Assembly (NCBI GenBank): GCA_902615325.1
Contig: CACMOJ010000001.1
Span: 124,001-188,000, forward strand
Reading direction: 5' to 3'
DNA length: 64,000 nt
Origin: an uncultured SAR116 cluster alpha proteobacterium
GTDB taxonomy: Bacteria; Pseudomonadota; Alphaproteobacteria; Puniceispirillales; Marisalimonadaceae
Of this stretch, positions 1 to 64,000 are shown piece after piece (positions within the stretch are counted from its first letter, which is position 1; each line of letters opens with the position of its first letter). The position numbers and the translations under genes were made by a program. Below the pieces are notes generated by a model. That model did no database searches, had not been told where the DNA came from, and saw only the letters and a program-made list of their open reading frames with translations.

Positions 1-584
1 TCTAAACCAGAACATTCACCTAGTCTAAGAGCCTCTGCAGCTGCTGTGTTGTGAATGGTTACTAACAAATTTGCAAGAATTTTAAATTTCATTCCATTCC
101 CAAAAGGACCTACATAAATAACTTCTTTAGAAAAACTTTCAAAAATATTATTATATTTTTTTGTTATGGTCTCATCACCACTAGCAAAAACTGTTATATC
201 TCCTTCCCAAGCTTGTGCTCCAGTTCCACTTACTGGGGTATCTAACATATCTATATTAAATTTTTTAATTTCATTTTTAAAATTAATTTTATCTTCAATC
301 GAAATTGTATTCATATCCAATATAATTTTATTGGAAGTATGTTTTTCAAGTATCTTTAGATTCTCTAAAACATTTTTATATGCTTCAAGAGAAGGTAAAC
401 TTAAAAGTACAACATCAACCTTATTAAATAAATTTGGATAAGTAATCTCATATCCTCCTAAATTTAAAAATCTTGAAATATTTTTTTTATCTATATCTAT
501 ACCATAACAATTAAAGTTGTTTGTTATAAGGTGTTTGGCGTAAGCTCTACCCATAGTCCCTAAACCTATTAACCCAATATTCAT
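1..584 (-). CDS. NAD(P)-dependent 3-hydroxyisobutyrate-dehydrogenase-family protein (partial)
   Basis: The reading frame opens at an ATG at 584 and runs off the left edge, giving about 194 N-terminal residues of a family usually near 290. It starts MNIGLIGLGTMGRAYA, a Rossmann GxGxxG dinucleotide site. A DTPVSGTGAQAWEG stretch near residue 115 is the substrate-binding signature of beta-hydroxyacid dehydrogenases, and the following KFKILANLL segment holds the expected catalytic lysine. These enzymes oxidise 3-hydroxyisobutyrate, tartronate semialdehyde or similar beta-hydroxyacids. The exact substrate cannot be told. It is divergent from the catabolic operon starting at 718, which suggests but does not prove a shared role. 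Confidence 0.85.
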   Translation of the reverse strand, partial: MNIGLIGLGTMGRAYAKHLITNNFNCYGIDIDKKNISRFLNLGGYEITYPNLFNKVDVVLLSLPSLEAYKNVLENLKILEKHTSNKIILDMNTISIEDKINFKNEIKKFNIDMLDTPVSGTGAQAWEGDITVFASGDETITKKYNNIFESFSKEVIYVGPFGNGMKFKILANLLVTIHNTAAAEALRLGECSGL

Positions 585-606
585 AAAAAACCTCATAGAA
601 TTTTAA

Positions 607-632
607 TTTAGAATTTATATATTTATTCTAAA
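607..632. promoter_or_regulatory. inverted repeat in a divergent promoter region, possible operator
   Basis: TTTAGAAT and ATTCTAAA form a perfect 8-base inverted repeat with a 10-base AT spacer, 23 bases upstream of the dehydrogenase start at 584 and within the leader side of the operon at 718. The spacing suits a dimeric repressor, but in such AT-rich DNA chance repeats are common, and no regulator gene is adjacent. Confidence 0.25.
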
Positions 633-717
633 TCAACCTTTTTGATAGAATCTATAAAATATTATTATTTTTTCTTTTAACTTGAATGTTATATATATCT
701 AATAATAGGAGTTAAAT

Positions 718-1815
718 ATGGAAGTAGGATTTTTTACAATGCCTATTCATCCTTTAGATAAGGATTATAGGAAGACTTTAGCTGAAGATAGAGAAGCATT
801 TTTATTAGCAGATGAAATAGGTTTTTCAGAAGCATATTGTGGAGAACATTATACAGACGCAGCTGAAAACATTACATCTAGCACAGTATTCATTGCATCA
901 TTAGCAGCTGCCACAAAGAATATAAGATTAGGAACCGGTACAGTAAATTTGCCAAACTCCCACCCAGCAGCTGTAGCTGGCCAAATTGCCATGTTAGATC
1001 ATATGCTAGACGGTCGTCTTAATTTTGGTATCAGTCCAGGAGGTTTAGCTTCAGATGCAGAGGTCTTTGGAAATTTAGAAAAAAACCGGAACGAAATGTT
1101 TGTTGAATGCATTGATATGGTTTTAGAAATATGGAAACGAGATGCACCATATTCTATAAAAGGAAAATACTGGGAAGTTACAACAGAAAAAACTCAAATG
1201 ACTGATATAGGTCAAGGCATAATGCCTAAACCACTTCAAAAACCATATCCTCCTATAATTTGTACCGTTGTCGCACCTTATTCAAAAGGTATAACAGCTG
1301 CTGCCGCAAGAGGATGGAAACCAATATCAGCTAATTTTTTATTGCCTAAATGGGTTAAAACTCACTGGCCAGGTTATGTTGAGGGATGTAAACAAGCTAA
1401 CACAGAAGCCAATCCAATGGAATGGAGAATTGCTAAGTCTATTTTTGTATGTGAAGATAGAAAAAAAGCAGAAGAATATGCACTTGGCAATGGTAGTCCA
1501 TATGTATTTTACTACAGTCAACTCTTAACAAAAATGTTGAAGCATGGTCGTGCAAATTTATTTAAAGAAGATCAAAATATGTCTGATGACGCTCTTAAAT
1601 TAGAAGATATATGTAAAAAACTAATTTTATTTGGAACTCCAGATGAGGTTGCTGACAAGATTTTAGCCTTCAGAGAAGAAGTAGGTGAGTTTGGTACACT
1701 TTTATATGCTGGACATGATTGGAAAGATGTAAATTTAGCAAAAAATTCTATGAAGCTGATGACAGAAAAAGTTATGCCTCAGATTAATAGTAGCATTAAT
1801 ATAGCTGCAGAGTAG
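718..1815 (+). CDS. luciferase-like (LLM class) flavin-dependent monooxygenase
   Basis: The 365-residue protein is a bacterial-luciferase-fold TIM barrel that uses reduced FMN and O2 supplied by a partner reductase. Family marks are the GFSEAYCGEHY segment (residues about 35-45), the RLGTGTVNLPNSHPAAVAGQ stretch near 90 and the GRLNFGISPGG loop near 120. The start is fixed by an AGGAG ribosome site 7 bases ahead. It is first in a plus-strand run of five genes with gaps of 0 to 57 bases. Related enzymes hydroxylate or cleave long aldehydes, sulfonates, limonene or pyrimidines; the substrate here is not readable. No flavin reductase gene is present in the window. Confidence 0.9.
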   Translation: MEVGFFTMPIHPLDKDYRKTLAEDREAFLLADEIGFSEAYCGEHYTDAAENITSSTVFIASLAAATKNIRLGTGTVNLPNSHPAAVAGQIAMLDHMLDGRLNFGISPGGLASDAEVFGNLEKNRNEMFVECIDMVLEIWKRDAPYSIKGKYWEVTTEKTQMTDIGQGIMPKPLQKPYPPIICTVVAPYSKGITAAAARGWKPISANFLLPKWVKTHWPGYVEGCKQANTEANPMEWRIAKSIFVCEDRKKAEEYALGNGSPYVFYYSQLLTKMLKHGRANLFKEDQNMSDDALKLEDICKKLILFGTPDEVADKILAFREEVGEFGTLLYAGHDWKDVNLAKNSMKLMTEKVMPQINSSINIAAE

Positions 1816-1823
1816 GAACTCTT

Positions 1824-2618
1824 ATGAATAAATTGGATTTAGGAAATAATGAGTTTATAAATTATGAATTCCATGAAAATCCGAAGGGAAATACAATTGT
1901 TTTTTCAAACTCCTTAGGCTCAGATTTGTCAATGTGGGATCCACAAGTTGAATACTTTAAAGATAATTATCAAATAATTTGTTATGATAAAAGAGGTCAT
2001 GGTAAAAGCTCTCCAATCCAAGGCCCTTATACATTCGATATGCTTGAAAATGATGTAATTTCAATAATGGATGAAATTGGCATAGATAAAGCTCATTTTG
2101 TAGGTTTATCGATGGGAGGAATGACATCGTTAGGATTGGCATTAAAACATTCTAATAGATTTGATAAACTTGTGTGTTGTGCAGCAAGAGCTGACATGCC
2201 ACCCCCAGCAATTGAGGCGTGGGATCAAAGAATGGCAGTAGTTGAGGACAAAGGCACACAAGGTGTCGTTCAAGGTTCCCTAGAGAGGTGGTTTAGTGAC
2301 AAATTTAGAAATGATGTTGTGAATAATCATATTTTAGAAAAAGCTGAAGAGATGATTAAATCAACCTCCACTAATGGATATATTGGGAGTTGCAATGCGA
2401 TTAAAGGTCTTGATTATTTGAGAGAATTAGGAAAAATTAAAAAAGACATTCTTTATATTTCAGGTGAAAACGATGTAGGTGCACCAGCTCTAGCTATGGA
2501 AGAAATGCATCATTTAACAGTTAATAGTAAATATGTTTGCATTCCGGGAGTTGCACATGTATTTAACCTTGAAAAACCTAATGAAACCAATAAAATTTTA
2601 AGTGATTTTTTAAACTAG
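1824..2618 (+). CDS. alpha/beta hydrolase, 3-oxoadipate enol-lactonase (PcaD)-like
   Basis: This 264-residue alpha/beta hydrolase begins 8 bases after the monooxygenase. The oxyanion segment FSNSLGSDLSMWD lies near residue 30, the RGHGKS turn at 57-62, the nucleophile elbow GLSMGG with Ser96, an acid in the SGENDVGAP segment and the C-terminal catalytic His in GVAHVFNLE. The length and the SLG/GLSMGG pattern match 3-oxoadipate enol-lactonases and related ring-cleavage hydrolases, such as the N-formylmaleamate deformylase NicD of nicotinate breakdown. Hydrolysis of a lactone, ester or amide made by neighbouring oxygenases is a reasonable inference. The true substrate is unknown. Confidence 0.87.
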   Translation: MNKLDLGNNEFINYEFHENPKGNTIVFSNSLGSDLSMWDPQVEYFKDNYQIICYDKRGHGKSSPIQGPYTFDMLENDVISIMDEIGIDKAHFVGLSMGGMTSLGLALKHSNRFDKLVCCAARADMPPPAIEAWDQRMAVVEDKGTQGVVQGSLERWFSDKFRNDVVNNHILEKAEEMIKSTSTNGYIGSCNAIKGLDYLRELGKIKKDILYISGENDVGAPALAMEEMHHLTVNSKYVCIPGVAHVFNLEKPNETNKILSDFLN

Positions 2619-2675
2619 TTTATAAGTTTGATTTTAAATTAAAAATTAAATAAGCTTAAGTTTTAGGAGTAAGAA

Positions 2676-3092
2676 ATGTCTTTAAAAACATTTGAACATG
2701 TACTTATATTAGCTGATGACTTAAAAAAAACTAAAGAATTTTATGTTGATTTATTAGGTTTGAAAGACGGATATAGACCAGACTTCCCTTTCCCAGGCCA
2801 TTGGTTATATTTAAATGAAGACGACAAAGCTGCTTGTATTCACTTGGCGATGAGAAAGCAAGGGGATGGCCAAGATTACTACATCGGGAAAAAAAATAAT
2901 GTTAAATCGGGATCTGGTGCTATAGATCATGTTGCCTTTAATTGTGAGGATATAGATAGTATGAAAGAAATGTTTGATAATAAATCTATCGAATACACTC
3001 ACAGAAAAGTTCCTGGTTTCCCACTAGAACAACTATTCGTTGATGATCCAGATGGTGTAAAAGTAGAATTAAATTTTCCAACAAAAGGTTAA
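2676..3092 (+). CDS. VOC (glyoxalase / extradiol dioxygenase fold) protein
   Basis: This 138-residue vicinal-oxygen-chelate protein has two beta-alpha-beta-beta-beta halves. His8 (TFEHVLILADD), His85 (AIDHVAF) and Glu131 (GVKVELNF) sit where the metal ligands of this fold lie, and His56 is a possible fourth ligand, so a metal-dependent enzyme is likely. Members include glyoxalase I, ring-cleaving dioxygenases, epimerases and fosfomycin-resistance proteins. In this operon of oxygenases and hydrolases a dioxygenase, isomerase or lyase step is more likely than methylglyoxal detoxification, but that is inference. An AGGAG site precedes the ATG. Confidence 0.85.
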   Translation: MSLKTFEHVLILADDLKKTKEFYVDLLGLKDGYRPDFPFPGHWLYLNEDDKAACIHLAMRKQGDGQDYYIGKKNNVKSGSGAIDHVAFNCEDIDSMKEMFDNKSIEYTHRKVPGFPLEQLFVDDPDGVKVELNFPTKG

Positions 3093-3105
3093 ATAGGAGT
3101 TTATC

Positions 3106-4074
3106 ATGCCAAGAAAATATGATCAAAAAATGTTTGATATAAAACATCTTAGAGAAACTGCAGAAAAACTAAAAAACTGGGGAAGATGGGGCCCAGATGA
3201 TGAAAAAGGTACATTGAATTTTATAACTCCTGAAATAGTTGTTGACGCTAGCAAACTAATTAAAAAAGGGAAAAGATTTAGCTTAGGTTTAAATTTTGAT
3301 AGACATGGACCACAAAAAGGCTCTTGGGGTAATAGGTTTAATCCAATTCATTTAATGCTAGCTACTGGAACAGACTCTATAGCTGGAAGGTTTGATGATT
3401 TTGGACTTCAATATGCAGATGATATGATATCATTACCATTACAGTGCGCTACTCAATGGGATGCTTTAGGACATATTTTTTATGATAACAAAATGTGGAA
3501 TGGTTATTCTGCGGCACTTGTCGACAGCGACGGTGCTCAAAAAAACGGAATCGAAAAAGTACGCGCTGAAATGGCTGGTAGAGGAGTGTTGCTTGATGTT
3601 GCTCGTTGGGCAGGGGTTAATTATTTTGAAGATGGTGTAGCAATCACCAATGATGATTTAAATGAATGTGCAAAATCTCAAAATGTTGAAATTAAACGTG
3701 GAGATTTTGTTATTGTAAGAACTGGTCAAATGGAACAAAGACTAGATGATGGAGAATGGGGTGGTTATGCTGGAGGAGATGCACCAGGTTTAGCTTTTGA
3801 AACTGCCCAATGGATTTATGATAACGAAATTGCCGCCATATGTACTGATACATGGGGTTGTGAAGTAAGACCAAACGAAACTAAAGATGCTCAACAACCT
3901 TGGCATTGGGTTGTAATACCGATGATTGGTATAACAATGGGAGAAATTTTTTACTTAAGAGATTTGGCAAAGGATTGTGAAGAAGATAAAATTTATGATT
4001 TTTTCTTTTGTGCACCACCCTTACCTATAACTAAAGCAGTTGGCTCACCAATTAATCCTATGGCAATAAAATAG
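3106..4074 (+). CDS. cyclase family metal-dependent hydrolase (kynurenine formamidase / isatin hydrolase superfamily)
   Basis: The 322-residue protein belongs to the Cyclase family (PF04199), metal hydrolases that act on cyclic amides, formamides or lactones. The core motif CATQWDALGH (residues 114-123) replaces the shorter family's HGGTHxDxPxH, with Gln117 where the first histidine normally sits; this is usual for the longer (300+ residue) subgroup. The FYDNKMWNGY segment follows directly, and a second conserved block, TDTWGCEVRPNE, lies near residue 248. It is 13 bases downstream of the VOC gene and abuts the FAD monooxygenase. It could open a ring made by the neighbouring oxygenases. Confidence 0.9.
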   Translation: MPRKYDQKMFDIKHLRETAEKLKNWGRWGPDDEKGTLNFITPEIVVDASKLIKKGKRFSLGLNFDRHGPQKGSWGNRFNPIHLMLATGTDSIAGRFDDFGLQYADDMISLPLQCATQWDALGHIFYDNKMWNGYSAALVDSDGAQKNGIEKVRAEMAGRGVLLDVARWAGVNYFEDGVAITNDDLNECAKSQNVEIKRGDFVIVRTGQMEQRLDDGEWGGYAGGDAPGLAFETAQWIYDNEIAAICTDTWGCEVRPNETKDAQQPWHWVVIPMIGITMGEIFYLRDLAKDCEEDKIYDFFFCAPPLPITKAVGSPINPMAIK

Positions 4075-5292
4075 ATGAAAAAAGCTGCCATCATTGGTGG
4101 CTCAATGTCAGGTCTTTTTGCAGCCAATTTTCTTAAAAAGATAAACTGGGATTATTCAATACATGAAATGGTTCCAGAACCTTTGTCAGGAAGAGGTGCT
4201 GGCATTGCCACATATGATGAGTTAGCAAAATTAGTTAAGTTAACCACAGGTTACAATAAATCACTCGGAACACGCTGTAATGAAAGAATTGTTTTAAATA
4301 AACAAAACGAAGTAATATCAAAAATAAAATACCCTCAAGTCTTCACTAGTTGGCAATATTTATATGATGTTTTGCTGTCAAACATAGATAAAAAAAAATA
4401 TTTTCTTGGAGATGAATGTATTGAAATTCTTAAAAAAGAAAAAATTAATACTTTAATTTTTAAAAGTGGTAAAGAAATTCAAGCTGATTTAATTATTATT
4501 GCTAATGGAATAAGATCCAATTTAAAAAAAATTGTAGATGAAAATAAACCAGAATTTGCAGGATATGTTGGTTGGAGAGGGCTTGTCAATGAGGCCGATT
4601 TGTCAGAAAAAACATTTGACTTAATTTCAGATTATTTTTGTTTCGTCCTTCCAAAAAACCAACAATTTTTAACTTATCCAGTTGCCGGGGTTGGTAATAA
4701 AGGTTTAGAAAAAGGTAAAAGAAGAATTAATTGGTTGTGGTACAAACCAGTAACCATTCAAGAATATAATGATATATTAACTGGAAAATCTAAAAAAAAG
4801 TATGAGCACGGTATACCACCCCATGAAATAAAAGATGAATTAATTAAAAATCTTAAAGATGAAGGTCAAACAAAATTACCTAGTTCAATAAATGAATTAA
4901 TAAATAAAACAGATCAAATACTTGTGCAGCCAATATATGATTTAAAATGTAAAAAAATGGTCAATGAAAATATAATTATTATTGGGGATTGTGCTTTCAC
5001 AGCCCGACCACATGCCGGAATGGGCGTTACAAAAGCGGGTTTTGATTGTTATGATTTAATGAAATGTTTAGATAATATCGAATTAGAAAATTTAAATTAT
5101 GCTCTAATATCATGGGAACAAAAAAGAATGAAAGAGGGTATATTTCTCGTAGAAAGAAGTAGAGAAATGGGTTTTTACATTAAAAAAGATGAGACAATCA
5201 TAATGCCAAAAAATGAAATAGTTTTAGATGAAACTGCTGTAAGCATTAAAAATATAAAGAATTATCCAAATAAAAGCAGTTTATTTAACTAA
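4075..5292 (+). CDS. FAD-dependent aromatic-ring monooxygenase (dihydroxypyridine/salicylate hydroxylase-like)
   Basis: The ATG directly follows the cyclase stop codon (TAG then ATG, no gap), so translation is probably coupled. The 405-residue protein starts KKAAIIGGSMSGLFAANFL, the FAD-binding GxGxxG-type site in the GGSxxG form typical of dihydroxypyridine hydroxylases. A LSGRGAGIATYDEL segment follows near residue 37. The second FAD signature is IIIGDCAFTARPHAGMGVTK near residue 300. The family adds one hydroxyl to an activated aromatic or heteroaromatic ring using NAD(P)H and O2. With a Mo hydroxylase next door, a pyridine- or quinoline-like ring is a testable guess. It closes the five-gene operon. 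Confidence 0.88.
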   Translation: MKKAAIIGGSMSGLFAANFLKKINWDYSIHEMVPEPLSGRGAGIATYDELAKLVKLTTGYNKSLGTRCNERIVLNKQNEVISKIKYPQVFTSWQYLYDVLLSNIDKKKYFLGDECIEILKKEKINTLIFKSGKEIQADLIIIANGIRSNLKKIVDENKPEFAGYVGWRGLVNEADLSEKTFDLISDYFCFVLPKNQQFLTYPVAGVGNKGLEKGKRRINWLWYKPVTIQEYNDILTGKSKKKYEHGIPPHEIKDELIKNLKDEGQTKLPSSINELINKTDQILVQPIYDLKCKKMVNENIIIIGDCAFTARPHAGMGVTKAGFDCYDLMKCLDNIELENLNYALISWEQKRMKEGIFLVERSREMGFYIKKDETIIMPKNEIVLDETAVSIKNIKNYPNKSSLFN

Positions 5293-5313
5293 ACTTATAA
5301 CATATTGAAATAA

Positions 5314-7701
5314 TTATATTTTTCCCAATGCCTTTAAAACTTTTTCCGGAGTGATTGGTTGAGATGTCACCTCTGTATTTAAAGGAATTAATGCGTCATT
5401 AATAGCATTCATTATAGCTCCTGGAGCACCTCCTGTTCCAGCTTCACCAGCCCCTTTTGCGCCAAGAATACTTCTACCAGAATTTGTTGTCACATGATCT
5501 ACAATAATGTCTGGCATTTCATAAGCCATTGGCACAAGGTAATCTGCCATATTTCCATTCGTTAAATTGCCCATTTCATCATAAATACACTCTTCATAAA
5601 GAGCACCACCAATACCTTGAACGACACCACCCCTAATTTGTTCTTCAACTAATTTAGGATTGATTTGTGTTCCACAATCTTCAACGGCCCAGAACTTTTC
5701 AATCTTTGTTAATCCGGTATCAACATCAACATCAACTAAACACCCCATTGCACTATTTGTAAAAACAAATGGTATTCCTTCAATAGAAAATGAGGCCGTC
5801 GCTATCAGTTCAGCATTAGTCCCGGGTGGCAATTCATGACCCCTGTAGTACACAATTTGTGCTAAATCTTTTAGTGATATACCCTCACCACCATCTTTTC
5901 TGATAACTTGATCATTTTGAACATCAAGATTATTAACTTCACTTTGCATAATTACTGCAGCAATATTCAAAATATTTTCTTTTAACTTTCTTGAAGCTTT
6001 TAAAACAGCTTCACCTCCTATTCCAGCACCTCGAGAAGCCCATGTTCCACCACCATACGGAGTAGCATCAGTATCTCCATGCGTAACCCTTACAGTGTCT
6101 ATCTTTACACCAAGTTGGTCTGCGGCTATCTGTTGCATTACTGCTTCTGTGCCCTGCCCCTGTTCAGTTATAGAAGTTGATATATGAACAGCTCCAGATC
6201 CCTCTAGTCTAATTGATGCTCCATCCTGAGATGAGATTGGTGCCCCACCCACACCATAAAATGCAGGACTAGGATTTGTTACTTCAACCATATTAATTAT
6301 TGAAAAACCTTTATATTTTCCTTTTGCAAGAGATTCTTTTTTATATTTCTCTAATTGAGAAATATTCATCATTTTTTCAAGTTTTTCAATACACGCCTCA
6401 TGTGATAAATCTTCTAAAGGCACTCCTGACGGAGTTTTTGTTGGGTAAGAGTTATCAGGAATTAAATTTATCTTTCTAAATTCGTAACGATCCATACCTA
6501 GTGCATTTGCAGCTTTATCGACTAATGCTTCAGTTATAGCAACTGCGATAGGATGACCTACCGCTCTATATTGGCACATTGGTGTTTTGTTTTGAAATAC
6601 TACTGTACCTTTTGCCTTATAATTTGGAATAATATAAGATGCTGCAGAAAGATTTAAAACTTGATTTGTTTCAATAGCTGAAGTTCTTGGATATACACTA
6701 AAAGGACCAATTCCAGATAAATCATCAATTTCAAATGCAAGTATTTTACCTTTGTCATTAACTCCTATTTTACCTAAAATTTTGTGACATCTTGAATGAA
6801 TATCAGTTGAATAACTCTCTAATCGATCAGCAACAAATTTCACTGGCCTCTTCATGAGCTTAGAAACTGCAACTGTAACCATTTCATCTGGGTAAACATG
6901 AACCTTTATACCAAATGAACCACCCACGTCACAACTAATTATTCTTACTAAACCTTCAGATAAATTTAAATGCTTCGCTATTATTGACTGCATCATATGA
7001 GGTGCTTGGCCGTTATGATAAACAGTCATTTTTTCTTCTGAGGAGTCCCAATCTGCAACAATAGCTCTTGTTTCTAATGTAACTCCCGTATGTCTTGCAA
7101 AATCAAGAGTAACTTCCTCTACAATATGTGATTGTTTGAAAGCTTCGCCTACATCACCTTGGTTAACAGTTCTGGTCCAAAACAGATTATTTCCTAGATC
7201 ATCATGGATGACTCTTGTTGATTTATCCATCGCTGTTTCCATGTCTAATTGAGCGTCAAGATCTTCATAATCTATCTCAACTAGTTCTGACGCATCTTCT
7301 GCAACTGCTCTTTTATTTGCAACTACGACCGCAACAGGTTCGCCTTGCCATCTAACAATATCTTTTGCGAGAGGATATTGAGTTGGAGAACGCATTTCAC
7401 CTAAATGACCAAGTACCCCTTGCCAAGGAGAACAAACTTTTTCGATATCATCAATTGTAAAAACGTTCAATACACCAGGATATTTTTTTGCATTTTCTGT
7501 ATTAATAGATTTTATTTTCGCATGTGCAAATGGTGATCTAACATAACTTAAATGAGCCATTCTAGGTAAAAGTATATCATCTACATATTTACCTTTACCT
7601 TCTAAAAGTTTTTTTGCTCTTTCCCGAGGTACACTTCGTCCAATATAAGAATTTGGTCTATCTGCTGCCCCTAATTTAGGATTTTGATTTAAATCATCCA
7701 T
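5314..7701 (-). CDS. molybdenum hydroxylase large subunit (xanthine dehydrogenase / CoxL family)
   Basis: The 795-residue molybdopterin-cytosine-dinucleotide subunit is of the xanthine oxidase family. Seen here are the N-terminal GRSVPRERAKKLLEGKGKYVDD block, the DVGGSFGIK loop (259-266), the active-site loop CQYRAVGHP (376-384) and the catalytic Glu753 in GAKGAGEAGTGG. Form I CO dehydrogenase needs the AYxCSFR loop, which is absent, so this is not a genuine CO oxidiser. It hydroxylates a carbon, usually next to a ring nitrogen or in an aldehyde. It forms one operon with the 2Fe-2S and FAD subunits (order FAD, FeS, Mo). No Cox-type maturation genes are in the window. Confidence 0.93.
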   Translation of the reverse strand: MDDLNQNPKLGAADRPNSYIGRSVPRERAKKLLEGKGKYVDDILLPRMAHLSYVRSPFAHAKIKSINTENAKKYPGVLNVFTIDDIEKVCSPWQGVLGHLGEMRSPTQYPLAKDIVRWQGEPVAVVVANKRAVAEDASELVEIDYEDLDAQLDMETAMDKSTRVIHDDLGNNLFWTRTVNQGDVGEAFKQSHIVEEVTLDFARHTGVTLETRAIVADWDSSEEKMTVYHNGQAPHMMQSIIAKHLNLSEGLVRIISCDVGGSFGIKVHVYPDEMVTVAVSKLMKRPVKFVADRLESYSTDIHSRCHKILGKIGVNDKGKILAFEIDDLSGIGPFSVYPRTSAIETNQVLNLSAASYIIPNYKAKGTVVFQNKTPMCQYRAVGHPIAVAITEALVDKAANALGMDRYEFRKINLIPDNSYPTKTPSGVPLEDLSHEACIEKLEKMMNISQLEKYKKESLAKGKYKGFSIINMVEVTNPSPAFYGVGGAPISSQDGASIRLEGSGAVHISTSITEQGQGTEAVMQQIAADQLGVKIDTVRVTHGDTDATPYGGGTWASRGAGIGGEAVLKASRKLKENILNIAAVIMQSEVNNLDVQNDQVIRKDGGEGISLKDLAQIVYYRGHELPPGTNAELIATASFSIEGIPFVFTNSAMGCLVDVDVDTGLTKIEKFWAVEDCGTQINPKLVEEQIRGGVVQGIGGALYEECIYDEMGNLTNGNMADYLVPMAYEMPDIIVDHVTTNSGRSILGAKGAGEAGTGGAPGAIMNAINDALIPLNTEVTSQPITPEKVLKALGKI

Positions 7702-7702
7702 A

Positions 7703-8188
7703 TTATACGCCTACATTAATTTTATTAAGTGAATCTTCGACGGCATCAACAATTGCTTGATAACCTGTACACCGACAGTAATTACCCGATATCATTTCTC
7801 TTATTTCTTCACGAGAATATTTTCTATTAGATTTTACGATTTCATAGGTAGTCATTAACATTCCTGAACTACAAAAGCCACATTGCATGGCATTATTCTT
7901 TACAAAACAATCTTTGACAATTTCCATCTCTGAAGAATTGAGACCTTCAACGGTTGTTATATTTTTTCCATTTGCTTGAACCGCTAGCATAAGACAAGAT
8001 CTAACTGATTCACCATCAACAAGAACATTACAAGCTCCACAAGCGCCTTGTTCACAACCTAAATGTGTTCCTTTAAATCCAAGATCTCTTAAAAAATCAC
8101 CTAAATGTTGACGTGTTTCTACATTTAAATCGTTATAATCTTCATTATTAATAATCATTGATATTGTTGTTTTATTTAAATTAGACAT
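7703..8188 (-). CDS. molybdenum hydroxylase [2Fe-2S] subunit (CoxS-like)
   Basis: This 161-residue electron-transfer subunit carries two [2Fe-2S] clusters. The N-terminal plant-ferredoxin-type domain uses Cys45, Cys50, Cys53 and Cys65 (CEQGACGAC followed by SCL). The C-terminal helical domain uses Cys103, Cys106, Cys138 and Cys140 (CGFC and CRC). All eight ligands are intact. It passes electrons from the Mo centre to the FAD subunit. It starts at the last base of the FAD-subunit gene and ends one base before the large-subunit start, which indicates a tight operon. Confidence 0.95.
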   Translation of the reverse strand: MSNLNKTTISMIINNEDYNDLNVETRQHLGDFLRDLGFKGTHLGCEQGACGACNVLVDGESVRSCLMLAVQANGKNITTVEGLNSSEMEIVKDCFVKNNAMQCGFCSSGMLMTTYEIVKSNRKYSREEIREMISGNYCRCTGYQAIVDAVEDSLNKINVGV

Positions 8189-9027
8189 TAATTCAATTCC
8201 TTCATCATTCTTCCGACCAAAATTGCTGATAAGTGAGCTTTCATATCTGACGAACTAGAGATATCTGAAGCAAAATCTATATCATTTTTTAATGTATCTT
8301 TAATGTCAGAATAATTATATTCATTCTTTAGAAGATACTCACAAGTTTTGGGTGCTTCATTAGGTCTATCACCAGTTCCAAAAAAAACTAAATTAATCTC
8401 TTCATTAATTTTATTATTCTGTTTAATTGAACCTACAAGGCCAGCCATTGCATAGTCTCCATGACGTCTTGTAACTTCATCAAAAAATAATTTCATCCCA
8501 TTTTGATTTATCGGATATTTAACAGAGGTTAAAATTTCATCTGAATTAATTGCAGTTTCAAACAATCCTTTATAAAACTCTTTTGCTGAAACAGTTCGTT
8601 CTCCATCAGGACCTGACAAAATTATTTCAGCATTTACTAGAACAGCAAAAGCAGGTAATTCGGCTGCTGGATCCCCATATGCAATACTTCCACCATGAGT
8701 GCCTTTATTTCTAATTGCAGGATGTGCAACTTGTGCTAAAAGTTTGTTGAGTATAGGGAATTTCTCATTAACTTCTTTATTATTCATTATTTGTGAATGA
8801 CTACACATTGCGCCCATAATTAAATATGAGTCCTCAACTTTTATTTTTTTTAATTCATTAATACTTCCAATATCTATAAGAACACTTGGACTAGATAAAC
8901 GCATATTTAAAGTTGGTAAAAGAGACTGGCCACCAGCCAAAATTACAGCGTCATCATCTGATTTTTTTATATTTATAGCGTCAGCTAAATCTTTTGCTTG
9001 ATAATAAGAAAATGCTGGTGATTTCAT
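8188..9027 (-). CDS. molybdenum hydroxylase FAD-binding subunit (CoxM-like)
   Basis: The 279-residue FAD subunit is first in the three-gene operon. Both FAD pyrophosphate-binding motifs are visible: AGGQSLLPTLNMR (residues 31-43) and NKGTHGGSIAYGDPAAELPA (near 107-126). The C-terminal CO-dehydrogenase-flavoprotein domain ends the protein. It hands electrons from the iron-sulfur clusters to an external acceptor, either quinone or O2. An 84-base divergent spacer with no clear operator separates it from the OsmC gene. The final acceptor and substrate are unknown. Confidence 0.94.
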   Translation of the reverse strand: MKSPAFSYYQAKDLADAINIKKSDDDAVILAGGQSLLPTLNMRLSSPSVLIDIGSINELKKIKVEDSYLIMGAMCSHSQIMNNKEVNEKFPILNKLLAQVAHPAIRNKGTHGGSIAYGDPAAELPAFAVLVNAEIILSGPDGERTVSAKEFYKGLFETAINSDEILTSVKYPINQNGMKLFFDEVTRRHGDYAMAGLVGSIKQNNKINEEINLVFFGTGDRPNEAPKTCEYLLKNEYNYSDIKDTLKNDIDFASDISSSSDMKAHLSAILVGRMMKELN

Positions 9028-9111
9028 TTAAAAACCTCTAGTTTATTTATTTAATTATAGACATTATTGTTTAAGTATTTCAAATAAAATTTAAAGTAAT
9101 GAGGCAGTTAA

Positions 9112-9561
9112 ATGAACAACGTCAATTTAGTTAAAATGAAAGTAGAAGGATCTTCGAAGAGCCATTCTAGAGCTGACATTATTTCAAGAGATGTAGAAAG
9201 TGTAATTGATGAACCAGAAGTAAGAGGTGGAACTAATTTAGGATTAACACCTACTGAAACATTATTAGCCTCCTTAATTGGGTGCTCAAATGTTATAACT
9301 CATAGAATTGCAGAAAAGCAAGGTGTCGAAATTGAAACCCTTGAAATTAGAGCAGATGCCAAATTTGATAAAAGTGGAGCAAGTATAATTAAAGAAATTG
9401 AAGTTCCTTTTCCCGAAGTTATATTAAATATAAATATCAAATGTAATGCTAATGAAAATCAATTTAATAAAATAAAACAACAATTAAAAATGTATTGTCC
9501 TATTTCAAAAGTAATTTCAAATTCAGGAACAATAATCACAGAAAATTGGAATAAAGTCTAA
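9112..9561 (+). CDS. OsmC family protein (peroxiredoxin-like)
   Basis: This 149-residue OsmC/Ohr-fold protein has the two conserved cysteines of the family, Cys58 (LIGCSN) and Cys129 (MYCPISK), so thiol peroxidase activity against organic hydroperoxides is possible. The start is supported by a GAGGCAG site 8 bases upstream. It is divergent from the molybdenum hydroxylase, an enzyme class that produces reactive oxygen when electrons leak to O2, so a protective role is plausible. It is followed after 3 bases by the deacetylase-like gene. Confidence 0.85.
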   Translation: MNNVNLVKMKVEGSSKSHSRADIISRDVESVIDEPEVRGGTNLGLTPTETLLASLIGCSNVITHRIAEKQGVEIETLEIRADAKFDKSGASIIKEIEVPFPEVILNINIKCNANENQFNKIKQQLKMYCPISKVISNSGTIITENWNKV

Positions 9562-9564
9562 CTT

Positions 9565-10440
9565 ATGGATAGACGAGATAGATTATTTTACGAACCTGCG
9601 CCATTTAGAAAGAAACTGTTGCTATATGGAAAAGAGAAATTAATAGTTTGGGTTGTTGTTAATATAGAAGTTTGGGATCCAAACTTACCACAACCAAGAA
9701 ATGTTTTACCTCCTCCAATGGGTGTTCCAATGTTGCCAGATCTTCCAAATTGGTCTTGGCATGAATATGGAATGAGAACTGGATATTGGAGATTTGTAGA
9801 TAGCTTAAAAAATAGAAATATTAAGCCAACTCTTGCTCTTAATGGTGTTGTTGTAGATGTATATCCAAAAGCTGTTGAGGAAGCTTTAAAGCTTGACTGG
9901 GAACTTATGGGGCATGGCTTTATACAAAGACCAATGCATAAGGTAGATAATGAATATGTTGACATTAAAAGTACGGTTGAAAAACTAAGGAAGTTTTCAA
10001 ATCAAGATGTCATAGGTTGGGAAAGTCCAGGATTAACTGAAACAAATGACACTATTGATGTTCTTTCTGAAAACGGAATTAAATATGTTGCTAACTGGGT
10101 TATTGATGATCAACCTGTTGATCTTAAAGTAAAAAGCAATAATAGGATGTTAGCTTTGCCTTATACAGTTGAAATAAATGATGTTTCTATTACGGCTGTT
10201 CATAATCACCCATCAGACGCTATTTTTACCAGAGGCAAAGATCAGTTTGACCAATTATATAAAGAAGCAAAAAAAACAACTAAGATTATGTGCATAAGTA
10301 TACATCCATATTTAACAGGTGTTCCTCATAGAATTAATTATTTAAATCAATTATTAGATTATATAATGAAATTTGATGATGCTGTGTTTATGAATGGAAA
10401 AGAAATTCATGACTGGTATTGTAATGAAGTTTCTATCTAA
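9565..10440 (+). CDS. polysaccharide-deacetylase-fold hydrolase (PuuE allantoinase-like)
   Basis: The 291-residue protein has the NodB/polysaccharide deacetylase fold in the PuuE-like branch. The N-terminal VNIEVWDPN segment near residue 31 stands where classical members carry the metal-binding aspartates. GVPMLPDLPNWSWHEYG, WELMGHGFIQ, GWESPGLTET and the C-terminal SIHPYLTGVPHR segments all match the branch. PuuE proteins hydrolyse allantoin without a metal; others deacetylate glycans or act on unknown amides. No signal peptide is seen, so it is cytoplasmic and more likely a small-molecule amidase than a wall enzyme. Its 3' end overlaps the convergent YdcF gene by 8 bases. Confidence 0.8.
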   Translation: MDRRDRLFYEPAPFRKKLLLYGKEKLIVWVVVNIEVWDPNLPQPRNVLPPPMGVPMLPDLPNWSWHEYGMRTGYWRFVDSLKNRNIKPTLALNGVVVDVYPKAVEEALKLDWELMGHGFIQRPMHKVDNEYVDIKSTVEKLRKFSNQDVIGWESPGLTETNDTIDVLSENGIKYVANWVIDDQPVDLKVKSNNRMLALPYTVEINDVSITAVHNHPSDAIFTRGKDQFDQLYKEAKKTTKIMCISIHPYLTGVPHRINYLNQLLDYIMKFDDAVFMNGKEIHDWYCNEVSI

Positions 10441-11191
10441 ATAGAAATTTAACATGATAATACACCCTGCCTAAAACCTCACGAATTACAAATGAAGATC
10501 TGTTTAATGAATGAGCTGAAGGAATAAAATCTAAAATTGTAATTTTATTATCTATGAATTTAAAATCGACAGGATATGGAAAAACATTAAAATTATGTTT
10601 TTTAAAAAGTAATTCTGCTCGCTTCATGTGAAATGCAGACGTTATTAAAATGATCTTTGATTTTTTACCAATTAAATGAGATATTGCATTAGCTTCTTCA
10701 TAAGTATTTTGTACTTTTTTTGTTATAAAGATATCATTTTCATCAATACCAAATTCTAAAGATTTATTTTTTAACAATTCACCCTCAGTTTTTTTCTTCA
10801 ACTCCCAAGGTAATAATCCACCAGTATAAATAATTTTTCTTCCTTTATTGGCATTTAAAAGTTTTATTCCTGCAAAAAATCTATCAGGATCAGACCATTC
10901 ATAAACATTATCTTTAACAAAATGTACCATTCCACTTAAAACAACAATGTAATCACTTTTAGGAACTTGAGATAATTTCACAGGGAGATATGGTGCCTCA
11001 ATATATTTAACTAATTTATTTGAAATCAATGGGCTAGAGAATAAAAATAAAGTTAAAAATGATAAAAATAAAAGAGAATTTTTAAGCTTAATAAATTTGG
11101 GTTTTCTTAAAATAATTAAAATGACTAATAAAGTTAGTACAAAAAATAAAGGAGACGTTATTAAAGGAATTATTTTATGTAAATATATCAT
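10433..11191 (-). CDS. YdcF/ElyC family membrane protein (DUF218)
   Basis: The 252-residue protein has two N-terminal membrane segments (residues about 10-28 and 37-54) and a DUF218 domain. This shows the family blocks DYIVVLSG, KIIYTGG, TYEEANAI and ILITSAFHMKRA. ElyC and SanA relatives in enterobacteria affect envelope permeability and lipid-carrier or peptidoglycan steps. The biochemical role is not firmly known. The start overlaps the end of the upstream sugar-kinase gene by 4 bases (ATGA), so the two are probably translationally coupled. Confidence 0.82.
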   Translation of the reverse strand: MIYLHKIIPLITSPLFFVLTLLVILIILRKPKFIKLKNSLLFLSFLTLFLFSSPLISNKLVKYIEAPYLPVKLSQVPKSDYIVVLSGMVHFVKDNVYEWSDPDRFFAGIKLLNANKGRKIIYTGGLLPWELKKKTEGELLKNKSLEFGIDENDIFITKKVQNTYEEANAISHLIGKKSKIILITSAFHMKRAELLFKKHNFNVFPYPVDFKFIDNKITILDFIPSAHSLNRSSFVIREVLGRVYYHVKFLFR

Positions 11192-12063
11192 AAAACAACA
11201 TTTTCATTTATTTCATATATAAATGGAGATCCTGATGACCCACCAAATTTTTTGCATTTCAATGAAGCAATATAATTTGCAAACTTAATGCTATTTACCA
11301 AAGAAGATTTTTTAATTAATTCAAATAAAAAAGCACCATGCCAAACATCCCCTGCGGCTAAAGTATCAACTGCCTTAATTTTTATTGCTGGAATGTTTTT
11401 AATCATTTTATCTTGAATATAATAACAACCGTGCTCACCATTTGTGACTAATGTTTGAAATTTAGTTTTCTGTGCAAAAGTTTTTAGTGCACGCTCGACA
11501 TTATCGATTCCTGTAAAAGATTTCAGTCCTTGATAAGAAAATACCACATGAGAAAAATAATTTAAAAGTTCTTTTGTAGTATTTTCTTCAGCATCTAGTA
11601 CTTTTGGTTTTTTGATGTTTTTAATCCACTCTAAAATCTTAATAGAATTTTTAATGTCTCTACTATCAAATAAAAATCCATCAAAAATTTCAAAATCTAT
11701 ATTATTTTTTATTGCTACATGATTAAATTCACGATTATTTAAAACTAATCTTTCACCATTTTTATCAATAATAATAGACGAAATAGAAGTTTTAAAATTA
11801 TCAACATAGTGTGTGTAACTAAGATCTATGTTTTCTGATAGTAACTTTTGTTTTAAAATTTTACCAACTTCATCGTTTCCTATTACTGTAGACAGGTACG
11901 CTTTTACACCTAGTCTTGAAAGTGCTACTGAAGCATTTGCTGCGTTTCCACCAATGCTTACATATACTGAGTTAGATTTATATTTTTCAGCATATTTTGG
12001 CAAATCTGATACAGTATGTATTAAATCTAAAGCTGATAAACCATGTACAAAAATTTTTCTCAA
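11188..12063 (-). CDS. PfkB-family carbohydrate kinase
   Basis: This 291-residue ribokinase-fold sugar kinase has the N-terminal GGNAANASVALSRLG signature near residue 38 and the C-terminal DTLAAGDVWHGAF signature, with the catalytic Asp in AAGD. Ribokinase, ketohexokinase-like and sulfofructose kinase members share this pattern, and the sugar cannot be assigned. The likely start is TTG at 12063, since the first in-frame codons encode RKIFVHGLSALD, a normal beginning, and an AAGG lies 10 bases upstream. An imperfect hairpin (AGCCAATAA with TTATGGCT, about 12062-12105) spans the gap after phoB. Confidence 0.85.
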   Translation of the reverse strand: MRKIFVHGLSALDLIHTVSDLPKYAEKYKSNSVYVSIGGNAANASVALSRLGVKAYLSTVIGNDEVGKILKQKLLSENIDLSYTHYVDNFKTSISSIIIDKNGERLVLNNREFNHVAIKNNIDFEIFDGFLFDSRDIKNSIKILEWIKNIKKPKVLDAEENTTKELLNYFSHVVFSYQGLKSFTGIDNVERALKTFAQKTKFQTLVTNGEHGCYYIQDKMIKNIPAIKIKAVDTLAAGDVWHGAFLFELIKKSSLVNSIKFANYIASLKCKKFGGSSGSPFIYEINENVVL

Positions 12064-12096
12064 GCCAATAACCTTAAGAATATAAAATATAAGACT

Positions 12097-12783
12097 TTAT
12101 GGCTTTAGTAAACCGTAACCTCCATCTCTAACTGTTCGAATTAAATCTGTGTCAGTTTCATTAATTCTAAGAGCTTTTCTTAATCTACTCATATGAACAT
12201 CAACAGTTCTATCCTCAATAAAAATTCCAATACCCCAAACTGTGTCTAATAATTTTTGTCTTGAAAATATATGACCAGGCCTTTCCGCAAGAAGAGTTAA
12301 CAATTTAAATTCTTTTGGACCTAGTTTAATCAATTGATCATTTCTAAAAACTTGCATCTCTGATAAAGATATTTTTAGTTCTCCAACAATCAATTCGTCT
12401 ATAGACATAGATGTATTTGTTCGTCTAATAAGCGCTTTAACTCTAGAAACAAGTTCCATTGGAGAAAATGGTTTTGATATATAATCATCGGCACCTGTAT
12501 CTAATCCAATTGATTTATCAGCTTCCTCACTTCTAGCACTTAGCATTATTATTGGAAGTAACTTTGTATCTTTGTTAGATCTAAGTATCCTACACAACTC
12601 TATACCAGACATCTTTGGCATCATCCAATCTGCTATAAGAACAGTTGGTTTTTTTTCATAAATCATATCAAGAGCTTGTTCGCCATTATATGCTGATTTA
12701 ACTAAAAACCCATTCTTCTCTAAATTGAATTTCATTAATTCAATTTGGTTTGGTTCATCATCTGCGATTAAAATATCATTCAT
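12097..12783 (-). CDS. phoB: phosphate regulon response regulator PhoB
   Basis: The 228-residue OmpR/PhoB-type regulator has a receiver domain (1-120) with acidic Asp8 and Asp9, phospho-acceptor Asp52 (VLIADWMMP) and the SKPF lysine. A winged-helix DNA-binding domain follows (residues about 130-225, with DRTVDVHMSRLRKAL as recognition region). It activates phosphate-starvation genes by binding Pho boxes. It lies 60 bases downstream of the kinase gene on the same strand, behind a Pho-box-like repeat 22 bases before its ATG, so it probably controls itself. No pst genes or phoU lie nearby in this window. Confidence 0.93.
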   Translation of the reverse strand: MNDILIADDEPNQIELMKFNLEKNGFLVKSAYNGEQALDMIYEKKPTVLIADWMMPKMSGIELCRILRSNKDTKLLPIIMLSARSEEADKSIGLDTGADDYISKPFSPMELVSRVKALIRRTNTSMSIDELIVGELKISLSEMQVFRNDQLIKLGPKEFKLLTLLAERPGHIFSRQKLLDTVWGIGIFIEDRTVDVHMSRLRKALRINETDTDLIRTVRDGGYGLLKP

Positions 12784-12804
12784 AGTATTTTAATATTAAA
12801 TAAA

Positions 12805-12822
12805 TATTACATTTATATTACA
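12805..12822 (-). promoter_or_regulatory. Pho-box-like direct repeat upstream of phoB
   Basis: Read on the minus strand this is TGTAATA TAAA TGTAATA: two identical 7-base half-sites with 4 bases between them. This 11-base periodicity is that of PhoB boxes (two TGTCATA-like half-sites with a 4-base spacer). It ends 22 bases before the phoB ATG. The half-sites keep TGT but have AA where the classical box has CA, as expected of a drifted AT-rich version. Confidence 0.6.
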
Positions 12823-12843
12823 ATATTCAATAAATTATGATTT

Positions 12844-13905
12844 TCAAATTTTTAAAATTGGAAAAGTTATAGAAAATATTGTTTGTTTGTTTTGATCACT
12901 TCTAATTGAAAGTTCTGCCCTATGCTTAATTAAAATATGCTTTACAATTGCTAATCCTAAGCCGGTACCACCAATTTTTCTTGATCTAGCTTTATCTACT
13001 CTAAAAAATCTTTCTGTAACTCTATCAATATATTTTTCAGGAATTCCTTCGCCTTCATTAATTACAGATACCGTTAATTCATTAGTTTTCATTTGATCAA
13101 TTTTAATTAAAATGTCTGAATTTGAATTCCCATATTTGATACCATTTTCAATTAAATTATAAAATACTTGTGTTAGTTCTAAAAAATCTGCTTCTACTAT
13201 AAGTGATTGGTTTTTATCAACTCTATCGTCAATTAAAATAAGATTATTGTTTTTTAATAAACCAGACTTTTTGATAGTTGATATCACGGAATTGATAGGT
13301 TCAAAAATTGAAATAGTTGTTGATGGTAAAATATGCTCCTCGGATTCTACTTTTGAAAGAGAAAGAATATCATCAATTAATGTATTCATTCTTTTAGATT
13401 CTTCGTTCATAATATTTAAAAATTTTTTGAGTGTTGTTTTGTCAATTTTATCATCATTTAACATTGTTTCTACAAAACCAGACAAAATTGTTAATGGAGA
13501 TCTAAGTTCATGACTTACATTTGCAACAAAATCCCTTCTTATTTTTTCAAGATTTCTTTGCAAAGTTAAATCAGTAATTATGCATAAAATTTTGTTTTTA
13601 CTAATTTTTTTTAATTTTATTCTTAATTGTCTATTTAGATAATCATCTAATTCATGCACAAATGAATGATCATATTTCTTATTAGATTTTTGAAAATTTA
13701 ATGAATTAAAATCTGGGTTTTTAATAATATTTAAAATATTTTTATTTAATAAATTTTTTCCTATTAATTCTTGAGAGACTTTATTTGAAACTAAAACTTG
13801 TCCAGAATTATTAATTAGGACAAATCCATCTTCTAAGATATTTCCAACATCCACTAAATATTTAGAAGTTTTCTTTTTTTTCAAATTACTTTTTTTTAGA
13901 TTCAT
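12844..13905 (-). CDS. phoR: phosphate regulon sensor histidine kinase PhoR (no visible membrane segment)
   Basis: The 353-residue histidine kinase has a PAS-like domain at residues 18-115, an H-box ANVSHELRSPLTILSG with phospho-acceptor His132, an N-box around 245-260, and G-boxes NEGEGIP and GGTGLGLAIVKH. The order and its neighbour phoB identify it as PhoR. Classical PhoR has one or two N-terminal membrane helices. Here the N terminus is a lysine-rich stretch (MNLKKSNLKKKK) and no hydrophobic helix is present, so the kinase looks soluble or only loosely attached to the membrane. A Pho-box-like repeat lies 31 bases upstream. Confidence 0.88.
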   Translation of the reverse strand: MNLKKSNLKKKKTSKYLVDVGNILEDGFVLINNSGQVLVSNKVSQELIGKNLLNKNILNIIKNPDFNSLNFQKSNKKYDHSFVHELDDYLNRQLRIKLKKISKNKILCIITDLTLQRNLEKIRRDFVANVSHELRSPLTILSGFVETMLNDDKIDKTTLKKFLNIMNEESKRMNTLIDDILSLSKVESEEHILPSTTISIFEPINSVISTIKKSGLLKNNNLILIDDRVDKNQSLIVEADFLELTQVFYNLIENGIKYGNSNSDILIKIDQMKTNELTVSVINEGEGIPEKYIDRVTERFFRVDKARSRKIGGTGLGLAIVKHILIKHRAELSIRSDQNKQTIFSITFPILKI

Positions 13906-13936
13906 AAATAAATTTAATTTATCTTTAATTTAAAAA

Positions 13937-13954
13937 AATTACACTTTTGTTACA
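13937..13954 (-). promoter_or_regulatory. Pho-box-like direct repeat upstream of phoR
   Basis: On the minus strand this reads TGTAACA AAAG TGTAATT: two 7-base half-sites sharing TGTAA with a 4-base spacer, the same geometry as the repeat in front of phoB. It ends 31 bases before the phoR ATG, in the 57-base gap behind the upstream oxidoreductase. Finding the same architecture at both genes supports PhoB autoregulation. Confidence 0.6.
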
Positions 13955-13962
13955 ATCATTTA

Positions 13963-14958
13963 TTAAATATTAACAATTATATCATCAGAACTAGATCGTT
14001 TAATTGCATCTAAAACAGCTATATTTTGATATTTCTCATTATCTGTAAACAAGTAATCTTTATTATTAGTTGAAGCATCAACAAAATTATGAATATTTTT
14101 TGAAACAGTGTCTGTCCAATTAAATTTTATTTTTTCAATGCTTCCATTGCTCATTCTTATTGTCATTTCTGAGTCTCCAGGTGTATCAGGATGTGAACTA
14201 TCAACTAGTTCTACCCATCCATTTTCTCCAAAAATTGTAACTCTTTGATAATGAGGTGTTTTTAAAATTGCCGTTATTTGTGTACTTAAACCTGTTTCAT
14301 GAACAAGTGTTGCACTAACAACATCTCCAGTTTCGTACTTTAATGCTCTTTTTGCTGTTGTAGCAAAAACTTTCTTTACAGAACCAAATAACCAAATCAT
14401 GAGATCAGTTAAATGTATACCCATGCCCGTCATCCCTGCAGCAGGTGCAACTTCAGGATCAGTCCTCCAGTTATCTAAAGGCAAATTTGCTAATTTGTCA
14501 TGACTAAAATGTGCTTCAGCATACATAATGTTACCTAAAAAATTATTTTCAACAACTTGTTTTAATTTTTGCCATCCATTTTCAAATCTACGTTCATGCC
14601 CAACACCTAAAAGAACATTATTATCTTTACAAACTTTAATCATTTCTTTTACGTCTGAAGGAATCAATGAAAGTGGTTTTTCACAAAAAACATTTTTTTT
14701 TAAATTAGCGCATAAAATAGTTTGATCTTTATGAAATGAATTAGGAGTGCATAATACAATGCCATCAAAATCAATTGATTTAACAGCCTGTTCAAAGTCA
14801 TTTGAAATATCAAAGTTAAAATTTTTTGCTAATTGCAAGGCTTCTTTATCAGGATAAGGTTCAATTAAATTCACAATTTTAACTTTTTTAGATGAAGATA
14901 ACCTTTGTATCATCACCTTACCCCACCAACCTAAACCTGCAATTATAAGTTTAAACAT
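13963..14958 (-). CDS. Gfo/Idh/MocA family oxidoreductase
   Basis: This 331-residue NAD(P)-dependent dehydrogenase has a Rossmann domain starting IIAGLGWWGKVMI and the EKP motif (NVFCEKPLSL, near residue 95) whose lysine is the family's catalytic/cofactor residue. A C-terminal alpha/beta domain follows with GMGIHLTDLMIWLFG, a typical substrate-site histidine. The family works on sugars, inositols, bile-pigment and amino-sugar derivatives, so the substrate is open. It sits 3 bases downstream of a GST gene and in line with the quinone oxidoreductase, suggesting a three-gene minus-strand operon. Confidence 0.88.
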   Translation of the reverse strand: MFKLIIAGLGWWGKVMIQRLSSSKKVKIVNLIEPYPDKEALQLAKNFNFDISNDFEQAVKSIDFDGIVLCTPNSFHKDQTILCANLKKNVFCEKPLSLIPSDVKEMIKVCKDNNVLLGVGHERRFENGWQKLKQVVENNFLGNIMYAEAHFSHDKLANLPLDNWRTDPEVAPAAGMTGMGIHLTDLMIWLFGSVKKVFATTAKRALKYETGDVVSATLVHETGLSTQITAILKTPHYQRVTIFGENGWVELVDSSHPDTPGDSEMTIRMSNGSIEKIKFNWTDTVSKNIHNFVDASTNNKDYLFTDNEKYQNIAVLDAIKRSSSDDIIVNI

Positions 14959-14961
14959 AAT

Positions 14962-15600
14962 TTAAGGATGAGGTATTACTTGATCATTTTGTGGAACTAA
15001 CCAACCTTTTTGAACTGCTGGTCTTTCTGCCATCTCCTTGTACCACCTAGTTACATTTGGAAATTCATTTAAGTTTATTTCTTGCCAATCAAATCTAGCA
15101 GTCCATGGCCAAATAGAAATATCAGCAATTGAATAATTATCGCCAGCTATAAATTGACTAGAAGATAATTTTTTATCCATGACACCATATAGACGCTTGG
15201 CTTCTTTAGAATATCTTGTCTCAGAATATTCTGATTTACCTTTATTATATTTTACAAAATGATGAACCTGACCAAACATAGGACCAATATTTGCCATCTG
15301 AAACATTAACCATTCTAAAGTTCTGTAATATTCCTCTTTATTATTTGAGTTTAGAAGTTTTCCAGTTTTTTCAGCTAAATAAATTAAAATAGCTCCAGAC
15401 TCAAATAATGCATAATTATTATTACTTCTGTCAACAATTGCAGGAATTTTATTATTAGGACAAATATTTAAAAAATGAGGCTGAAACTGTTCATCTTTTG
15501 CAATATTTATTGAATGAACTTCATAAGGTATTCCAATTTCTTCTAACATAATTGAAACTTTTCTTCCATTTGGTGTATGCCATGTATATAAATCTATCAT
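14962..15600 (-). CDS. glutathione S-transferase family protein (YfcG/Ure2-like)
   Basis: This 212-residue GST has an N-terminal thioredoxin-like domain beginning IDLYTWHTPNGRKVSIMLEE, where TPNGRKV is the active-site turn of the YfcG/Ure2-like (Nu class) group, and NNKIPAIVD with the cis-proline near residue 53. ESGAILIYLAE gives the glutathione-binding Glu-Ser pair. The all-helical C-terminal domain carries NYSIADISIWPW. Related enzymes act as disulfide oxidoreductases or conjugate electrophiles with glutathione. It lies 15 bases after the quinone oxidoreductase gene and belongs to the same probable operon. Confidence 0.9.
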   Translation of the reverse strand: MIDLYTWHTPNGRKVSIMLEEIGIPYEVHSINIAKDEQFQPHFLNICPNNKIPAIVDRSNNNYALFESGAILIYLAEKTGKLLNSNNKEEYYRTLEWLMFQMANIGPMFGQVHHFVKYNKGKSEYSETRYSKEAKRLYGVMDKKLSSSQFIAGDNYSIADISIWPWTARFDWQEINLNEFPNVTRWYKEMAERPAVQKGWLVPQNDQVIPHP

Positions 15601-15615
15601 TTTAAATCCCTTTAA

Positions 15616-16599
15616 TTATAGTGTGATAACTAATCCACCTTTTGTTTTGCGGCCTTCAAGTTCGTTATGAGCTTCAACTATTTTTTCTAATGGCATTTTG
15701 TCATGAATGTAAACTTTTAACCTACCATCGGACACACGACTATAGAGCTGATGCGATGCATTATTATATTCATCCCTATTTGCAATATAACTAAACAATG
15801 TTGGTCTTGTAACAAACAAAGAACCCTTAGCAGATAACATGGCTAAATTGAAATCCGTGATAGACCCTGATGCCTGACCAAACAAAACCCATAAACCCCT
15901 CGGTTTTAGACAATCCATAGATCCTGGAAACACATCCTTAGCTACACTATCATACACAACATCACATTTTTTATTATTTGTTATTTTCATAACTTCATCG
16001 ACAAAGTCATCTTTTTTGTAGTCGATAACATGATCATAACCTGCTTCGAGAGCAGTAGCAACTTTGTCAGGGCCTCCAGCGGTTCCTATCATTGTAGCGC
16101 CAATTTCTTTTCCCCACTGCCCCATCAATTGCCCAACGCCACCTGCAGCTGCATGAACAAGAGTTGTCATGCCAGGTGTTACTTTAGTTGTTAAATGTAA
16201 TAGATAATGGGTAGTCAATCCCTTCAAAGTACATGCAACTACATCATGATCTTCTACTTCAACATTAATCTTAGCAGCGTGTGCCGCATTAATAATCGCA
16301 TATTCTGCATATGCCCCAACTGGAGTTACGTATGAAACTCTATCACCTTCTTTAAAATCTAATACATCTGAACCAACCGCATGAATATAGCCAACTCCCT
16401 CAGAACCAGGAATTTTAATATCATTGTTATTAGGCCATGGATATAAACCAGATCTGAAATATGTGTCTAAGTAATTAAGACCTATAGCATAGTTCTTTAC
16501 AACAATTTGCCCATTTCCAGGTGTTGGAATATCAGCTTCAATTAAAGACATATTTTCTGCTGGACCAAAATCAGATAAACTCACTACTCTTTGTTTCAT
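15616..16599 (-). CDS. qorA: NADPH:quinone oxidoreductase (QOR, zinc-free MDR family)
   Basis: This is a medium-chain dehydrogenase/reductase of 327 residues from the ATG at 16599. A TTG four codons upstream is less likely because GAGAGG just ahead of the ATG is a good ribosome site. It shows NYAIGLNYLDTYFRSGLYP, the quinone oxidoreductase marker near residue 47, the cofactor loop VHAAAGGVGQLMGQW near 145, and no structural zinc cysteines. It reduces quinones or enals with NADPH. With GST and Gfo/Idh genes downstream it may belong to electrophile or quinone detoxification. A 214-base divergent gap to sodB lies upstream. Confidence 0.9.
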   Translation of the reverse strand: MKQRVVSLSDFGPAENMSLIEADIPTPGNGQIVVKNYAIGLNYLDTYFRSGLYPWPNNNDIKIPGSEGVGYIHAVGSDVLDFKEGDRVSYVTPVGAYAEYAIINAAHAAKINVEVEDHDVVACTLKGLTTHYLLHLTTKVTPGMTTLVHAAAGGVGQLMGQWGKEIGATMIGTAGGPDKVATALEAGYDHVIDYKKDDFVDEVMKITNNKKCDVVYDSVAKDVFPGSMDCLKPRGLWVLFGQASGSITDFNLAMLSAKGSLFVTRPTLFSYIANRDEYNNASHQLYSRVSDGRLKVYIHDKMPLEKIVEAHNELEGRKTKGGLVITL

Positions 16600-16751
16600 A
16601 AAACCTCTCAAGAATTAAAAATTTGAAATTCATATAATAAATGAACCGATAACCCTTATAATACACATAAATCAAAAGAAAAAGTAATTATATTTCATAG
16701 ATTTTAAAATTAGACAATTTTAGTATTTATTAAATTTGTAAATTATATAAA

Positions 16752-16780
16752 TTGAAACATTAGTCACAATAATTTATTAA
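16752..16780 (+). promoter_or_regulatory. candidate sigma70 promoter of sodB
   Basis: TTGAAA (16752-16757) and TATTAA (16775-16780) are separated by 17 bases and lie about 35 bases before the sodB start, which itself has a GGAGA ribosome site. In AT-rich DNA such matches occur by chance, but position and spacing are right. The remaining part of the 214-base gap between qorA and sodB shows nothing else I can support. Confidence 0.4.
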
Positions 16781-16813
16781 TAATCATAACTATTTAAATT
16801 TATGGAGATATAA

Positions 16814-17413
16814 ATGCCTTTAGAATTGAAAGACCTTCCTTATTCACATGACGCACTTGAGTCAAATGGAATGAGTAAAGAAACACTTGAATTTCATCAT
16901 GATATTCACCACAAAGCATATGTAGATAATGGGAACAAATTACTATCTGGTACTGAATGGGAAAATAAATCATTAGAAGATATCATTAAAGGAAATTATG
17001 ATAGTTCAAAAGTTGCTCAAAATGGTATATTTAACAATGTTTCTCAACATTGGAATCATACACAATTTTGGGAAATGATGGGACCATCAAACAATAACAT
17101 GCCAAGTGAGTTGGAAAAAACACTAACAGATCAATTTGGAAGTATAGATAATTTTAAAAGCGCCTTTTGCGATGCTGGCGCTACACAGTTTGGCTCAGGT
17201 TGGTGCTGGCTTGTGAGAGAGAATGACGGATCACTTAAAATTACTAAAACAGAAAATGGGGTAAATCCAGTATGTTTCAATCAAACAGCATTATTAGGTT
17301 GTGATGTTTGGGAACACTCTTATTATATTGATTTTAGAAATAAAAGACCTGCTTATTTAGAGAATTTTTTAAATAAACTTGTTAATTGGGAGAATGTAGC
17401 ATCTAGAATGTAA
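16814..17413 (+). CDS. sodB: iron superoxide dismutase
   Basis: This is a 199-residue Fe/Mn-type superoxide dismutase, which turns superoxide into peroxide and O2. Metal ligands by alignment to the E. coli enzyme are His28 (LEFHHD), His82 (WNHTQFW), Asp164 and His168 (DVWEHSYYIDF). Gln78 (SQHWNH) sits at the position where Fe enzymes carry glutamine, which favours iron over manganese. It has no signal peptide and is cytoplasmic. The PuuD-like membrane protein begins 21 bases downstream, so the two may be co-transcribed. Confidence 0.96.
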   Translation: MPLELKDLPYSHDALESNGMSKETLEFHHDIHHKAYVDNGNKLLSGTEWENKSLEDIIKGNYDSSKVAQNGIFNNVSQHWNHTQFWEMMGPSNNNMPSELEKTLTDQFGSIDNFKSAFCDAGATQFGSGWCWLVRENDGSLKITKTENGVNPVCFNQTALLGCDVWEHSYYIDFRNKRPAYLENFLNKLVNWENVASRM

Positions 17414-17434
17414 ATATTTAAATAAGGATATAAA

Positions 17435-18019
17435 ATGTTGAAAATATTAACAGAATTAAAAATCACAATATCATTATCTTTTTTAATAGCGTTCATATTT
17501 ATTTTATTTCTAGCCAAAAGTGGCCAATTCGACCAAGCAGCATTCAACATGTGGTTATTCAGATGGTTTCATGTCATTTCAGGTATCATGTGGGTTGGAA
17601 TATTATACTATTTTAACTTTGTTCAAATTCCAAACATGACTAAAATTCCAGATGAGCAAAAACCTGCAATAAGTAAAGTAATTGCTCCAGCCGCTCTTTT
17701 TTGGTTTAGATGGGGTGCGCTTGTTACAGTAATAACGGGATTGATATTAGCTTATTTAAATGGATATTTACATCAAGCAATGACCTTTTCAGAGGGTTTT
17801 TGGCCTATTGGTGTTGGAATGTGGTTAGGAATAATTATGCTCATTAATGTATGGGGTGTTATTTGGCCAAACCAAAAAAGAGCACTAGGTATAATTGAAG
17901 TAGATGCAGATACAAAGGCTAAAGCTGCAAAAAAAGCAATGTTATTTTCAAGAACTAATACATTATTATCTATACCAATGTTAGTTGGAATGACTGTAGC
18001 TCAGAATGGATTTGCTTAA
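17435..18019 (+). CDS. PuuD-like (urate oxidase N-terminal domain) membrane protein, short form
   Basis: The 194-residue integral membrane protein has about four to five hydrophobic helices (residues about 11-28, 37-58, 83-105, 120-142 and 170-188). RWFHVISGIMWVGILYYFNF resembles the start of the membrane domain of urate hydroxylase PuuD (PF06181), and WFRWGALVTVITG follows. Full PuuD has more helices and a C-terminal cytochrome c domain; neither is present and no CxxCH occurs. It may be a haem-binding redox or assembly protein rather than a urate oxidase. It follows sodB and ends at a strong bidirectional terminator. Confidence 0.65.
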   Translation: MLKILTELKITISLSFLIAFIFILFLAKSGQFDQAAFNMWLFRWFHVISGIMWVGILYYFNFVQIPNMTKIPDEQKPAISKVIAPAALFWFRWGALVTVITGLILAYLNGYLHQAMTFSEGFWPIGVGMWLGIIMLINVWGVIWPNQKRALGIIEVDADTKAKAAKKAMLFSRTNTLLSIPMLVGMTVAQNGFA

Positions 18020-18026
18020 ATATTAT

Positions 18027-18057
18027 TATGAAGGTATTAAATTTTAATACCTTCATA
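18027..18057. terminator. bidirectional hairpin terminator
   Basis: A perfect 15-base inverted repeat (left arm TATGAAGGTATTAAA) with a 1-base centre sits between the convergent PuuD-like and nucleosidase genes, realistically a 12-pair stem with an AAATTTT loop. TTCTTTTT follows on the plus strand. The stop codon of the nucleosidase (18037-18039) lies inside the hairpin, so the repeat serves both transcripts. Confidence 0.8.
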
Positions 18058-18600
18058 TTCTTTTTGAAAAAATAGTGAAAATTCTTTTGCGCCTTTTTTA
18101 AAAGCTTTAGACCAATCTTTACCTGCGTCATCATCTGCATTATCTGAAATAAATTTAAAACAAATAAAATTTAATTTATTAATTTTACAAAATTTAGCAT
18201 AGCTATATGCCTCCATATCAACAATGTCAGTAAGTAAATCCGGAGAAGTCATTACAAAACTATCTCCAGTACCACAACTATATCCATTTTTATCTAATTG
18301 AACAAAAAGATCATTTTCAAAAGGAGTTTGACCTAATTGAAATCCTAAACCTCTTACATCCATATCTCTTTGGTAAAATTTGGAAACCTCAATTAAGCCT
18401 GAAATATTTTTATTTAATGAACCTGCTGTACCGTAATTAACAACATATTCAGGTTTATAATCTAAATAAGACCTTGAGATAGCAAAACTAGCATTAACCT
18501 TACCTACTCCAGTATAAATTATTTTCCATCCCGGAAGATAACTTTTTGGCAATTCTTGTTCTAATGCAACAAGTATAACTGTATTTTTTTTATCAATCAT
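18037..18600 (-). CDS. mtnN: 5'-methylthioadenosine/S-adenosylhomocysteine nucleosidase
   Basis: This 187-residue protein of the nucleoside phosphorylase superfamily splits MTA or SAH into adenine and a thio-ribose product. NYGTAGSL (near 57) is the usual phosphate/purine-side block. VDMEAYSYAKFC holds the ribose-binding Met-Glu pair, and FISDNADDD holds the catalytic SD(N)AD aspartate. It is shorter than the approximately 230-residue enterobacterial enzyme, mainly at the N terminus. The gene overlaps the upstream adenine phosphoribosyltransferase gene by 8 bases, so adenine released here can be salvaged at once. Confidence 0.85.
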   Translation of the reverse strand: MIDKKNTVILVALEQELPKSYLPGWKIIYTGVGKVNASFAISRSYLDYKPEYVVNYGTAGSLNKNISGLIEVSKFYQRDMDVRGLGFQLGQTPFENDLFVQLDKNGYSCGTGDSFVMTSPDLLTDIVDMEAYSYAKFCKINKLNFICFKFISDNADDDAGKDWSKAFKKGAKEFSLFFQKEYEGIKI

Positions 18601-19114
18601 AATTTAATACAGAAAAACAATTAGATTTGATTTTTTCTCTTCCTTTTAAAGCATTCAACTCAATTGCAACTCCAGTTAAAACAACTTTACCTCCTACTTC
18701 AGAAATAAGCTCTTCCGCACATTTTAATGTACCTCCAGTAGCAAGAAGATCATCAACAATTAATAAATTTTTTCCATTGAGATTTCTTTTTTTTTGTAAG
18801 CTTAATGTGGAACTTCCATATTCTAATTCATATTTCTTTTTAATAACATTACCCGGCAATTTGTTGGGTTTTCTTATCATTATTGACCCGATATTCAATT
18901 GGTGCGCTAATATCGTTGAAAACAAAAAACCTCTTGATTCTATTCCAGCTATCAAATCAATTTTATAATTATTAATTTGATGGATCATTTTTAATATAAG
19001 TAATTTAAAAGCATCCCTATCCTCTAAAAGAGGACTTATATCTCTAAATAAAATTCCTTTTTTGGGAAAATCTTGAATTTCATCAATAAAGTCATAAAGA
19101 TTTATATTGCTCAT
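18593..19114 (-). CDS. apt: adenine phosphoribosyltransferase
   Basis: This 173-residue type I phosphoribosyltransferase converts adenine and PRPP to AMP. The PRPP loop LLIVDDLLATGGTLK is near residue 118. FPKKGILFRDISPLLED (near 16-32) is the adenine-enzyme N-terminal signature, and AGIESRGFLF is also present. It forms a two-gene salvage operon with the nucleosidase downstream (overlapping frames). A 32-base AT gap separates it from the divergent amidase gene, leaving little room for separate promoters. Confidence 0.95.
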   Translation of the reverse strand: MSNINLYDFIDEIQDFPKKGILFRDISPLLEDRDAFKLLILKMIHQINNYKIDLIAGIESRGFLFSTILAHQLNIGSIMIRKPNKLPGNVIKKKYELEYGSSTLSLQKKRNLNGKNLLIVDDLLATGGTLKCAEELISEVGGKVVLTGVAIELNALKGREKIKSNCFSVLNYD

Positions 19115-19146
19115 GATATATGTATAACATTATATTTAAATAATTC

Positions 19147-20295
19147 ATGAATTTTCTTGCTCCACATACACCTAAAGACAAAATACAAAACTCACATAAA
19201 GGCAACCTTCTAAACATGAAATTTTTATGCAAAGACATGTGCCACATAAAAGGTTTTAAAACATCATGTGGAAATCCTGATTTTTATAAACATTCCAAAG
19301 AGGCAATTGAAAACGCACCTTTTTTACAAAAAATATTAAATGAAGGTGCAATTCTAGAAGGTATAACGATTTGTGATGAATTTTTTTACTCTATTATTGG
19401 AGAGAATATTCATTATGGGACACCTATTAATAAAAATGCACTCAATTGTGTGCCAGGTGGATCCAGCTCTGGCTCAGCTGCAGCTCTAACTCAAATGGAT
19501 TATGATTTTACAATAGGAACTGATACTGGCGGGTCAGTAAGAGTCCCCGCATCTTTTTGTGGAGTTTTTGGATTTAGACCAACTCATGGCAGAATTAATC
19601 TTCAAAAAGTTTATCCGATGTCAGAGAGTTTCGATACATTAGGATGGTTTTCTAACGATAAATCAAACATGCTAAAATTAGGGAAAATATTTTTTGATAA
19701 TTTTAAAGAAATTCTAATCGAACAAAAAAATATTTTAATTCCAACTGATATTGTAGATGATTTAGATCACAATATTAAATCTCAATTTTATAATTATTGT
19801 GAATATAAATTTAAAAATTTAAAAAAAGTACAACTGTCTAAATATAAAAAATCTGAATTGGCAGATTGTTTTAGAGTAATACAAGGATATGAAATAAAAT
19901 TAAATATCTTACCATGGATAGAAAAATATAATCCAAAAATTTCTGATGAAATTAATTCTAGATTTAAAATGGCAAAAAATATTACAAAAAATATGTATGA
20001 AGATGCTTTAAATCTAAGAAAAAAATTTATCTCAGAGTTGGAAAAAAATTTACCAGTTGAAACAATTTTAATTTTTCCAACAACACCATTCTCAGCTCCC
20101 ATCAAAGGGAAGTCGGACGATGATTTATCTGAATTGAGAAAGAAAGTTATGGAATTCACCTGCATAGGAGGTTTATCATCAAGACCTCAAATAAGTATTC
20201 CAATGTTTAAAGGCAGCACTGGTCCGATTGGATTATCTGTTCTAGGAAATAAATATGCAGATGAGATTATATTAAATAATTTAAACTTTTTTTAG
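19147..20295 (+). CDS. amidase signature family hydrolase
   Basis: This 382-residue amidase-signature enzyme has a Ser-cisSer-Lys triad. The lysine lies in FLCKDMCHI (near residue 28), the cis-serine in PGGSSSGSAAAL (near 108) and the nucleophile in TDTGGSVRVPASFCGVFGFR (near 130). At 382 residues it is shorter than the usual 450-500, and most like the compact plant-type AMI1 and indole-acetamide amidases. It probably hydrolyses a small amide in the cytoplasm. It is 8 bases upstream of the carboxymuconolactone-decarboxylase-like gene, a likely operon partner. Confidence 0.88.
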   Translation: MNFLAPHTPKDKIQNSHKGNLLNMKFLCKDMCHIKGFKTSCGNPDFYKHSKEAIENAPFLQKILNEGAILEGITICDEFFYSIIGENIHYGTPINKNALNCVPGGSSSGSAAALTQMDYDFTIGTDTGGSVRVPASFCGVFGFRPTHGRINLQKVYPMSESFDTLGWFSNDKSNMLKLGKIFFDNFKEILIEQKNILIPTDIVDDLDHNIKSQFYNYCEYKFKNLKKVQLSKYKKSELADCFRVIQGYEIKLNILPWIEKYNPKISDEINSRFKMAKNITKNMYEDALNLRKKFISELEKNLPVETILIFPTTPFSAPIKGKSDDDLSELRKKVMEFTCIGGLSSRPQISIPMFKGSTGPIGLSVLGNKYADEIILNNLNFF

Positions 20296-20303
20296 GAGGA
20301 AAC

Positions 20304-20882
20304 ATGCAAAGATTAAAAGATTGGACAGTTGAAGATTTAAATGATGAACAAAAAAAAGTTCACAATGAAATAGTAAATGGCCCAAGGGGAAAAGTAGTTG
20401 GACCTTTAAGGATATGGTTGAATAATCCAAAGCTTGCTAAAGTTGCTCAACAGGTTGGTGCTTATGCACGTTATGGCACAAGCTTGGACAAATCTTTATC
20501 AGAGTTAGCTATAATTACAACTGGACGTGTATGGTCATCTAAATTTGAATGGGAACACCATGCACCGTTAGCTATAAAGGCAGGAATTAATGAGGAATAT
20601 GTAGACATAATTGCTCAGGCAAAAAGACCAGTTTTTGATAATCAAATTGAACAAATTGTTTTTGATTTTGCTGCTGAAAGCAATATTTTAAAAAATGTTA
20701 AAGATGATACTTTTGCTATTGCACTTGAAAAATTGGGGCAAACAAGAGTTATTGATATAGTAGGAATATGTGGATATTACAGTTTGATATCTATGACTTT
20801 AAATGTTTTTAAAGTACCAAATGATACACTAGACTGGCCATTACCTGAAATAAATGATTTCTCAAATATGTTAAGTAAATAA
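20304..20882 (+). CDS. carboxymuconolactone decarboxylase family protein
   Basis: This 192-residue all-helical AhpD/CMD-fold protein has the block LSELAIITTGRVWSSKFEWEHH (around residues 66-87). The CxxC pair of the peroxidase AhpD is absent. The motif W-E-H-H is that of the PcaC-like subgroup, where Glu and His act in decarboxylation. It begins with a strong AGGAGG ribosome site after the amidase. The substrate is unknown; the next genes are a TRAP transporter in the same direction, so the amidase, this protein and the transporter could handle one compound. Confidence 0.83.
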   Translation: MQRLKDWTVEDLNDEQKKVHNEIVNGPRGKVVGPLRIWLNNPKLAKVAQQVGAYARYGTSLDKSLSELAIITTGRVWSSKFEWEHHAPLAIKAGINEEYVDIIAQAKRPVFDNQIEQIVFDFAAESNILKNVKDDTFAIALEKLGQTRVIDIVGICGYYSLISMTLNVFKVPNDTLDWPLPEINDFSNMLSK

Positions 20883-20993
20883 AAGTGTATTGAGGATTTA
20901 CAATACTGCAATTATTCAAAGAAAATAAAACATCAAAAGAAAATTTGTAGGATATTAATTATTTATATTGTTAATATGTTATGTTTTTCTAAT

Positions 20994-21024
20994 TTGACAT
21001 TTTTAACAATTTGATGAGTATAGG
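20994..21024 (+). promoter_or_regulatory. candidate promoter of the TRAP operon
   Basis: TTGACA (20994-20999) is a perfect -35 hexamer and TATAGG begins at 21019, with a spacer of 19 bases (longer than the ideal 17). It lies about 60 bases before the dctP-type start, which has a very strong AGGAGG site. The 200-base gap otherwise shows only a weak hairpin at its start. Confidence 0.3.
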
Positions 21025-21082
21025 GTTATTAGTTTATTATCCGATAAATCTAAAGCATTATAATTAACTAGGAGGAAAATTA

Positions 21083-22123
21083 ATGTTAAAAATCAAAAGA
21101 TTAATAACAGTTTCATTAATGTTTTTAATCTCCAATATATTTGCAACAATTGTGCTTGCTAAAGTAGATGGCCCAAGTGTTTTTTGGAAATATAGTCTAT
21201 GGGGTAAAAGACGTGCTTTTACTGAAGGAGCAGAAACATTATCTAAAAGATTAGCAGAAGAAACAAACGGAAAATTTCAATTAAAAATTTTCTATGGTGG
21301 CCAATTAGCAAAATCAAGAGAAAATTGGGATGGTTTAAAAGCTAATTCTTTTGAAATGGCAACTGTTTGTAACTTTTATCATCCAAAGAAAAACCCAGGA
21401 TTAATGGTTTTAACACTTCCATTTTTACCACTTGGACAAAGCTTTGACAGAGATGCAAAAGTAAGACAAGCAGTCTACGATCATCCAATCTTAAAAAAAG
21501 AAGCATCAAAATTTAATGGCGTTTATTTTATGACTTCGAACTTACCACAATATGAATTTATGGGTAAAGGAAAGCCACCATTAAAACTTTCTGACTTTAA
21601 AGGAATGAGAGTTAGAGCTGGTGGTGGTGTTGGAACAGCAATGGTAAAATTAGGAGCTACAAAAATGTCAGTTCCTGCTCCAGAGACATATACACTTATT
21701 GCAAGAGGAGCTGTAGACGCAGTTTCTTTTCCTTTCACATATGCTCATGCTGCTTACAAAATACCAGAAGTAGCTGATTGGTATACAGCTAATTTATCAC
21801 CTGGGACATCAGATTGTCCTTATGTGATGAATTTACAAGCTTATAATAAACTTCCAAAACAATATCAAAATTTATTAAACAGTCTTCGTGGTGAAGCTTT
21901 AGATTCTCTTAAAGCTGCATACAAGAAAGCTGATGATAAAAATTTGCCTGTTTGGAAGAAAAAATTCAAAGAGATCAGATACGATGATAAAACTCTTGCT
22001 GAATTTAAAGCTAAAGTTGGTAAGCCGATTTGGGATGAATGGGTTGCTGCTAACAAGGATCAATTTGATGCTCAAGCAGTATTAGATGTCATTCTGAACT
22101 ATAAATATTCAAATATAAAATAA
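21083..22123 (+). CDS. dctP: TRAP transporter substrate-binding protein (DctP family)
   Basis: This 346-residue periplasmic solute-binding protein has a Sec signal peptide (LITVSLMFLISNIFATIVLA, cut near residue 29). It has the DctP-family features LAEETNGKFQLKIFYGGQLA near residue 54 and GMRVRAGGGVGTAMVKLGA near 175. The conserved arginine in MRVR, which usually pairs with a carboxylate of the ligand, is present. It delivers an organic acid to the DctQ/DctM permease encoded directly downstream. A hairpin after its stop codon probably raises its expression over the permease. Confidence 0.93.
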   Translation: MLKIKRLITVSLMFLISNIFATIVLAKVDGPSVFWKYSLWGKRRAFTEGAETLSKRLAEETNGKFQLKIFYGGQLAKSRENWDGLKANSFEMATVCNFYHPKKNPGLMVLTLPFLPLGQSFDRDAKVRQAVYDHPILKKEASKFNGVYFMTSNLPQYEFMGKGKPPLKLSDFKGMRVRAGGGVGTAMVKLGATKMSVPAPETYTLIARGAVDAVSFPFTYAHAAYKIPEVADWYTANLSPGTSDCPYVMNLQAYNKLPKQYQNLLNSLRGEALDSLKAAYKKADDKNLPVWKKKFKEIRYDDKTLAEFKAKVGKPIWDEWVAANKDQFDAQAVLDVILNYKYSNIK

Positions 22124-22132
22124 AATACAAAT

Positions 22133-22168
22133 TAAAGCATGTGTGCAATTTTTTGCACACATGTTTTA
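22133..22168 (+). terminator. intra-operon stem-loop between dctP and dctQ
   Basis: CATGTGTGCAA (22138-22148) and TTGCACACATG (22153-22163) form a perfect 11-pair stem with a TTTT loop. A G-U and further A-U pairs extend it to 22133-22168, and a T-rich run follows. It starts 10 bases after the dctP stop. Such hairpins in TRAP and ABC operons partly terminate transcription and protect the upstream mRNA, making more binding protein than permease. Confidence 0.8.
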
Positions 22169-22182
22169 TTATAGGCTTTAAA

Positions 22183-22749
22183 TTGTTAGATTTATTTAAT
22201 AAAAAACTAAGCAAAATCGAAGACTTTCTTGTTTTATTTGTTGGAATTTCGATTTTCATTGTGATGATTTTAACTTCTATCCAAATTATATCTAGAGTTG
22301 TTGGCTATCCTTGGCCTGCATTTTTAGAATTATCAGAATTAGCAATTTCGATTTTTGCATTTCTAGGTGTTGCTTTTGCTCAAAGAATGGATGCTCATAT
22401 TCGTATGGAACTTCTTGTTGCAAATTTAAAAGGTAGAATTAAATGGACAATTGAGTTTATTTCAACATTATGTGCATTCATAGTTATAGGTATCCTAATA
22501 TATTATAGTAGTTTATTTGCTATAGACGCTTTTGTAATTGGTGATAGTACAATGGATTACTTATTTCCAACGTGGCCAGCAAAAATTTTGGTCCCAATAG
22601 GTTTTACAATTTGGTTTTTAAGACTGTTTTTAGAGTTAATTGGATATTTAAGATTAGCTATAAATGTTAATGCTGAACCTATGTATGTTCCAATTATTAA
22701 AACAGCTGAAGAATTAGCAAACGAAGAAATCAAATCAATAAGAGAATAA
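22183..22749 (+). CDS. dctQ: TRAP transporter small permease (DctQ family)
   Basis: This small membrane subunit has four helices (about residues 16-36, 48-64, 87-107 and 131-150 from the chosen start). A frame also opens at GTG 22141, but that codon lies inside the stem-loop described above and would add CNFLHTCFIIGF, which is unlike the family. The TTG at 22183, 8 bases after a TAGG, gives 188 residues beginning LDLFNKKLSKIEDF, a normal DctQ start. EFISTL and FPTWPAKILVPIGF are family-like. It couples the binding protein to the DctM subunit encoded one base downstream. Confidence 0.88.
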   Translation: MLDLFNKKLSKIEDFLVLFVGISIFIVMILTSIQIISRVVGYPWPAFLELSELAISIFAFLGVAFAQRMDAHIRMELLVANLKGRIKWTIEFISTLCAFIVIGILIYYSSLFAIDAFVIGDSTMDYLFPTWPAKILVPIGFTIWFLRLFLELIGYLRLAINVNAEPMYVPIIKTAEELANEEIKSIRE

Positions 22750-22750
22750 C

Positions 22751-24160
22751 ATGATTTTTGAAAAACTACTTCAAGGACAACCAGAAGGTATATTTGGCAT
22801 TGGGTATAATGACCCATCATTAGTTGGAATTATATGTACCTGTATTCTTTTAGTTTTAGTTATTTGTGGTGTTAGAGTTGTAATTGCAGCAAGTATTGCT
22901 GGAATAATTGGACTTGTAGAATTAATTGGAATTGGTCCAGCTTTAGGAAACATTGGAGCAATACCATATTCAAAATCTGTTACATTTGTTCTTGGTTTAT
23001 TGCCAATTTTTATATTAATTGGTTTTTTAGCCTATCAGGCTGGGATAACAAGACAATTGTTTGAGGCAGCTAAAGCATGGGTTGGTTTTGTCCCCGGTGG
23101 ACTAGCTGTAGCAACAGTTTTTGCAACTGCTGGATTTGCGGCAGTTTCAGGAGCTTCTACTGCTACGGCAGCTGTTTTTTCAAGAATAGCTATACCTGAA
23201 ATGCTTAAAGAAGGTTATGATAAGAAGTTAGCTGCTGGAGTAGTGGCCGCTGGTGGAACTTTAGCATCTTTAATCCCACCATCTGCAATTTTGATTATCT
23301 ATGCAATTATAGTTGAAGAATCTGTTGGAGCACTATTATTAGCTGGTTTTTTACCTGGTATATTTTCTGCAATTGTCTATGCATTAATAATTATTTTATG
23401 GGCTAAAAAGAACCCTAAATTAGGCCCTCCATCAAGAAAATATACATTAAATGAAAAATTAAAAACTTTACCAGGAATCTTACCTATCGCGGTTGTTATT
23501 GCGACAATTATAAGTGCTATATATGCAGGTTGGGCGACACCAACTGAAGCTGGATCTTTAGGTGCATTTGTAGTTCTTGTTATGGCAATTTATAATAAAG
23601 TTAAGATTACTGCTCTAAAAGCTGCACTGATAGAAACAGCTAAATTAGTAGCTATGATATTTTCTATAATATGGGGTGTTTTGATTTTTGTAAGATTTTT
23701 AGGATTTTCTGGACTCCCTGAAGATTTTGCTAATTGGATTATATCACTTCCTTTAGACCCATATGTAACACTTTTATTAATACTTCTTGGATATGTTATT
23801 TTAGGAATGTTTATAGATGCAATAGGATTGTTATTACTTACGCTGCCAGTTGTATATCCAGCTGTAATGTTATTAAATGGTGGGCCAGACGTTACAGCCG
23901 CAGAAAGTCCATTTGGAATGACATTCAATCAAGTCAGTGTTTGGTTTGGTATTATTGTTGTTAAAATGGCCGAAGTTTGTCTTATAACTCCTCCTATTGG
24001 TTTGAATTGTTTTGTGGTTGCGGGTGTAAGGAAAGATATACCTGTTACTGATGTATTTAAAGGAGTAACTTTATTCTTTATTGCAGACATATTAACAATT
24101 TTAGGATTAGTATTGTTCCCTCAAGTAATAACTTGGCTTCCTGATTTAATGATGAGTTAA
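22751..24160 (+). CDS. dctM: TRAP transporter large permease (DctM family)
   Basis: The 469-residue membrane protein has about 12 to 13 helices and forms the Na+-driven transport channel. Family blocks include FAAVSGASTATAAVFSRIA near residue 130, GGTLASLIPPSAILIIYAI near 170 and GWATPTEAGSLGAF near 260. VCLITPPIGLNCFVVAGV is near 420. Together with the DctP and DctQ subunits it makes a complete high-affinity organic-acid uptake system. It ends 2 bases before the convergent dehydrogenase gene. The substrate cannot be read from the sequence. Confidence 0.95.
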   Translation: MIFEKLLQGQPEGIFGIGYNDPSLVGIICTCILLVLVICGVRVVIAASIAGIIGLVELIGIGPALGNIGAIPYSKSVTFVLGLLPIFILIGFLAYQAGITRQLFEAAKAWVGFVPGGLAVATVFATAGFAAVSGASTATAAVFSRIAIPEMLKEGYDKKLAAGVVAAGGTLASLIPPSAILIIYAIIVEESVGALLLAGFLPGIFSAIVYALIIILWAKKNPKLGPPSRKYTLNEKLKTLPGILPIAVVIATIISAIYAGWATPTEAGSLGAFVVLVMAIYNKVKITALKAALIETAKLVAMIFSIIWGVLIFVRFLGFSGLPEDFANWIISLPLDPYVTLLLILLGYVILGMFIDAIGLLLLTLPVVYPAVMLLNGGPDVTAAESPFGMTFNQVSVWFGIIVVKMAEVCLITPPIGLNCFVVAGVRKDIPVTDVFKGVTLFFIADILTILGLVLFPQVITWLPDLMMS

Positions 24161-24162
24161 TT

Positions 24163-25659
24163 TCAACTATTATTTGGAAAAGTGTATTGAGCGCCTAAAG
24201 ATTTTCCAACTGGCCATCTTCCTGTAACCGTCTTAAGTCTAGTATAAAACCTGACACCCTCCATTCCATATACGGCATGTCCTCCAAATATAGATTTTTT
24301 CCAACCACCAAAAGAATGATAAGCCATTGGAACTGGAATTGGTACATTAATGCCTACCATTCCTATTTGACATTCGTTTGCAAATTTTCTTGCAACACCA
24401 CCATCAGAAGTAAAAATAGCAGTGCCATTTCCATATTCATGGTTATTTACCATTTCTAATGCTTCTACCATACTTTCAGACCTTACCATTGACATAACAG
24501 GCCCAAATATTTCTTCTTGGTAGATTTTCATGTCAGTTGAAACGTGATCAAAGAATGTTCCCCCAATATAATAACCATTTTCATAGCCTTGAAGTTTAAA
24601 ATTTCTTCCATCAACTACTAAATCAGCACCCTCTTTAATACCAATATCAATATAATTTTTAACTTTGTCTAAGTGTTGTTTAGTTACCAAAGGACCCATT
24701 TCAGACGATTTTTCTAAACCCGGACCTATTTTTAAATTTTCAATCATTGGAGTTATTTTTGTTCTAATAGCATCTCCAGTCTCTTTTCCAACAGGAACAA
24801 CAACTGAAACTGCCATACATCTTTCACCAGCAGATCCAAAAACAGATCCCATAATAGAATCACAGACTAAGTTTATATCAGCATCAGGCATAACAACCAT
24901 GTGATTTTTGGCGCCACCCATGGCTTGTACTTTTTTTCCATATTTTGCGGCTTCTTGATATATGTAATGTGCTATTGGTGTTGATCCAACAAAACTCACA
25001 GCACTAATATCTTTATTTTTTAAGATTGCATCAACAGCCTCTTTACCACCATTTACAACATTTAAGACACCTGGAGGGAACCCGGCATCCAATACCATTT
25101 GCGCTAACAACAACGTAGAACTTGGATCTCTTTCTGAAGGCTTTAAAATAAAACAATTTCCACATGCAATTGCAATGGGAAACATCCATAAAGGTACCAT
25201 AACAGGAAAATTAAATGGAGTTATTCCAGCTACAATTCCCAAAGATTGATTATCTGACCAACTATCAATTGATCTTCCAACTTCACTAGTATAATTGCCG
25301 GCTAATAAATTTGGAATTCCACAAGCAAATTCAACTACTTCTAATCCCCTTCCAACTTCTCCTAATGCATCATCAAATGTTTTACCATGTTCTAATGTAA
25401 TTAGTTCAGCCAACTCATTTTTTCTAGATTCAATAATTTCTTTTAATTTAAACATTTTTCTTGATCTCATAAGTGGTGTTTCTGCTGACCAAGATGAGTA
25501 TACATTTTTCGCAGAATTTACTGCATTTTGTACACACTTTTCTGTACCTAAAACAACTTGTGAAGCTTCTTCACCGGTTGCTGGATTAAAAACTGATGAT
25601 GTATTATTAACAAAATTAGAATTAAGTTTACCATTAATAAGATGTTCGATTTTTTTCAT
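24163..25659 (-). CDS. mmsA: CoA-acylating methylmalonate-semialdehyde dehydrogenase
   Basis: The 498-residue aldehyde dehydrogenase of the MmsA/IolA branch converts methylmalonate or malonate semialdehyde to propionyl- or acetyl-CoA with NAD and CoA, in valine, thymine and inositol breakdown. Seen are Asn149 in TPFNFPVM, the catalytic Cys281 in GSAGERCMA, AMGGAKNHMVVMPDAD near 246 and PIPVPMAYHSFGGWK near the C terminus. The C-terminal RTVTGRWP-like segment is also branch-typical. It stands alone on its strand, convergent with the TRAP operon. A beta-hydroxyacid dehydrogenase at the left window end could supply its substrate, though 24 kb away. Confidence 0.94.
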   Translation of the reverse strand: MKKIEHLINGKLNSNFVNNTSSVFNPATGEEASQVVLGTEKCVQNAVNSAKNVYSSWSAETPLMRSRKMFKLKEIIESRKNELAELITLEHGKTFDDALGEVGRGLEVVEFACGIPNLLAGNYTSEVGRSIDSWSDNQSLGIVAGITPFNFPVMVPLWMFPIAIACGNCFILKPSERDPSSTLLLAQMVLDAGFPPGVLNVVNGGKEAVDAILKNKDISAVSFVGSTPIAHYIYQEAAKYGKKVQAMGGAKNHMVVMPDADINLVCDSIMGSVFGSAGERCMAVSVVVPVGKETGDAIRTKITPMIENLKIGPGLEKSSEMGPLVTKQHLDKVKNYIDIGIKEGADLVVDGRNFKLQGYENGYYIGGTFFDHVSTDMKIYQEEIFGPVMSMVRSESMVEALEMVNNHEYGNGTAIFTSDGGVARKFANECQIGMVGINVPIPVPMAYHSFGGWKKSIFGGHAVYGMEGVRFYTRLKTVTGRWPVGKSLGAQYTFPNNS

Positions 25660-25706
25660 TTTATTCCATTTTTTTTTAAATTTATATTATATATCTATAT
25701 ATAAAC

Positions 25707-26246
25707 ATGAAAAAAGACAAAAATAAAATTTTAAAATATAGGGTTACTTATTTAGAAATGATAAAACATCCTAGTTATTCATACCCAAATTGTCCAATAA
25801 AATTCACTAATATTATAAAATCAAATAATGTTCCATATTGGTATTTTATTTCATTATATAAATCCGTTGGAGAAGAATATGAATGGACTGATATGTTAAA
25901 GCAAAAAAAAGAAATTACAGAAAACTTTTTAAATAACAAAAATGTATATTTTTACTCACTTATATCATCAGGTGTTCCAATTGGATTTTTTATCTTAGAT
26001 TATAGAAAAGAAGAAATCTGCGATATAAGTTATATTGGATTGACTAAGGGCAATTTAGGGAAAGGTCTAGGTAAATATCTCTTTAAAACAGCATTCTTAA
26101 TGGGTTGGGATACAAATTATATAAATAAATTAACTGTTAATACGTGTACATTAGACCATAAGGCTGCACTTCCTCTTTATCAAAAACTTGGATTTGAACC
26201 AGTGAGTTTTGAAGATAAAAAAAAGATGAAAACTTTTTTTAATTAA
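25707..26246 (+). CDS. GNAT family N-acetyltransferase
   Basis: The 179-residue acetyltransferase has the acetyl-CoA loop in GLTKGNLGKGLGKYLFKTA near residue 112 (pattern Q/RxxGxG/A in a relaxed form) and the C-terminal NTCTLDHKAALPLYQKLGFE block near 148. The N-terminal part (YPNCPIKFTNIIKSNNVPYW) is specific to an alphaproteobacterial subgroup of unknown substrate. It sits alone between two minus-strand genes and overlaps the downstream convergent gene by 8 bases. Confidence 0.82.
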   Translation: MKKDKNKILKYRVTYLEMIKHPSYSYPNCPIKFTNIIKSNNVPYWYFISLYKSVGEEYEWTDMLKQKKEITENFLNNKNVYFYSLISSGVPIGFFILDYRKEEICDISYIGLTKGNLGKGLGKYLFKTAFLMGWDTNYINKLTVNTCTLDHKAALPLYQKLGFEPVSFEDKKKMKTFFN

Positions 26247-27726
26247 ATGACTTTCCTTCTAAAAATTTACCGCTATAAATATTTAAAGATTTCATAGATT
26301 GCCATACAATTTGACCATTGTTGATAACAGTATCTATTCCTAAAGCTGGCATAAGTGGCTTTTCATAAGTTGCTTTGTCAATTACAACTTCAGGATCAAA
26401 TATAACTAAATCTGCAAAAAAATCTTTTTTTATCAATCCTCTTTTTTCTAAACCAAAAGTCTTAGCACTTTTAAAAGTCATTTTGTATATTGCTTCTTCT
26501 AAAGAAAAAAGTTTCATCTCTCTGGAATATTTTCCTAAAACTCTTGGAAAAGTTCCCCATAATCTTGGATGAGGATGCTTATCCCCAGGCAAGCCATCTG
26601 AACCTATCATAGTGCCGTCAAAACTAATTATACGATTTAAATCTTCATCATCCATCTGAAAATAAATTGCTCCAGCAGGATAAAGTTTATCTACCAACTC
26701 ATCAATTGTACAATTAAATTCTTTTGCTATCTTATTGATATCATTAACTTTTAAGTCTTGTACTTTATCTGACCATGTAACTAATACTTTGTCGGCCCTT
26801 TCTACAAAATGTTTTAACAACATTGTTGAACTGGCTGTATATGGATAACAATCTAAATCAAGATGTTGTTTCTTTTTAGCCTCTTTAATTAATTTTAAAG
26901 TTTCTTTACTTTTACCCCAATTAGATCTTCCTGCACATTTATGATGTGATATCACAGTTCTTACATCAGCTAATTCCCCAATCTTAATTGTTTCATTTAC
27001 AGACTCTACTAAATTATCTCCCTCATTCCTCATATGAGTTGTAAAAATTCCATCATGTTTTTTTAATACTTTTGCTAACTCGATAATTTCTTCAGTTGGT
27101 GCATGATTAGCAGCAGGATACGCAAGACCAGTTGACAATCCAATCGAACCATCAATCAATGCATTTTCTAAAATATTTTGCATTTTAATTATTTCGTCTT
27201 TAGTTGCACTTCTATTTATTTCTCCATTCATCACCTGAACTCTTAGCATTGAGTGACCTGTCAACAGTGAAATATTGATTGAACTTGGGCTTTCATTAAA
27301 TGCATTTTTATATGATGACACAGATGAAAATCTATATGCATCTTTATCACCAAGTAATGGAATTGGCGCTGGAACATCTCCAGAAAAATCAAAAGGAGCT
27401 AAACTTATACCACAATTTCCTGCAATGCAGGTAGTTACTCCTTGACTAATTTTACATGACATACTTCTATCAATAAAAATATTTTGATCGTCATGAGTGT
27501 GAACATCTATAAAACCTGGTGCAATTATGTGTGATGTAGCATCGATTACATTTTTAAATGATAAATCATTTAAGTTATAATTTTTATCATGTATTTTAAC
27601 AGATTTTTGATCTTTCTTAAAAATTGAAATAATTCGGTCACCATTTACCAAAAGATCTGCTTCATATCTAGCATCTCCTGAACCATCAATAATAGTTCCA
27701 TTTTTAATTAAATAATCAATCTTCAT
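26239..27726 (-). CDS. N-acyl-D-amino-acid deacylase / D-aminoacylase family amidohydrolase
   Basis: The 495-residue amidohydrolase belongs to the D-aminoacylase/dihydroorotase branch. The metal-binding HTHDD motif is near residue 75, CIAGNCGIS (with the bridging cysteine of D-aminoacylases) near 95, THMRNEGDNLVESV near 230 and SHHKCAGRSNWGKS near 260. GSDGLPGDKHPHPRLWGTFPR holds the catalytic aspartate near 375. It cleaves N-acyl-D-amino acids or a related amide to a free acid and amine. Downstream on the same strand order are an SMP-30 protein and an MFS carrier upstream, suggesting one uptake and hydrolysis unit. Confidence 0.9.
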   Translation of the reverse strand: MKIDYLIKNGTIIDGSGDARYEADLLVNGDRIISIFKKDQKSVKIHDKNYNLNDLSFKNVIDATSHIIAPGFIDVHTHDDQNIFIDRSMSCKISQGVTTCIAGNCGISLAPFDFSGDVPAPIPLLGDKDAYRFSSVSSYKNAFNESPSSINISLLTGHSMLRVQVMNGEINRSATKDEIIKMQNILENALIDGSIGLSTGLAYPAANHAPTEEIIELAKVLKKHDGIFTTHMRNEGDNLVESVNETIKIGELADVRTVISHHKCAGRSNWGKSKETLKLIKEAKKKQHLDLDCYPYTASSTMLLKHFVERADKVLVTWSDKVQDLKVNDINKIAKEFNCTIDELVDKLYPAGAIYFQMDDEDLNRIISFDGTMIGSDGLPGDKHPHPRLWGTFPRVLGKYSREMKLFSLEEAIYKMTFKSAKTFGLEKRGLIKKDFFADLVIFDPEVVIDKATYEKPLMPALGIDTVINNGQIVWQSMKSLNIYSGKFLEGKSFN

Positions 27727-27801
27727 TTTAAATTCTTTGTTAAGTTTATATAATATAATAAGTATTATTTAAAAAAAACTAGATAAATGTTTTTTAAAAA
27801 T

Positions 27802-28746
27802 TTAAATATTAAAATTACAACTTAAACCTTGCCTAGGCCAGTTTGCTTTTAATAACAACCCTTCATAAGATGCGGTAATATAAGCAGTTTTATTGTTTAA
27901 TCCCCCAAAACATAAATTTGTAATATAAGGGTCGCTTATTGAATAGAATTCTTTAAACCCATCTGATGGAGATATTACAGTTATCCCCCCATCATACAAT
28001 GTGCCAACACAAACATTTCCATTCAATTCAATTGCTAATGAATCAAATCTAAAAAGCCCTCTATTTTGATTGAGTAATTGTCCACCATATACAGAATTTG
28101 GAAACTGAATTTTATTTACCTCTCCATCACCTAGAATTTCAAAGCTATATAATTTACCTCCTTCTGTATCAGCAATATACAAAAATTTTTCATCAGGAGA
28201 TAAACCTATTCCATTAGGTGTCATAATAGGATGAATAACTTCTTTAATCTCTGAACCATCAGGCTTTGCCCAATAAACGGAACCTCGGTCCATTGTTCTT
28301 TCCCTAACTTTTCCAAGATCTGTAAACCAAAAATTTCCTTTTTTATCAAATACAATATCATTAGGACCGTTTAACGGTAATCCATTACATTCAGAGTAAA
28401 GTGTTTCAAATTCACCCGTGTTTAAATTAACTTTTTGAATTTTACCAGACTTATAATTTTTTGCTTGAGCAATAGGTCTCCTTTTTTTTTGATCACTAGA
28501 GACTTCCCAATCAAACCCACCATTGTTACAAATATAACAAAAACCATCTGGACCAATCGCAGCTCCATTTGGCCCTTCACCTAAATATGATACAATTTCT
28601 TTTTTACCGTTTTGATATATTTTTGTTAAAGTACCTCTGGCTATTTCAACTAATAAAATACTTGCATCATTTAAATAAATTGGACCTTCTGGAAAAAGTA
28701 AATTTTCAGTTAAAATTGAAGTTTCGAGATTAAATCTTTTTTCCAT
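27802..28746 (-). CDS. SMP-30/gluconolactonase family protein
   Basis: This six-bladed beta-propeller of the SMP-30/gluconolactonase family has about 314 residues from the ATG at 28746 (a TTG two codons upstream is the alternative). GPNGAAIGPDGFCYICNNGG near 62, LNGPNDIVFDKKGNFWFTD near 125 (holding the metal-binding Asn and Asp) and the TPNGIGLSPDEKFLYIADT blade near 175 are typical. It hydrolyses sugar or other lactones with a divalent metal. It follows the MFS gene after about 9 bases and precedes the D-aminoacylase, so all three are probably one transcript. Confidence 0.88.
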   Translation of the reverse strand: MEKRFNLETSILTENLLFPEGPIYLNDASILLVEIARGTLTKIYQNGKKEIVSYLGEGPNGAAIGPDGFCYICNNGGFDWEVSSDQKKRRPIAQAKNYKSGKIQKVNLNTGEFETLYSECNGLPLNGPNDIVFDKKGNFWFTDLGKVRERTMDRGSVYWAKPDGSEIKEVIHPIMTPNGIGLSPDEKFLYIADTEGGKLYSFEILGDGEVNKIQFPNSVYGGQLLNQNRGLFRFDSLAIELNGNVCVGTLYDGGITVISPSDGFKEFYSISDPYITNLCFGGLNNKTAYITASYEGLLLKANWPRQGLSCNFNI

Positions 28747-28755
28747 AATCAAACT

Positions 28756-29982
28756 CTAAATTTTTTTTATATTTGGTATTAACCAAAATAGTAAAGCACC
28801 AATTATTGTAAATAAAGTACAAAAGAAAAATCCAACATTGTAATTTGAAAATTGATCAAATAAAAAACCTGATATAAATGCACCTAATGCAGCACCAAGT
28901 CCTTGACCTAAATTAGATGCTCCATAGATAGAAGCAAGGCCTTTTCCTGCAAAAATTTTTGCAATAAGTGTAGTTATTATTGGACCTCTAGCCCCAGCTG
29001 ATAAACCAAAAGGTATAATAAATAAAAATATAATTAAATATTTAAAATCAAAATATTGTAAGCTATATAATGCTAAAATCCCTAATAAGCTTAATATATA
29101 ACTGAAAGTTGAAACATAATGTTTTGGCCAGATATCAGCAGCAAAACCAGTTAATGCCATTCCTGGAAAAGTTAGCATCCCCATCAGACCAAAATATAAA
29201 GCAGCTTCTAAATCGGAAAACCCGCAATAAATTAAATAAACAACTACTTGTAAACTAATTCCGAAAATTCCCATTGCTGTAAAAAAATAAATTAGAAAAA
29301 ATTTCCAAAATGTATTTTCTCTTAAAGCTTCAGATAATGATGAATCATTTAATTTATTTGCAGAAACATTTACTGAATTATAAATACCAATATTAATTTT
29401 TTTCCAAGGTAGAAAAAATAATAAAATCAAAATCCCAAAAAAGAATAAACCTATTAAATTATATGAAGTTTCCCAACCATACTTACTTATCAATATTTGA
29501 CAAAGTGGAGCTAAAATTAAAACACCTAGCCCTTGGCCAGAATAAGCAATTGATAATGCTGATGATAATTTTTTATCAAACCATTTTGAAATAATACTCT
29601 GACTTGGTATGATCCCAACCATTGAAGCACCTAGTCCACTAGAAACTCCTAAGAAAATATAAAATTGCCATAATTCATTTAAATATCCTGAAATATAGTA
29701 ACCACATGATAGGAGCAAAATACCTAAAACGTAGTTAAACTTACCTCCAAATTTATCAAAAATTATTCCCGATATAAGAGATCCTATACCTAAACTAAAC
29801 ATGTAAACCGAATAAATTGAAGTTACAGAAGCTCTGTCCCAATCAAATGTATCACTTAATGGAAGTAGGAAAACACCAAAACTCTCCCCCATTCCTCTAC
29901 TAAAAGAAATCATAAATAAACAAAAAAATAATATAAATATTGGGACAATTGATTTATTAAAATCTATATCTTTTAAAGTCAT
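28756..29982 (-). CDS. MFS transporter (monocarboxylate/oxalate:formate antiporter-like)
   Basis: The 408-residue carrier has 12 predicted membrane helices with a central loop near residues 200-220. The helix 1-2 part (SFSRGMGESFGVFLLPLS) and the GIIFDKFGGKFNY loop between helices 2 and 3 match the monocarboxylate/oxalate-formate type of MFS. It imports or exports a small organic anion. It heads the run with the SMP-30 and D-aminoacylase-like genes. The ligand is unknown. Confidence 0.9.
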   Translation of the reverse strand: MTLKDIDFNKSIVPIFILFFCLFMISFSRGMGESFGVFLLPLSDTFDWDRASVTSIYSVYMFSLGIGSLISGIIFDKFGGKFNYVLGILLLSCGYYISGYLNELWQFYIFLGVSSGLGASMVGIIPSQSIISKWFDKKLSSALSIAYSGQGLGVLILAPLCQILISKYGWETSYNLIGLFFFGILILLFFLPWKKINIGIYNSVNVSANKLNDSSLSEALRENTFWKFFLIYFFTAMGIFGISLQVVVYLIYCGFSDLEAALYFGLMGMLTFPGMALTGFAADIWPKHYVSTFSYILSLLGILALYSLQYFDFKYLIIFLFIIPFGLSAGARGPIITTLIAKIFAGKGLASIYGASNLGQGLGAALGAFISGFLFDQFSNYNVGFFFCTLFTIIGALLFWLIPNIKKI

Positions 29983-30036
29983 AATTGAAAAAATAATTTA
30001 TTAATGTAATTTAGTTTATTAAGTATCATAAATTAG

Positions 30037-30522
30037 ATGAAGAACCAAACTAATACAAATAAATACAATCTGACAAATGATGTCATAAAAAAAGAAGTGG
30101 ACGACATACTAAAAGGTAAATACCAACAATGTGTGTTAGGTACTTTAGATCAAAATGGATACCCATACTTATCAAAAACACTGCCTCTTTATTACGAAAA
30201 AAAAATATATCTTTTACTTAGTGATTTAAGCGATCATACAGAAAATTTAAAAATTAATAAAAAGGTTAGTATATATTTTGCTCAAGAAGAAATTCATAAA
30301 GAGAAATTAAACAATCCTAGACTTACTTTGTTGGGTTCAATTGAAAAGTTAAAGTTAAATAAAAATGATGAATTGTTTAGAAAATTATTAAAAAATTATA
30401 TTCTCATTGAAAAAAGCGCTAAAATGTGGGGTAAATTTTTAGATTTTAATTTTTATGAATTCAATATTAAAAATTCTCTTTACGTAAAAGGTTTTGGTAA
30501 AGCATTTAAAGAAGTACATTAA
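30037..30522 (+). CDS. pyridoxamine 5'-phosphate oxidase-fold protein (HugZ-like)
   Basis: This 161-residue split-barrel flavin-binding-fold protein contains CVLGTLDQNGYPYLSKTLPL near residue 38, the strand pair that binds FMN or haem in this family, and LLLSDLSDHTENLKINKKVS near 74. This matches the N-terminal half of HugZ-type haem-utilisation proteins; the C-terminal haem-binding domain of HugZ is missing. Function is uncertain: a small flavoprotein reductase or a haem-handling protein. Three bases separate it from the following methyltransferase gene. Confidence 0.75.
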   Translation: MKNQTNTNKYNLTNDVIKKEVDDILKGKYQQCVLGTLDQNGYPYLSKTLPLYYEKKIYLLLSDLSDHTENLKINKKVSIYFAQEEIHKEKLNNPRLTLLGSIEKLKLNKNDELFRKLLKNYILIEKSAKMWGKFLDFNFYEFNIKNSLYVKGFGKAFKEVH

Positions 30523-30524
30523 TT

Positions 30525-31295
30525 ATGATGAGTAGTTTTAAAGAAAAACTTTTTTATAAATTTACAAAAAAATATTGGAAATTAATAAACCAAAAGCACG
30601 GTATAATAAATAAATTCACAGTTCAACATGGACTTTTTAAAGGTTTAAAATTAAATAAAGAACAATATTGGAATTCTGGAGATTTAGGAGCAAAAATTTA
30701 TGGCTTTTATGAAAAAGATATTCAAGAGATAATTTATAAAATAGTAAAAAAATACAAGATAAAACAATTTATAAATATTGGATCAGCAGATGGCTTTTTC
30801 CCAATAGGTTTTTTAAAATTAAAATTATTTAAAAATGCAATTTGTTTTGAACAAAATAAAATTGGCCAAAAGTCAATCATCCAAAATGCAATAACTAACA
30901 AAGTTCTTGATAAAATTAAAGTCTATGGAGAAATTAGTTCAAACAATTTTAAAAATGAATTAGTTTCAAAATTACAAAAATCTCCTTCTTTAATTTTATG
31001 TGATATAGAAGGATATGAATATAAACTTTTTTCATTAAAAAATTTAGAATTAATAAAAAATGAATTTTTGATTATTGAGACACATCCAACTTTTAAATCA
31101 AATCAAATGAAATTTGAAAAAAACATAAATTGTTATTTCAATACAAGGGAAATATTCAGTAATTCAAACAATTTCAGAGACTTACAAGAATTACATAATT
31201 TAAATGATATAGATAGAAATCTTCTAACTTCAGAAGGAAGATCCTTCATTGGAAAGTGGTTTATTTTGGAACCAAAATTAATAAAACAAAATTAA
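30525..31295 (+). CDS. FkbM-like SAM-dependent methyltransferase
   Basis: The 256-residue protein has a Rossmann-like AdoMet fold. Motif I is IKQFINIGSADGFFPIGFLK (near residue 83), the acidic residue after strand 2 is in AICFEQN, and LILCDIEGYEYKLFS (near 158) is the DxEGxE hallmark of FkbM-type methyltransferases. These methylate sugars or other small polar molecules. The C-terminal part is basic and lysine-rich like the whole N terminus. Its end overlaps the convergent TRAP permease by 18 bases. Confidence 0.75.
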   Translation: MMSSFKEKLFYKFTKKYWKLINQKHGIINKFTVQHGLFKGLKLNKEQYWNSGDLGAKIYGFYEKDIQEIIYKIVKKYKIKQFINIGSADGFFPIGFLKLKLFKNAICFEQNKIGQKSIIQNAITNKVLDKIKVYGEISSNNFKNELVSKLQKSPSLILCDIEGYEYKLFSLKNLELIKNEFLIIETHPTFKSNQMKFEKNINCYFNTREIFSNSNNFRDLQELHNLNDIDRNLLTSEGRSFIGKWFILEPKLIKQN

Positions 31296-33029
31296 ACAAC
31301 CAATAAATAAACCTAAAATTTTTAATAAAAAATTTTTAGCTTTAATTATAGAAAATGAAAACATTAACAAACAAATTGAAATTTTAAACATTGCAATTAA
31401 TGATTCTATAGGAGTTGATCCTAATTTTATTAAACTTGGATTTGAAACCATGCCTAAAGGAATAAAATATAACCCCAAACCTAAAATCATAGAAGTTATA
31501 GATACTTTTACCCAGTTTTCATTTACCATTCCAGCTGCAATAAAAACTGTTCCACATACTGGAGGAGTTATTGTAGATAAAAGCGCAAACCAAAATACAA
31601 ATAAATGTACAAGAAGTATGTCTAATCCCATATCAATCAATGCTGGCCCAGCTACAGTTACACAAATTATATAAGCGGCAGTAGTTGGAACTTCCATTCC
31701 TAGAATCAAACATGCTAAAGCAGTGAATAATAATGCCAGCCATACATTGTTGTTTGAAAATGACATTATTAAAGATGTTAACTTTATGCCCAGTCCTGTC
31801 ATTGCCAAAACACCAATAATCAAGGAAGCACATAAAATTATCGAAGCAATTAAAGAAATTTGCTTGCCACATAAATTACAAGCTTTTTTAAATCTATCAA
31901 ATCCTATCTTAATATCAAATTTTGTATTTAGATTAAAAAATAATAGTACAAACGATAATAAAATTGCAATTGAAGCAGAAAATTGTGGAGTATAGCCACT
32001 AAACATAAAAAATAACAAGATCAAAAATGGAACAAGAAAAAATATAAATGTAAAAAAAACTAACTTTTTATTAGGTGTATCTTTATGTGGCAAAGGCTTT
32101 AAATTATAAATACTTGAATAAAAATTAATACCAATCCAAACTGTAAAAAAAAATAATAATGAAGGAAGAAAAGCAGCAACAATAATTTCATCATAAGGTA
32201 TGCCTGTTAACTCCACCATTACAAATGCACCAGCACCCATAAGTGGAGGCATAATTTGTCCTCCAGAAGAAGCAACTGCTTCTACAGATGCTGCTAACTT
32301 TTTTGGGTACCCAAGTTTTTTCATTGTTGGCAATGTGATTGAACCAGTAGATGCAACATTAGCAGAAGCAGAGCCAGATATGGATCCAAATAATGCTGAT
32401 GAAATTATTGAAACTTTTGCTGCACCCCCTTTTAGCTTTCCAGCAAAAAATTTTGCAATATTCATGAAACCTTCTCCTGCCTCTCCAGCATTTAAAAAAC
32501 ATCCAAATATCACAAAAATTGAAACAATGGTAACCGAAACATTTGTTAAAGCCCCCCAAAGTCCAGTTTCAGCGATAGTTAAGTTACCTAAAAAACTATT
32601 AATAGGTATTCCAGGATGACCAAATTCTCCAGGTATCAAATAGCCAAACATCCCATATAATAAAGCAATAAGCGTGACTAATGGTAAAGGCCAACCGACT
32701 GATCTTCTAGCCATTTCTAAAACTAAAAATAATAAAAATATACTTAGTATGAATTGAAATTCATTTTCGATAAAACCATATTGATCAGTTATTAAATTAT
32801 GATTTAAAGCAATCCATAAACAAGATAAAACACCGAGAACAGCTAAAACTATATTTATAAAAGAAACTTTTATATCATTTTCTGAATATAAAAAAATCCA
32901 CGGAATAGCAAAAGCCATATGAATGGGTCTTGAAACTAAATTTGGTATCAATCCAGAAAAGATTAAGTACATATGAAAAATGATTGACCCTAGGCCAATC
33001 ATTATCCATATATTTTTATCAATTCTCAT
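31278..33029 (-). CDS. TRAP transporter fused permease (4TM-12TM, TAXI type)
   Basis: The 583-residue membrane protein joins the DctQ-like (residues about 1-130) and DctM-like (130-583) parts, as is usual for TAXI TRAP systems. IISSALFGSISGSASANVASTGS near 207 and AVASSGGQIMPPLMGAGAFV near 250 are the family's transport motifs; MEVPTTAAYIICVTVAGPAL near 440 and FVFWFALLSTITPPVC near 470 follow. It works with the TAXI binding protein encoded just upstream (its start overlaps that gene's last base). Ligands of TAXI proteins include glutamate, glutamine and other carboxylates. Confidence 0.95.
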   Translation of the reverse strand: MRIDKNIWIMIGLGSIIFHMYLIFSGLIPNLVSRPIHMAFAIPWIFLYSENDIKVSFINIVLAVLGVLSCLWIALNHNLITDQYGFIENEFQFILSIFLLFLVLEMARRSVGWPLPLVTLIALLYGMFGYLIPGEFGHPGIPINSFLGNLTIAETGLWGALTNVSVTIVSIFVIFGCFLNAGEAGEGFMNIAKFFAGKLKGGAAKVSIISSALFGSISGSASANVASTGSITLPTMKKLGYPKKLAASVEAVASSGGQIMPPLMGAGAFVMVELTGIPYDEIIVAAFLPSLLFFFTVWIGINFYSSIYNLKPLPHKDTPNKKLVFFTFIFFLVPFLILLFFMFSGYTPQFSASIAILLSFVLLFFNLNTKFDIKIGFDRFKKACNLCGKQISLIASIILCASLIIGVLAMTGLGIKLTSLIMSFSNNNVWLALLFTALACLILGMEVPTTAAYIICVTVAGPALIDMGLDILLVHLFVFWFALLSTITPPVCGTVFIAAGMVNENWVKVSITSMILGLGLYFIPLGMVSNPSLIKLGSTPIESLIAMFKISICLLMFSFSIIKAKNFLLKILGLFIGCLILFY

Positions 33030-33982
33030 TAATTATGATGAGAAGATATCTTTACGCCTTTTTCTTTGTAATATTTTAATGCACCAGGGTGAATTTTAGT
33101 TGAAATATTATTAATCATACTAAATTCAACACCATTCCACCATTTAGCAGCTTGACCTAATGTTTTTTTACTTTCCCAAAAAGTTTTAGTTAAGTTATAA
33201 GCAACATCAGAACTCATATCTGTTGTAGTATAAGTAACTACTGGCAATGAAGTTGTTTGAATATCAGAACTCTGACCTTTATAAGTTCCACTAGGTATAA
33301 TTAACTTAGTTCTTTTTGTTTTTTTAATTTGATCATCTGATAGTGAAATTACATTTACTCCGAGTGAAGAAGCAGCTTCAATAACATTTGGAGCTGGATA
33401 AGATCCAGCTGTAACAAAACCATCAATTTGACCATTCTTTAGTGCGGGGACAGCATTTGACAATTCTACATTTGCCAAATTAACTTTGCCTTCCAAACCA
33501 AATATCTTCAGGTATTTTGCACCCTCTCTAGCACCAAAAGAACCTTTACCAATTAATATTGATTTTCCAGACATTTCTGAAAATTTAGTAACTCCTGATA
33601 TTTTGGACATAACAAAATGCATTGTTAACGATGGAATTGGAAATAAAGCTCTTATATCTGAGTATCTAGGGTCACCCTTTCCTTTAAACATGGCTTTTTC
33701 AGCAATAGCTAGTTTTATTAAAACTGGTGGTGTAGTAAATACATAATTACCTTTTCTAGCCTTAACTTCTTTAACATTTTGTACAGAACCTTGGCTCTCC
33801 TCTACAGTGACAATAATTGAACCATTTGAGTTTTTTTTCATTGCTTCAGCTATTTGAACACCCATTTGATAATATGATGATGTTGATTTAGCTGATTTGT
33901 ATGTTATTTTAGTATCTGCAAAAATTAAACTACTAGATAATAAATAACCTAAAAGTGTTGTAAAAATATAAAATAACTTCAT
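33029..33982 (-). CDS. TAXI family TRAP transporter solute-binding protein
   Basis: The 317-residue periplasmic binding protein has a Sec signal (residues about 1-22, ending SSLIFADT). It carries SSYYQMGVQIAEAMKKNSNG near 35, ISGVTKFSEMSGKSILIGKGSFGA near 128 with the family GxxGSG-type loop, and QIDGFVTAGSYPAPNVIEAA near 190. A strong GGGGAGG ribosome site precedes the ATG. It captures the substrate of the fused permease encoded downstream; together they form a complete TAXI TRAP system. Confidence 0.93.
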   Translation of the reverse strand: MKLFYIFTTLLGYLLSSSLIFADTKITYKSAKSTSSYYQMGVQIAEAMKKNSNGSIIVTVEESQGSVQNVKEVKARKGNYVFTTPPVLIKLAIAEKAMFKGKGDPRYSDIRALFPIPSLTMHFVMSKISGVTKFSEMSGKSILIGKGSFGAREGAKYLKIFGLEGKVNLANVELSNAVPALKNGQIDGFVTAGSYPAPNVIEAASSLGVNVISLSDDQIKKTKRTKLIIPSGTYKGQSSDIQTTSLPVVTYTTTDMSSDVAYNLTKTFWESKKTLGQAAKWWNGVEFSMINNISTKIHPGALKYYKEKGVKISSHHN

Positions 33983-34041
33983 AAATCCTCCCCAAGTTAC
34001 TTTTTGTACAATAAATATAATAAAATTAAATTAAAATGAAA

Positions 34042-34257
34042 TTAAAAAGGAAATTTTGATATAGAACCTTGTCTATATATTTTTAGTTCTTTATCTTTTG
34101 AGACTGGGATACAAGTAAAAGTTGGCGGGTTTAAACCAACATCTCTTAGCTCCAAACCCGCGTTTTGAGCGTTAGTAAAACATTCAGCGGCAGATTTATA
34201 TCTCAATCCGCTTACAAAAACATCTTGGTTAAAAAACCATAGTAATATAAATTCCAT
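34042..34257 (-). CDS. small conserved-looking hypothetical protein
   Basis: I do not recognise this 71-residue protein. It starts MEFILLWFFNQDVFVSG, a hydrophobic but not clearly signal-like segment, and contains AECFTNAQNAGLELRD and FTCIPVSK, a Cys-x-x-A-then-C pattern seen in small secreted or membrane-linked proteins of alphaproteobacteria. Base use resembles the neighbours and no longer frame overlaps it. It lies between the TAXI binding protein and the heat shock gene, just after an inverted repeat, without an obvious ribosome site. It may be real. Confidence 0.5.
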   Translation of the reverse strand: MEFILLWFFNQDVFVSGLRYKSAAECFTNAQNAGLELRDVGLNPPTFTCIPVSKDKELKIYRQGSISKFPF

Positions 34258-34270
34258 TTTATTGATGTAA

Positions 34271-34305
34271 TCTTACAAAGCGACATTTCAAGTCACTTTG
34301 TAAGA
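34271..34305. terminator. inverted repeat downstream of the small heat shock gene
   Basis: TCTTACAAAG and CTTTGTAAGA form a 10-pair stem, continued after one mismatch by GAC/GTC, around a 7-base loop. It lies 20 bases after the heat shock gene's stop and 14 before the next ORF's start. There is no U-run on either side, so it may be a 3' mRNA-protecting stem or a weak terminator rather than a standard one. Confidence 0.45.
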
Positions 34306-34324
34306 CAATACTATGTTAATTATA

Positions 34325-34747
34325 TTAGATAACTTTCAATGGTATCTTTTTAGGTTTTCTTTCTTCTGGAATCTCTCTTTTAAGGACAATGTTTAAAAGT
34401 CCATTAGATAGATTAGCTTCCTTAACATCAACATATTGCTCTAATCTAAACTTTTGTTCAAATGATCTTTTAGCAATACCATTGTATAGATATTGTATAT
34501 TTTTGTCTTGAACATCACTCATGATTTGACCTTTAACAGTCAAAACACCATCATGTATATCAATATTGATATCTTTTTTATTAAAACCAGATACTGCTAA
34601 AGTTATTTCATATTCGTCATCAGAATGTCTAATAATATCATAAGCAGGGAAAGAATTATGTTTCTGATTATTAAAGTTCTCTAATTCGTTGAAGAGGTTA
34701 TCAAATCCTACAAAAGAACGTAGAGCTAGTGTTGGTAATATTGTCAT
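34325..34747 (-). CDS. ibpA: small heat shock protein (Hsp20/IbpA)
   Basis: This ATP-independent holdase has 140 residues from the ATG at 34747 (the frame stays open upstream, but an AAAGGAG site fixes this start and MTILPTLALRSFVGFD is a typical IbpA beginning). The alpha-crystallin domain spans about 33-125, with YEITLAVSGFNKKDINIDI and GVLTVKG, YNGIAKRSFEQKFRL and the conserved NGLLNIVLKREIPEE block. The C-terminal KIPLKVI holds the IxI/V tail motif for oligomer assembly. It binds unfolding proteins during heat stress. A sigma32-like promoter and a ROSE-like leader precede it. Confidence 0.95.
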   Translation of the reverse strand: MTILPTLALRSFVGFDNLFNELENFNNQKHNSFPAYDIIRHSDDEYEITLAVSGFNKKDINIDIHDGVLTVKGQIMSDVQDKNIQYLYNGIAKRSFEQKFRLEQYVDVKEANLSNGLLNIVLKREIPEERKPKKIPLKVI

Positions 34748-34831
34748 AATATACTCCTTTAAAAGCAAGTTTACGAAAATCCCATAATGGCGATTTTCTG
34801 ATTTAATAGACATCCATTAAATGCAATGTCT
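34748..34831 (-). promoter_or_regulatory. ROSE-like RNA thermometer in the hsp20 5' leader
   Basis: The approximately 84-base leader folds on paper into three successive hairpins: 34808-34831 (AGACAT with ATGTCT), 34775-34798 (GAAAATC with GATTTTC plus inner CC/GG) and 34753-34770. The last, ACUUGCUUUUAAAGGAGU, pairs the ribosome site GGAG imperfectly with a UUGCU segment, the hallmark of ROSE elements in alphaproteobacterial small heat shock mRNAs. The imperfect G-opposite-G pairing would open with heat. Confidence 0.6.
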
Positions 34832-34838
34832 AAATTAG

Positions 34839-34866
34839 ATATGGTTAATTAATTTGAAATTTCAAT
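34839..34866 (-). promoter_or_regulatory. sigma32 (RpoH)-type heat shock promoter
   Basis: On the minus strand ATTGAAA (34866-34860) and ACCATAT (34845-34839) are separated by 14 bases, each one mismatch from the sigma32 consensus CTTGAAA and CCCATnT. The predicted transcription start near 34831 is exactly the 5' base of the first leader hairpin, which supports both calls. Confidence 0.6.
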
Positions 34867-34887
34867 AGTATATTGTATATTTTTTCT

Positions 34888-35976
34888 ATGTTTATTTCAG
34901 AAGTCAAAATTGACACTTATAATATCCCTTTACCTGAACCAGTGGAAGCATATGCAGCGGGAGTTATGAAATCTTTTGACTTAGTTATATGTAGAGTAAC
35001 AAATGATAATGGTATTGAAGGAGTTGGTTATATTACAGTTCACGAAAATCAAGGAAAAGCCATTGCTCAAATAATAAAGGATAGTTTTATAGATTTGCTT
35101 AAAAATAAGGATCCAAGATATATTGAGTATTTATGGAACCTTATGTGGAAAAAGGTTCACTACGCGGGAAGAGGTGGTCCTGTCAGCTTTGCAATAGCAG
35201 CTGTAGATGTAGCATTGTGGGATCTAAAAGGTAAATATCTAAATGAACCATTGTGGAGTTTATTAGGTGGATTTCAAAAAAATGTATTATGTTACGCAGG
35301 TAATATAGATTTAAATTTTTCAAAAGACAAATTATTAGCAGAAGCTACAAAATCTCTTGATCAGGGGTTTAGAGCAATTAAAATGAGACTTGGTAGAGAA
35401 ACATTAAAAGAAGATTTGGAAAGACTAGACGCAATGAGAAGTCACTTATCAAGTGATATATCATTAATGGCTGATGCCAATGAAGCATGGACTGTTAATC
35501 AAGCCATGAAAGCATTCAACGAAATTGGAAAGTTTAATTTAGTTTGGCTAGAGGAACCAATCCAACCTGACGATTTTGAAGGTTATAAATATCTAAGGTC
35601 ACTGGGAAAAGTTCCAATTGCAGCAGGGGAAAATTTACACACACTAGCCGAAATGAATTTATTAATAAAAAATAATGGTGTTGATTATGTTGAGCCAGAC
35701 CTAACTACTTGTGGTGGTATTACAACTTATATGAAAGTTGCTAAACTTGCTGAAATAAATAACTTACCTGTGGTTTCACATGGTGTCCATGAACTTCATG
35801 TTCATTTACTAGCAGCTTGTCCAAATGCATCATATATGGAATTTCACGCTTGGAAAATTGATGATTATATAGAAGAAAAACTTTCAATAAATAATGGATA
35901 CTCTCCTGCCCCAGACAAACCTGGTCATGGGGTTGTGTTTGATTTTGAAAAACTCTCAAAACTTAAGATCGATTAA
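34888..35976 (+). CDS. mandelate racemase / muconate lactonizing enzyme family protein
   Basis: This enolase-superfamily enzyme has 362 residues from the ATG at 34888 (a TTG five codons upstream is less likely). Metal ligands are Asp196 (LMADANEAW), Glu222 (LEEPIQP) and Glu248 (AAGENLH). The catalytic groups are Lys165-x-Arg167 (AIKMRLG) and a His298/Asp271 dyad (VVSHGVHELH), matching the mandelate-racemase subgroup. It probably removes a proton alpha to a carboxylate, acting as an acid-sugar dehydratase or racemase. No good ribosome site is visible, so a leaderless mRNA is possible. The thioesterase gene follows closely. Confidence 0.9.
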   Translation: MFISEVKIDTYNIPLPEPVEAYAAGVMKSFDLVICRVTNDNGIEGVGYITVHENQGKAIAQIIKDSFIDLLKNKDPRYIEYLWNLMWKKVHYAGRGGPVSFAIAAVDVALWDLKGKYLNEPLWSLLGGFQKNVLCYAGNIDLNFSKDKLLAEATKSLDQGFRAIKMRLGRETLKEDLERLDAMRSHLSSDISLMADANEAWTVNQAMKAFNEIGKFNLVWLEEPIQPDDFEGYKYLRSLGKVPIAAGENLHTLAEMNLLIKNNGVDYVEPDLTTCGGITTYMKVAKLAEINNLPVVSHGVHELHVHLLAACPNASYMEFHAWKIDDYIEEKLSINNGYSPAPDKPGHGVVFDFEKLSKLKID

Positions 35977-35982
35977 CTATCC

Positions 35983-36408
35983 ATGAATAATGAGATAAGA
36001 TCAATCAGTAACAAGATGCATGAACGTGGTTTAAGTTCAGATAAACAAGAATTTGGATCATTTTATTTATTAAGGTTTTTAGGTGCTGAAATAAATTTTG
36101 AGCCAAACAAATGCATAGTTTCATTAGAATCTGTTCCACCAATGTTTAACCCCCAAGGTACTCTACATGGAGGAATAATTACAACTATTATGGATATATC
36201 AATGGGACATCTGATAAAAAATGAACAAAGCGCAGGAACTACTTTAGAATTAAAAGTGAATTTTATGTCAGCTATTAAACATGAAAAAATTAAATGTATT
36301 GGATCTTTTTTAAAAAAAGGACGAACAATAAGTACACTAGATTCTCAATTATTTAGAGAAGATGGAAAATTAGCTGCATACGCTACGTCAACGTGGAAAA
36401 TTTTATAA
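35983..36408 (+). CDS. PaaI-family hotdog-fold thioesterase
   Basis: This 141-residue hotdog-fold protein contains PQGTLHGGIITTIMDISMG (near residue 50): the HGG motif with the downstream acidic Asp of PaaI-type acyl-CoA thioesterases. GTTLELKVNFMSAIK and KGRTISTLDSQLF match the remaining beta strands. It hydrolyses aryl- or medium-chain acyl-CoA, freeing CoA. It begins 6 bases after the enolase-superfamily gene and overlaps the convergent sirtuin by 6 bases. Confidence 0.85.
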   Translation: MNNEIRSISNKMHERGLSSDKQEFGSFYLLRFLGAEINFEPNKCIVSLESVPPMFNPQGTLHGGIITTIMDISMGHLIKNEQSAGTTLELKVNFMSAIKHEKIKCIGSFLKKGRTISTLDSQLFREDGKLAAYATSTWKIL

Positions 36409-37149
36409 GTCTTCTCTTAACTTGCAATATTCTTCTCCCGACATTTCAAAATATTTTATATTTGGATAGTTTAATTTCATTGGTTTAGGGTCAACAATTT
36501 CAATTGGTATATTATTTGACATACCTATTCTTAATGCAATTGATGTAATATTCACACTAAAGGACGTGCCAATAAATATCATTTTTTTTGCTGCATTCAT
36601 CCATTCTTCAGCTTCAGAAAATCTATAAATTTCTGTATACATTTCATCAAATAATAATACAAAAGGTTTCAAGGAAAATTTTATTTTAGGTTTAAAGTTG
36701 TTAGTTTCTAAAATTTTAAATTTATCAAACAAAGATAAAATTAATTTACTATCTTCAAGTGATGAATCAATTTCGTTCCACTTTGCATCAATAGGTTTTT
36801 GAAATTCCATTTCATCTTTATAGGTTATTAATTGATCTAATCTTCCATGAATACTTATATAATTTTTATTTCCGGCCTTAGCGTCTAAACCATCAATATT
36901 TTGAGTTATAAGGTTTTTATTAGATAACCACTTATGTACAGAATTTGGTTGTGCATCCTTATATGCGATAAATCTTTTAAAATACCATAGTAAAAATTGG
37001 TCTGGATGATTTTCATACATATATCTAGTTGCCATTTCTTGTGGTGTATAATTAACACTACCAACTGTCCAAAATCCATCACTACCTCTAAATGTTGGTA
37101 TACCACTTGCGGAACTAACACCAGCACCAGTTATATATAATTCTTGCAA
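36403..37149 (-). CDS. Sir2 (sirtuin) family NAD-dependent protein without zinc cysteines
   Basis: The 248-residue sirtuin-fold protein starts almost at the NAD site: YITGAGVSSASGIPTFRG (residues 5-22). TQNIDGLDAKAG (near 83) and the catalytic His in ISIHGRLDQ (near 100) follow, then FVLLFDEMYTE (near 165, the FGE-type loop) and FIGTSFSVNI (near 200). The four zinc-binding cysteines between the histidine and the FGE loop are absent. Members remove acyl groups from lysines or use NAD otherwise. The N terminus is 10 or more residues shorter than usual. Confidence 0.8.
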   Translation of the reverse strand: MQELYITGAGVSSASGIPTFRGSDGFWTVGSVNYTPQEMATRYMYENHPDQFLLWYFKRFIAYKDAQPNSVHKWLSNKNLITQNIDGLDAKAGNKNYISIHGRLDQLITYKDEMEFQKPIDAKWNEIDSSLEDSKLILSLFDKFKILETNNFKPKIKFSLKPFVLLFDEMYTEIYRFSEAEEWMNAAKKMIFIGTSFSVNITSIALRIGMSNNIPIEIVDPKPMKLNYPNIKYFEMSGEEYCKLREDL

Positions 37150-37215
37150 TTTTTTACTTCTAAATAAATATTTTGTGTATATGTTATGATTAAATAATAT
37201 TAATTATAATTTTAT

Positions 37216-38139
37216 ATGCAAACTATTATAGAAATCAAAAATCTTAGAAAGATATATCAAGATAATAAAGTTGCTTTAGATGATGTAAATCTTAATATTT
37301 TCAAAGGCGAGATAATTGCATTATTAGGACCAAATGGTGCTGGCAAAACTACATTAATATCCAACATATGCGGGATATCTTCGATTACATCTGGGGATAT
37401 AAAAGTTAATGGTTTTGATGTAGTAGATAATTATAGAGAAGCTAGAAAATGCATTGGTATAGTACCTCAAGAATTATCTTTTGAACCTTTTGAAAAAGTT
37501 ATTAATACAGTAAATTTTTCAAGACAATTATTTGGCAAAAAACCTGACGAAAAATATATTGAAAATTTATTAAAAAAATTAAGTTTGTGGGACAAAAAAG
37601 ATCAAATCATTAGATCTCTTTCAGGCGGAATGAAAAGAAGAGTTTTAATTGCCAAGGCATTAAGTCATGAACCAGATGTCCTTTTTTTGGATGAACCAAC
37701 AGCTGGCGTAGATGTCGAGCTTAGAAAAGATATGTGGAATACTATTAAAAACCTACAAAACAGTGGCGTTACAATTATTTTGACTACTCATTATATTGAA
37801 GAAGCAGAATTAATGGCAAACAGAATTGCTGTTATTAATAATGGGAAAATTTTATTAATTGATAAGAAGGACAATTTAATAGATAGAATGAGTAAAAAAA
37901 CTTTAATAATTCATACAAATAGTAAAATTAACAAAATAGATAAAGCTTTAGAAAAATTTAAACTACGTATTAGTAAAGATAAAAAAAATTTAGAATATGA
38001 TTATAGCCCCAATAAGAAAAAAACAGGGATAACTACTTTACTAAATGAGATAAAGAAAACTGGAATAGAGTTAATAGATGTTCAGACTAAACAATCTAAT
38101 CTTGAACAAATATTTGTTGAGATTTTAAAGAATGATTAA
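37216..38139 (+). CDS. yadG: ABC transporter ATP-binding protein (YadG-like)
   Basis: This 307-residue ABC ATPase has Walker A GPNGAGKTTL near residue 40, Q-loop VPQELSFEP near 83, signature LSGGMKRRV near 140, Walker B DVLFLDEPTAGVD near 158 and a His-loop LTTHYIEEAE near 193. The C-terminal 80 residues are the extension typical of ABC-2 exporters. The length and partner match E. coli YadG/YadH (308 and 256 residues). It overlaps the permease gene by 8 bases. The exported compound is unknown. Confidence 0.93.
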   Translation: MQTIIEIKNLRKIYQDNKVALDDVNLNIFKGEIIALLGPNGAGKTTLISNICGISSITSGDIKVNGFDVVDNYREARKCIGIVPQELSFEPFEKVINTVNFSRQLFGKKPDEKYIENLLKKLSLWDKKDQIIRSLSGGMKRRVLIAKALSHEPDVLFLDEPTAGVDVELRKDMWNTIKNLQNSGVTIILTTHYIEEAELMANRIAVINNGKILLIDKKDNLIDRMSKKTLIIHTNSKINKIDKALEKFKLRISKDKKNLEYDYSPNKKKTGITTLLNEIKKTGIELIDVQTKQSNLEQIFVEILKND

Positions 38140-38896
38140 TTTTAGATCTATTAAAGCAATTTATATTTTTGAAATGTCACGCACATTTAGAACTCTTATC
38201 CAAAGTCTTATTTCTCCAATATTATCAACAGTTTTATATTTCATTGTCTTTGGAACAGCAATTGGAAATAACATAAACTTTACAAATGAGATACCTTACG
38301 GTGCATTTATAGTACCTGGTTTAGTTATTTTAACTATTTCTATGCAAAGTGTAAACAACGCATCATTTGGAATATTTTTCCCCAAATTTCTTGGTACTAC
38401 TTATGAAATTTTATCTGCCCCAATTTCATATGTTGAGATTGTTATTGGTTATGTAGGTGCTTCTGCGACTAAATCATTTTGTCTTGGATTATTGATTTTA
38501 ATGACCTCAACTTTTTTTGTTGATCTAGATATCAAATTTCCAATTTTGATGTTGTGTATGCTGCTATTATCCTGTGTATCATTTAGTTTATTAGGTTTTA
38601 TTATTGGAATTGTTTCAGATAATTTTGAACAAATAAATTTTGTGCCAATGATAATTATCACACCATTAGTTTTTTTAGGAGGTAGTTTTTATACTATTGA
38701 TGTGCTTCCAGATTTTTGGCAAACAATTACATTATTTAACCCTATATTTTATCTTGTGTCTGGTTTTAGATATTCTTTTTTTGGTACAGGTGAAGTTAAT
38801 ATTATAATAAGTATATTTTCAATTTCTTTGTTTATTTTACTATGTATACTAATTATATGGAGAATTTTTAAAAAAGGTTACAAAATCAAAACATAG
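38132..38896 (+). CDS. yadH: ABC-2 type permease (YadH-like)
   Basis: This 254-residue ABC-2 membrane protein has about six helices. The N-terminal MSRTFRTLIQSLISPILSTV segment, the central YEILSAPISYVEIVIGYVGA coupling part and FLGGSFYTIDVLPDFWQTI near 185, followed by NPIFYLVSGFRYSFFG, are typical of the family (YadH, NodJ). It pairs with the ATPase encoded upstream to form an exporter for a lipid, polysaccharide or drug-like molecule; the sequence does not say which. Confidence 0.9.
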   Translation: MINFRSIKAIYIFEMSRTFRTLIQSLISPILSTVLYFIVFGTAIGNNINFTNEIPYGAFIVPGLVILTISMQSVNNASFGIFFPKFLGTTYEILSAPISYVEIVIGYVGASATKSFCLGLLILMTSTFFVDLDIKFPILMLCMLLLSCVSFSLLGFIIGIVSDNFEQINFVPMIIITPLVFLGGSFYTIDVLPDFWQTITLFNPIFYLVSGFRYSFFGTGEVNIIISIFSISLFILLCILIIWRIFKKGYKIKT

Positions 38897-38904
38897 GATT
38901 AAAA

Positions 38905-39540
38905 ATGAAATTATATAATTTTACACTTGCTCCAAATGGAAGAAGAGTGAAAATTTTTTTAAAGTTTAAAAATAAAGAAATACCAGAACAAGAAATAAAT
39001 GTTAGAGAAGGCGAACAATTCAAAGAGCCTTTCAAATCTATGAACCCATTTAATTGCGTCCCCTTTCTTCAACTCGATGATAATACAATAATCTCTGAAA
39101 GTATTAGTATTTGTAGATATTTAGAAGAGGAACATTTTCCAGAACCTACTTTATTTGGATCTACAGCTAAGATGAGAGCATATATTGATATGTGGAACAG
39201 AAGGTTAGAATTAGACGGCTATTCTCCTTTAGGGAATGCAATAAGAAACAAATCATCATTTTTTGTTAATAGAGTATTAGCAGGCACGAGAAATGATATT
39301 AAACAAATGCCGGAAATTGTAGAAAGAGGCGTTCAAATGATCGAATTGCTTTTTCAAAGAATTGATCACCATCTTGAAAAAAACAAATTCATTTGTGGCG
39401 AACAATTTACAATTGCTGATATAACGGGATATTCAATTTTTAAATCATGTGAATTATTAAAATTTGAAATACCAAAAACATTGTCAAATACAATAAGATG
39501 GCGAGATACTCTATACAAACAAGATTGTTTCGATGTCTGA
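38905..39540 (+). CDS. glutathione S-transferase family protein
   Basis: The 211-residue GST has an N-terminal thioredoxin fold with MKLYNFTLAPNGRRVKIFLK (the active-site turn at residues 9-14), NPFNCVPFLQLDD with the cis-proline near 53, and ISESISICRYLEE with the Glu-Ser glutathione-binding pair near 66. The C-terminal helices hold EQFTIADITGYSIF. It is 8 bases after the ABC permease and overlaps the downstream SDR gene by 8 bases, so the run 37216-41008 is probably one operon. Confidence 0.88.
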   Translation: MKLYNFTLAPNGRRVKIFLKFKNKEIPEQEINVREGEQFKEPFKSMNPFNCVPFLQLDDNTIISESISICRYLEEEHFPEPTLFGSTAKMRAYIDMWNRRLELDGYSPLGNAIRNKSSFFVNRVLAGTRNDIKQMPEIVERGVQMIELLFQRIDHHLEKNKFICGEQFTIADITGYSIFKSCELLKFEIPKTLSNTIRWRDTLYKQDCFDV

Positions 39541-40249
39541 AAAAGAAAAAGTTTGTATCGTTACTGGAGTTGGTCCTGACAAAGGAACTGGCGCTGAAAT
39601 AGCAAAACTTTTTGGTAAAAAAAAATATAAAGTTGCAATGATTGCAAGGAATAAAAAAAATTTAAATAATTTAGAAAAAAAATATAAAAACATTTTTTCC
39701 TATCCTTGTGATGTAGGTGATTTGGAAAAGTTTAAAAAAACCCTAAAGAAAATAAAAAATAATTTAGGTCCTGCAGATGTTGTAATACATAATGCACCAA
39801 GTGCATCAAGAGGAAGTATATTAAAATTAAATCCTGATGATTTAGAACTTAATTTTAGAGTAAATACAACAGCCCTATTACATCTTGTAAGAGAAACTTT
39901 GCCAAGTATGTTGTCCAAAAAAAAAGGAAGTATTTTAATAACTGGTAATACTGCAGCAACTAGAGGTAAATCACATTGGGGGTTTTTTGCGTCTACAAAA
40001 GCAGCTCAAAGAATTTTGGCTGAATCAATTGCAAGAGAATTTGGTCCAAAAGGTATACACGTTGCTTATTTCATTATTGACGCAGCTATCGATACGCCAA
40101 GAACACGTCCTTACATGCAACCGGACAAACCAGACGATTATTTCTCAAAACCAACTGCAATAGCAGAAGAAATGTATAAAACAGTGCTTCAGGATAAATC
40201 AACGTGGTCTTTTCGAGTAGAGTTAAGACCATTCGGTGAAACATGGTAA
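39533..40249 (+). CDS. short-chain dehydrogenase/reductase with atypical active site
   Basis: The 238-residue SDR has a Rossmann nucleotide site IVTGVGPDKGTGAEIAKLFG near residue 9 and the NAxx strand block DVVIHNAPSA near 83. The normal catalytic YxxxK is FASTK here (in GFFASTKAAQR near 150), with Phe replacing Tyr, and the partner serine region reads TGNTAATRG. The same Phe occurs in a known SDR subgroup of unknown activity. The C-terminal GPKGIHVAYFIIDAAIDTPR segment confirms the fold. It may bind NAD(P) without classical reduction. Confidence 0.8.
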   Translation: MSEKEKVCIVTGVGPDKGTGAEIAKLFGKKKYKVAMIARNKKNLNNLEKKYKNIFSYPCDVGDLEKFKKTLKKIKNNLGPADVVIHNAPSASRGSILKLNPDDLELNFRVNTTALLHLVRETLPSMLSKKKGSILITGNTAATRGKSHWGFFASTKAAQRILAESIAREFGPKGIHVAYFIIDAAIDTPRTRPYMQPDKPDDYFSKPTAIAEEMYKTVLQDKSTWSFRVELRPFGETW

Positions 40250-40255
40250 AACTTT

Positions 40256-41008
40256 ATGGATAAAGTAGCAATAATAACAGGTGCTGCAAGAGGCATTGGT
40301 CTCGCTACAGCTAAAATATTCTTACAACAAAATTATAAAGTTGTAATAGTTGATAGAGACAAAAATGAAGTTAATAAACTTAAATTAAAAAATGACAAAT
40401 TATTAAAATATATTTGTGATATATCAGATCCCAAAAAAAACAAAAGTATGATTGAGGATATTTATAAATGGGGGAAACGAATAGATATTTTAGTAAATAA
40501 TGCCGGTGTAGCTGATTTTGGAAAAATTGAAACTGTAAAATTTAAAAATTGGCGTAAAATCATGGATACAAATTTAGATGGTACCTTTTTAACTACACAA
40601 AATGTAATTAAATATTTAAAAAAAACTAAAGGAAATATTATTAATATCGCATCAATATCTGGATTAAGAGCATCAACTTTAAGGATTGCATATGGGACTT
40701 CAAAAGCAGCAATTATACAATTAACTCAACAACAAGCTATAGAATTAGGCGAATTTGGGATCAGAGTAAATTGTGTCTCACCAGGGCCTGTAAAGACTAA
40801 ATTAGCTCAAGCAGTGCACACTCCTGACATTGTGAAAGCTTACCATGATTCAATACCACTTAACAGATATGGTATGGAAAATGAAATTGCTGAAGCAATT
40901 TTTTTCTTATCTTCTGAAAAAGCAAGTTATATAACTGGACAAAATTTGTCAGTTGATGGTGGTTTTGAAGCATCCGGTGTCGGACTCATTTCATTAAGAG
41001 AAAGTTAA
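40256..41008 (+). CDS. short-chain dehydrogenase/reductase (classical)
   Basis: This 250-residue classical SDR has the glycine-rich site ITGAARGIGLATA near residue 7 and the NNAGVAD block near 81. The catalytic Ser (in NIASISG) and Tyr-x-x-x-Lys (in AYGTSKAA) are intact near 130 and 145. FGIRVNCVSPGPVKTKL near 172 and the C-terminal ITGQNLSVDGGF follow. It reduces a ketone or oxidises an alcohol with NAD(P). It follows the atypical SDR after 6 bases and ends the operon. The substrate is unknown. Confidence 0.92.
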   Translation: MDKVAIITGAARGIGLATAKIFLQQNYKVVIVDRDKNEVNKLKLKNDKLLKYICDISDPKKNKSMIEDIYKWGKRIDILVNNAGVADFGKIETVKFKNWRKIMDTNLDGTFLTTQNVIKYLKKTKGNIINIASISGLRASTLRIAYGTSKAAIIQLTQQQAIELGEFGIRVNCVSPGPVKTKLAQAVHTPDIVKAYHDSIPLNRYGMENEIAEAIFFLSSEKASYITGQNLSVDGGFEASGVGLISLRES

Positions 41009-41039
41009 TCAATATTGATAAAACAATAAAATATCATAA

Positions 41040-42185
41040 CTATACTTTAAATAAAATTTCTGTGAGATCATTTAATTTTTCGTCAGGAAAAACTTCTGTA
41101 TTTAACAATTGAAAGTCTGTATCAAAACACACTGACATTGCTGAACAATAGACAGAACGAGCATCTAAGGTAGAGTTTAAATCTCTTCCTTCAAATAAAT
41201 TTTTATTTTTAATACCAGGCCAATCTGCATAGACTTGAGATTTTTTAACTAAACCACCACCTAAAAGAATCGAAGTACCATAACCATGTTCTGTTCCATA
41301 ACCATTATTTTGAACTAATGTTCTTCCAAATTCAGTAAGTGTAATTATTAAAGTATTTTTAAAAGAGTTACCTAATGTTTTTTTCAAAACATCAAATGTA
41401 TAATCTACTTGTTTAAGTTTTTGTCCATGCTCACCATCTGCACCCCCTTGTGCAGCATGAGTATCAAAACCAAACACTTCAAACACAGCAACTCGAGGAC
41501 CATCAATTTTTTTAAGCTCTGAACCTGCAATCCTTGCAAGTGTTTTTAAATTTTTATTATTTGGAGATTTAGTCATAGAGATTGGCCTACTAATTAGTTT
41601 ATCAAAAGATTTTTTTAATAGAGGTTCGTCGTCATAATGATGTTTTAAAATATCAACTAAATTTCTAGTTGGCATACTCAACTTCGAAGGAAAAAAATTA
41701 TCTTGATTTGCTTTACCCCTTAATAATAAAGGCATAGGCAAGGACATGGATAAGCCCTCTAATCCAGCAACATCAATTCCCCTTCCAAGCCATCCTGTTT
41801 TCAACTTATAAGGTATTGTACCACCACTTTCCATTAAATTTTGACCGTCAAAATGTGACCTGCCAGTATATGGAATATTTGTTGCATGAACAATTGAAGC
41901 TACATTTGATTTCCACAATTTGTGGAAACCTGAAAGTTTAGGATGTAGGCTAAAATCGCTATTTAAATCTAATAATTTTTTTACAACTATGTCAGGTCTT
42001 ACTTTTTCTAATGTATTATCATGAATGTAAGGAACTGATGTCAAACCATCCATCGCACCTCTTAACATAATTACAACAAGGTTCTTTTTATTATCTAACA
42101 TAGATGAATTAACTTTAAGAGGTAACATCCCTGATAATAAGAGTGTTGTTGACCCTAATGTAAATTGTCTTCTATTAATTTTCAT
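41040..42185 (-). CDS. DUF1501 family Tat-exported protein
   Basis: The 381-residue DUF1501 protein is of the alkaline-phosphatase/sulfatase-like fold class. An ATG at 42185 overlaps the upstream stop as ATGA and gives a twin-arginine signal, KINRRQFTLGSTTLLLSG (RRxFxxG), directly at the N terminus; a second ATG five codons upstream is possible. LVVIMLRGAMDGL near 36, GTEHGYGTSILLGG near 290 and VYADWPGIK near 317 are the family's blocks. It is exported folded. It is always next to DUF1800 genes; the function of the pair is unknown. Confidence 0.9.
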   Translation of the reverse strand: MKINRRQFTLGSTTLLLSGMLPLKVNSSMLDNKKNLVVIMLRGAMDGLTSVPYIHDNTLEKVRPDIVVKKLLDLNSDFSLHPKLSGFHKLWKSNVASIVHATNIPYTGRSHFDGQNLMESGGTIPYKLKTGWLGRGIDVAGLEGLSMSLPMPLLLRGKANQDNFFPSKLSMPTRNLVDILKHHYDDEPLLKKSFDKLISRPISMTKSPNNKNLKTLARIAGSELKKIDGPRVAVFEVFGFDTHAAQGGADGEHGQKLKQVDYTFDVLKKTLGNSFKNTLIITLTEFGRTLVQNNGYGTEHGYGTSILLGGGLVKKSQVYADWPGIKNKNLFEGRDLNSTLDARSVYCSAMSVCFDTDFQLLNTEVFPDEKLNDLTEILFKV

Positions 42186-43633
42186 GTCTTTAACATCCAT
42201 TTACTACTAAAAAGCGCGACACTTTCTTCATTATTATTAACCATTTCAAGAAAAGTTTTTATCTCCGAAACATTATCAAAATTTAATTCAATTATTCTAT
42301 CTAAATAGCTTTTATCTAAATGTATTAGTTTACCTTTTTGTTTTAATGCATTCAAAATGCCAATTCTTCTAAATAAAAATTCTGGAGAAAGCCAGTCTTC
42401 TTCAAAATCTGACCAACCATTAGGCTGAAGTGGTCTAAATGGTAATTGACCCAAGTTTCTACAAATTCTTCTTACACGGTCTTTATCCCGTGGAATCATA
42501 GTCTCAAAATCATAAGTCATATCTTTTGGAAAATAATCTAAACCAGACATTTTTATGAATTGTAATAACCAAGTTTCCGGTTGTTGAAATTTTTTTAAAT
42601 AAGAAAATTTGTAAGCTTGTTTTAAAACTTCAGAATGTATTATTTTTAGATCACCTTTTGATTTTTTCCATGCACTTATTACTGAATTAACAATTTCATC
42701 CGACGGATCTTGAGTAATAAAATGATTACATAATTTTTTTGAAATAAATTCTATACATGATGGATTTTTTACTAAATCTTTAATCACTTTTCTTAACATA
42801 TCTCTGGCTGCCTTAGTACCAAAACTCTCAACATATTTTTTCCCTAATACATTAAATGGACCGCTATCATGATATGCTTCTATAAAATGTACAGGGACAT
42901 TTTCCTCTCTTTTGTGGATCTTAGAACTCATTTTAGGAATTCTATGCATCCAACCGGACATTACTTTTGACATGTCTATTACATCATTTTGTGTATAACC
43001 AGCATTTGGTGAAACTGTATGTAACTCAAGTAACTCTCTGCCATGATTCTCATTTAAATTAGCTGACTTTCCTCTTTCAGCATACTTAAATGCTTTTGGT
43101 GAATTAGGCCCTATAGATTTTGAATTATCTAAGTTATGTATCATTGCCCAGGAAATTGTTACTTCATAGACTAAATCTTCTATATTTTTTAACATTGCAG
43201 GTGCGATCACTTCTCTATGATATGGACCTACATCATAAGAATACATTGCATTTTTCTTTTGAATTGCGAAATGATTTCCCCAAAAATGTAAAAATCTGTG
43301 AAATACTGGTGAATTACCATTTACTGCCTCATTATGTCTAATATATAGCCATAAAGGCTCAAAGTAATAATGACCAGTTTGATATTGAAGTAACTTTCTA
43401 GCTCTCTTATAATCTTTTCTAGAATTTTTGAATTTTTTTCTTAGAATTCTTCTATCTTGATAATTATACTTGCCGTGAAACTCCATCATTTCTTTTAATG
43501 AATAAATAGGCCCTGACCAATTAAGTTTTGGTAATTTTTCAATTTGTGAAATAGACCACTCAAGTGGATTAGACGGAATAGATTCGTCTACCCCTAGACC
43601 AAAACCAACTTTTCGAAAAAAAGATTTGTTCAT
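42182..43633 (-). CDS. DUF1800 family protein
   Basis: The 483-residue protein is recognisable by HNEAVNGNSPVFHRFLHFWG near 105, NENHGRELLELHTVSPNAGY near 193, DVIDMSKVMSGW near 220 and FISKKLCNHFITQDPS near 295. Its N terminus, MNKSFFRKVGFGLGVDESIP, has no recognisable signal peptide, unlike its DUF1501 partner, which carries a Tat signal. The gene is translationally coupled to the DUF1501 gene downstream. The pair may be exported together, but the activity of these families is undescribed. Confidence 0.9.
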   Translation of the reverse strand: MNKSFFRKVGFGLGVDESIPSNPLEWSISQIEKLPKLNWSGPIYSLKEMMEFHGKYNYQDRRILRKKFKNSRKDYKRARKLLQYQTGHYYFEPLWLYIRHNEAVNGNSPVFHRFLHFWGNHFAIQKKNAMYSYDVGPYHREVIAPAMLKNIEDLVYEVTISWAMIHNLDNSKSIGPNSPKAFKYAERGKSANLNENHGRELLELHTVSPNAGYTQNDVIDMSKVMSGWMHRIPKMSSKIHKREENVPVHFIEAYHDSGPFNVLGKKYVESFGTKAARDMLRKVIKDLVKNPSCIEFISKKLCNHFITQDPSDEIVNSVISAWKKSKGDLKIIHSEVLKQAYKFSYLKKFQQPETWLLQFIKMSGLDYFPKDMTYDFETMIPRDKDRVRRICRNLGQLPFRPLQPNGWSDFEEDWLSPEFLFRRIGILNALKQKGKLIHLDKSYLDRIIELNFDNVSEIKTFLEMVNNNEESVALFSSKWMLKT

Positions 43634-43688
43634 TCATTAAATATAAAAATTATTGAAATTTTATCAATATATAAGTTATTTAGATTAT

Positions 43689-44363
43689 ATGGGTAAGATA
43701 AATTTAGAAAGTAGTTGGTTAAAAATTTTAAAAGATGAATTTGAAAAACCATATATGAAGAATTTATCTATTTTTTTAAATAATGAAAAAAAAAATAATA
43801 AAATAATTTATCCACCTGGGTCAAAAATTTTTAATGCCTTAAATTTAACTCCTTTCACTTCAGTAAAAGTTATAATTTTAGGTCAAGACCCATATCATGG
43901 CCAAAATCAAGCAAATGGACTTAGTTTTTCAGTGGAAATTGGAAATAAAATTCCACCATCATTACAAAATATTTTTAAAGAACTTAATTCAGATCTAAAT
44001 ATTTTACCATCTCAACATGGTGATCTTTCGAATTGGGCCAAACAAGGAGTTTTGTTACTTAATACAATATTAACAGTTGAATCTTCTAAACCTTCTTCAC
44101 ACTCTAATAAGGGCTGGGAAATATTCACAGATAAAATACTTCATTCACTTAGCTCCCTAAAAGAGAATTTAGTATTTATTTTGTGGGGAAAAAAAGCACA
44201 AGAAAAAATTTCACTCATTGATGAAAGTAAACATAAAATTTTAAAAAGTCCTCATCCATCTCCATATTCAGCTAATAATGGATTTTTTGGATCACAGCCT
44301 TTTTCAAAAACAAATTTCTTCTTGGAAAGTAAAAAAATTGATAAGATTAATTGGAAATTATAA
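43689..44363 (+). CDS. ung: uracil-DNA glycosylase (family 1)
   Basis: The enzyme has 224 residues from the ATG at 43689 (a TTG 12 codons upstream is also in frame, but GKINLESSWLKIL matches the normal beginning). It excises uracil from DNA to start base excision repair. The water-activating motif ILGQDPYHGQNQANGLSFSV has its Asp near residue 65. QGVLLLNTILTV (near 121), FILWGKKAQ and the C-terminal HPSPYSANNGFFGS clamp, with catalytic His, are intact. Thirteen codons upstream lies the divergent DUF1800 gene. The next gene starts 2 bases downstream. Confidence 0.95.
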   Translation: MGKINLESSWLKILKDEFEKPYMKNLSIFLNNEKKNNKIIYPPGSKIFNALNLTPFTSVKVIILGQDPYHGQNQANGLSFSVEIGNKIPPSLQNIFKELNSDLNILPSQHGDLSNWAKQGVLLLNTILTVESSKPSSHSNKGWEIFTDKILHSLSSLKENLVFILWGKKAQEKISLIDESKHKILKSPHPSPYSANNGFFGSQPFSKTNFFLESKKIDKINWKL

Positions 44364-44365
44364 AA

Positions 44366-45271
44366 ATGAAAAATAATTTAAAATCTCTAAAAACTGACAA
44401 ATTAAATATTTCATATTTTGAGATTGGACATAAAAATAGTATTCCTGTTTTTCTTATGCATGGTTTTCCATATGACATAAATGCTTATAAAGATGTAGTT
44501 GAAATTTTAAAAAAACATGATTTAAGAATTATAGTTCCATATTTAAGAGGTTTTGGACATACTAGTTTTTTAAATAAAAGTTCACTTAGATCTGGAGAGC
44601 AAGCTGCACTAGGAAAAGATCTTCTTGACCTTATGGATGGCTTAAATATCAAAAAAGCAATACTTGCTGGTTATGATTGGGGTGGAAGAGCAGCATGTAT
44701 TGTAGCTGCTTTAAATCCCCAAAGATGTATAGGGCTTATCTCATGTAATGGTTATAATATTCAAAATATTAAAATTGATAGCATCACCCCAGATAAACCA
44801 GAAAATGAAAAAAACTACTGGTACCAATATTTCTTTCATACAAAAAGAGGTTTTAACTCACTAACAAAAAATCGTAATGACATAATAAAATTTCTTTGGA
44901 AAACTTGGTCGCCAACTTGGAAATTTTCTAAAAAAGATTTTGAGTTATCTCAAGAAAGTTTTCAAAACCCTGATTTTGTAGATGTTGTTATTCATAGCTA
45001 CAAACACAGATATGGTCTTGTTGATGGTGATAAAAGTTATTCTGCAATAGAAAATAAATTGTCATTAACACCAAAAATTAAAGTTCCGACAATTACACTT
45101 GATGGCTTAATGAATGGAGTTCGCGAACCAAAACATGAAAAAAATATAAAAAAGTTTACCAATCTTATTAAACATAAATTATTAAAAAATGTTGGTCATA
45201 ATGTACCACAAGAAAGTCCTCTGATTTTTTCAAATTTAATATTAGAAATTAAGAAATATGCAAGTCATTAA
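44366..45271 (+). CDS. alpha/beta hydrolase (epoxide hydrolase / haloalkane dehalogenase-like)
   Basis: The hydrolase has 301 residues from the ATG at 44366, 2 bases after ung. FLMHGFPYDINAYKDV near 35 gives the HGxP oxyanion motif. LAGYDWGGRAACIVAA near 95 puts Asp in the nucleophile position (GxDxG), as in epoxide hydrolases, haloalkane dehalogenases and fluoroacetate dehalogenase. The catalytic base His is in VGHNVPQES near 280. Attack through an aspartate on an epoxide or C-halogen bond is likely from the family. The substrate is unknown. It overlaps the next gene's start by 14 bases. Confidence 0.85.
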   Translation: MKNNLKSLKTDKLNISYFEIGHKNSIPVFLMHGFPYDINAYKDVVEILKKHDLRIIVPYLRGFGHTSFLNKSSLRSGEQAALGKDLLDLMDGLNIKKAILAGYDWGGRAACIVAALNPQRCIGLISCNGYNIQNIKIDSITPDKPENEKNYWYQYFFHTKRGFNSLTKNRNDIIKFLWKTWSPTWKFSKKDFELSQESFQNPDFVDVVIHSYKHRYGLVDGDKSYSAIENKLSLTPKIKVPTITLDGLMNGVREPKHEKNIKKFTNLIKHKLLKNVGHNVPQESPLIFSNLILEIKKYASH

Positions 45272-46301
45272 AGATTACTCTCCTGGCCTAGTATTTTGTA
45301 CATTTATTCTATTTATTTGTTCTTTAATTGATAGTTATCTAAAGTCACAAAATATTTTACTTTCATTAGCTTTTATTAGTTTAATTTTTGGAATAACTCT
45401 TAACAAGTTTTACTTGAGACATGCAACATTAAAAAAGTTTACTGAATTTTCTTTAAAGAAACTTCTTAGATTAGGTATAGCACTTTTAGGAATCTCTTTA
45501 AGTCTAAATCAACTTATGATGTTTGGATACATGTCATTTTTTTTAATTATTTTAAATATTATTTTAATATTTTTAATTATATATATATTTGGAAATTATT
45601 TTAATTTATCTAAAAATCTTTCTTATTTAATTGGTATGGGTACAGCAATATGTGGTGTAACAGCTATAATTGCTACATCTAGTATTATCAACCCTAAAAA
45701 AAATGAAATTAGTTACGCCGTATCAATTGTTACTATATTTGGACTTATTACGGTACTTACTTACCCTTATATTTCTGAATTACTGTTTAAAAATGATGAA
45801 ATTTTAGCTGGCATATTTTTGGGTGCTTCTATTCATGATACTGCTCAAGTCAGTGCTGCTGGAATGATTTATGATGAAACATTTGATTCAGAAAATGCTT
45901 TAAATTCTGCAATGGCTACAAAATTATTAAGAAATTCTTTTTTAATATTATTGATACCGTTACTTACATTAAAATTTATAAAAGAAACAAAAATAGATTT
46001 CAAAACTAATTTCATAAAATTCCTACCTATGTTTGTGGTTGGATTTATCGTGTTTAGTATTTTCAGAACTTTAGGAGACTTAAACTTTTTAAATACGCAA
46101 TACGAGATAATGTGGATTGAAATTATAAGTATCATAAAATCCATTTCTAAAATTTTAATTTTATATGGAATGCTTTCATTGGGACTGCAAACAAATCTCA
46201 ATCAAATCTTCGCTCTTGGTTATAAACCACTCATTGTAGGTTTCATAGCCTGTATATCAGTTGGGTTATTAACAATTTTTTATTTAAAAATTTTATTTTA
46301 A
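45258..46301 (+). CDS. YeiH family putative sulfate exporter
   Basis: The 347-residue membrane protein has about 10 helices and belongs to family UPF0324 (Cons_hypoth698, YeiH). YLIGMGTAICGVTAIIATSS near 127 is the core motif, and ILAGIFLGASIHDTAQVSAAG near 180 is the second conserved motif, with its His-Asp pair. YSEI/YeiH relatives are annotated as putative sulfate or small-anion exporters, with limited experimental proof. The ribosome site lies inside the previous gene, so translation is probably coupled. Confidence 0.87.
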   Translation: MQVIKDYSPGLVFCTFILFICSLIDSYLKSQNILLSLAFISLIFGITLNKFYLRHATLKKFTEFSLKKLLRLGIALLGISLSLNQLMMFGYMSFFLIILNIILIFLIIYIFGNYFNLSKNLSYLIGMGTAICGVTAIIATSSIINPKKNEISYAVSIVTIFGLITVLTYPYISELLFKNDEILAGIFLGASIHDTAQVSAAGMIYDETFDSENALNSAMATKLLRNSFLILLIPLLTLKFIKETKIDFKTNFIKFLPMFVVGFIVFSIFRTLGDLNFLNTQYEIMWIEIISIIKSISKILILYGMLSLGLQTNLNQIFALGYKPLIVGFIACISVGLLTIFYLKILF

Positions 46302-46307
46302 ACAAAT

Positions 46308-46781
46308 TCAATGTTTATGATTAACATGACCTTTAGTATTATTTTTTTTAATTTGGAATGGTATTTCTATAGATACATTTTTTTTAAAGTTTAATTTTAT
46401 ATATAAATATTTTTTATTTTTTAACTCCTCATTAATTTCAGAAAACATTAAATGGAAACCACCGGGCTTTAATACAATCTTAGATTTTTTTTTAATAATT
46501 AATCCAGATTTCAAATGTTTCATTTTCATAACATCATTTTGTATATTCATAGAGTGTATTTGATTATTTTTAGCAAAATTTGATTCAATAGATAATAGAA
46601 CATCATCTGATTTACTATTATTTATAATTTCTAAATATCCAGAAGTCACTTTTTGACCAGAGTGTATGGATTTAATCCATGGTTTATTTATAACTATATT
46701 ATTAATTATAAAATCATCTGACCAAGAATTTTGAATAAAACAAAATAGAAATAAACAAAAATAGAAAAAATTTTTTTTCAT
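46308..46781 (-). CDS. periplasmic copper chaperone PCu(A)C
   Basis: The 157-residue exported protein has a Sec signal (residues about 1-21, ending QNSWS). The copper site of PCu(A)C uses H-M motifs: QIHSMNIQNDVMKMKHL (near 92-108) followed by the GGFHLMF His-x-Met (near 125). GYLEIINNSKSDD (near 47) is the conserved beta-strand start. These proteins pass Cu(I) to the CuA site of cytochrome c oxidase in the periplasm. No oxidase gene is nearby, and no SenC partner is seen. Confidence 0.9.
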   Translation of the reverse strand: MKKNFFYFCLFLFCFIQNSWSDDFIINNIVINKPWIKSIHSGQKVTSGYLEIINNSKSDDVLLSIESNFAKNNQIHSMNIQNDVMKMKHLKSGLIIKKKSKIVLKPGGFHLMFSEINEELKNKKYLYIKLNFKKNVSIEIPFQIKKNNTKGHVNHKH

Positions 46782-46821
46782 AAAATTAACTTAATTGAAT
46801 AGCTTTGAAACACAATAAAAT

Positions 46822-47418
46822 TTAATTTAAAACATGACGAAAATTTTTTATTTCTGTATCAATTTTTTTTGAATCAAATTTCTCTTTATTAAAAATTTTA
46901 AAGATTGCTTGCCTTCCACACTTTTGATGAACTCTTAAATACTTCTCAACAATATGATAATATGGTCTATCAAAATAATCATCGAATATAATAATCGTTC
47001 CTTCTTTTGCAAATTTTAAACACGTAAAAAAACAACAAACCCTGAACCTTCCATCAATCAAAACAGTATCAGGAATTAAATTTTGTTTCCAAGCCCAATT
47101 TGTATAGTCAATAAAAGAATCTCTTTTTGAATAATCTATTGGAAACCCCCAGTTCTCAACTTTACCTACATCAATATATTTTAATTTTATTTTTTGTTCG
47201 TCATAAACTTTTGATTGTTTAATTGTTTTTATCCAGTCAATTGATGTATCAACAGATAAGATTTGAGCGGTTGTATTTTTTAACACCCAATAAGTTGATT
47301 GTCCACAACCATATTCCGCAAAAACGTTTGATTTCATTAAATATTTTTTGAATAATGTATCATTATTTTCAAATAATATGTTGTTTTTTTTTAATTTATT
47401 GTTTGATATATTTGTCAT
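46822..47418 (-). CDS. putative SAM-dependent methyltransferase-like protein
   Basis: This 198-residue protein has a Rossmann-like AdoMet fold: FAEYGCGQSTYWVLKNT near residue 33 resembles motif I (ExGxGxS), ILSVDTSIDWIKTI near 53 gives the acidic second-strand residue, and DTVLIDGRFRVCCFFTCLKF near 117 is the D-GR-R-C block of a little-studied group often near polysaccharide genes. IIIFDDYFDRPYYH near 141 follows. It might act on a sugar or small molecule. The neighbour 5 bases upstream is a DMT transporter. Confidence 0.65.
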   Translation of the reverse strand: MTNISNNKLKKNNILFENNDTLFKKYLMKSNVFAEYGCGQSTYWVLKNTTAQILSVDTSIDWIKTIKQSKVYDEQKIKLKYIDVGKVENWGFPIDYSKRDSFIDYTNWAWKQNLIPDTVLIDGRFRVCCFFTCLKFAKEGTIIIFDDYFDRPYYHIVEKYLRVHQKCGRQAIFKIFNKEKFDSKKIDTEIKNFRHVLN

Positions 47419-47422
47419 TTAA

Positions 47423-48367
47423 CTATTGAAGATTTTTATTATTTACTTTCTCTCTATATGTAATAATTAACCCTGATGTAACTATTAAAAATATACCAGC
47501 AAATTCTATATTTTCTGGCCAAACATCAAAAATTAACTTGCTCCATAAACAAGCAAAAACTAAGTAAAAATAATCTAAAGGCGCAAGCCAACTGCTTTCT
47601 GCATTCTGATATGCTTTAGCGAGTGCTAAATTTCCTATTATGTTTAACAAAGAGCATGTAACAATAAATAAAAAGATTATCATAGTTAAATCAACCCAAC
47701 CATTAGTTATAAAATCTATGGTAAAATTTTGATCGTATTCAAATATAAATTCAAAGAAAATGATGCCTATAATTCCTGATATAAAAAATAATATTCCTAC
47801 AACAAAAGTAAGGGCAACTGGACTTTCATTCCTACAGTATTTTCGTATCATTATAATATTACAAGCATAAAAAAAGCCTGCAAGCATTGGTAATAATTGA
47901 TATAGATTAAAGTTTTCTTTCCAAAGTTGTAATATAAATACACTTCCTATAAAACCCATTACAAGTGCCATAAGCCTGTATTTCCCAACCATTTCTTTTG
48001 TAATAACTATAGATAAAATTGTTACAAATATTGGAAATGTATATAAACCTGCTGCCATTTGAGATAGGGATAATATTGGTGATGCTGAAAAAAAACAAAA
48101 CATGCAAAGAACCATCATTGTACCTCTTATTGTTACTGGCAACCAATTTTCAGGAATTAACAAACTCTTATTTTGAAACAAAATTACAATTATGTATAAA
48201 AACATAATATTAAAAAATGATCTTATAAATTGTAACTGCCAAAATGTTGTATCATTAGCAATAAATTTTATTAGTGCATCTTGGTAAGATAAAATTAAAA
48301 TACCAATTAATAAAGATGTAAGAGATAAAAAATTTGAATCTTTAGATGTTTTGTAAAGAAATTTCAT
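47423..48367 (-). CDS. EamA/DMT family transporter
   Basis: This 314-residue drug/metabolite transporter has ten predicted helices in two EamA repeats (residues about 15-150 and 165-305). Marks are SLLIGILILSYQDALIKFI, VTIRGTMMVLCMFCFFSAS near 80 and LALAKAYQNAESSWLAPLDY near 250, a typical EamA second-repeat block. It exports or exchanges an amino acid or other metabolite. The gene is 6 bases downstream of the DUF3108 gene and 4 upstream of the methyltransferase-like gene. Confidence 0.9.
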   Translation of the reverse strand: MKFLYKTSKDSNFLSLTSLLIGILILSYQDALIKFIANDTTFWQLQFIRSFFNIMFLYIIVILFQNKSLLIPENWLPVTIRGTMMVLCMFCFFSASPILSLSQMAAGLYTFPIFVTILSIVITKEMVGKYRLMALVMGFIGSVFILQLWKENFNLYQLLPMLAGFFYACNIIMIRKYCRNESPVALTFVVGILFFISGIIGIIFFEFIFEYDQNFTIDFITNGWVDLTMIIFLFIVTCSLLNIIGNLALAKAYQNAESSWLAPLDYFYLVFACLWSKLIFDVWPENIEFAGIFLIVTSGLIITYREKVNNKNLQ

Positions 48368-48373
48368 TAATAT

Positions 48374-49144
48374 TTACGTAAAAATAATTCGCGTAATTAT
48401 TGAACCAAACCATCTGTTAATTTCCATTCTAACAGGAAAAACCTTTTTATTTAAAAAACCAAAATATAACTTTATATCAGAAAATTTATCATTTTCAGGT
48501 TTCCATTTTGAATCTAAATAATGACCTCCAATAGGATAAAATCTTAAACCACATACTATTACATTACCTTCATAAGTTTTAGGTCTATCTTTCTTTAAAA
48601 ATGACCTGCTTAACTCTATCATTTCTAAATCATACCTTCTTCTACCGTCAAAAACGCTAAATTTATTGATACATGAATTATTTAGTTGGAGATTGTTAAT
48701 TGTATTAATCAATGCTGTAAATGGATCTATTACATTAAAAATAGTATTTTGAGGAATTTTATTTACTTTTTTTAAATCCAACTTTGGTGTATTTTGAAAT
48801 TTTAAAACATTATTGGAATTGTCCCATTCAACATAAGATTTTCTAGTTTTGCCTTTATAACTTGAAAAAGTTTCATAAATCGAAGGAAATAATTTATCTC
48901 TAATTCTTTTAGACTGTCCTTTTATAGTTGAAGAAAACTTATAAAAACTTTTGAGAGAACCATCAGAAGAAGATATTATTGAATAAAAAATTTTATTTTC
49001 ATTTTTGTTTACCGTAGCAGAAATTTTTGCAATTGATAAATTAGAAAATTGAATTGAAAAATTATATTTATCTATTTTTGAACTAGATAATAATACTGAT
49101 GGCCATATCAATAAAAGTGCATAAAAAAGAAGTTTAATGATCAT
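48374..49144 (-). CDS. DUF3108 domain periplasmic protein
   Basis: The 256-residue exported protein has a Sec signal (residues about 1-19, ending SVLLSS). It belongs to DUF3108: it starts with a KYNFSIQFSNLSIAKISATV strand, has IDPFTALINTI near 140, RRYDLEMIEL near 172 and the Cys-containing VIVCGLRFYPIGGH near 200. The family lies in the outer layer of the periplasm, and its function is unknown. It stands before the DMT transporter in the same direction. Confidence 0.8.
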   Translation of the reverse strand: MIIKLLFYALLLIWPSVLLSSSKIDKYNFSIQFSNLSIAKISATVNKNENKIFYSIISSSDGSLKSFYKFSSTIKGQSKRIRDKLFPSIYETFSSYKGKTRKSYVEWDNSNNVLKFQNTPKLDLKKVNKIPQNTIFNVIDPFTALINTINNLQLNNSCINKFSVFDGRRRYDLEMIELSRSFLKKDRPKTYEGNVIVCGLRFYPIGGHYLDSKWKPENDKFSDIKLYFGFLNKKVFPVRMEINRWFGSIITRIIFT

Positions 49145-49201
49145 TTTTTAAATGTTATAGAAATTACAAATTATTGTACTAATTAGAAATGATTAATAAA
49201 T

Positions 49202-49660
49202 ATGTCAACTTTAATAATTGAAAAAGCAAAATTAAAAAACCTTAAAGATTTAATACATCTTCTATTTGACGATGATCTTGGAAAAGATAGAGAGAACATA
49301 AGTGAAACATCGTTTAATAATTACAAGAAATCATTTATGAAAATTCTAAATGATTCAAACAATGAAATTTTTACAATGATTTTAAATGATCAAATAATCG
49401 GTATGATGCAATTAACTTTCATTCCAGGCCTATCTATGGAAGGTATGACAAGATGCCAAATTGAATCAGTTAGAATTAAGAAAGATTACAGAAATAAGGG
49501 TTATGGATCAGAATTGATGAAAAAAGGTATTGAAATCGCAAAATTAAATAAATGTGGATTGATACAGTTAACGAGTAATAAAGAAAGACTTAAAGCAATC
49601 AATTTTTATAAAAAACTTGGCTTTTTAAGTACACATAAAAGTTTTAAATTAGACTTATAG
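49202..49660 (+). CDS. GNAT family N-acetyltransferase
   Basis: The 152-residue acetyltransferase shows the CoA loop RIKKDYRNKGYGSELMKKGI (near residue 98, R-N-x-G-x-G) and the C-terminal LTSNKERLKAINFYKKLGF block near 125. GMMQLTFIPGLSMEGMTRCQ near 67 (substrate strand) resembles the RimI/PhnO-like groups. It acetylates an amine with acetyl-CoA. It is an isolated plus-strand gene. The gap of 57 bases upstream holds no obvious promoter. Confidence 0.85.
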   Translation: MSTLIIEKAKLKNLKDLIHLLFDDDLGKDRENISETSFNNYKKSFMKILNDSNNEIFTMILNDQIIGMMQLTFIPGLSMEGMTRCQIESVRIKKDYRNKGYGSELMKKGIEIAKLNKCGLIQLTSNKERLKAINFYKKLGFLSTHKSFKLDL

Positions 49661-49669
49661 AAAAAGGTT

Positions 49670-49954
49670 TTATTTACAAAATGCCTCATATGAGTTGGCA
49701 AAAGTATTCATTCTTACTTCATGAACTCTCATTGCATTTCCAAAGATATTCTGCATTCTATTAATTTCTTCTTTATCTTTATCTTTTAAATTTTCTCTTT
49801 CTTTAAGATATCTATTAAGAATATTATTCCATGATTGATAACTTACGTCATATTTTTTTAAAATTTCTTCACATTTCTTTTTATCAAATACTTTACCATG
49901 TGATATTGATGAAAAGGTAAAAAACAAAATAATTAAAATAAAAATTCTTAACAT
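49670..49954 (-). CDS. small exported hypothetical protein
   Basis: This 94-residue protein from the ATG at 49954 has a GAGG ribosome site 5 bases ahead (a GTG two codons earlier is unlikely). It has a Sec signal of about 20 residues (LRIFILIILFFTFSSISHG). The mature part is a lysine- and glutamate-rich helix (EILKKYDVSYQSWNNILNRY, then DKDKEEINRMQNIFGNAM) with two cysteines, KKCEE and AFCK, at its ends that could form a disulfide. I do not recognise the family. Confidence 0.6.
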   Translation of the reverse strand: MLRIFILIILFFTFSSISHGKVFDKKKCEEILKKYDVSYQSWNNILNRYLKERENLKDKDKEEINRMQNIFGNAMRVHEVRMNTFANSYEAFCK

Positions 49955-49984
49955 ACACACCTCTTTACAAAAAGAATCTACACT

Positions 49985-52510
49985 TTATTCATTTCTAATT
50001 AAAGGATAAATTTTAGGGGTTAAATATTTAAAATTTGTAAAAAATATTAATAGTAAACTTAAAACAATAATAAAACTTATAATTATAAAAAATGTATTAA
50101 AATCAAATTCCCATGATAAATTAAAAAATGTTTGAATAGCAAAATTAGATATTATTATTGAAAAAATTGTAGAGAAAAAAATTGTAACCCCATAAAGAAT
50201 TAAAAATTCAATAATTGAGGATTTAATTATTTGTAGTTTACTTAGGCCAATTATTTTAAAAACTAAATTTTGATATATTTTACTTTTACCTTGAACAATA
50301 ATAGCACTCACTATAACAAAAAAGCCTATAAATATAACAACCAACGATACCAATGAAATTGATAAATAGATTTTGTTAAGTAAATTTGAAATTTTTTGTA
50401 AATAACTTCTAACCTCGATAAAAGAAACATTTGGAAATTCATTTAATAAATTAATATATTTTACTTCTTTATCAAATTTTACAGTTGCAAGAATTTCACT
50501 TGGTAATTTTTTTGCAAATGAAGGATTAATTAACATAGCAAAATTTATATTAAGATCTCGATAATTTACTTTCCTAAAATTAACAACTTTACCAATTACT
50601 TCTCTACCAGAGATTAATAATGTAAATTTATCATCAAGTTTAACATTTAAATCTTTTGCAATTTTACTATCTAATGAAATTAACAATTCTTCTTCATTTT
50701 GATTATTATCCCACCATTTTCCTTTTGTAATTGGGTTATTAAGAGGTGGATCATCTGACCAAGATATTCTTCGGTCATTATTTATAAACCAAAAGCTTTC
50801 ATTAAAACGATCAATATAATTTAATGGATCTATATTGTTAATTTTTATTAACTTGACAGAAACCATTGGCATAGCATTAATTATAGCTAAAGGATCTTTA
50901 TTTTTAATAAAGTTTATGAATTCTAATTTTTGATTATTTTGAAGCCCAATAAAAAAATAATCTGGAGCAAGATTTGGAATTGATTTAGAAATTTCTTTCT
51001 TTAAATTAAAACCAATTAATCCCAAAGATAAAAGAAGTGTTGTTCCTAAACCTAATGTTACTAAAACAACCAAAGATATATTTTTAAATTTTATAATATC
51101 TTTCAAAGCAAACTTAAATGATATAAAATTCTCTATATAAATTTTTTTAAACTGACGTAAAAAAAATATAAAAATTAAATAAAAAATTAAAATGCAAATA
51201 AAAAAGTTTATAAAATAAATTAAACTATAAATTGGTCTAAATGAACTTAAAGATATAAATAAAACAAAAATTAAAGATGTTAAAAAAAGTAAAGAATTTG
51301 TTTTAGTTTTAAAAATAAATGTGATGTCTCTTTTAACATTTTTTAATAAATCATTACCTTTAATACTATCAATTGCATTTAATGTTGGGATAGAAAAAAT
51401 TACAAATACCACAAAACCTGCAAAAAAAACATTTAAGTAAGTAAATAAGGAAAAGTGATATGAAAGTTGAATATTATAAAAATTAATTAAAAATGAATTT
51501 AGAATTGGTATTATAAACAAACTTAAAATATAAGAAAATAACGATGATATAATTAATAGAAAAAATAATTCACAATAATATATCAATTTAATTTTAGAAT
51601 TTTTCATACCAATAGCTTTTTTAATAGCAATAGAGATATATTTATCATTTAAATATGATAAAAGTGAATTAGCCAATCCAACTGAAGCTATTAATAAAGC
51701 ACTAATTGATAGTAATGACAAAAATTGAATAAAGTTGTTAATTGCTAATTTTAGACCTCTTCCAGAATTTTCAGGCATTTTAATCTTATGATTTTTATCT
51801 TTATTTAGAATATTTTTTACTAATTTAATGCCATTTTTAGTTTCAATATTTTTATTAAATTTTAATTTAAACTCTTTATTTATTAAATTTCCTAATGCTT
51901 GTAATTTCAATTGTTCAAGTGTGATATTATTTATCATCGCATAATCACCAAATACAAAAGCTCCACCTATATCAGGAATATTTTTTAAATAACCAATAAC
52001 AGTTAAATTTTTATTTTGTATATTAACTTTTTCGCCAATTTTAAGTTTCAAATTTTCAAATGTATTTTTATTTAATAAAATTGTATTGGATTTTTTTTTC
52101 ATTATTTGAAATGCATTTTTTGGATGTGTTTCAACTTTTCCATATAGTGGATAATTAATGTCAATAGATTTAATTCTTACAAAAATTGATTTGTTATCCT
52201 TATTAATCATTGAATTAAATTCAATTATTTCAGTTACTTGTGCAATTTTTTTTATTTTTGATATCAAATTATAATCAGATTTCCCTCTGTTGTAATCAAT
52301 TTCTAAATCACCACCCAGAAGAGTTTTTTGATTTTTTGATAACTCTTCATTAAGACTTAAATTAATTGTTAAAATTGTACTGTATATAAACAAACTTAAA
52401 AAAAGAGTTATTGAAATACTCAATAACTTAGCCTTACTTCTGAATAAGTCTTTAATTGAAAATAAAAATATAAGTTTTATATCAGTATAATTAAATAATT
52501 TTTCCATCAT
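49985..52510 (-). CDS. ybbP: FtsX-like ABC permease, YbbP-type
   Basis: The 841-residue membrane protein has two FtsX-type halves: a first helix (residues 29-48), a long periplasmic domain, helices near 260-380, further helices near 400-460, a second periplasmic domain, and four C-terminal helices. FKIIGLSKLQIIKSSIIEF near 755 is the FtsX coupling segment. Size and partner match YbbP (about 804 residues). It overlaps the upstream ATPase gene and lies opposite tesA, the classical ybbA-ybbP/tesA arrangement. It probably moves lipids or helps extract periplasmic molecules. Confidence 0.85.
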   Translation of the reverse strand: MMEKLFNYTDIKLIFLFSIKDLFRSKAKLLSISITLFLSLFIYSTILTINLSLNEELSKNQKTLLGGDLEIDYNRGKSDYNLISKIKKIAQVTEIIEFNSMINKDNKSIFVRIKSIDINYPLYGKVETHPKNAFQIMKKKSNTILLNKNTFENLKLKIGEKVNIQNKNLTVIGYLKNIPDIGGAFVFGDYAMINNITLEQLKLQALGNLINKEFKLKFNKNIETKNGIKLVKNILNKDKNHKIKMPENSGRGLKLAINNFIQFLSLLSISALLIASVGLANSLLSYLNDKYISIAIKKAIGMKNSKIKLIYYCELFFLLIISSLFSYILSLFIIPILNSFLINFYNIQLSYHFSLFTYLNVFFAGFVVFVIFSIPTLNAIDSIKGNDLLKNVKRDITFIFKTKTNSLLFLTSLIFVLFISLSSFRPIYSLIYFINFFICILIFYLIFIFFLRQFKKIYIENFISFKFALKDIIKFKNISLVVLVTLGLGTTLLLSLGLIGFNLKKEISKSIPNLAPDYFFIGLQNNQKLEFINFIKNKDPLAIINAMPMVSVKLIKINNIDPLNYIDRFNESFWFINNDRRISWSDDPPLNNPITKGKWWDNNQNEEELLISLDSKIAKDLNVKLDDKFTLLISGREVIGKVVNFRKVNYRDLNINFAMLINPSFAKKLPSEILATVKFDKEVKYINLLNEFPNVSFIEVRSYLQKISNLLNKIYLSISLVSLVVIFIGFFVIVSAIIVQGKSKIYQNLVFKIIGLSKLQIIKSSIIEFLILYGVTIFFSTIFSIIISNFAIQTFFNLSWEFDFNTFFIIISFIIVLSLLLIFFTNFKYLTPKIYPLIRNE

Positions 52511-53156
52511 TTATTTCAATTTTTTTATTAGCTTTATTGGCAATTTTGGTGTCATGAGTTACTAGTATAAGACTTGATCCTGAATCTTTTACAATATCAA
52601 ATAAGATACCTGAAATTAATGATGAATTTATTTTATCAAGATTACCTGTAGGCTCGTCAGCTAATATTAACTTTGGTTTCATAACTAATGATCTAGCTAT
52701 AGCAACTCTTTGTTGCTCACCTCCAGAGAGTTGACTTGGATAATGATTAAATCGATGTTTCAAACCTACTTTATCTAAAATTTCTTTAGATTTATTTAAA
52801 CCATTATTTATATTGTTAATTTCTAAAGTTAAATTTACATTTTCTAATGCCGTAAAATTTGGCAAAAGAAAAAATGATTGAAAAATAATACCAATATTTT
52901 TTCTTCTAATATCTGAAAGTTCATCTTCATTTAAATTTTTAAAATTATTGCCGTCAAAAATTAATTCTCCTGAATTAAATTTTTCTAAACCAGCTATTAA
53001 CATAATCAAACTAGTTTTACCTGAGCCACTTTCTCCAATGACTGAAATTGATTCTTTATAATTTAGATTAATATTTACATTTTTAAGTATTTGTAATGAC
53101 TTATTATTTATCTTATAAGATAAACTTAAATTTTTTATTTCGAGAAGTTTGTTCAT
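52491..53156 (-). CDS. ybbA: ABC transporter ATP-binding protein, YbbA/LolD-like
   Basis: The ATPase has 221 residues from the ATG at 53156. Walker A is GESGSGKTSL near 38, Q-loop IIFQSFFLLP near 88, signature LSGGEQQRVAIARS near 140 and Walker B LILADEPTGNLD near 160. These are the MacB/LolD/YbbA class, which drives FtsX-type permeases. Its ATG overlaps the ATG of the divergent tesA gene inside a CATG. It overlaps the permease gene by 20 bases, confirming a coupled pair. Confidence 0.92.
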   Translation of the reverse strand: MNKLLEIKNLSLSYKINNKSLQILKNVNINLNYKESISVIGESGSGKTSLIMLIAGLEKFNSGELIFDGNNFKNLNEDELSDIRRKNIGIIFQSFFLLPNFTALENVNLTLEINNINNGLNKSKEILDKVGLKHRFNHYPSQLSGGEQQRVAIARSLVMKPKLILADEPTGNLDKINSSLISGILFDIVKDSGSSLILVTHDTKIANKANKKIEINDGKII

Positions 53157-53769
53157 GCTCAAACATTTTATTATTACATTAATCTTAAGTTGTCTAGTTT
53201 CGTTTAACTCCTATGCATTAGATAAAATATTGCTATACGGTGATAGTTTAATGTCTGGATACAAATTGGATAAAAAAAATTCCTTAAATAATATACTTGA
53301 ACAAAAACTTTTTCTGTTAGGATATAACTATAAAATAATTAATGCTAGCATCCCTGGTGAAACTAGTTTTGGAGGTTTAAATAGACTTAATTGGACACTT
53401 GCTGAAAAGAATATAACACACGTTGTATTGTGTTTAGGTGCAAATGATATGCTAAGAGGCATTAAACCAATTGAAACATATAAAAATCTAGAAAAAATTA
53501 TTAAAATAATTAATGCTAAAGATGTTAAAATTATTTTAGCTGGAATGATTGCACCTTCTTCCTATGGAAAAAAATATAAAGATAGCTTTGACATTATTTA
53601 TCCTGATTTAGCAAAAAAATTTAATCTGTTATTTATTCCATTTTTGCTTCAAGACGTGGCTTTAAATCCAGAATTAAATTTAAGTGATGGCATTCATCCA
53701 AATGAAAAGGGAGTTAAAATAATTTCTAACACTATTTCTAAAAAATTGATTACCATTTTAAAAAATTGA
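53155..53769 (+). CDS. tesA: arylesterase / lysophospholipase TesA (SGNH hydrolase)
   Basis: This SGNH/GDSL hydrolase has 204 residues from the ATG at 53155 (a TTG two codons upstream is also in frame), with a Sec signal of about 22 residues. Catalytic blocks are LLYGDSLMSGYKL (Ser, near residue 30), the Gly in IPGETSFGG, GANDMLRGI (Asn near 98) and DGIHPNEKGV (Asp and His near 180). TesA hydrolyses acyl-CoA thioesters, aryl esters and lysophospholipids in the periplasm. Divergent from ybbA-ybbP as in E. coli. Confidence 0.92.
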   Translation: MLKHFIITLILSCLVSFNSYALDKILLYGDSLMSGYKLDKKNSLNNILEQKLFLLGYNYKIINASIPGETSFGGLNRLNWTLAEKNITHVVLCLGANDMLRGIKPIETYKNLEKIIKIINAKDVKIILAGMIAPSSYGKKYKDSFDIIYPDLAKKFNLLFIPFLLQDVALNPELNLSDGIHPNEKGVKIISNTISKKLITILKN

Positions 53770-53770
53770 A

Positions 53771-54499
53771 TTAACTAGTTTTTTTTAGTTTTTGGATTTG
53801 ATCCCAAGCATTATTAATTATTCTCATTTTTTCTTTACTTTTTTCAAGAACTTCTTCCGGAACACCTTTATTAATTAATAAATCTGGATGATAAGTTTTT
53901 GATAAATTGATATATTTTTTTCTAATTTCTTTAATATCATCAGATGGCTTAACTCCTAAAACTATATATGGATTTAATTTTTCTGATGATTTTCTGCTTT
54001 CAAAAAGACTATTTATTTCAATATTAGAAAGATTAAAGATAAAACCAATTTCTCTTATCATCTTAATTTCAGGTTTACTAACTTGCCCATCTGCTTCAGC
54101 AATATATAAAAGAATATTTAAAACTTCTACTAAAGCTGTTTTATTTTTTGAATAAATTTGGCTTATTTGTTGTGCATATGGTTCAAAACCTAAATCATCT
54201 TGTTTTGCTACATTAAACACTTTTGAAACATTATCAATTTCACTATCAGGTATATTTAACTTTTCTTTAATTGCAAGTAATTCATCCTTTGTGATAACTC
54301 CATCTGCTTTACTAATTTTTGCAGATAAGATAATCAAAGCTAATGCAAAAATCTGTTGAGAGTTTTCATTACTAAAGTTTATACTTTTAACTTTTCCACC
54401 TGAAAATTTACTTCCTAGAAAAGATCCTAATAATGCTCCTATCGGTCCACCAATAGTAAAACCTAACATGCCACCGATTAGTGTTCCCCAAATAGACAT
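53771..54499 (-). CDS. djlA: DjlA-like TerB/DnaJ-domain co-chaperone
   Basis: The 242-residue protein has three parts: a glycine-rich N-terminal segment, WGTLIGGMLGFTIGGPIGAL (possible membrane anchor), a TerB-like helical domain (residues about 48-165) and a C-terminal J domain starting at NPYIVLGVKPSDDIKEIRKK with the HPD motif in KTYHPDLL. The J domain recruits DnaK/Hsp70 and stimulates its ATPase. This layout is that of DjlA and related envelope co-chaperones. It lies 5 bases upstream-to-downstream of msrA on the same strand. Confidence 0.88.
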   Translation of the reverse strand: MSIWGTLIGGMLGFTIGGPIGALLGSFLGSKFSGGKVKSINFSNENSQQIFALALIILSAKISKADGVITKDELLAIKEKLNIPDSEIDNVSKVFNVAKQDDLGFEPYAQQISQIYSKNKTALVEVLNILLYIAEADGQVSKPEIKMIREIGFIFNLSNIEINSLFESRKSSEKLNPYIVLGVKPSDDIKEIRKKYINLSKTYHPDLLINKGVPEEVLEKSKEKMRIINNAWDQIQKLKKTS

Positions 54500-54504
54500 T
54501 TTTG

Positions 54505-55062
54505 TTATTTAACTTTTTTTAATTGTTTTAATCTTTTTTCTCTACCACATGCAGTTTTATAGAGATAATACTTTAAAGAATTTTTTTTATAAAAATTTTG
54601 ATGTTCATTCCTTACAGGATAAAATTTTGTTTCTTTTTCTACAGCAACTTTTGAAGTTTTGGGAGCAATATCATTTATAATATTTTTTTGTTCATTGTTT
54701 TTGTAATAAATAGCTGGGCTATATGAATGACCTCTATCACAAAATTGACCGTCTGAATCTTCGTAATCAACTGTATTGAAAACATGTTTTACTAATTCAG
54801 CAAATGAAACTTTGTTTGGGTCATAAATCACCTTAGCTGCTTCTCTGTGGTCTCCCCATTGATTAGGATAATATTTAGGGTTTGGAGTTGTTCCTCCGGT
54901 AAACCCACTAATGACCTCCTTAACACCTTTAAATTCTTCAAAGTCTTCTTCAGTACACCAAAAACAACCCCCTGAATAGTAAAAAGCATCTGATTTAGCC
55001 TGAAAAATTGATAAAAAGAAAATGATTTTAATTTTAATTAATATATAAGATATTTTTTTCAT
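54505..55062 (-). CDS. msrA: peptide methionine sulfoxide reductase MsrA (exported form)
   Basis: This 185-residue MsrA reduces methionine-S-sulfoxide in proteins. The catalytic motif SGGCFWCTEEDFEEFKGVKE is near residue 30, followed by GFTGGTTPNPKY. QFCDRGHSYSPAIYY near 105 and a C-terminal recycling cysteine in KTACGREKR are present. A hydrophobic N-terminal stretch (ISYILIKIKIIFFLSIFQAKS) looks like a signal peptide, so it may repair periplasmic proteins. It starts 3 bases after the photolyase-related gene. Confidence 0.93.
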   Translation of the reverse strand: MKKISYILIKIKIIFFLSIFQAKSDAFYYSGGCFWCTEEDFEEFKGVKEVISGFTGGTTPNPKYYPNQWGDHREAAKVIYDPNKVSFAELVKHVFNTVDYEDSDGQFCDRGHSYSPAIYYKNNEQKNIINDIAPKTSKVAVEKETKFYPVRNEHQNFYKKNSLKYYLYKTACGREKRLKQLKKVK

Positions 55063-55065
55063 GTG

Positions 55066-56055
55066 TTATATATATGTAACGTTTTCAATAAATTCATCGG
55101 CTTTTTCAAAAATTATTTTTTTTCTTTCAACATTCATTCTTTCCAATGTTCTAACCATCATATTTAGTCGAGGATTTTTTGAAAAAAAAGATTTGTTATC
55201 GTCAATAAAAGACCAATATAATCCATCTATAACATCACACCATTTATCTTTTTTGTAATTGCTCATTTTTAAAATATAATTAGATCCACAGATATATGGC
55301 TTAGTTGAAAAAATTCCACCGTCTGCATAAGTTCCCATTCCATAAACATTAGGCACCATTACCCAGTCACTACTATCAACGAACATTTCCATAAACCATC
55401 TGTATATTTCTTTAGGAGAAATTTTACATAAATTCATTATGTTACTTAAAATCATTAAACGTGGTATGTGATGTACATATCCATATTTTAAACACTTTTT
55501 TATTGTGTCATCTAAAGGTTTAATGTTTGTAGTTCCATCGTACCAACAATCTTTTAATTTTCTGTCATGCTTCCAATAATTTGAATTTTCTTGAAAATCA
55601 CCTTTTAAAAAATAAGTTAGTCTTATAAACTCTCTCCATCCAATTATTTGTCTTATAAACCCTTCGAGAGAATTTAATGGTATGTCTTTTGATTTATTTA
55701 CTTCTTCAATTACATCTTTTGGAGTTATTAAACCTAAATTTAAAGACGAACTTAGACATGAGTGAAATAAAAAGTTTTCATCTATATCAACTGCATCTTC
55801 AAAATCCCCAAAGTTTTTAAATTTTAGCTCAATAAATTCTTTTAATAAATTAAGAGCTTGCTTTCTGTTTGTTGGTACCCAAAAATTTTTATTATCTCCT
55901 GGATGACCAGAGAAATATTCATCCACAATTAATTTTACGTCATCAATATTTTTAGACTTTTTAAAAAATGTAGTAGCTGGTATTTTAATTTCTTTTGGAA
56001 GTCGTTTTCTATTTAATTCATCGAATGACCATTTCCCCCCCTGTAGGCTTTTCAT
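55066..56055 (-). CDS. photolyase-related protein, C-terminal part (frameshifted gene)
   Basis: This 329-residue C-terminal part of a cryptochrome/photolyase-related protein (PF04244, FeS-BCP clan) includes GGKWSFDELNRKRLP at its start, PLNSLEGFIRQIIGWREFIR near 165, HHIPRLMILSNIMNLCKISP near 220, WVMVPNVYGMGTYADGG near 255 and CGSNYILKMSNYKKDKWCD near 280. The FAD-binding helices are complete. Its own ATG at 56055 is an artefact; coding continues from the upstream ORF after a one-base shift at the seven-G run (56035-56041). The family repairs UV-induced DNA lesions. Confidence 0.75.
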   Translation of the reverse strand: MKSLQGGKWSFDELNRKRLPKEIKIPATTFFKKSKNIDDVKLIVDEYFSGHPGDNKNFWVPTNRKQALNLLKEFIELKFKNFGDFEDAVDIDENFLFHSCLSSSLNLGLITPKDVIEEVNKSKDIPLNSLEGFIRQIIGWREFIRLTYFLKGDFQENSNYWKHDRKLKDCWYDGTTNIKPLDDTIKKCLKYGYVHHIPRLMILSNIMNLCKISPKEIYRWFMEMFVDSSDWVMVPNVYGMGTYADGGIFSTKPYICGSNYILKMSNYKKDKWCDVIDGLYWSFIDDNKSFFSKNPRLNMMVRTLERMNVERKKIIFEKADEFIENVTYI

Positions 56056-56563
56056 TTTCGTCTATAAGAAGGTTTAATTTCTTTCTCATCATTTGATAAA
56101 AAGAAACCATTCTTAAATTTTTATTATTATCTCCATACTCTTTAAGATCCTCTTGACTTAAAAAAAACATTGGAGATGGAATAAAAGTTAAATCTACATC
56201 ATTAGAAAGAGTTAAGAATTTTTTTTCAAAAAATTTGTCAATAATATCATATATATATAATCTATTAATTTTATTTTTTTCTATGAAAATTCTAAGGTCA
56301 TCTATATAGTTGCCACTTGCCTCTTGGTCTATTTTTAATGGTTTATAATGAACTTCAAAATCATTTTTTTTTAATAGGTCACTATAATCTCTCATAGCAG
56401 TTAAAAAAAGAGTTAATTTCATTTTGTGATGTTTAAAATAAGTACAAAGTTCAATATCTTCTTTCATATAAACTTTATTAATATTTAACTGAGAAATGTA
56501 TTCCAATGGAAAAAGCTGATTACCTAAAATTACAAGTAAATTATTTTTATTATTTTTGATCAT
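56018..56563 (-). CDS. photolyase-related protein, N-terminal part (frameshifted gene)
   Basis: This 181-residue frame starts NNLLVILGNQLFPLEYISQL and contains FIEKNKINRLYIYDIIDKFF near 93 and the antenna-domain helices of photolyase-related proteins (PF04244 N-terminal domain). It ends in ENEKPTGGEMVIR where related proteins continue GGKWxFD. Removing one G from the seven-base run (56035-56041 on the plus strand as C) joins it exactly to the next ORF to make a protein of about 500 residues, the normal family length. The start overlaps the stop of the upstream aldolase-like gene (TAATG). Confidence 0.75.
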   Translation of the reverse strand: MIKNNKNNLLVILGNQLFPLEYISQLNINKVYMKEDIELCTYFKHHKMKLTLFLTAMRDYSDLLKKNDFEVHYKPLKIDQEASGNYIDDLRIFIEKNKINRLYIYDIIDKFFEKKFLTLSNDVDLTFIPSPMFFLSQEDLKEYGDNNKNLRMVSFYQMMRKKLNLLIDENEKPTGGEMVIR

Positions 56564-57690
56564 TAAAAACTAAATCCACGAGCCGAAACTTCCCATAAAT
56601 CTTTTACTTTTCCATTTTTATCAATAACAACATACCAATCATGTAAATTACATGTTGGGTCACAATGACCTGGTATCAATCTTAACTTATCATTTAATTT
56701 AAGAGAGTTATTATAATCTTCAATAATTCCGTGCTCATCAGAACATTTTGTATATTTTAGATCATTTTTGTTGAATATTTTTGGTAGTCCACTGTCTACA
56801 GACATAGATTTTAAACCAGCATCAACAACTGCAAATTTTTGTTTGGCAACTGAAATGACACTTGTATAAATAAATAGTGAGTTTTCAAAAAGAATATTAG
56901 ATTTATTCTTCTTTAAACTTGAATAATGTGCATCCATAAATGCATATGAGCCAACTTGAATTTCATTATAAATTTTACTTTTTGTTTCTTCTTCGAAACA
57001 ACCAGTACCTCCTCCAGTTACTATCAAATTGGACATATCAAAATATTTGAGTAAATTAGAAATTCTTTTATTAGTATTGTTAACTGTTGTTTCTCTTTCT
57101 TTTGTATCTAACACATGTTGATTAGAGCCATTATATGCTTGAAACCCAGACAGTTTTATATTTGAAGATTTGTTAATAAATTGAATCATTATTTTAATAT
57201 CATTAATGTTATCTGTTCCACATCTTTGAGCACCACACTCTAATTCTATAAAAATTTCAATTTTGACGTTATTATCAGAGGCAATATTATTTATATCATT
57301 TAAATTATCTATATTATCTACACAGCAACTAACCTTAGAACCTGACCTGTTAATTTTACATAATCTATCAATTTTCTTTAAATCTGTTATTTGGTTCGTT
57401 ATTAAAATATCTTTTATACCTGACCTAACAAAAACTTCAGCTTCACTTAATTTTTGACAACATATACCAGAAGCATTTCCAAATTGAAGTTGATATTTTG
57501 CTACATCTACAGATTTATGCATTTTTGCGTGAGGTCTGAGTTTTATATTATTTTCATGGGTAAAAGATCTCATTTTTTCAACATTTAATTTAAATATCTC
57601 ATAATCAATTAGCAAACATGGGGTTTGAATTTCTTCTAACTTCATTCCTTTTAAGGCAGGTATGTTATAACCATAATCTAATTTGGACAT
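56563..57690 (-). CDS. D-threonine aldolase / D-serine dehydratase-like PLP enzyme
   Basis: This fold-type III PLP enzyme has 375 residues from the ATG at 57690 (a TTG 13 codons earlier is also in frame). EEIQTPCLLIDYEIFKLNVE near 18 and RPHAKMHKS (with the Schiff-base lysine near residue 55) are the alanine-racemase-like N-terminal signature. VTGGGTGCF near 225 is the phosphate site, and PGHCDPTCNLHDWYVVID near 340 holds the metal-binding His-Cys/His pattern of DSD1 and D-threonine aldolase. It breaks or dehydrates a D-hydroxyamino acid. Upstream is a glyoxalase in the other direction. Confidence 0.88.
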   Translation of the reverse strand: MSKLDYGYNIPALKGMKLEEIQTPCLLIDYEIFKLNVEKMRSFTHENNIKLRPHAKMHKSVDVAKYQLQFGNASGICCQKLSEAEVFVRSGIKDILITNQITDLKKIDRLCKINRSGSKVSCCVDNIDNLNDINNIASDNNVKIEIFIELECGAQRCGTDNINDIKIMIQFINKSSNIKLSGFQAYNGSNQHVLDTKERETTVNNTNKRISNLLKYFDMSNLIVTGGGTGCFEEETKSKIYNEIQVGSYAFMDAHYSSLKKNKSNILFENSLFIYTSVISVAKQKFAVVDAGLKSMSVDSGLPKIFNKNDLKYTKCSDEHGIIEDYNNSLKLNDKLRLIPGHCDPTCNLHDWYVVIDKNGKVKDLWEVSARGFSF

Positions 57691-57765
57691 ATAACTAATA
57701 TAAAATAAATTTATTGAATCTTCTAACAAATAGATATAATTTTTAATATTACTTGGAGTTTATTA

Positions 57766-58206
57766 ATGAAATTTTTGCATACAATGATTAGAGTTAACAA
57801 TTTAGAAGAATCATTAGATTTCTTTTGTAATAAATTAGGCTTAATTGAAACAAGACGAAAAGATGTTCCTGAAGGAAAGTTTACATTAATATTTTTGACT
57901 GCTACTGAAGATGAAAGTTCTGCAATAAATACTAGATCACCAGAAATAGAACTTACTCATAATTGGGACTATGAGGACCTTGATAAAGGAAGAAATTTTG
58001 GTCATTTGGCATTTTCAGTTCCAAATATATATGAGACTTGTCAAAAATTAATGGATAAAGGTGTGGTTATCAATAGACCACCTAGGGATGGAAGAATGGC
58101 TTTCATTAAATCTCCAAATAATATTTCAATTGAACTTCTTCAACAAGGGGATGCCTTAGAAATTAAAAATCCCTGGAAATCAATGGATAATACAGGAAAT
58201 TGGTAA
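57766..58206 (+). CDS. gloA: lactoylglutathione lyase (glyoxalase I)
   Basis: The 146-residue VOC protein converts the methylglyoxal-glutathione hemithioacetal to S-lactoylglutathione. Metal ligands are His5 (FLHTMIRV), the Glu in [10 protein letters not shown], a His in FGHLAFSV, and the C-terminal Glu in ISIELLQ. The [20 protein letters not shown] block near 19-38 is specific for glyoxalase I. It is placed by a GGAG site 6 bases ahead of the ATG. A small lipoprotein gene follows after 10 bases. Confidence 0.92.
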
Positions 58207-58216
58207 AGGAGATTTT

Positions 58217-58495
58217 ATGAAAAAATTATATTTTATTTTTAATGTATTTCTGATTTTATTTATTGCTAATTGCTCTACACATATTGCAAAAAAGCAAGTA
58301 GATAAAAATATAATTCAAAAAGAAATGACTAGGTATGTTACAATTGAATGGAGGTTAAATCCTAAATTCATAACTGATGTACCTCAAACTGCAAAAGAAA
58401 AATTAACAGAATCCTGTAATTCTGATAAATTTATTTTAGTAAAAGTGAGTACAGTTGATTTTGAAAAAACCAAGGGAACTTTTAGATGTAATTAA
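58217..58495 (+). CDS. small lipoprotein, unknown function
   Basis: This 92-residue protein has an N-terminal lipoprotein signal: a hydrophobic run then a lipobox ending LFIANC (cleavage before Cys19). The mature part (STHIAKKQVDKNIIQKEMTR) is polar and ends with two more cysteines, TESCNSD and TFRCN, which could form a disulfide. I do not recognise the family. A GGAG site lies 7 bases ahead. It is probably co-transcribed with gloA and overlaps the convergent mfd by 4 bases. Confidence 0.65.
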   Translation: MKKLYFIFNVFLILFIANCSTHIAKKQVDKNIIQKEMTRYVTIEWRLNPKFITDVPQTAKEKLTESCNSDKFILVKVSTVDFEKTKGTFRCN

Positions 58496-60681
58496 GGCTT
58501 TAATAAGTTATTAATCTCTTTCAAATAATCTTTTAGCAATTTAAATCTATTAACATTTTTACCTGTTAAGGTTATAACGACTTTTTCATCATTCCTAAGT
58601 TTAATAAAATTGTTATTTTTATTAACCCACTCTAGAATTTTAGAAATTTCCTTTTCTCCTTGTTTTCTAAAACCAATGATTAATGCTTTCGGACCAATAT
58701 CTATAAAATTAATATTTAATTTTAAACAAATTACTTTTAAAGATATTGTATATATCAAATTTGATACTTCATTAGGTGGTGGTCCAAATCTTTCATTTAA
58801 TTCCTCTATAAAATTTTTAATTTCATCATTAGAGGTTAAATCACCAATCTTTCTATATAATGTCATTCTCGTTGATAAATCTTCAACGTAATCTTCAGGT
58901 ATTAGTACTGCTTTACCAATCGTAATCGTGGGTGACCAATTTACATATTGAGTTTTTTTATTTTTTTTAAGGCTATTAATTGTTTCCATAAGCATTTTTT
59001 GGTAAAGTTCATATCCAATATCTCTAATTTGACCAGATTGTTCATCACCTAACAAATTACCTGCACCTCTAATATCTAAGTCATAATTAGCTAAAGAAAA
59101 TCCTGCACCTAAATTGTCTAAAGTTTTTAAAACTTTTAACCTCTCAATCGCATTATCATTTAAAACTTTACCTTTTTTTGTTGTAAGATAAGCATAAGCT
59201 CTTTTATCACTCCTTCCAACTCTTCCTCTGAGTTGATAAAGTTGAGACAATCCAAATAAATCAGCATTATAAATAATTAGTGTATTAGCATTAGGAATAT
59301 CAATTCCAGATTCAATGATATTTGTAGAAATTAAAATATTAGATTCCTTTTGATAAAAACTTATTATGCTATCTTCTAGTTCGGTCGGTGTTAATCTACC
59401 ATGAGCAATAGAAATTTTTGATTCTGGAGACATTATTTTAATTAAATTTAATACTATTTCAATATCTTTAATTCTTGGACAAACAACAAAAATCTGCCCA
59501 TCTCTTTCTATCTCTCTTTTTAAAGCATCTGTTAAAGTAACCTTATCCCATTCATTAACAAAAGTTCTTACAGCTAATCTGTTAGTTGGAGGGGTTGTTA
59601 TAAGACTTAAATCTTTTAAACCAGTCAAAGATAACTGAAGAGTTCTTGGGATTGGGGTTGCAGATAAAGTTAATACATGTATATCAAATTGCAGTTCTTT
59701 AAGCCTTTCTTTTTGAACAACTCCAAAATGTTGTTCTTCATCAATAACTATCAATCCTAAATTTAAAAATGATATATCCTTAGATAAAAGAGCATGAGTA
59801 CCAATCACAATAGATAACTTTCCATTATTAAGATCATTTTTAATTTTTAACCTGTCATTCTTTTTAGTCATCCTAGATAGGCTTTTGATACTTATATCAA
59901 AATCTTTAAATCTATCTTCAAAGGTTTTGAAATGTTGTTCTACTAATATTGTTGTTGGTGCAACAATAGCTACTTGTTTGCCAGAAGATGCCACGACAAA
60001 GGACGCTCTTATAGCGATTTCTGTTTTGCCAAACCCAACATCTCCACAAATTAATCTATCCATAAATTTATTTGAATAGATATCATTCAAAGTATCTTCA
60101 ATTGCTGTTTCTTGATCATCAGTAAGATCAAAAGGGAAATTATTTACAAACTCGTTATAATTTTTTGGTTCATAAATTTGTACTTTATTTTGAACTCTTC
60201 GATTTGCAGCTGTAGTTATCAATTTATTTGCTAAATCATCAATTTTATTTTTAATTTTATTTTTTTTAATTAGCCAATTTGATGACCCTAGTTTGTCTAA
60301 AATTCTATTTTCTAAACCATCAGCAATTTTAGATAATAAGTTAATATTTTCGACTGGCACAAAAAGTTTATCTCCACCAGAATATTCAATTTTCAAACAA
60401 TCATGATCATTATTAGAAATATTAATAATTTCTAAAGATCTATAAATGCCAACTCCATGATCCACATGAGCAACGAAGTCATTAGCTTTGAGTGAGTTTA
60501 AATCTTTTAAAAAATTTTCTGCCTTTCGAATTTTTGATTTTTTTGGTTTATAATTTTTATGAGAGTAATCACTTTCATTAACAAAGATATTATTATTAAA
60601 TTCAAAACTATTTGTAATATTAATATTACAAAAAATGAAATTACTTAATTTTGTAGAATTTAATAAATCATAATAATTCAA
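58492..60681 (-). CDS. mfd: transcription-repair coupling factor Mfd, C-terminal part (frameshifted gene)
   Basis: This 729-residue frame has the RNA-polymerase-interacting domain (DFVAHVDHGVGIYRSL near residue 62), Walker A CGDVGFGKTEIA near 213, the DEEQ box VIDEEQHFGV near 315, TLSATPIPRTLQLSLTG near 342 and the TRG/C-terminal motifs LRGVGRSDKRAYAYL near 490. Mfd pushes stalled RNA polymerase off DNA and recruits UvrA. The frame is open upstream to 60699, and in a contiguous gene follows the N-terminal part (60693-61949) after a one-base shift near 60690-60700. Confidence 0.9.
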   Translation of the reverse strand: MNYYDLLNSTKLSNFIFCNINITNSFEFNNNIFVNESDYSHKNYKPKKSKIRKAENFLKDLNSLKANDFVAHVDHGVGIYRSLEIINISNNDHDCLKIEYSGGDKLFVPVENINLLSKIADGLENRILDKLGSSNWLIKKNKIKNKIDDLANKLITTAANRRVQNKVQIYEPKNYNEFVNNFPFDLTDDQETAIEDTLNDIYSNKFMDRLICGDVGFGKTEIAIRASFVVASSGKQVAIVAPTTILVEQHFKTFEDRFKDFDISIKSLSRMTKKNDRLKIKNDLNNGKLSIVIGTHALLSKDISFLNLGLIVIDEEQHFGVVQKERLKELQFDIHVLTLSATPIPRTLQLSLTGLKDLSLITTPPTNRLAVRTFVNEWDKVTLTDALKREIERDGQIFVVCPRIKDIEIVLNLIKIMSPESKISIAHGRLTPTELEDSIISFYQKESNILISTNIIESGIDIPNANTLIIYNADLFGLSQLYQLRGRVGRSDKRAYAYLTTKKGKVLNDNAIERLKVLKTLDNLGAGFSLANYDLDIRGAGNLLGDEQSGQIRDIGYELYQKMLMETINSLKKNKKTQYVNWSPTITIGKAVLIPEDYVEDLSTRMTLYRKIGDLTSNDEIKNFIEELNERFGPPPNEVSNLIYTISLKVICLKLNINFIDIGPKALIIGFRKQGEKEISKILEWVNKNNNFIKLRNDEKVVITLTGKNVNRFKLLKDYLKEINNLLKP

Positions 60682-60692
60682 ATATATAATTT

Positions 60693-61949
60693 TTATTTTC
60701 TATCTTTTATTATTCCTTCAAAATATTTTTTATAGTTAAATAATTTTTCTTTTTCTTCACAACAGAAAATAATAGTTTTTCTATTATTTAATTGTTTATT
60801 TATAAATTCTGATAAATATTCTAAGGCACTTTTATCTATTGAATTGCTTGATGGCAAAATAATTTTTTTTGAAAGGTAATCATGAGAATTACTTAGTTGC
60901 AAATCATTAATAAAATTAAATTTTAATATTTTTTGATAATTTTTGAATTCATTTAAAGTTAAATAATTTTCATGAGGTTCAAGAATTCTTGAAAATTCAT
61001 CTCTTCTTCTTTTATATAATAATTCAATCTCTTCAAGTTTCTTTAAGACATGATTAATATTCTTATTAAAGATAAAGTATTTGATATCACTAAAACATTT
61101 TTTTTTTGAAACTAAATCAAAAATATTTGAAAGAGGTGTATCAAAGAATAAACTAAAATAATTTTCTATGCCAGAAATTCTATATCCAGATAAAATCTTC
61201 GTATATTGATCATCATTTTTTAGATCAATATCAAAATTGCTAGAGTATTTTTTTTTAAAAATCTCTATATTATCTTTTGACAAAAGCATTTCTGATGCTG
61301 GAAATATGACAAATTTATAATCCATTTTCAATTTGGATTTGTTTCTTTGAGTTAGTGCGTCAAAAAATGAAATTTTTTCTATTTTATCATTGTTTAAATA
61401 AATGCGTATTGGATTTTCAGTTCCAGTATTAAAAATATCAATTATATCTCCTCTAACTGCAAACTCATTATTTTCTCTAACAGTATTTACTTTTGTGTAA
61501 CCCATTTTAATTAATTTGTCTCTAAGGCTTAAAATCGAAATAGTTTGTGAAACAAAAATATCTAAAAAGAATTTTGTATAAAAATGGAATGGAGCTGTTT
61601 TTGTAAAAATACTATTAAATGTAGTTAAGATAACAAGTTCATCAACTAAAAAATCATTATTTACTAGACTTGATAATGTATTTATTCTTTGTCCATTTAA
61701 TACTTTGTTAGGTGACGAATTATCATAAGGTAAAATATCCCAAGCTGGTATAGAGAAAACTTTGCAATTAGGATTAGAAATCGAAATCAAACTTTCAATT
61801 TCACTCAATTGTTTATCGTCTTTTAAAACTATAAATAGTTTATTATTTAGTTTTAAATATTTACTAATAAAAATTGGTAAAAATGCTTCATCAATACCAT
61901 TAAAAGATGAAAAATTATTTAGTTTTCGATTGATTTTTAAATCAATCAT
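60693..61949 (-). CDS. mfd: transcription-repair coupling factor Mfd, N-terminal part (frameshifted gene)
   Basis: The frame from the ATG at 61949 gives about 418 residues. This is the UvrB-like part of Mfd: VFSIPAWDILPYDNSSP near 60, NGQRINTLSSL near 80, RDKLIKMGYTKVNTVRENNE near 145 and FAVRGDIIDIFNTG (near 166). It ends GIIKDRK with a TAA just before the C-terminal part would continue. Adding one A to the AAAATAAAAA tract would link the two frames into about 1150 residues, the normal Mfd size. The start overlaps sdhE by 8 bases. Confidence 0.88.
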   Translation of the reverse strand: MIDLKINRKLNNFSSFNGIDEAFLPIFISKYLKLNNKLFIVLKDDKQLSEIESLISISNPNCKVFSIPAWDILPYDNSSPNKVLNGQRINTLSSLVNNDFLVDELVILTTFNSIFTKTAPFHFYTKFFLDIFVSQTISILSLRDKLIKMGYTKVNTVRENNEFAVRGDIIDIFNTGTENPIRIYLNNDKIEKISFFDALTQRNKSKLKMDYKFVIFPASEMLLSKDNIEIFKKKYSSNFDIDLKNDDQYTKILSGYRISGIENYFSLFFDTPLSNIFDLVSKKKCFSDIKYFIFNKNINHVLKKLEEIELLYKRRRDEFSRILEPHENYLTLNEFKNYQKILKFNFINDLQLSNSHDYLSKKIILPSSNSIDKSALEYLSEFINKQLNNRKTIIFCCEEKEKLFNYKKYFEGIIKDRK

Positions 61950-62217
61950 TAATATTACCACTTTTTTTTATCATATTAATAAGATAAAGTTCTTTTTCTT
62001 CATTGGAAATTTCATTATCTATTGCTAATCTCCAAATACGTGGATCACCAGATTCTAAAATACTTTGATATGTTTTTAATTGTTCAAATGTTAAATCGTA
62101 TATATAAGCATCAACAAAATTTGATAAAAGAATATCAGTTTCTTTTGTGCCAGTATATTTTGATCTATAAATTAGCTTTTTTATAATTAAATCTTTATTG
62201 TTTAAATTTTCTTTCAT
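61942..62217 (-). CDS. sdhE: SdhE/CptB FAD assembly factor of succinate dehydrogenase
   Basis: This 91-residue protein has the SdhE signature YRSKYTGTKETDILLSNF (near residue 17, RSxxRGxxExD in relaxed form) and the C-terminal helical segment DPRIWRLAIDNEIS. SdhE helps attach FAD covalently to the flavoprotein subunit of succinate dehydrogenase. The recG / sdhE / mfd order, with recG divergent, is typical of alphaproteobacteria. Its last codons overlap the mfd start. Confidence 0.9.
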   Translation of the reverse strand: MKENLNNKDLIIKKLIYRSKYTGTKETDILLSNFVDAYIYDLTFEQLKTYQSILESGDPRIWRLAIDNEISNEEKELYLINMIKKSGNIND

Positions 62218-62255
62218 AAAATTACCTTGGTTTACAAAATATTAGGAACTTATAA

Positions 62256-64000
62256 TTGTCTACTAGCATTAAAAAAAACAATTTATCAGAAAAAATTTTT
62301 AATTCTATTGAAAATATAAAAGGCATTGGTCCTAAAACAGTTAAATTAATTAAAGATAAAATTGGTTTAAGAGTTATAGATCATTTACTAAATTTACCTA
62401 CAAAATATATAAATAGATATCAAAAAACCTCGATTAGGAGTTCTGTAAAAGGAGATTATATTACAGTAGATGTTGTAATAGTTGAAATGAATATCAAAAA
62501 GGGCTTTTTTAAAAGAAAAATCCCCTCGAGGATAATAACATTTGGATTAAATGATGAATCAAATCAAAGACTTGACATTGTATATTTCAACTTATACTCA
62601 AATAGCTTTTCAAAATTATATAAAATTAATAATGAATATACTGTTAGTGGTAAAGTTGAAATATTTAAAGGAATTCCGCAAATCACTCATCCTGATTACT
62701 TTATCCCTAAAGGACTAAATCATAAAATACCTAGATATGATCCAATTTACAGGATACCAAATGGTATTAAAAAGAACCAAATTAATAATATTATAAATTA
62801 TGGCTTAGAAAACTTAAACGATTTAGAAGAATGGTCTAGAGATGAAACTCTAGAGAAATTTAATTTTTTAAGTTTTTCAAATACTATAAAGACACTTCAC
62901 ATGCCAAAAGAACAAGAGTTTTATAATCCAGAAAGTAACTTAATTAAAAGGTTAGCTCATGATGAATTATTATCAAATTTTATTTCGCTTATGATTTTAA
63001 AAAATAAAATGCAAGCCAATAATTCTGGAATTCTAGACAATGATTTAAATACCTTATTACTCAAAAATTTAAATTTTGAACTTACAGAAGATCAGATTAA
63101 AGTCATAAATGAAATTTCAGATGATTTAAAGTCTAGTAAACCAATGCTGAGATTGTTACAAGGTGATGTAGGAAGTGGCAAAACAATTGTTGCAATATTT
63201 GCCATAATACAAGTTGTAGGATCGGGGTCTCAAGCGGCTTTAATGGCTCCAACTGAAGTTTTAGCTCAACAACATTATCAAAATTTAAAACAGCTAATTA
63301 AAAATCTAGATATTGAAATTACCTTAATAGTTGGAAAACAATCCGTAAAACTAAAAAAAGAAAATTATGAAAATGTCAAAAATGGAAAATCTAAAATAAT
63401 AATAGGGACACATGCTCTAACCTCAAAAGGCCTCATATATAAAGATTTAAAACTAGCAGTTATAGATGAACAACATAGATTCGGTGTTAATCAAAGAATT
63501 TCAATAGTTGAAAAAGGAAAAGATATAAATTTACTTGTCATGACTGCAACACCAATCCCAAGGTCACTAGCCTTGACATATTATAATGACATGAGTGTTT
63601 CAAATATAAAAATGAAACCAAAAGGAAGAAAAAATATTGATACGTCTCTTATTTCTATTACAAAATTAGATTCACTTGTAGATGGTTTAAAAAGAAGAAT
63701 TTCTGAAGGATCACAAATTTATTGGATATGCCCTGCAATTGAATTCAATGAAGATATAACAAATTTAATATCTATTGAAGAACGAGAGAAATATTTATCA
63801 AAATATTTTAAGAGTGCAGAATTTAATATAGTTCATGGAAAACAAAAATCAGAAGAAAGAGATATCATAATTAATAATTTTAAAGATGGAAAATCTAAAA
63901 TTCTTCTAGCCACTACCGTTGTAGAAGTTGGAATAGATATTCCAAATGCAGATATAATTATCATAGAGTCTGCAAATAGATATGGGTTAGCACAATTACA
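62256..64000 (+). CDS. recG: ATP-dependent DNA helicase RecG (partial, 3' end cut by the window)
   Basis: The first 581 residues of RecG begin at a TTG at 62256 with an AGGAA site 7 bases ahead (no ATG is in a better place). GIGPKTVKLIKDKIGLRVID near 21 belongs to the wedge domain. Walker A GDVGSGKT near residue 304, the DEQH box (AVIDEQHRFGV near 404), TATPIPRSLALTYYND near 430 and TTVVEVGIDIPNADI near 554 are intact. RecG regresses stalled forks and branch-migrates Holliday junctions. Confidence 0.95.
   Translation, partial: MSTSIKKNNLSEKIFNSIENIKGIGPKTVKLIKDKIGLRVIDHLLNLPTKYINRYQKTSIRSSVKGDYITVDVVIVEMNIKKGFFKRKIPSRIITFGLNDESNQRLDIVYFNLYSNSFSKLYKINNEYTVSGKVEIFKGIPQITHPDYFIPKGLNHKIPRYDPIYRIPNGIKKNQINNIINYGLENLNDLEEWSRDETLEKFNFLSFSNTIKTLHMPKEQEFYNPESNLIKRLAHDELLSNFISLMILKNKMQANNSGILDNDLNTLLLKNLNFELTEDQIKVINEISDDLKSSKPMLRLLQGDVGSGKTIVAIFAIIQVVGSGSQAALMAPTEVLAQQHYQNLKQLIKNLDIEITLIVGKQSVKLKKENYENVKNGKSKIIIGTHALTSKGLIYKDLKLAVIDEQHRFGVNQRISIVEKGKDINLLVMTATPIPRSLALTYYNDMSVSNIKMKPKGRKNIDTSLISITKLDSLVDGLKRRISEGSQIYWICPAIEFNEDITNLISIEEREKYLSKYFKSAEFNIVHGKQKSEERDIIINNFKDGKSKILLATTVVEVGIDIPNADIIIIESANRYGLAQL

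Follow-up and report, generated by a model that had tools for sequence, protein, structure and literature searches.

A probable ROSE-type RNA thermometer and a sigma32-like promoter upstream of hsp20 in a SAR116 alphaproteobacterium

Does the leader of a small heat shock gene (hsp20) in an uncultured SAR116 alphaproteobacterium act as an RNA thermometer, and is that gene also transcribed by the heat-shock sigma factor? SAR116 is an abundant bacterial group of the surface ocean. The locus lies in a stretch of 64,000 nucleotides (contig CACMOJ010000001.1, positions 124,001 to 188,000; hereafter the window), for which a preliminary description had read the DNA 5' of hsp20 as a sigma32-type promoter joined to a ROSE-type thermometer in a small, AT-rich genome. 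The genome is indeed small and AT-rich, being a draft of 1.78 Mb (~82% complete) in which the hsp20 leader has a G+C content of 29%. The combined reading of promoter and thermometer was supported as well: the defining ROSE features were present and conserved, and a thermal function can be proposed by analogy. With a probability of about 0.86, the SAR116 hsp20 leader belongs to the ROSE-type RNA thermometers as a divergent, AT-rich example that is transcribed by RpoH and whose third hairpin would melt on warming. The coordinates of all features are collected in Table 1.

Table 1. The hsp20 gene, its leader and its promoter, in window coordinates
Feature	Position	Strand	Details
-35 element ATTGAAA of the sigma32-like promoter	34860..34866	minus	CTTGAA/ATTGAA at equivalent place in nearly all relatives
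-10 element ACCATAT	34839..34845	minus	14 nt from -35
5' leader, ROSE-type, three hairpins	34748..34832	minus	85 bases; E of held-out covariance model 2.8e-11 (window) and 7.8e-10 (genome)
Hairpin 1, UAGACAUU[G]CAU-UUA-AUG GAUGUCUA	34807..34832	minus	bulged G 34824; compensatory changes in 7/7 modelled pairs
Hairpin 2, GAAAAUC[G]CCA-UUA-UGG GAUUUUC	34775..34798	minus	bulged G 34791; compensatory changes in 8/9 modelled pairs
Hairpin 3 (putative sensor), CUU[G]CUU-UUA-AAGGAG	34754..34769	minus	bulged G 34766; covers Shine-Dalgarno; hardly varies among 34 leaders (paired cells 99.5%)
Shine-Dalgarno AGGAG	34754..34758	minus	invariant in family f1
hsp20 (small heat shock protein, 140 aa)	34328..34747	minus	ATG at 34747; Pfam HSP20 61.5 bits

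The best NCBIfam model for the hsp20 product was IbpA, with a score under the cut-off of that model. An ortholog was found in most relatives, and loci whose protein was 95-98% identical to that of the window came mostly from 'SAR116 cluster' alphaproteobacteria. Divergent from hsp20, a gene for a mandelate racemase/muconate lactonizing-type enzyme occupies 34888-35976 on the plus strand, with only ~22 bp separating its likely ATG and the -35 box of hsp20.

A leader of ~84 bases with three hairpins, the last of which sets UUGCU against GGAG, had been proposed for this gene, and every element was found at its place. UUGCU (34768-34764) stands opposite the Shine-Dalgarno (SD) sequence, leaders of family f1 carry UYGCU, and each of the three hairpins of the hsp20 leader contains one bulged G. 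In f1, the bulged G between the pyrimidine and the C of UYGCU was invariant, within a conserved register of hairpin 3 (C-G, U-A, Y-G, [G], C-G, U-A, U-A), and it was retained even where adjacent pairs switched. We built a covariance model (R1) from 24 hsp20 ortholog leaders belonging to other genera of the family; the genus of the window was excluded because a MAFFT alignment that included it misaligned hairpin 1, and the search of the window is therefore also a held-out test. R1 scored the window leader at 65.2 bits in a search of the window, where a second, weak match (40905-40996, E 0.034) fell inside a reading frame by eye, and in the whole 1.78-Mb genome the hsp20 leader was the sole match at E ≤ 0.1. 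Matches to R1 were present in 44 of the 101 genomes of the relatives set, nearly all of them ending directly before an hsp20 start. RNAalifold, run on the MAFFT alignment of the 24 leaders, returned the same three bulged hairpins unprompted. In this unfitted alignment 99.0% of cells were paired, against 94.5% in shuffles and 36-49% in sliding controls, and nine pairs had changes on both sides, against 2.7 in shuffles. The latter count is the cleaner one because the larger alignment, of 34 leaders, had been fitted to the structure model. There, compensatory changes occurred in 18 of 22 pairs and amounted to 128 cells (30.4 ± 5.4 in shuffles; 11-36 in sliding controls), with hairpin 3 adding little covariation because it is nearly unvarying. 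The structure of the hsp20 leader is far beyond chance.

Promoters of sigma32 (RpoH) have the consensus CTTGAAA-N13/14-CCCCATNT. The -35 and -10 elements upstream of hsp20, and the 14-base spacing between them, were all located where the preliminary description had put them, and from the position of this promoter transcription is expected to start at about 34832. The promoter agreed with the consensus at 11 of 14 positions, and the window contained 23 equal-scoring sites where 28.6 were expected by chance; taken alone, the sigma32-like match is weak, non-significant evidence. It gains weight because its position is conserved in relatives, the CTTGAA/ATTGAA box recurring across the order at a fixed distance 5' of hairpin 1. 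Order-level loci had a mean promoter score of 11.0/14 (8.8 in shuffles) and two of them reached 14/14; the -10 boxes of the order-level relatives L037 and L048 are CCCCATCT and CCCCATAT, with CCCCATNT reached exactly. The source genome encodes rpoH (TIGR02392, 357 bits, over the cut-off), and CTTGTAT-N13-ACCCATAT and CTTGAAA-N13-AACTATTT are found in the leaders of its dnaK and groES, respectively. Given the conserved promoter position, the presence of rpoH and the similar -35/-10 pairs before dnaK and groES, hsp20 is likely under dual control, by transcription and by RNA melting. The coincidence of transcription start and first hairpin had been called unlikely by chance; this is supported through the conserved promoter position in relatives, and does not follow from the promoter score alone.

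Alternatively, a housekeeping sigma factor might transcribe hsp20, in which case the sigma32-like promoter would be a chance match and the RNA alone would exert control. Both the commonness of equal-scoring sites in the window and the -10 boxes of some family members, which read CATTAAAT or TATTATAT and differ widely from CCCCATNT, agree with such an arrangement, but the fixed placement of the -35 box in most relatives, the order-level scores above those of shuffles and the presence of RpoH make it unlikely. An inverted repeat, TTGAAA...TTTCAA, is found at 34854-34865 of the window and in relatives L098-L120 (e.g., TTGAAAAAAAGATTTTCAA), overlapping the -35 element and the spacer in much of the family; it is possibly an operator, or a chance occurrence in AT-rich DNA.

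Searches with the Rfam ROSE families (RF00435 and RF02523), named as a check in the preliminary description, gave no match at the window leader at gathering or permissive thresholds, and RF00435 gave none in the 101 relatives. This silence carries little weight because, across 289 genomes of the class, RF00435 produced signal in 44 alphaproteobacterial genomes and just one of these 44 cleared its cut-off. Of the 20 Rfam-detected loci that we read, 18 showed the plan of hairpin 1, hairpin 2 and a UYGCU hairpin in front of an hsp20-like gene, with L084 and L090 lacking a clear hsp20. The SAR116-trained covariance models, when applied to Rfam-type ROSE loci, gave marginal scores (best L074, E 0.08; L085, E 0.58). 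Since direct profile similarity is marginal, the link to the ROSE family rests on shared anatomy and on the equivalent position before hsp20. ROSE-like elements are characterized by U(U/C)GCU, imperfect SD pairing, a bulged G, two to four hairpins and an association mostly with small heat-shock genes (PMC3669281, PMC11342760, PMC4166951), and every one of the published structural features is found in the window leader. The pattern of a FourU element, at least four consecutive U's pairing with the SD, was absent from it: the anti-SD CUUGCUU has an interrupting G and is conserved as UYGCU. The UUUU run at 34764-34761 of the window is UUU in most relatives.

Among described thermometers, RF00435, which is found at alphaproteobacterial small heat shock genes such as that of Bradyrhizobium ROSE1, likewise puts three hairpins before a member of the hsp20 gene family; its first (YGCC/GGR) and third hairpins each have a bulged G, and UYGCU faces AGGAG. 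In contrast, the SAR116 leader is AT-rich, its sensor stem has ~6 pairs instead of ~10, its middle hairpin also has a bulged G, and it is missed by the Rfam model. The short ROSE-like elements of Pseudomonas ibpA share the short U(U/C)GCU sensor hairpin, a stable upstream hairpin and the same heat-shock gene family, but have two hairpins where SAR116 has three (PMC3669281). ROSE_3 (RF02523) gave weak, sub-threshold matches at the leaders of three order relatives (L050 with 28.6 bits, L044 and L041), whereas the window leader had no match. ROSE-G resembles the SAR116 leader in placing a bulged G within a short SD hairpin, but is distinguished by CUGCU, two opposed bulged G's and ABC transporter genes, while in SAR116 the SD side is bulge-free and the gene is hsp20 (PMC12857270). 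As far as the papers searched and Rfam show, a ROSE-type leader has not been recorded before for SAR116, and none of those papers mentioned both SAR116 and RNA thermometers. Our reading would extend a classic RNA thermometer to SAR116 and to several further small, AT-rich alphaproteobacterial genomes, through a new covariance model that works where that of Rfam does not, and such leaders could in part reveal how uncultured marine bacteria respond to warming.

Warming melts the SD hairpin of known ROSE elements but leaves the upstream hairpin closed (PMC3669281), and an oppF thermometer responds less to heat once its bulged G has been deleted (PMC11342760). By analogy, we postulate that RpoH (sigma32) initiates transcription of hsp20 at about 34832, which would place hairpin 1 at or beside the 5' end of the mRNA, and that hairpins 1 and 2 serve as stable scaffolds. 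In hairpin 3, the anti-SD CUUGCUU would pair with AAGGAG across the bulged G and keep the ribosome site closed at growth temperature; warming would open this hairpin first, allowing translation to start. The predicted openness of GGAG in the window leader rose from 0.09 at 10°C to 0.17 at 40°C and 0.49 at 60°C, and the medians for Rfam-type ROSE leaders were 0.25, 0.28 and 0.35 at the same temperatures. Folding at several temperatures, another check that had been suggested for this leader, hence yielded a shallow predicted opening, and it is not diagnostic because Rfam-type ROSE leaders are predicted to open just as little. The energy model favored a shifted register of hairpin 3 that has no bulge (UGCUUU/GGAGUA; -2.7 versus -0.2 kcal/mol at 30°C) and in which G34766 is paired and A34758 is not, but the pattern of conservation agrees with the bulged register; GGAG is hidden in either register. 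In SD sequestration by folding, the hsp20 leader came 4th of 18 window genes (low, not extreme).

A different role for the leader would be to bind a protein or sRNA, or to set mRNA stability, with temperature not being a signal and hairpin 3 only tuning a weak ribosome site. The strong conservation of hairpins 1 and 2, when ROSE elements of Pseudomonas can do with just the SD hairpin (PMC3669281), would suit this role, as would the shallow predicted opening of GGAG. However, the thermosensor motif known from the literature is just this near-invariant anti-SD/SD hairpin with UYGCU and the bulged G, heat-shock genes follow it, and the equally shallow predictions for Rfam-type ROSE leaders deprive the folding result of force, so that we regard a leader of this kind as quite improbable. 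It is hardly credible that the leader is translated, with hsp20 beginning in frame at ATG 34813 and with hairpins that merely coincide with coding. A frame of 162 aa does stay open from 34813 across hairpins 2 and 3, but we rejected this reading because locus L094, which belongs to the same genus and encodes a 98% identical protein, has a stop in this frame about one codon before the ATG, and because upstream start codons are missing from most members of the family. Indels between leaders are not multiples of three, and base pairs are preserved by changes.

The ROSE-type reading of the leader also bears on how ROSE elements are built elsewhere. We enumerated hairpins with one 5'-side bulge in the family, in the order and in Rfam-type ROSE leaders, and the bulged base was G in 59/59, 42/48 and 43/45 of them, respectively, against 19-30% in shuffles, mostly followed by C. 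Because the bulged base is nearly always G, the bulged-G module recurs in hairpins 1 and 2, beyond the SD hairpin. Of the bulged G's at 34824 and 34791 of the window, the one in the middle hairpin is absent from the printed Rfam ROSE consensus, which shows bulged G's in the first and third hairpins only. In three loci of the same order (L050, L051 and L053), the middle hairpin has a full CUUGCU...GGAG core like that of the sensor hairpin; it may be a decoy ribosome site or a duplicate of the sensor.

A second covariance model (R2), trained on hsp20 leaders, matched 10 places outside the order that were unused in training (E ≤ 0.05): eight before hsp20-like genes, one before rpoH (L131) and one before dnaK (L154). 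The rpoH match (L131:1501-1582, genome G303; E 0.005 per genome) lies directly before the gene, and in a second genus of the same alphaproteobacterial family (L155, genome G194) the best match is again directly before rpoH (E 0.003 per genome). Both have a UUGCU hairpin near the SD, and L155 also has an upstream bulged-G hairpin. The match before dnaK (G235:C1:983545-983650, E 0.048) likewise adjoins its gene directly, with CTTGAAA upstream. Judging from these sequences, ROSE control may extend to the heat-shock sigma factor itself in the family of L131 and L155. A literature search by title and abstract found no paper on an alphaproteobacterial rpoH ROSE element, which is weak evidence of novelty; the bulged G in every alphaproteobacterial ROSE hairpin and the ROSE-like leaders before rpoH and dnaK seem newer than the hsp20 finding. 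We tentatively raise the possibility, which we hold to be doubtful, that an alphaproteobacterial ROSE element is built as an array in which one bulged-G hairpin module (Y-G-C opposite G-R) is present two or three times, as opposed to one sensor with an inert scaffold, and that such elements also control rpoH and dnaK in some other Alphaproteobacteria. Such an array may act as a unit, because the middle hairpin carries its own CUUGCU...GGAG in some SAR116 relatives. If true, bulged G's in every hairpin and leaders before rpoH and dnaK would alter the way ROSE is depicted and the places in which to look for it.

The source genome has a second hsp20 paralog (L002, G000:C2:64556-64957) without a ROSE leader, which suggests that its two small heat shock proteins are under different control. 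Neither R1 nor R2 matched at the hsp20 paralog loci L002, L061, L062, L066, L068, L070 and L072. The hsp20 starts of L069 (G055, contig C3), L152 and L153 are near-identical (MTSKDLSIFNSLRPFS), and all three have ROSE leaders. G055 is a SAR116 draft genome with 5% contamination and the genomes of L152 and L153 belong to another family (f102), so that this likeness reflects either contamination or transfer.
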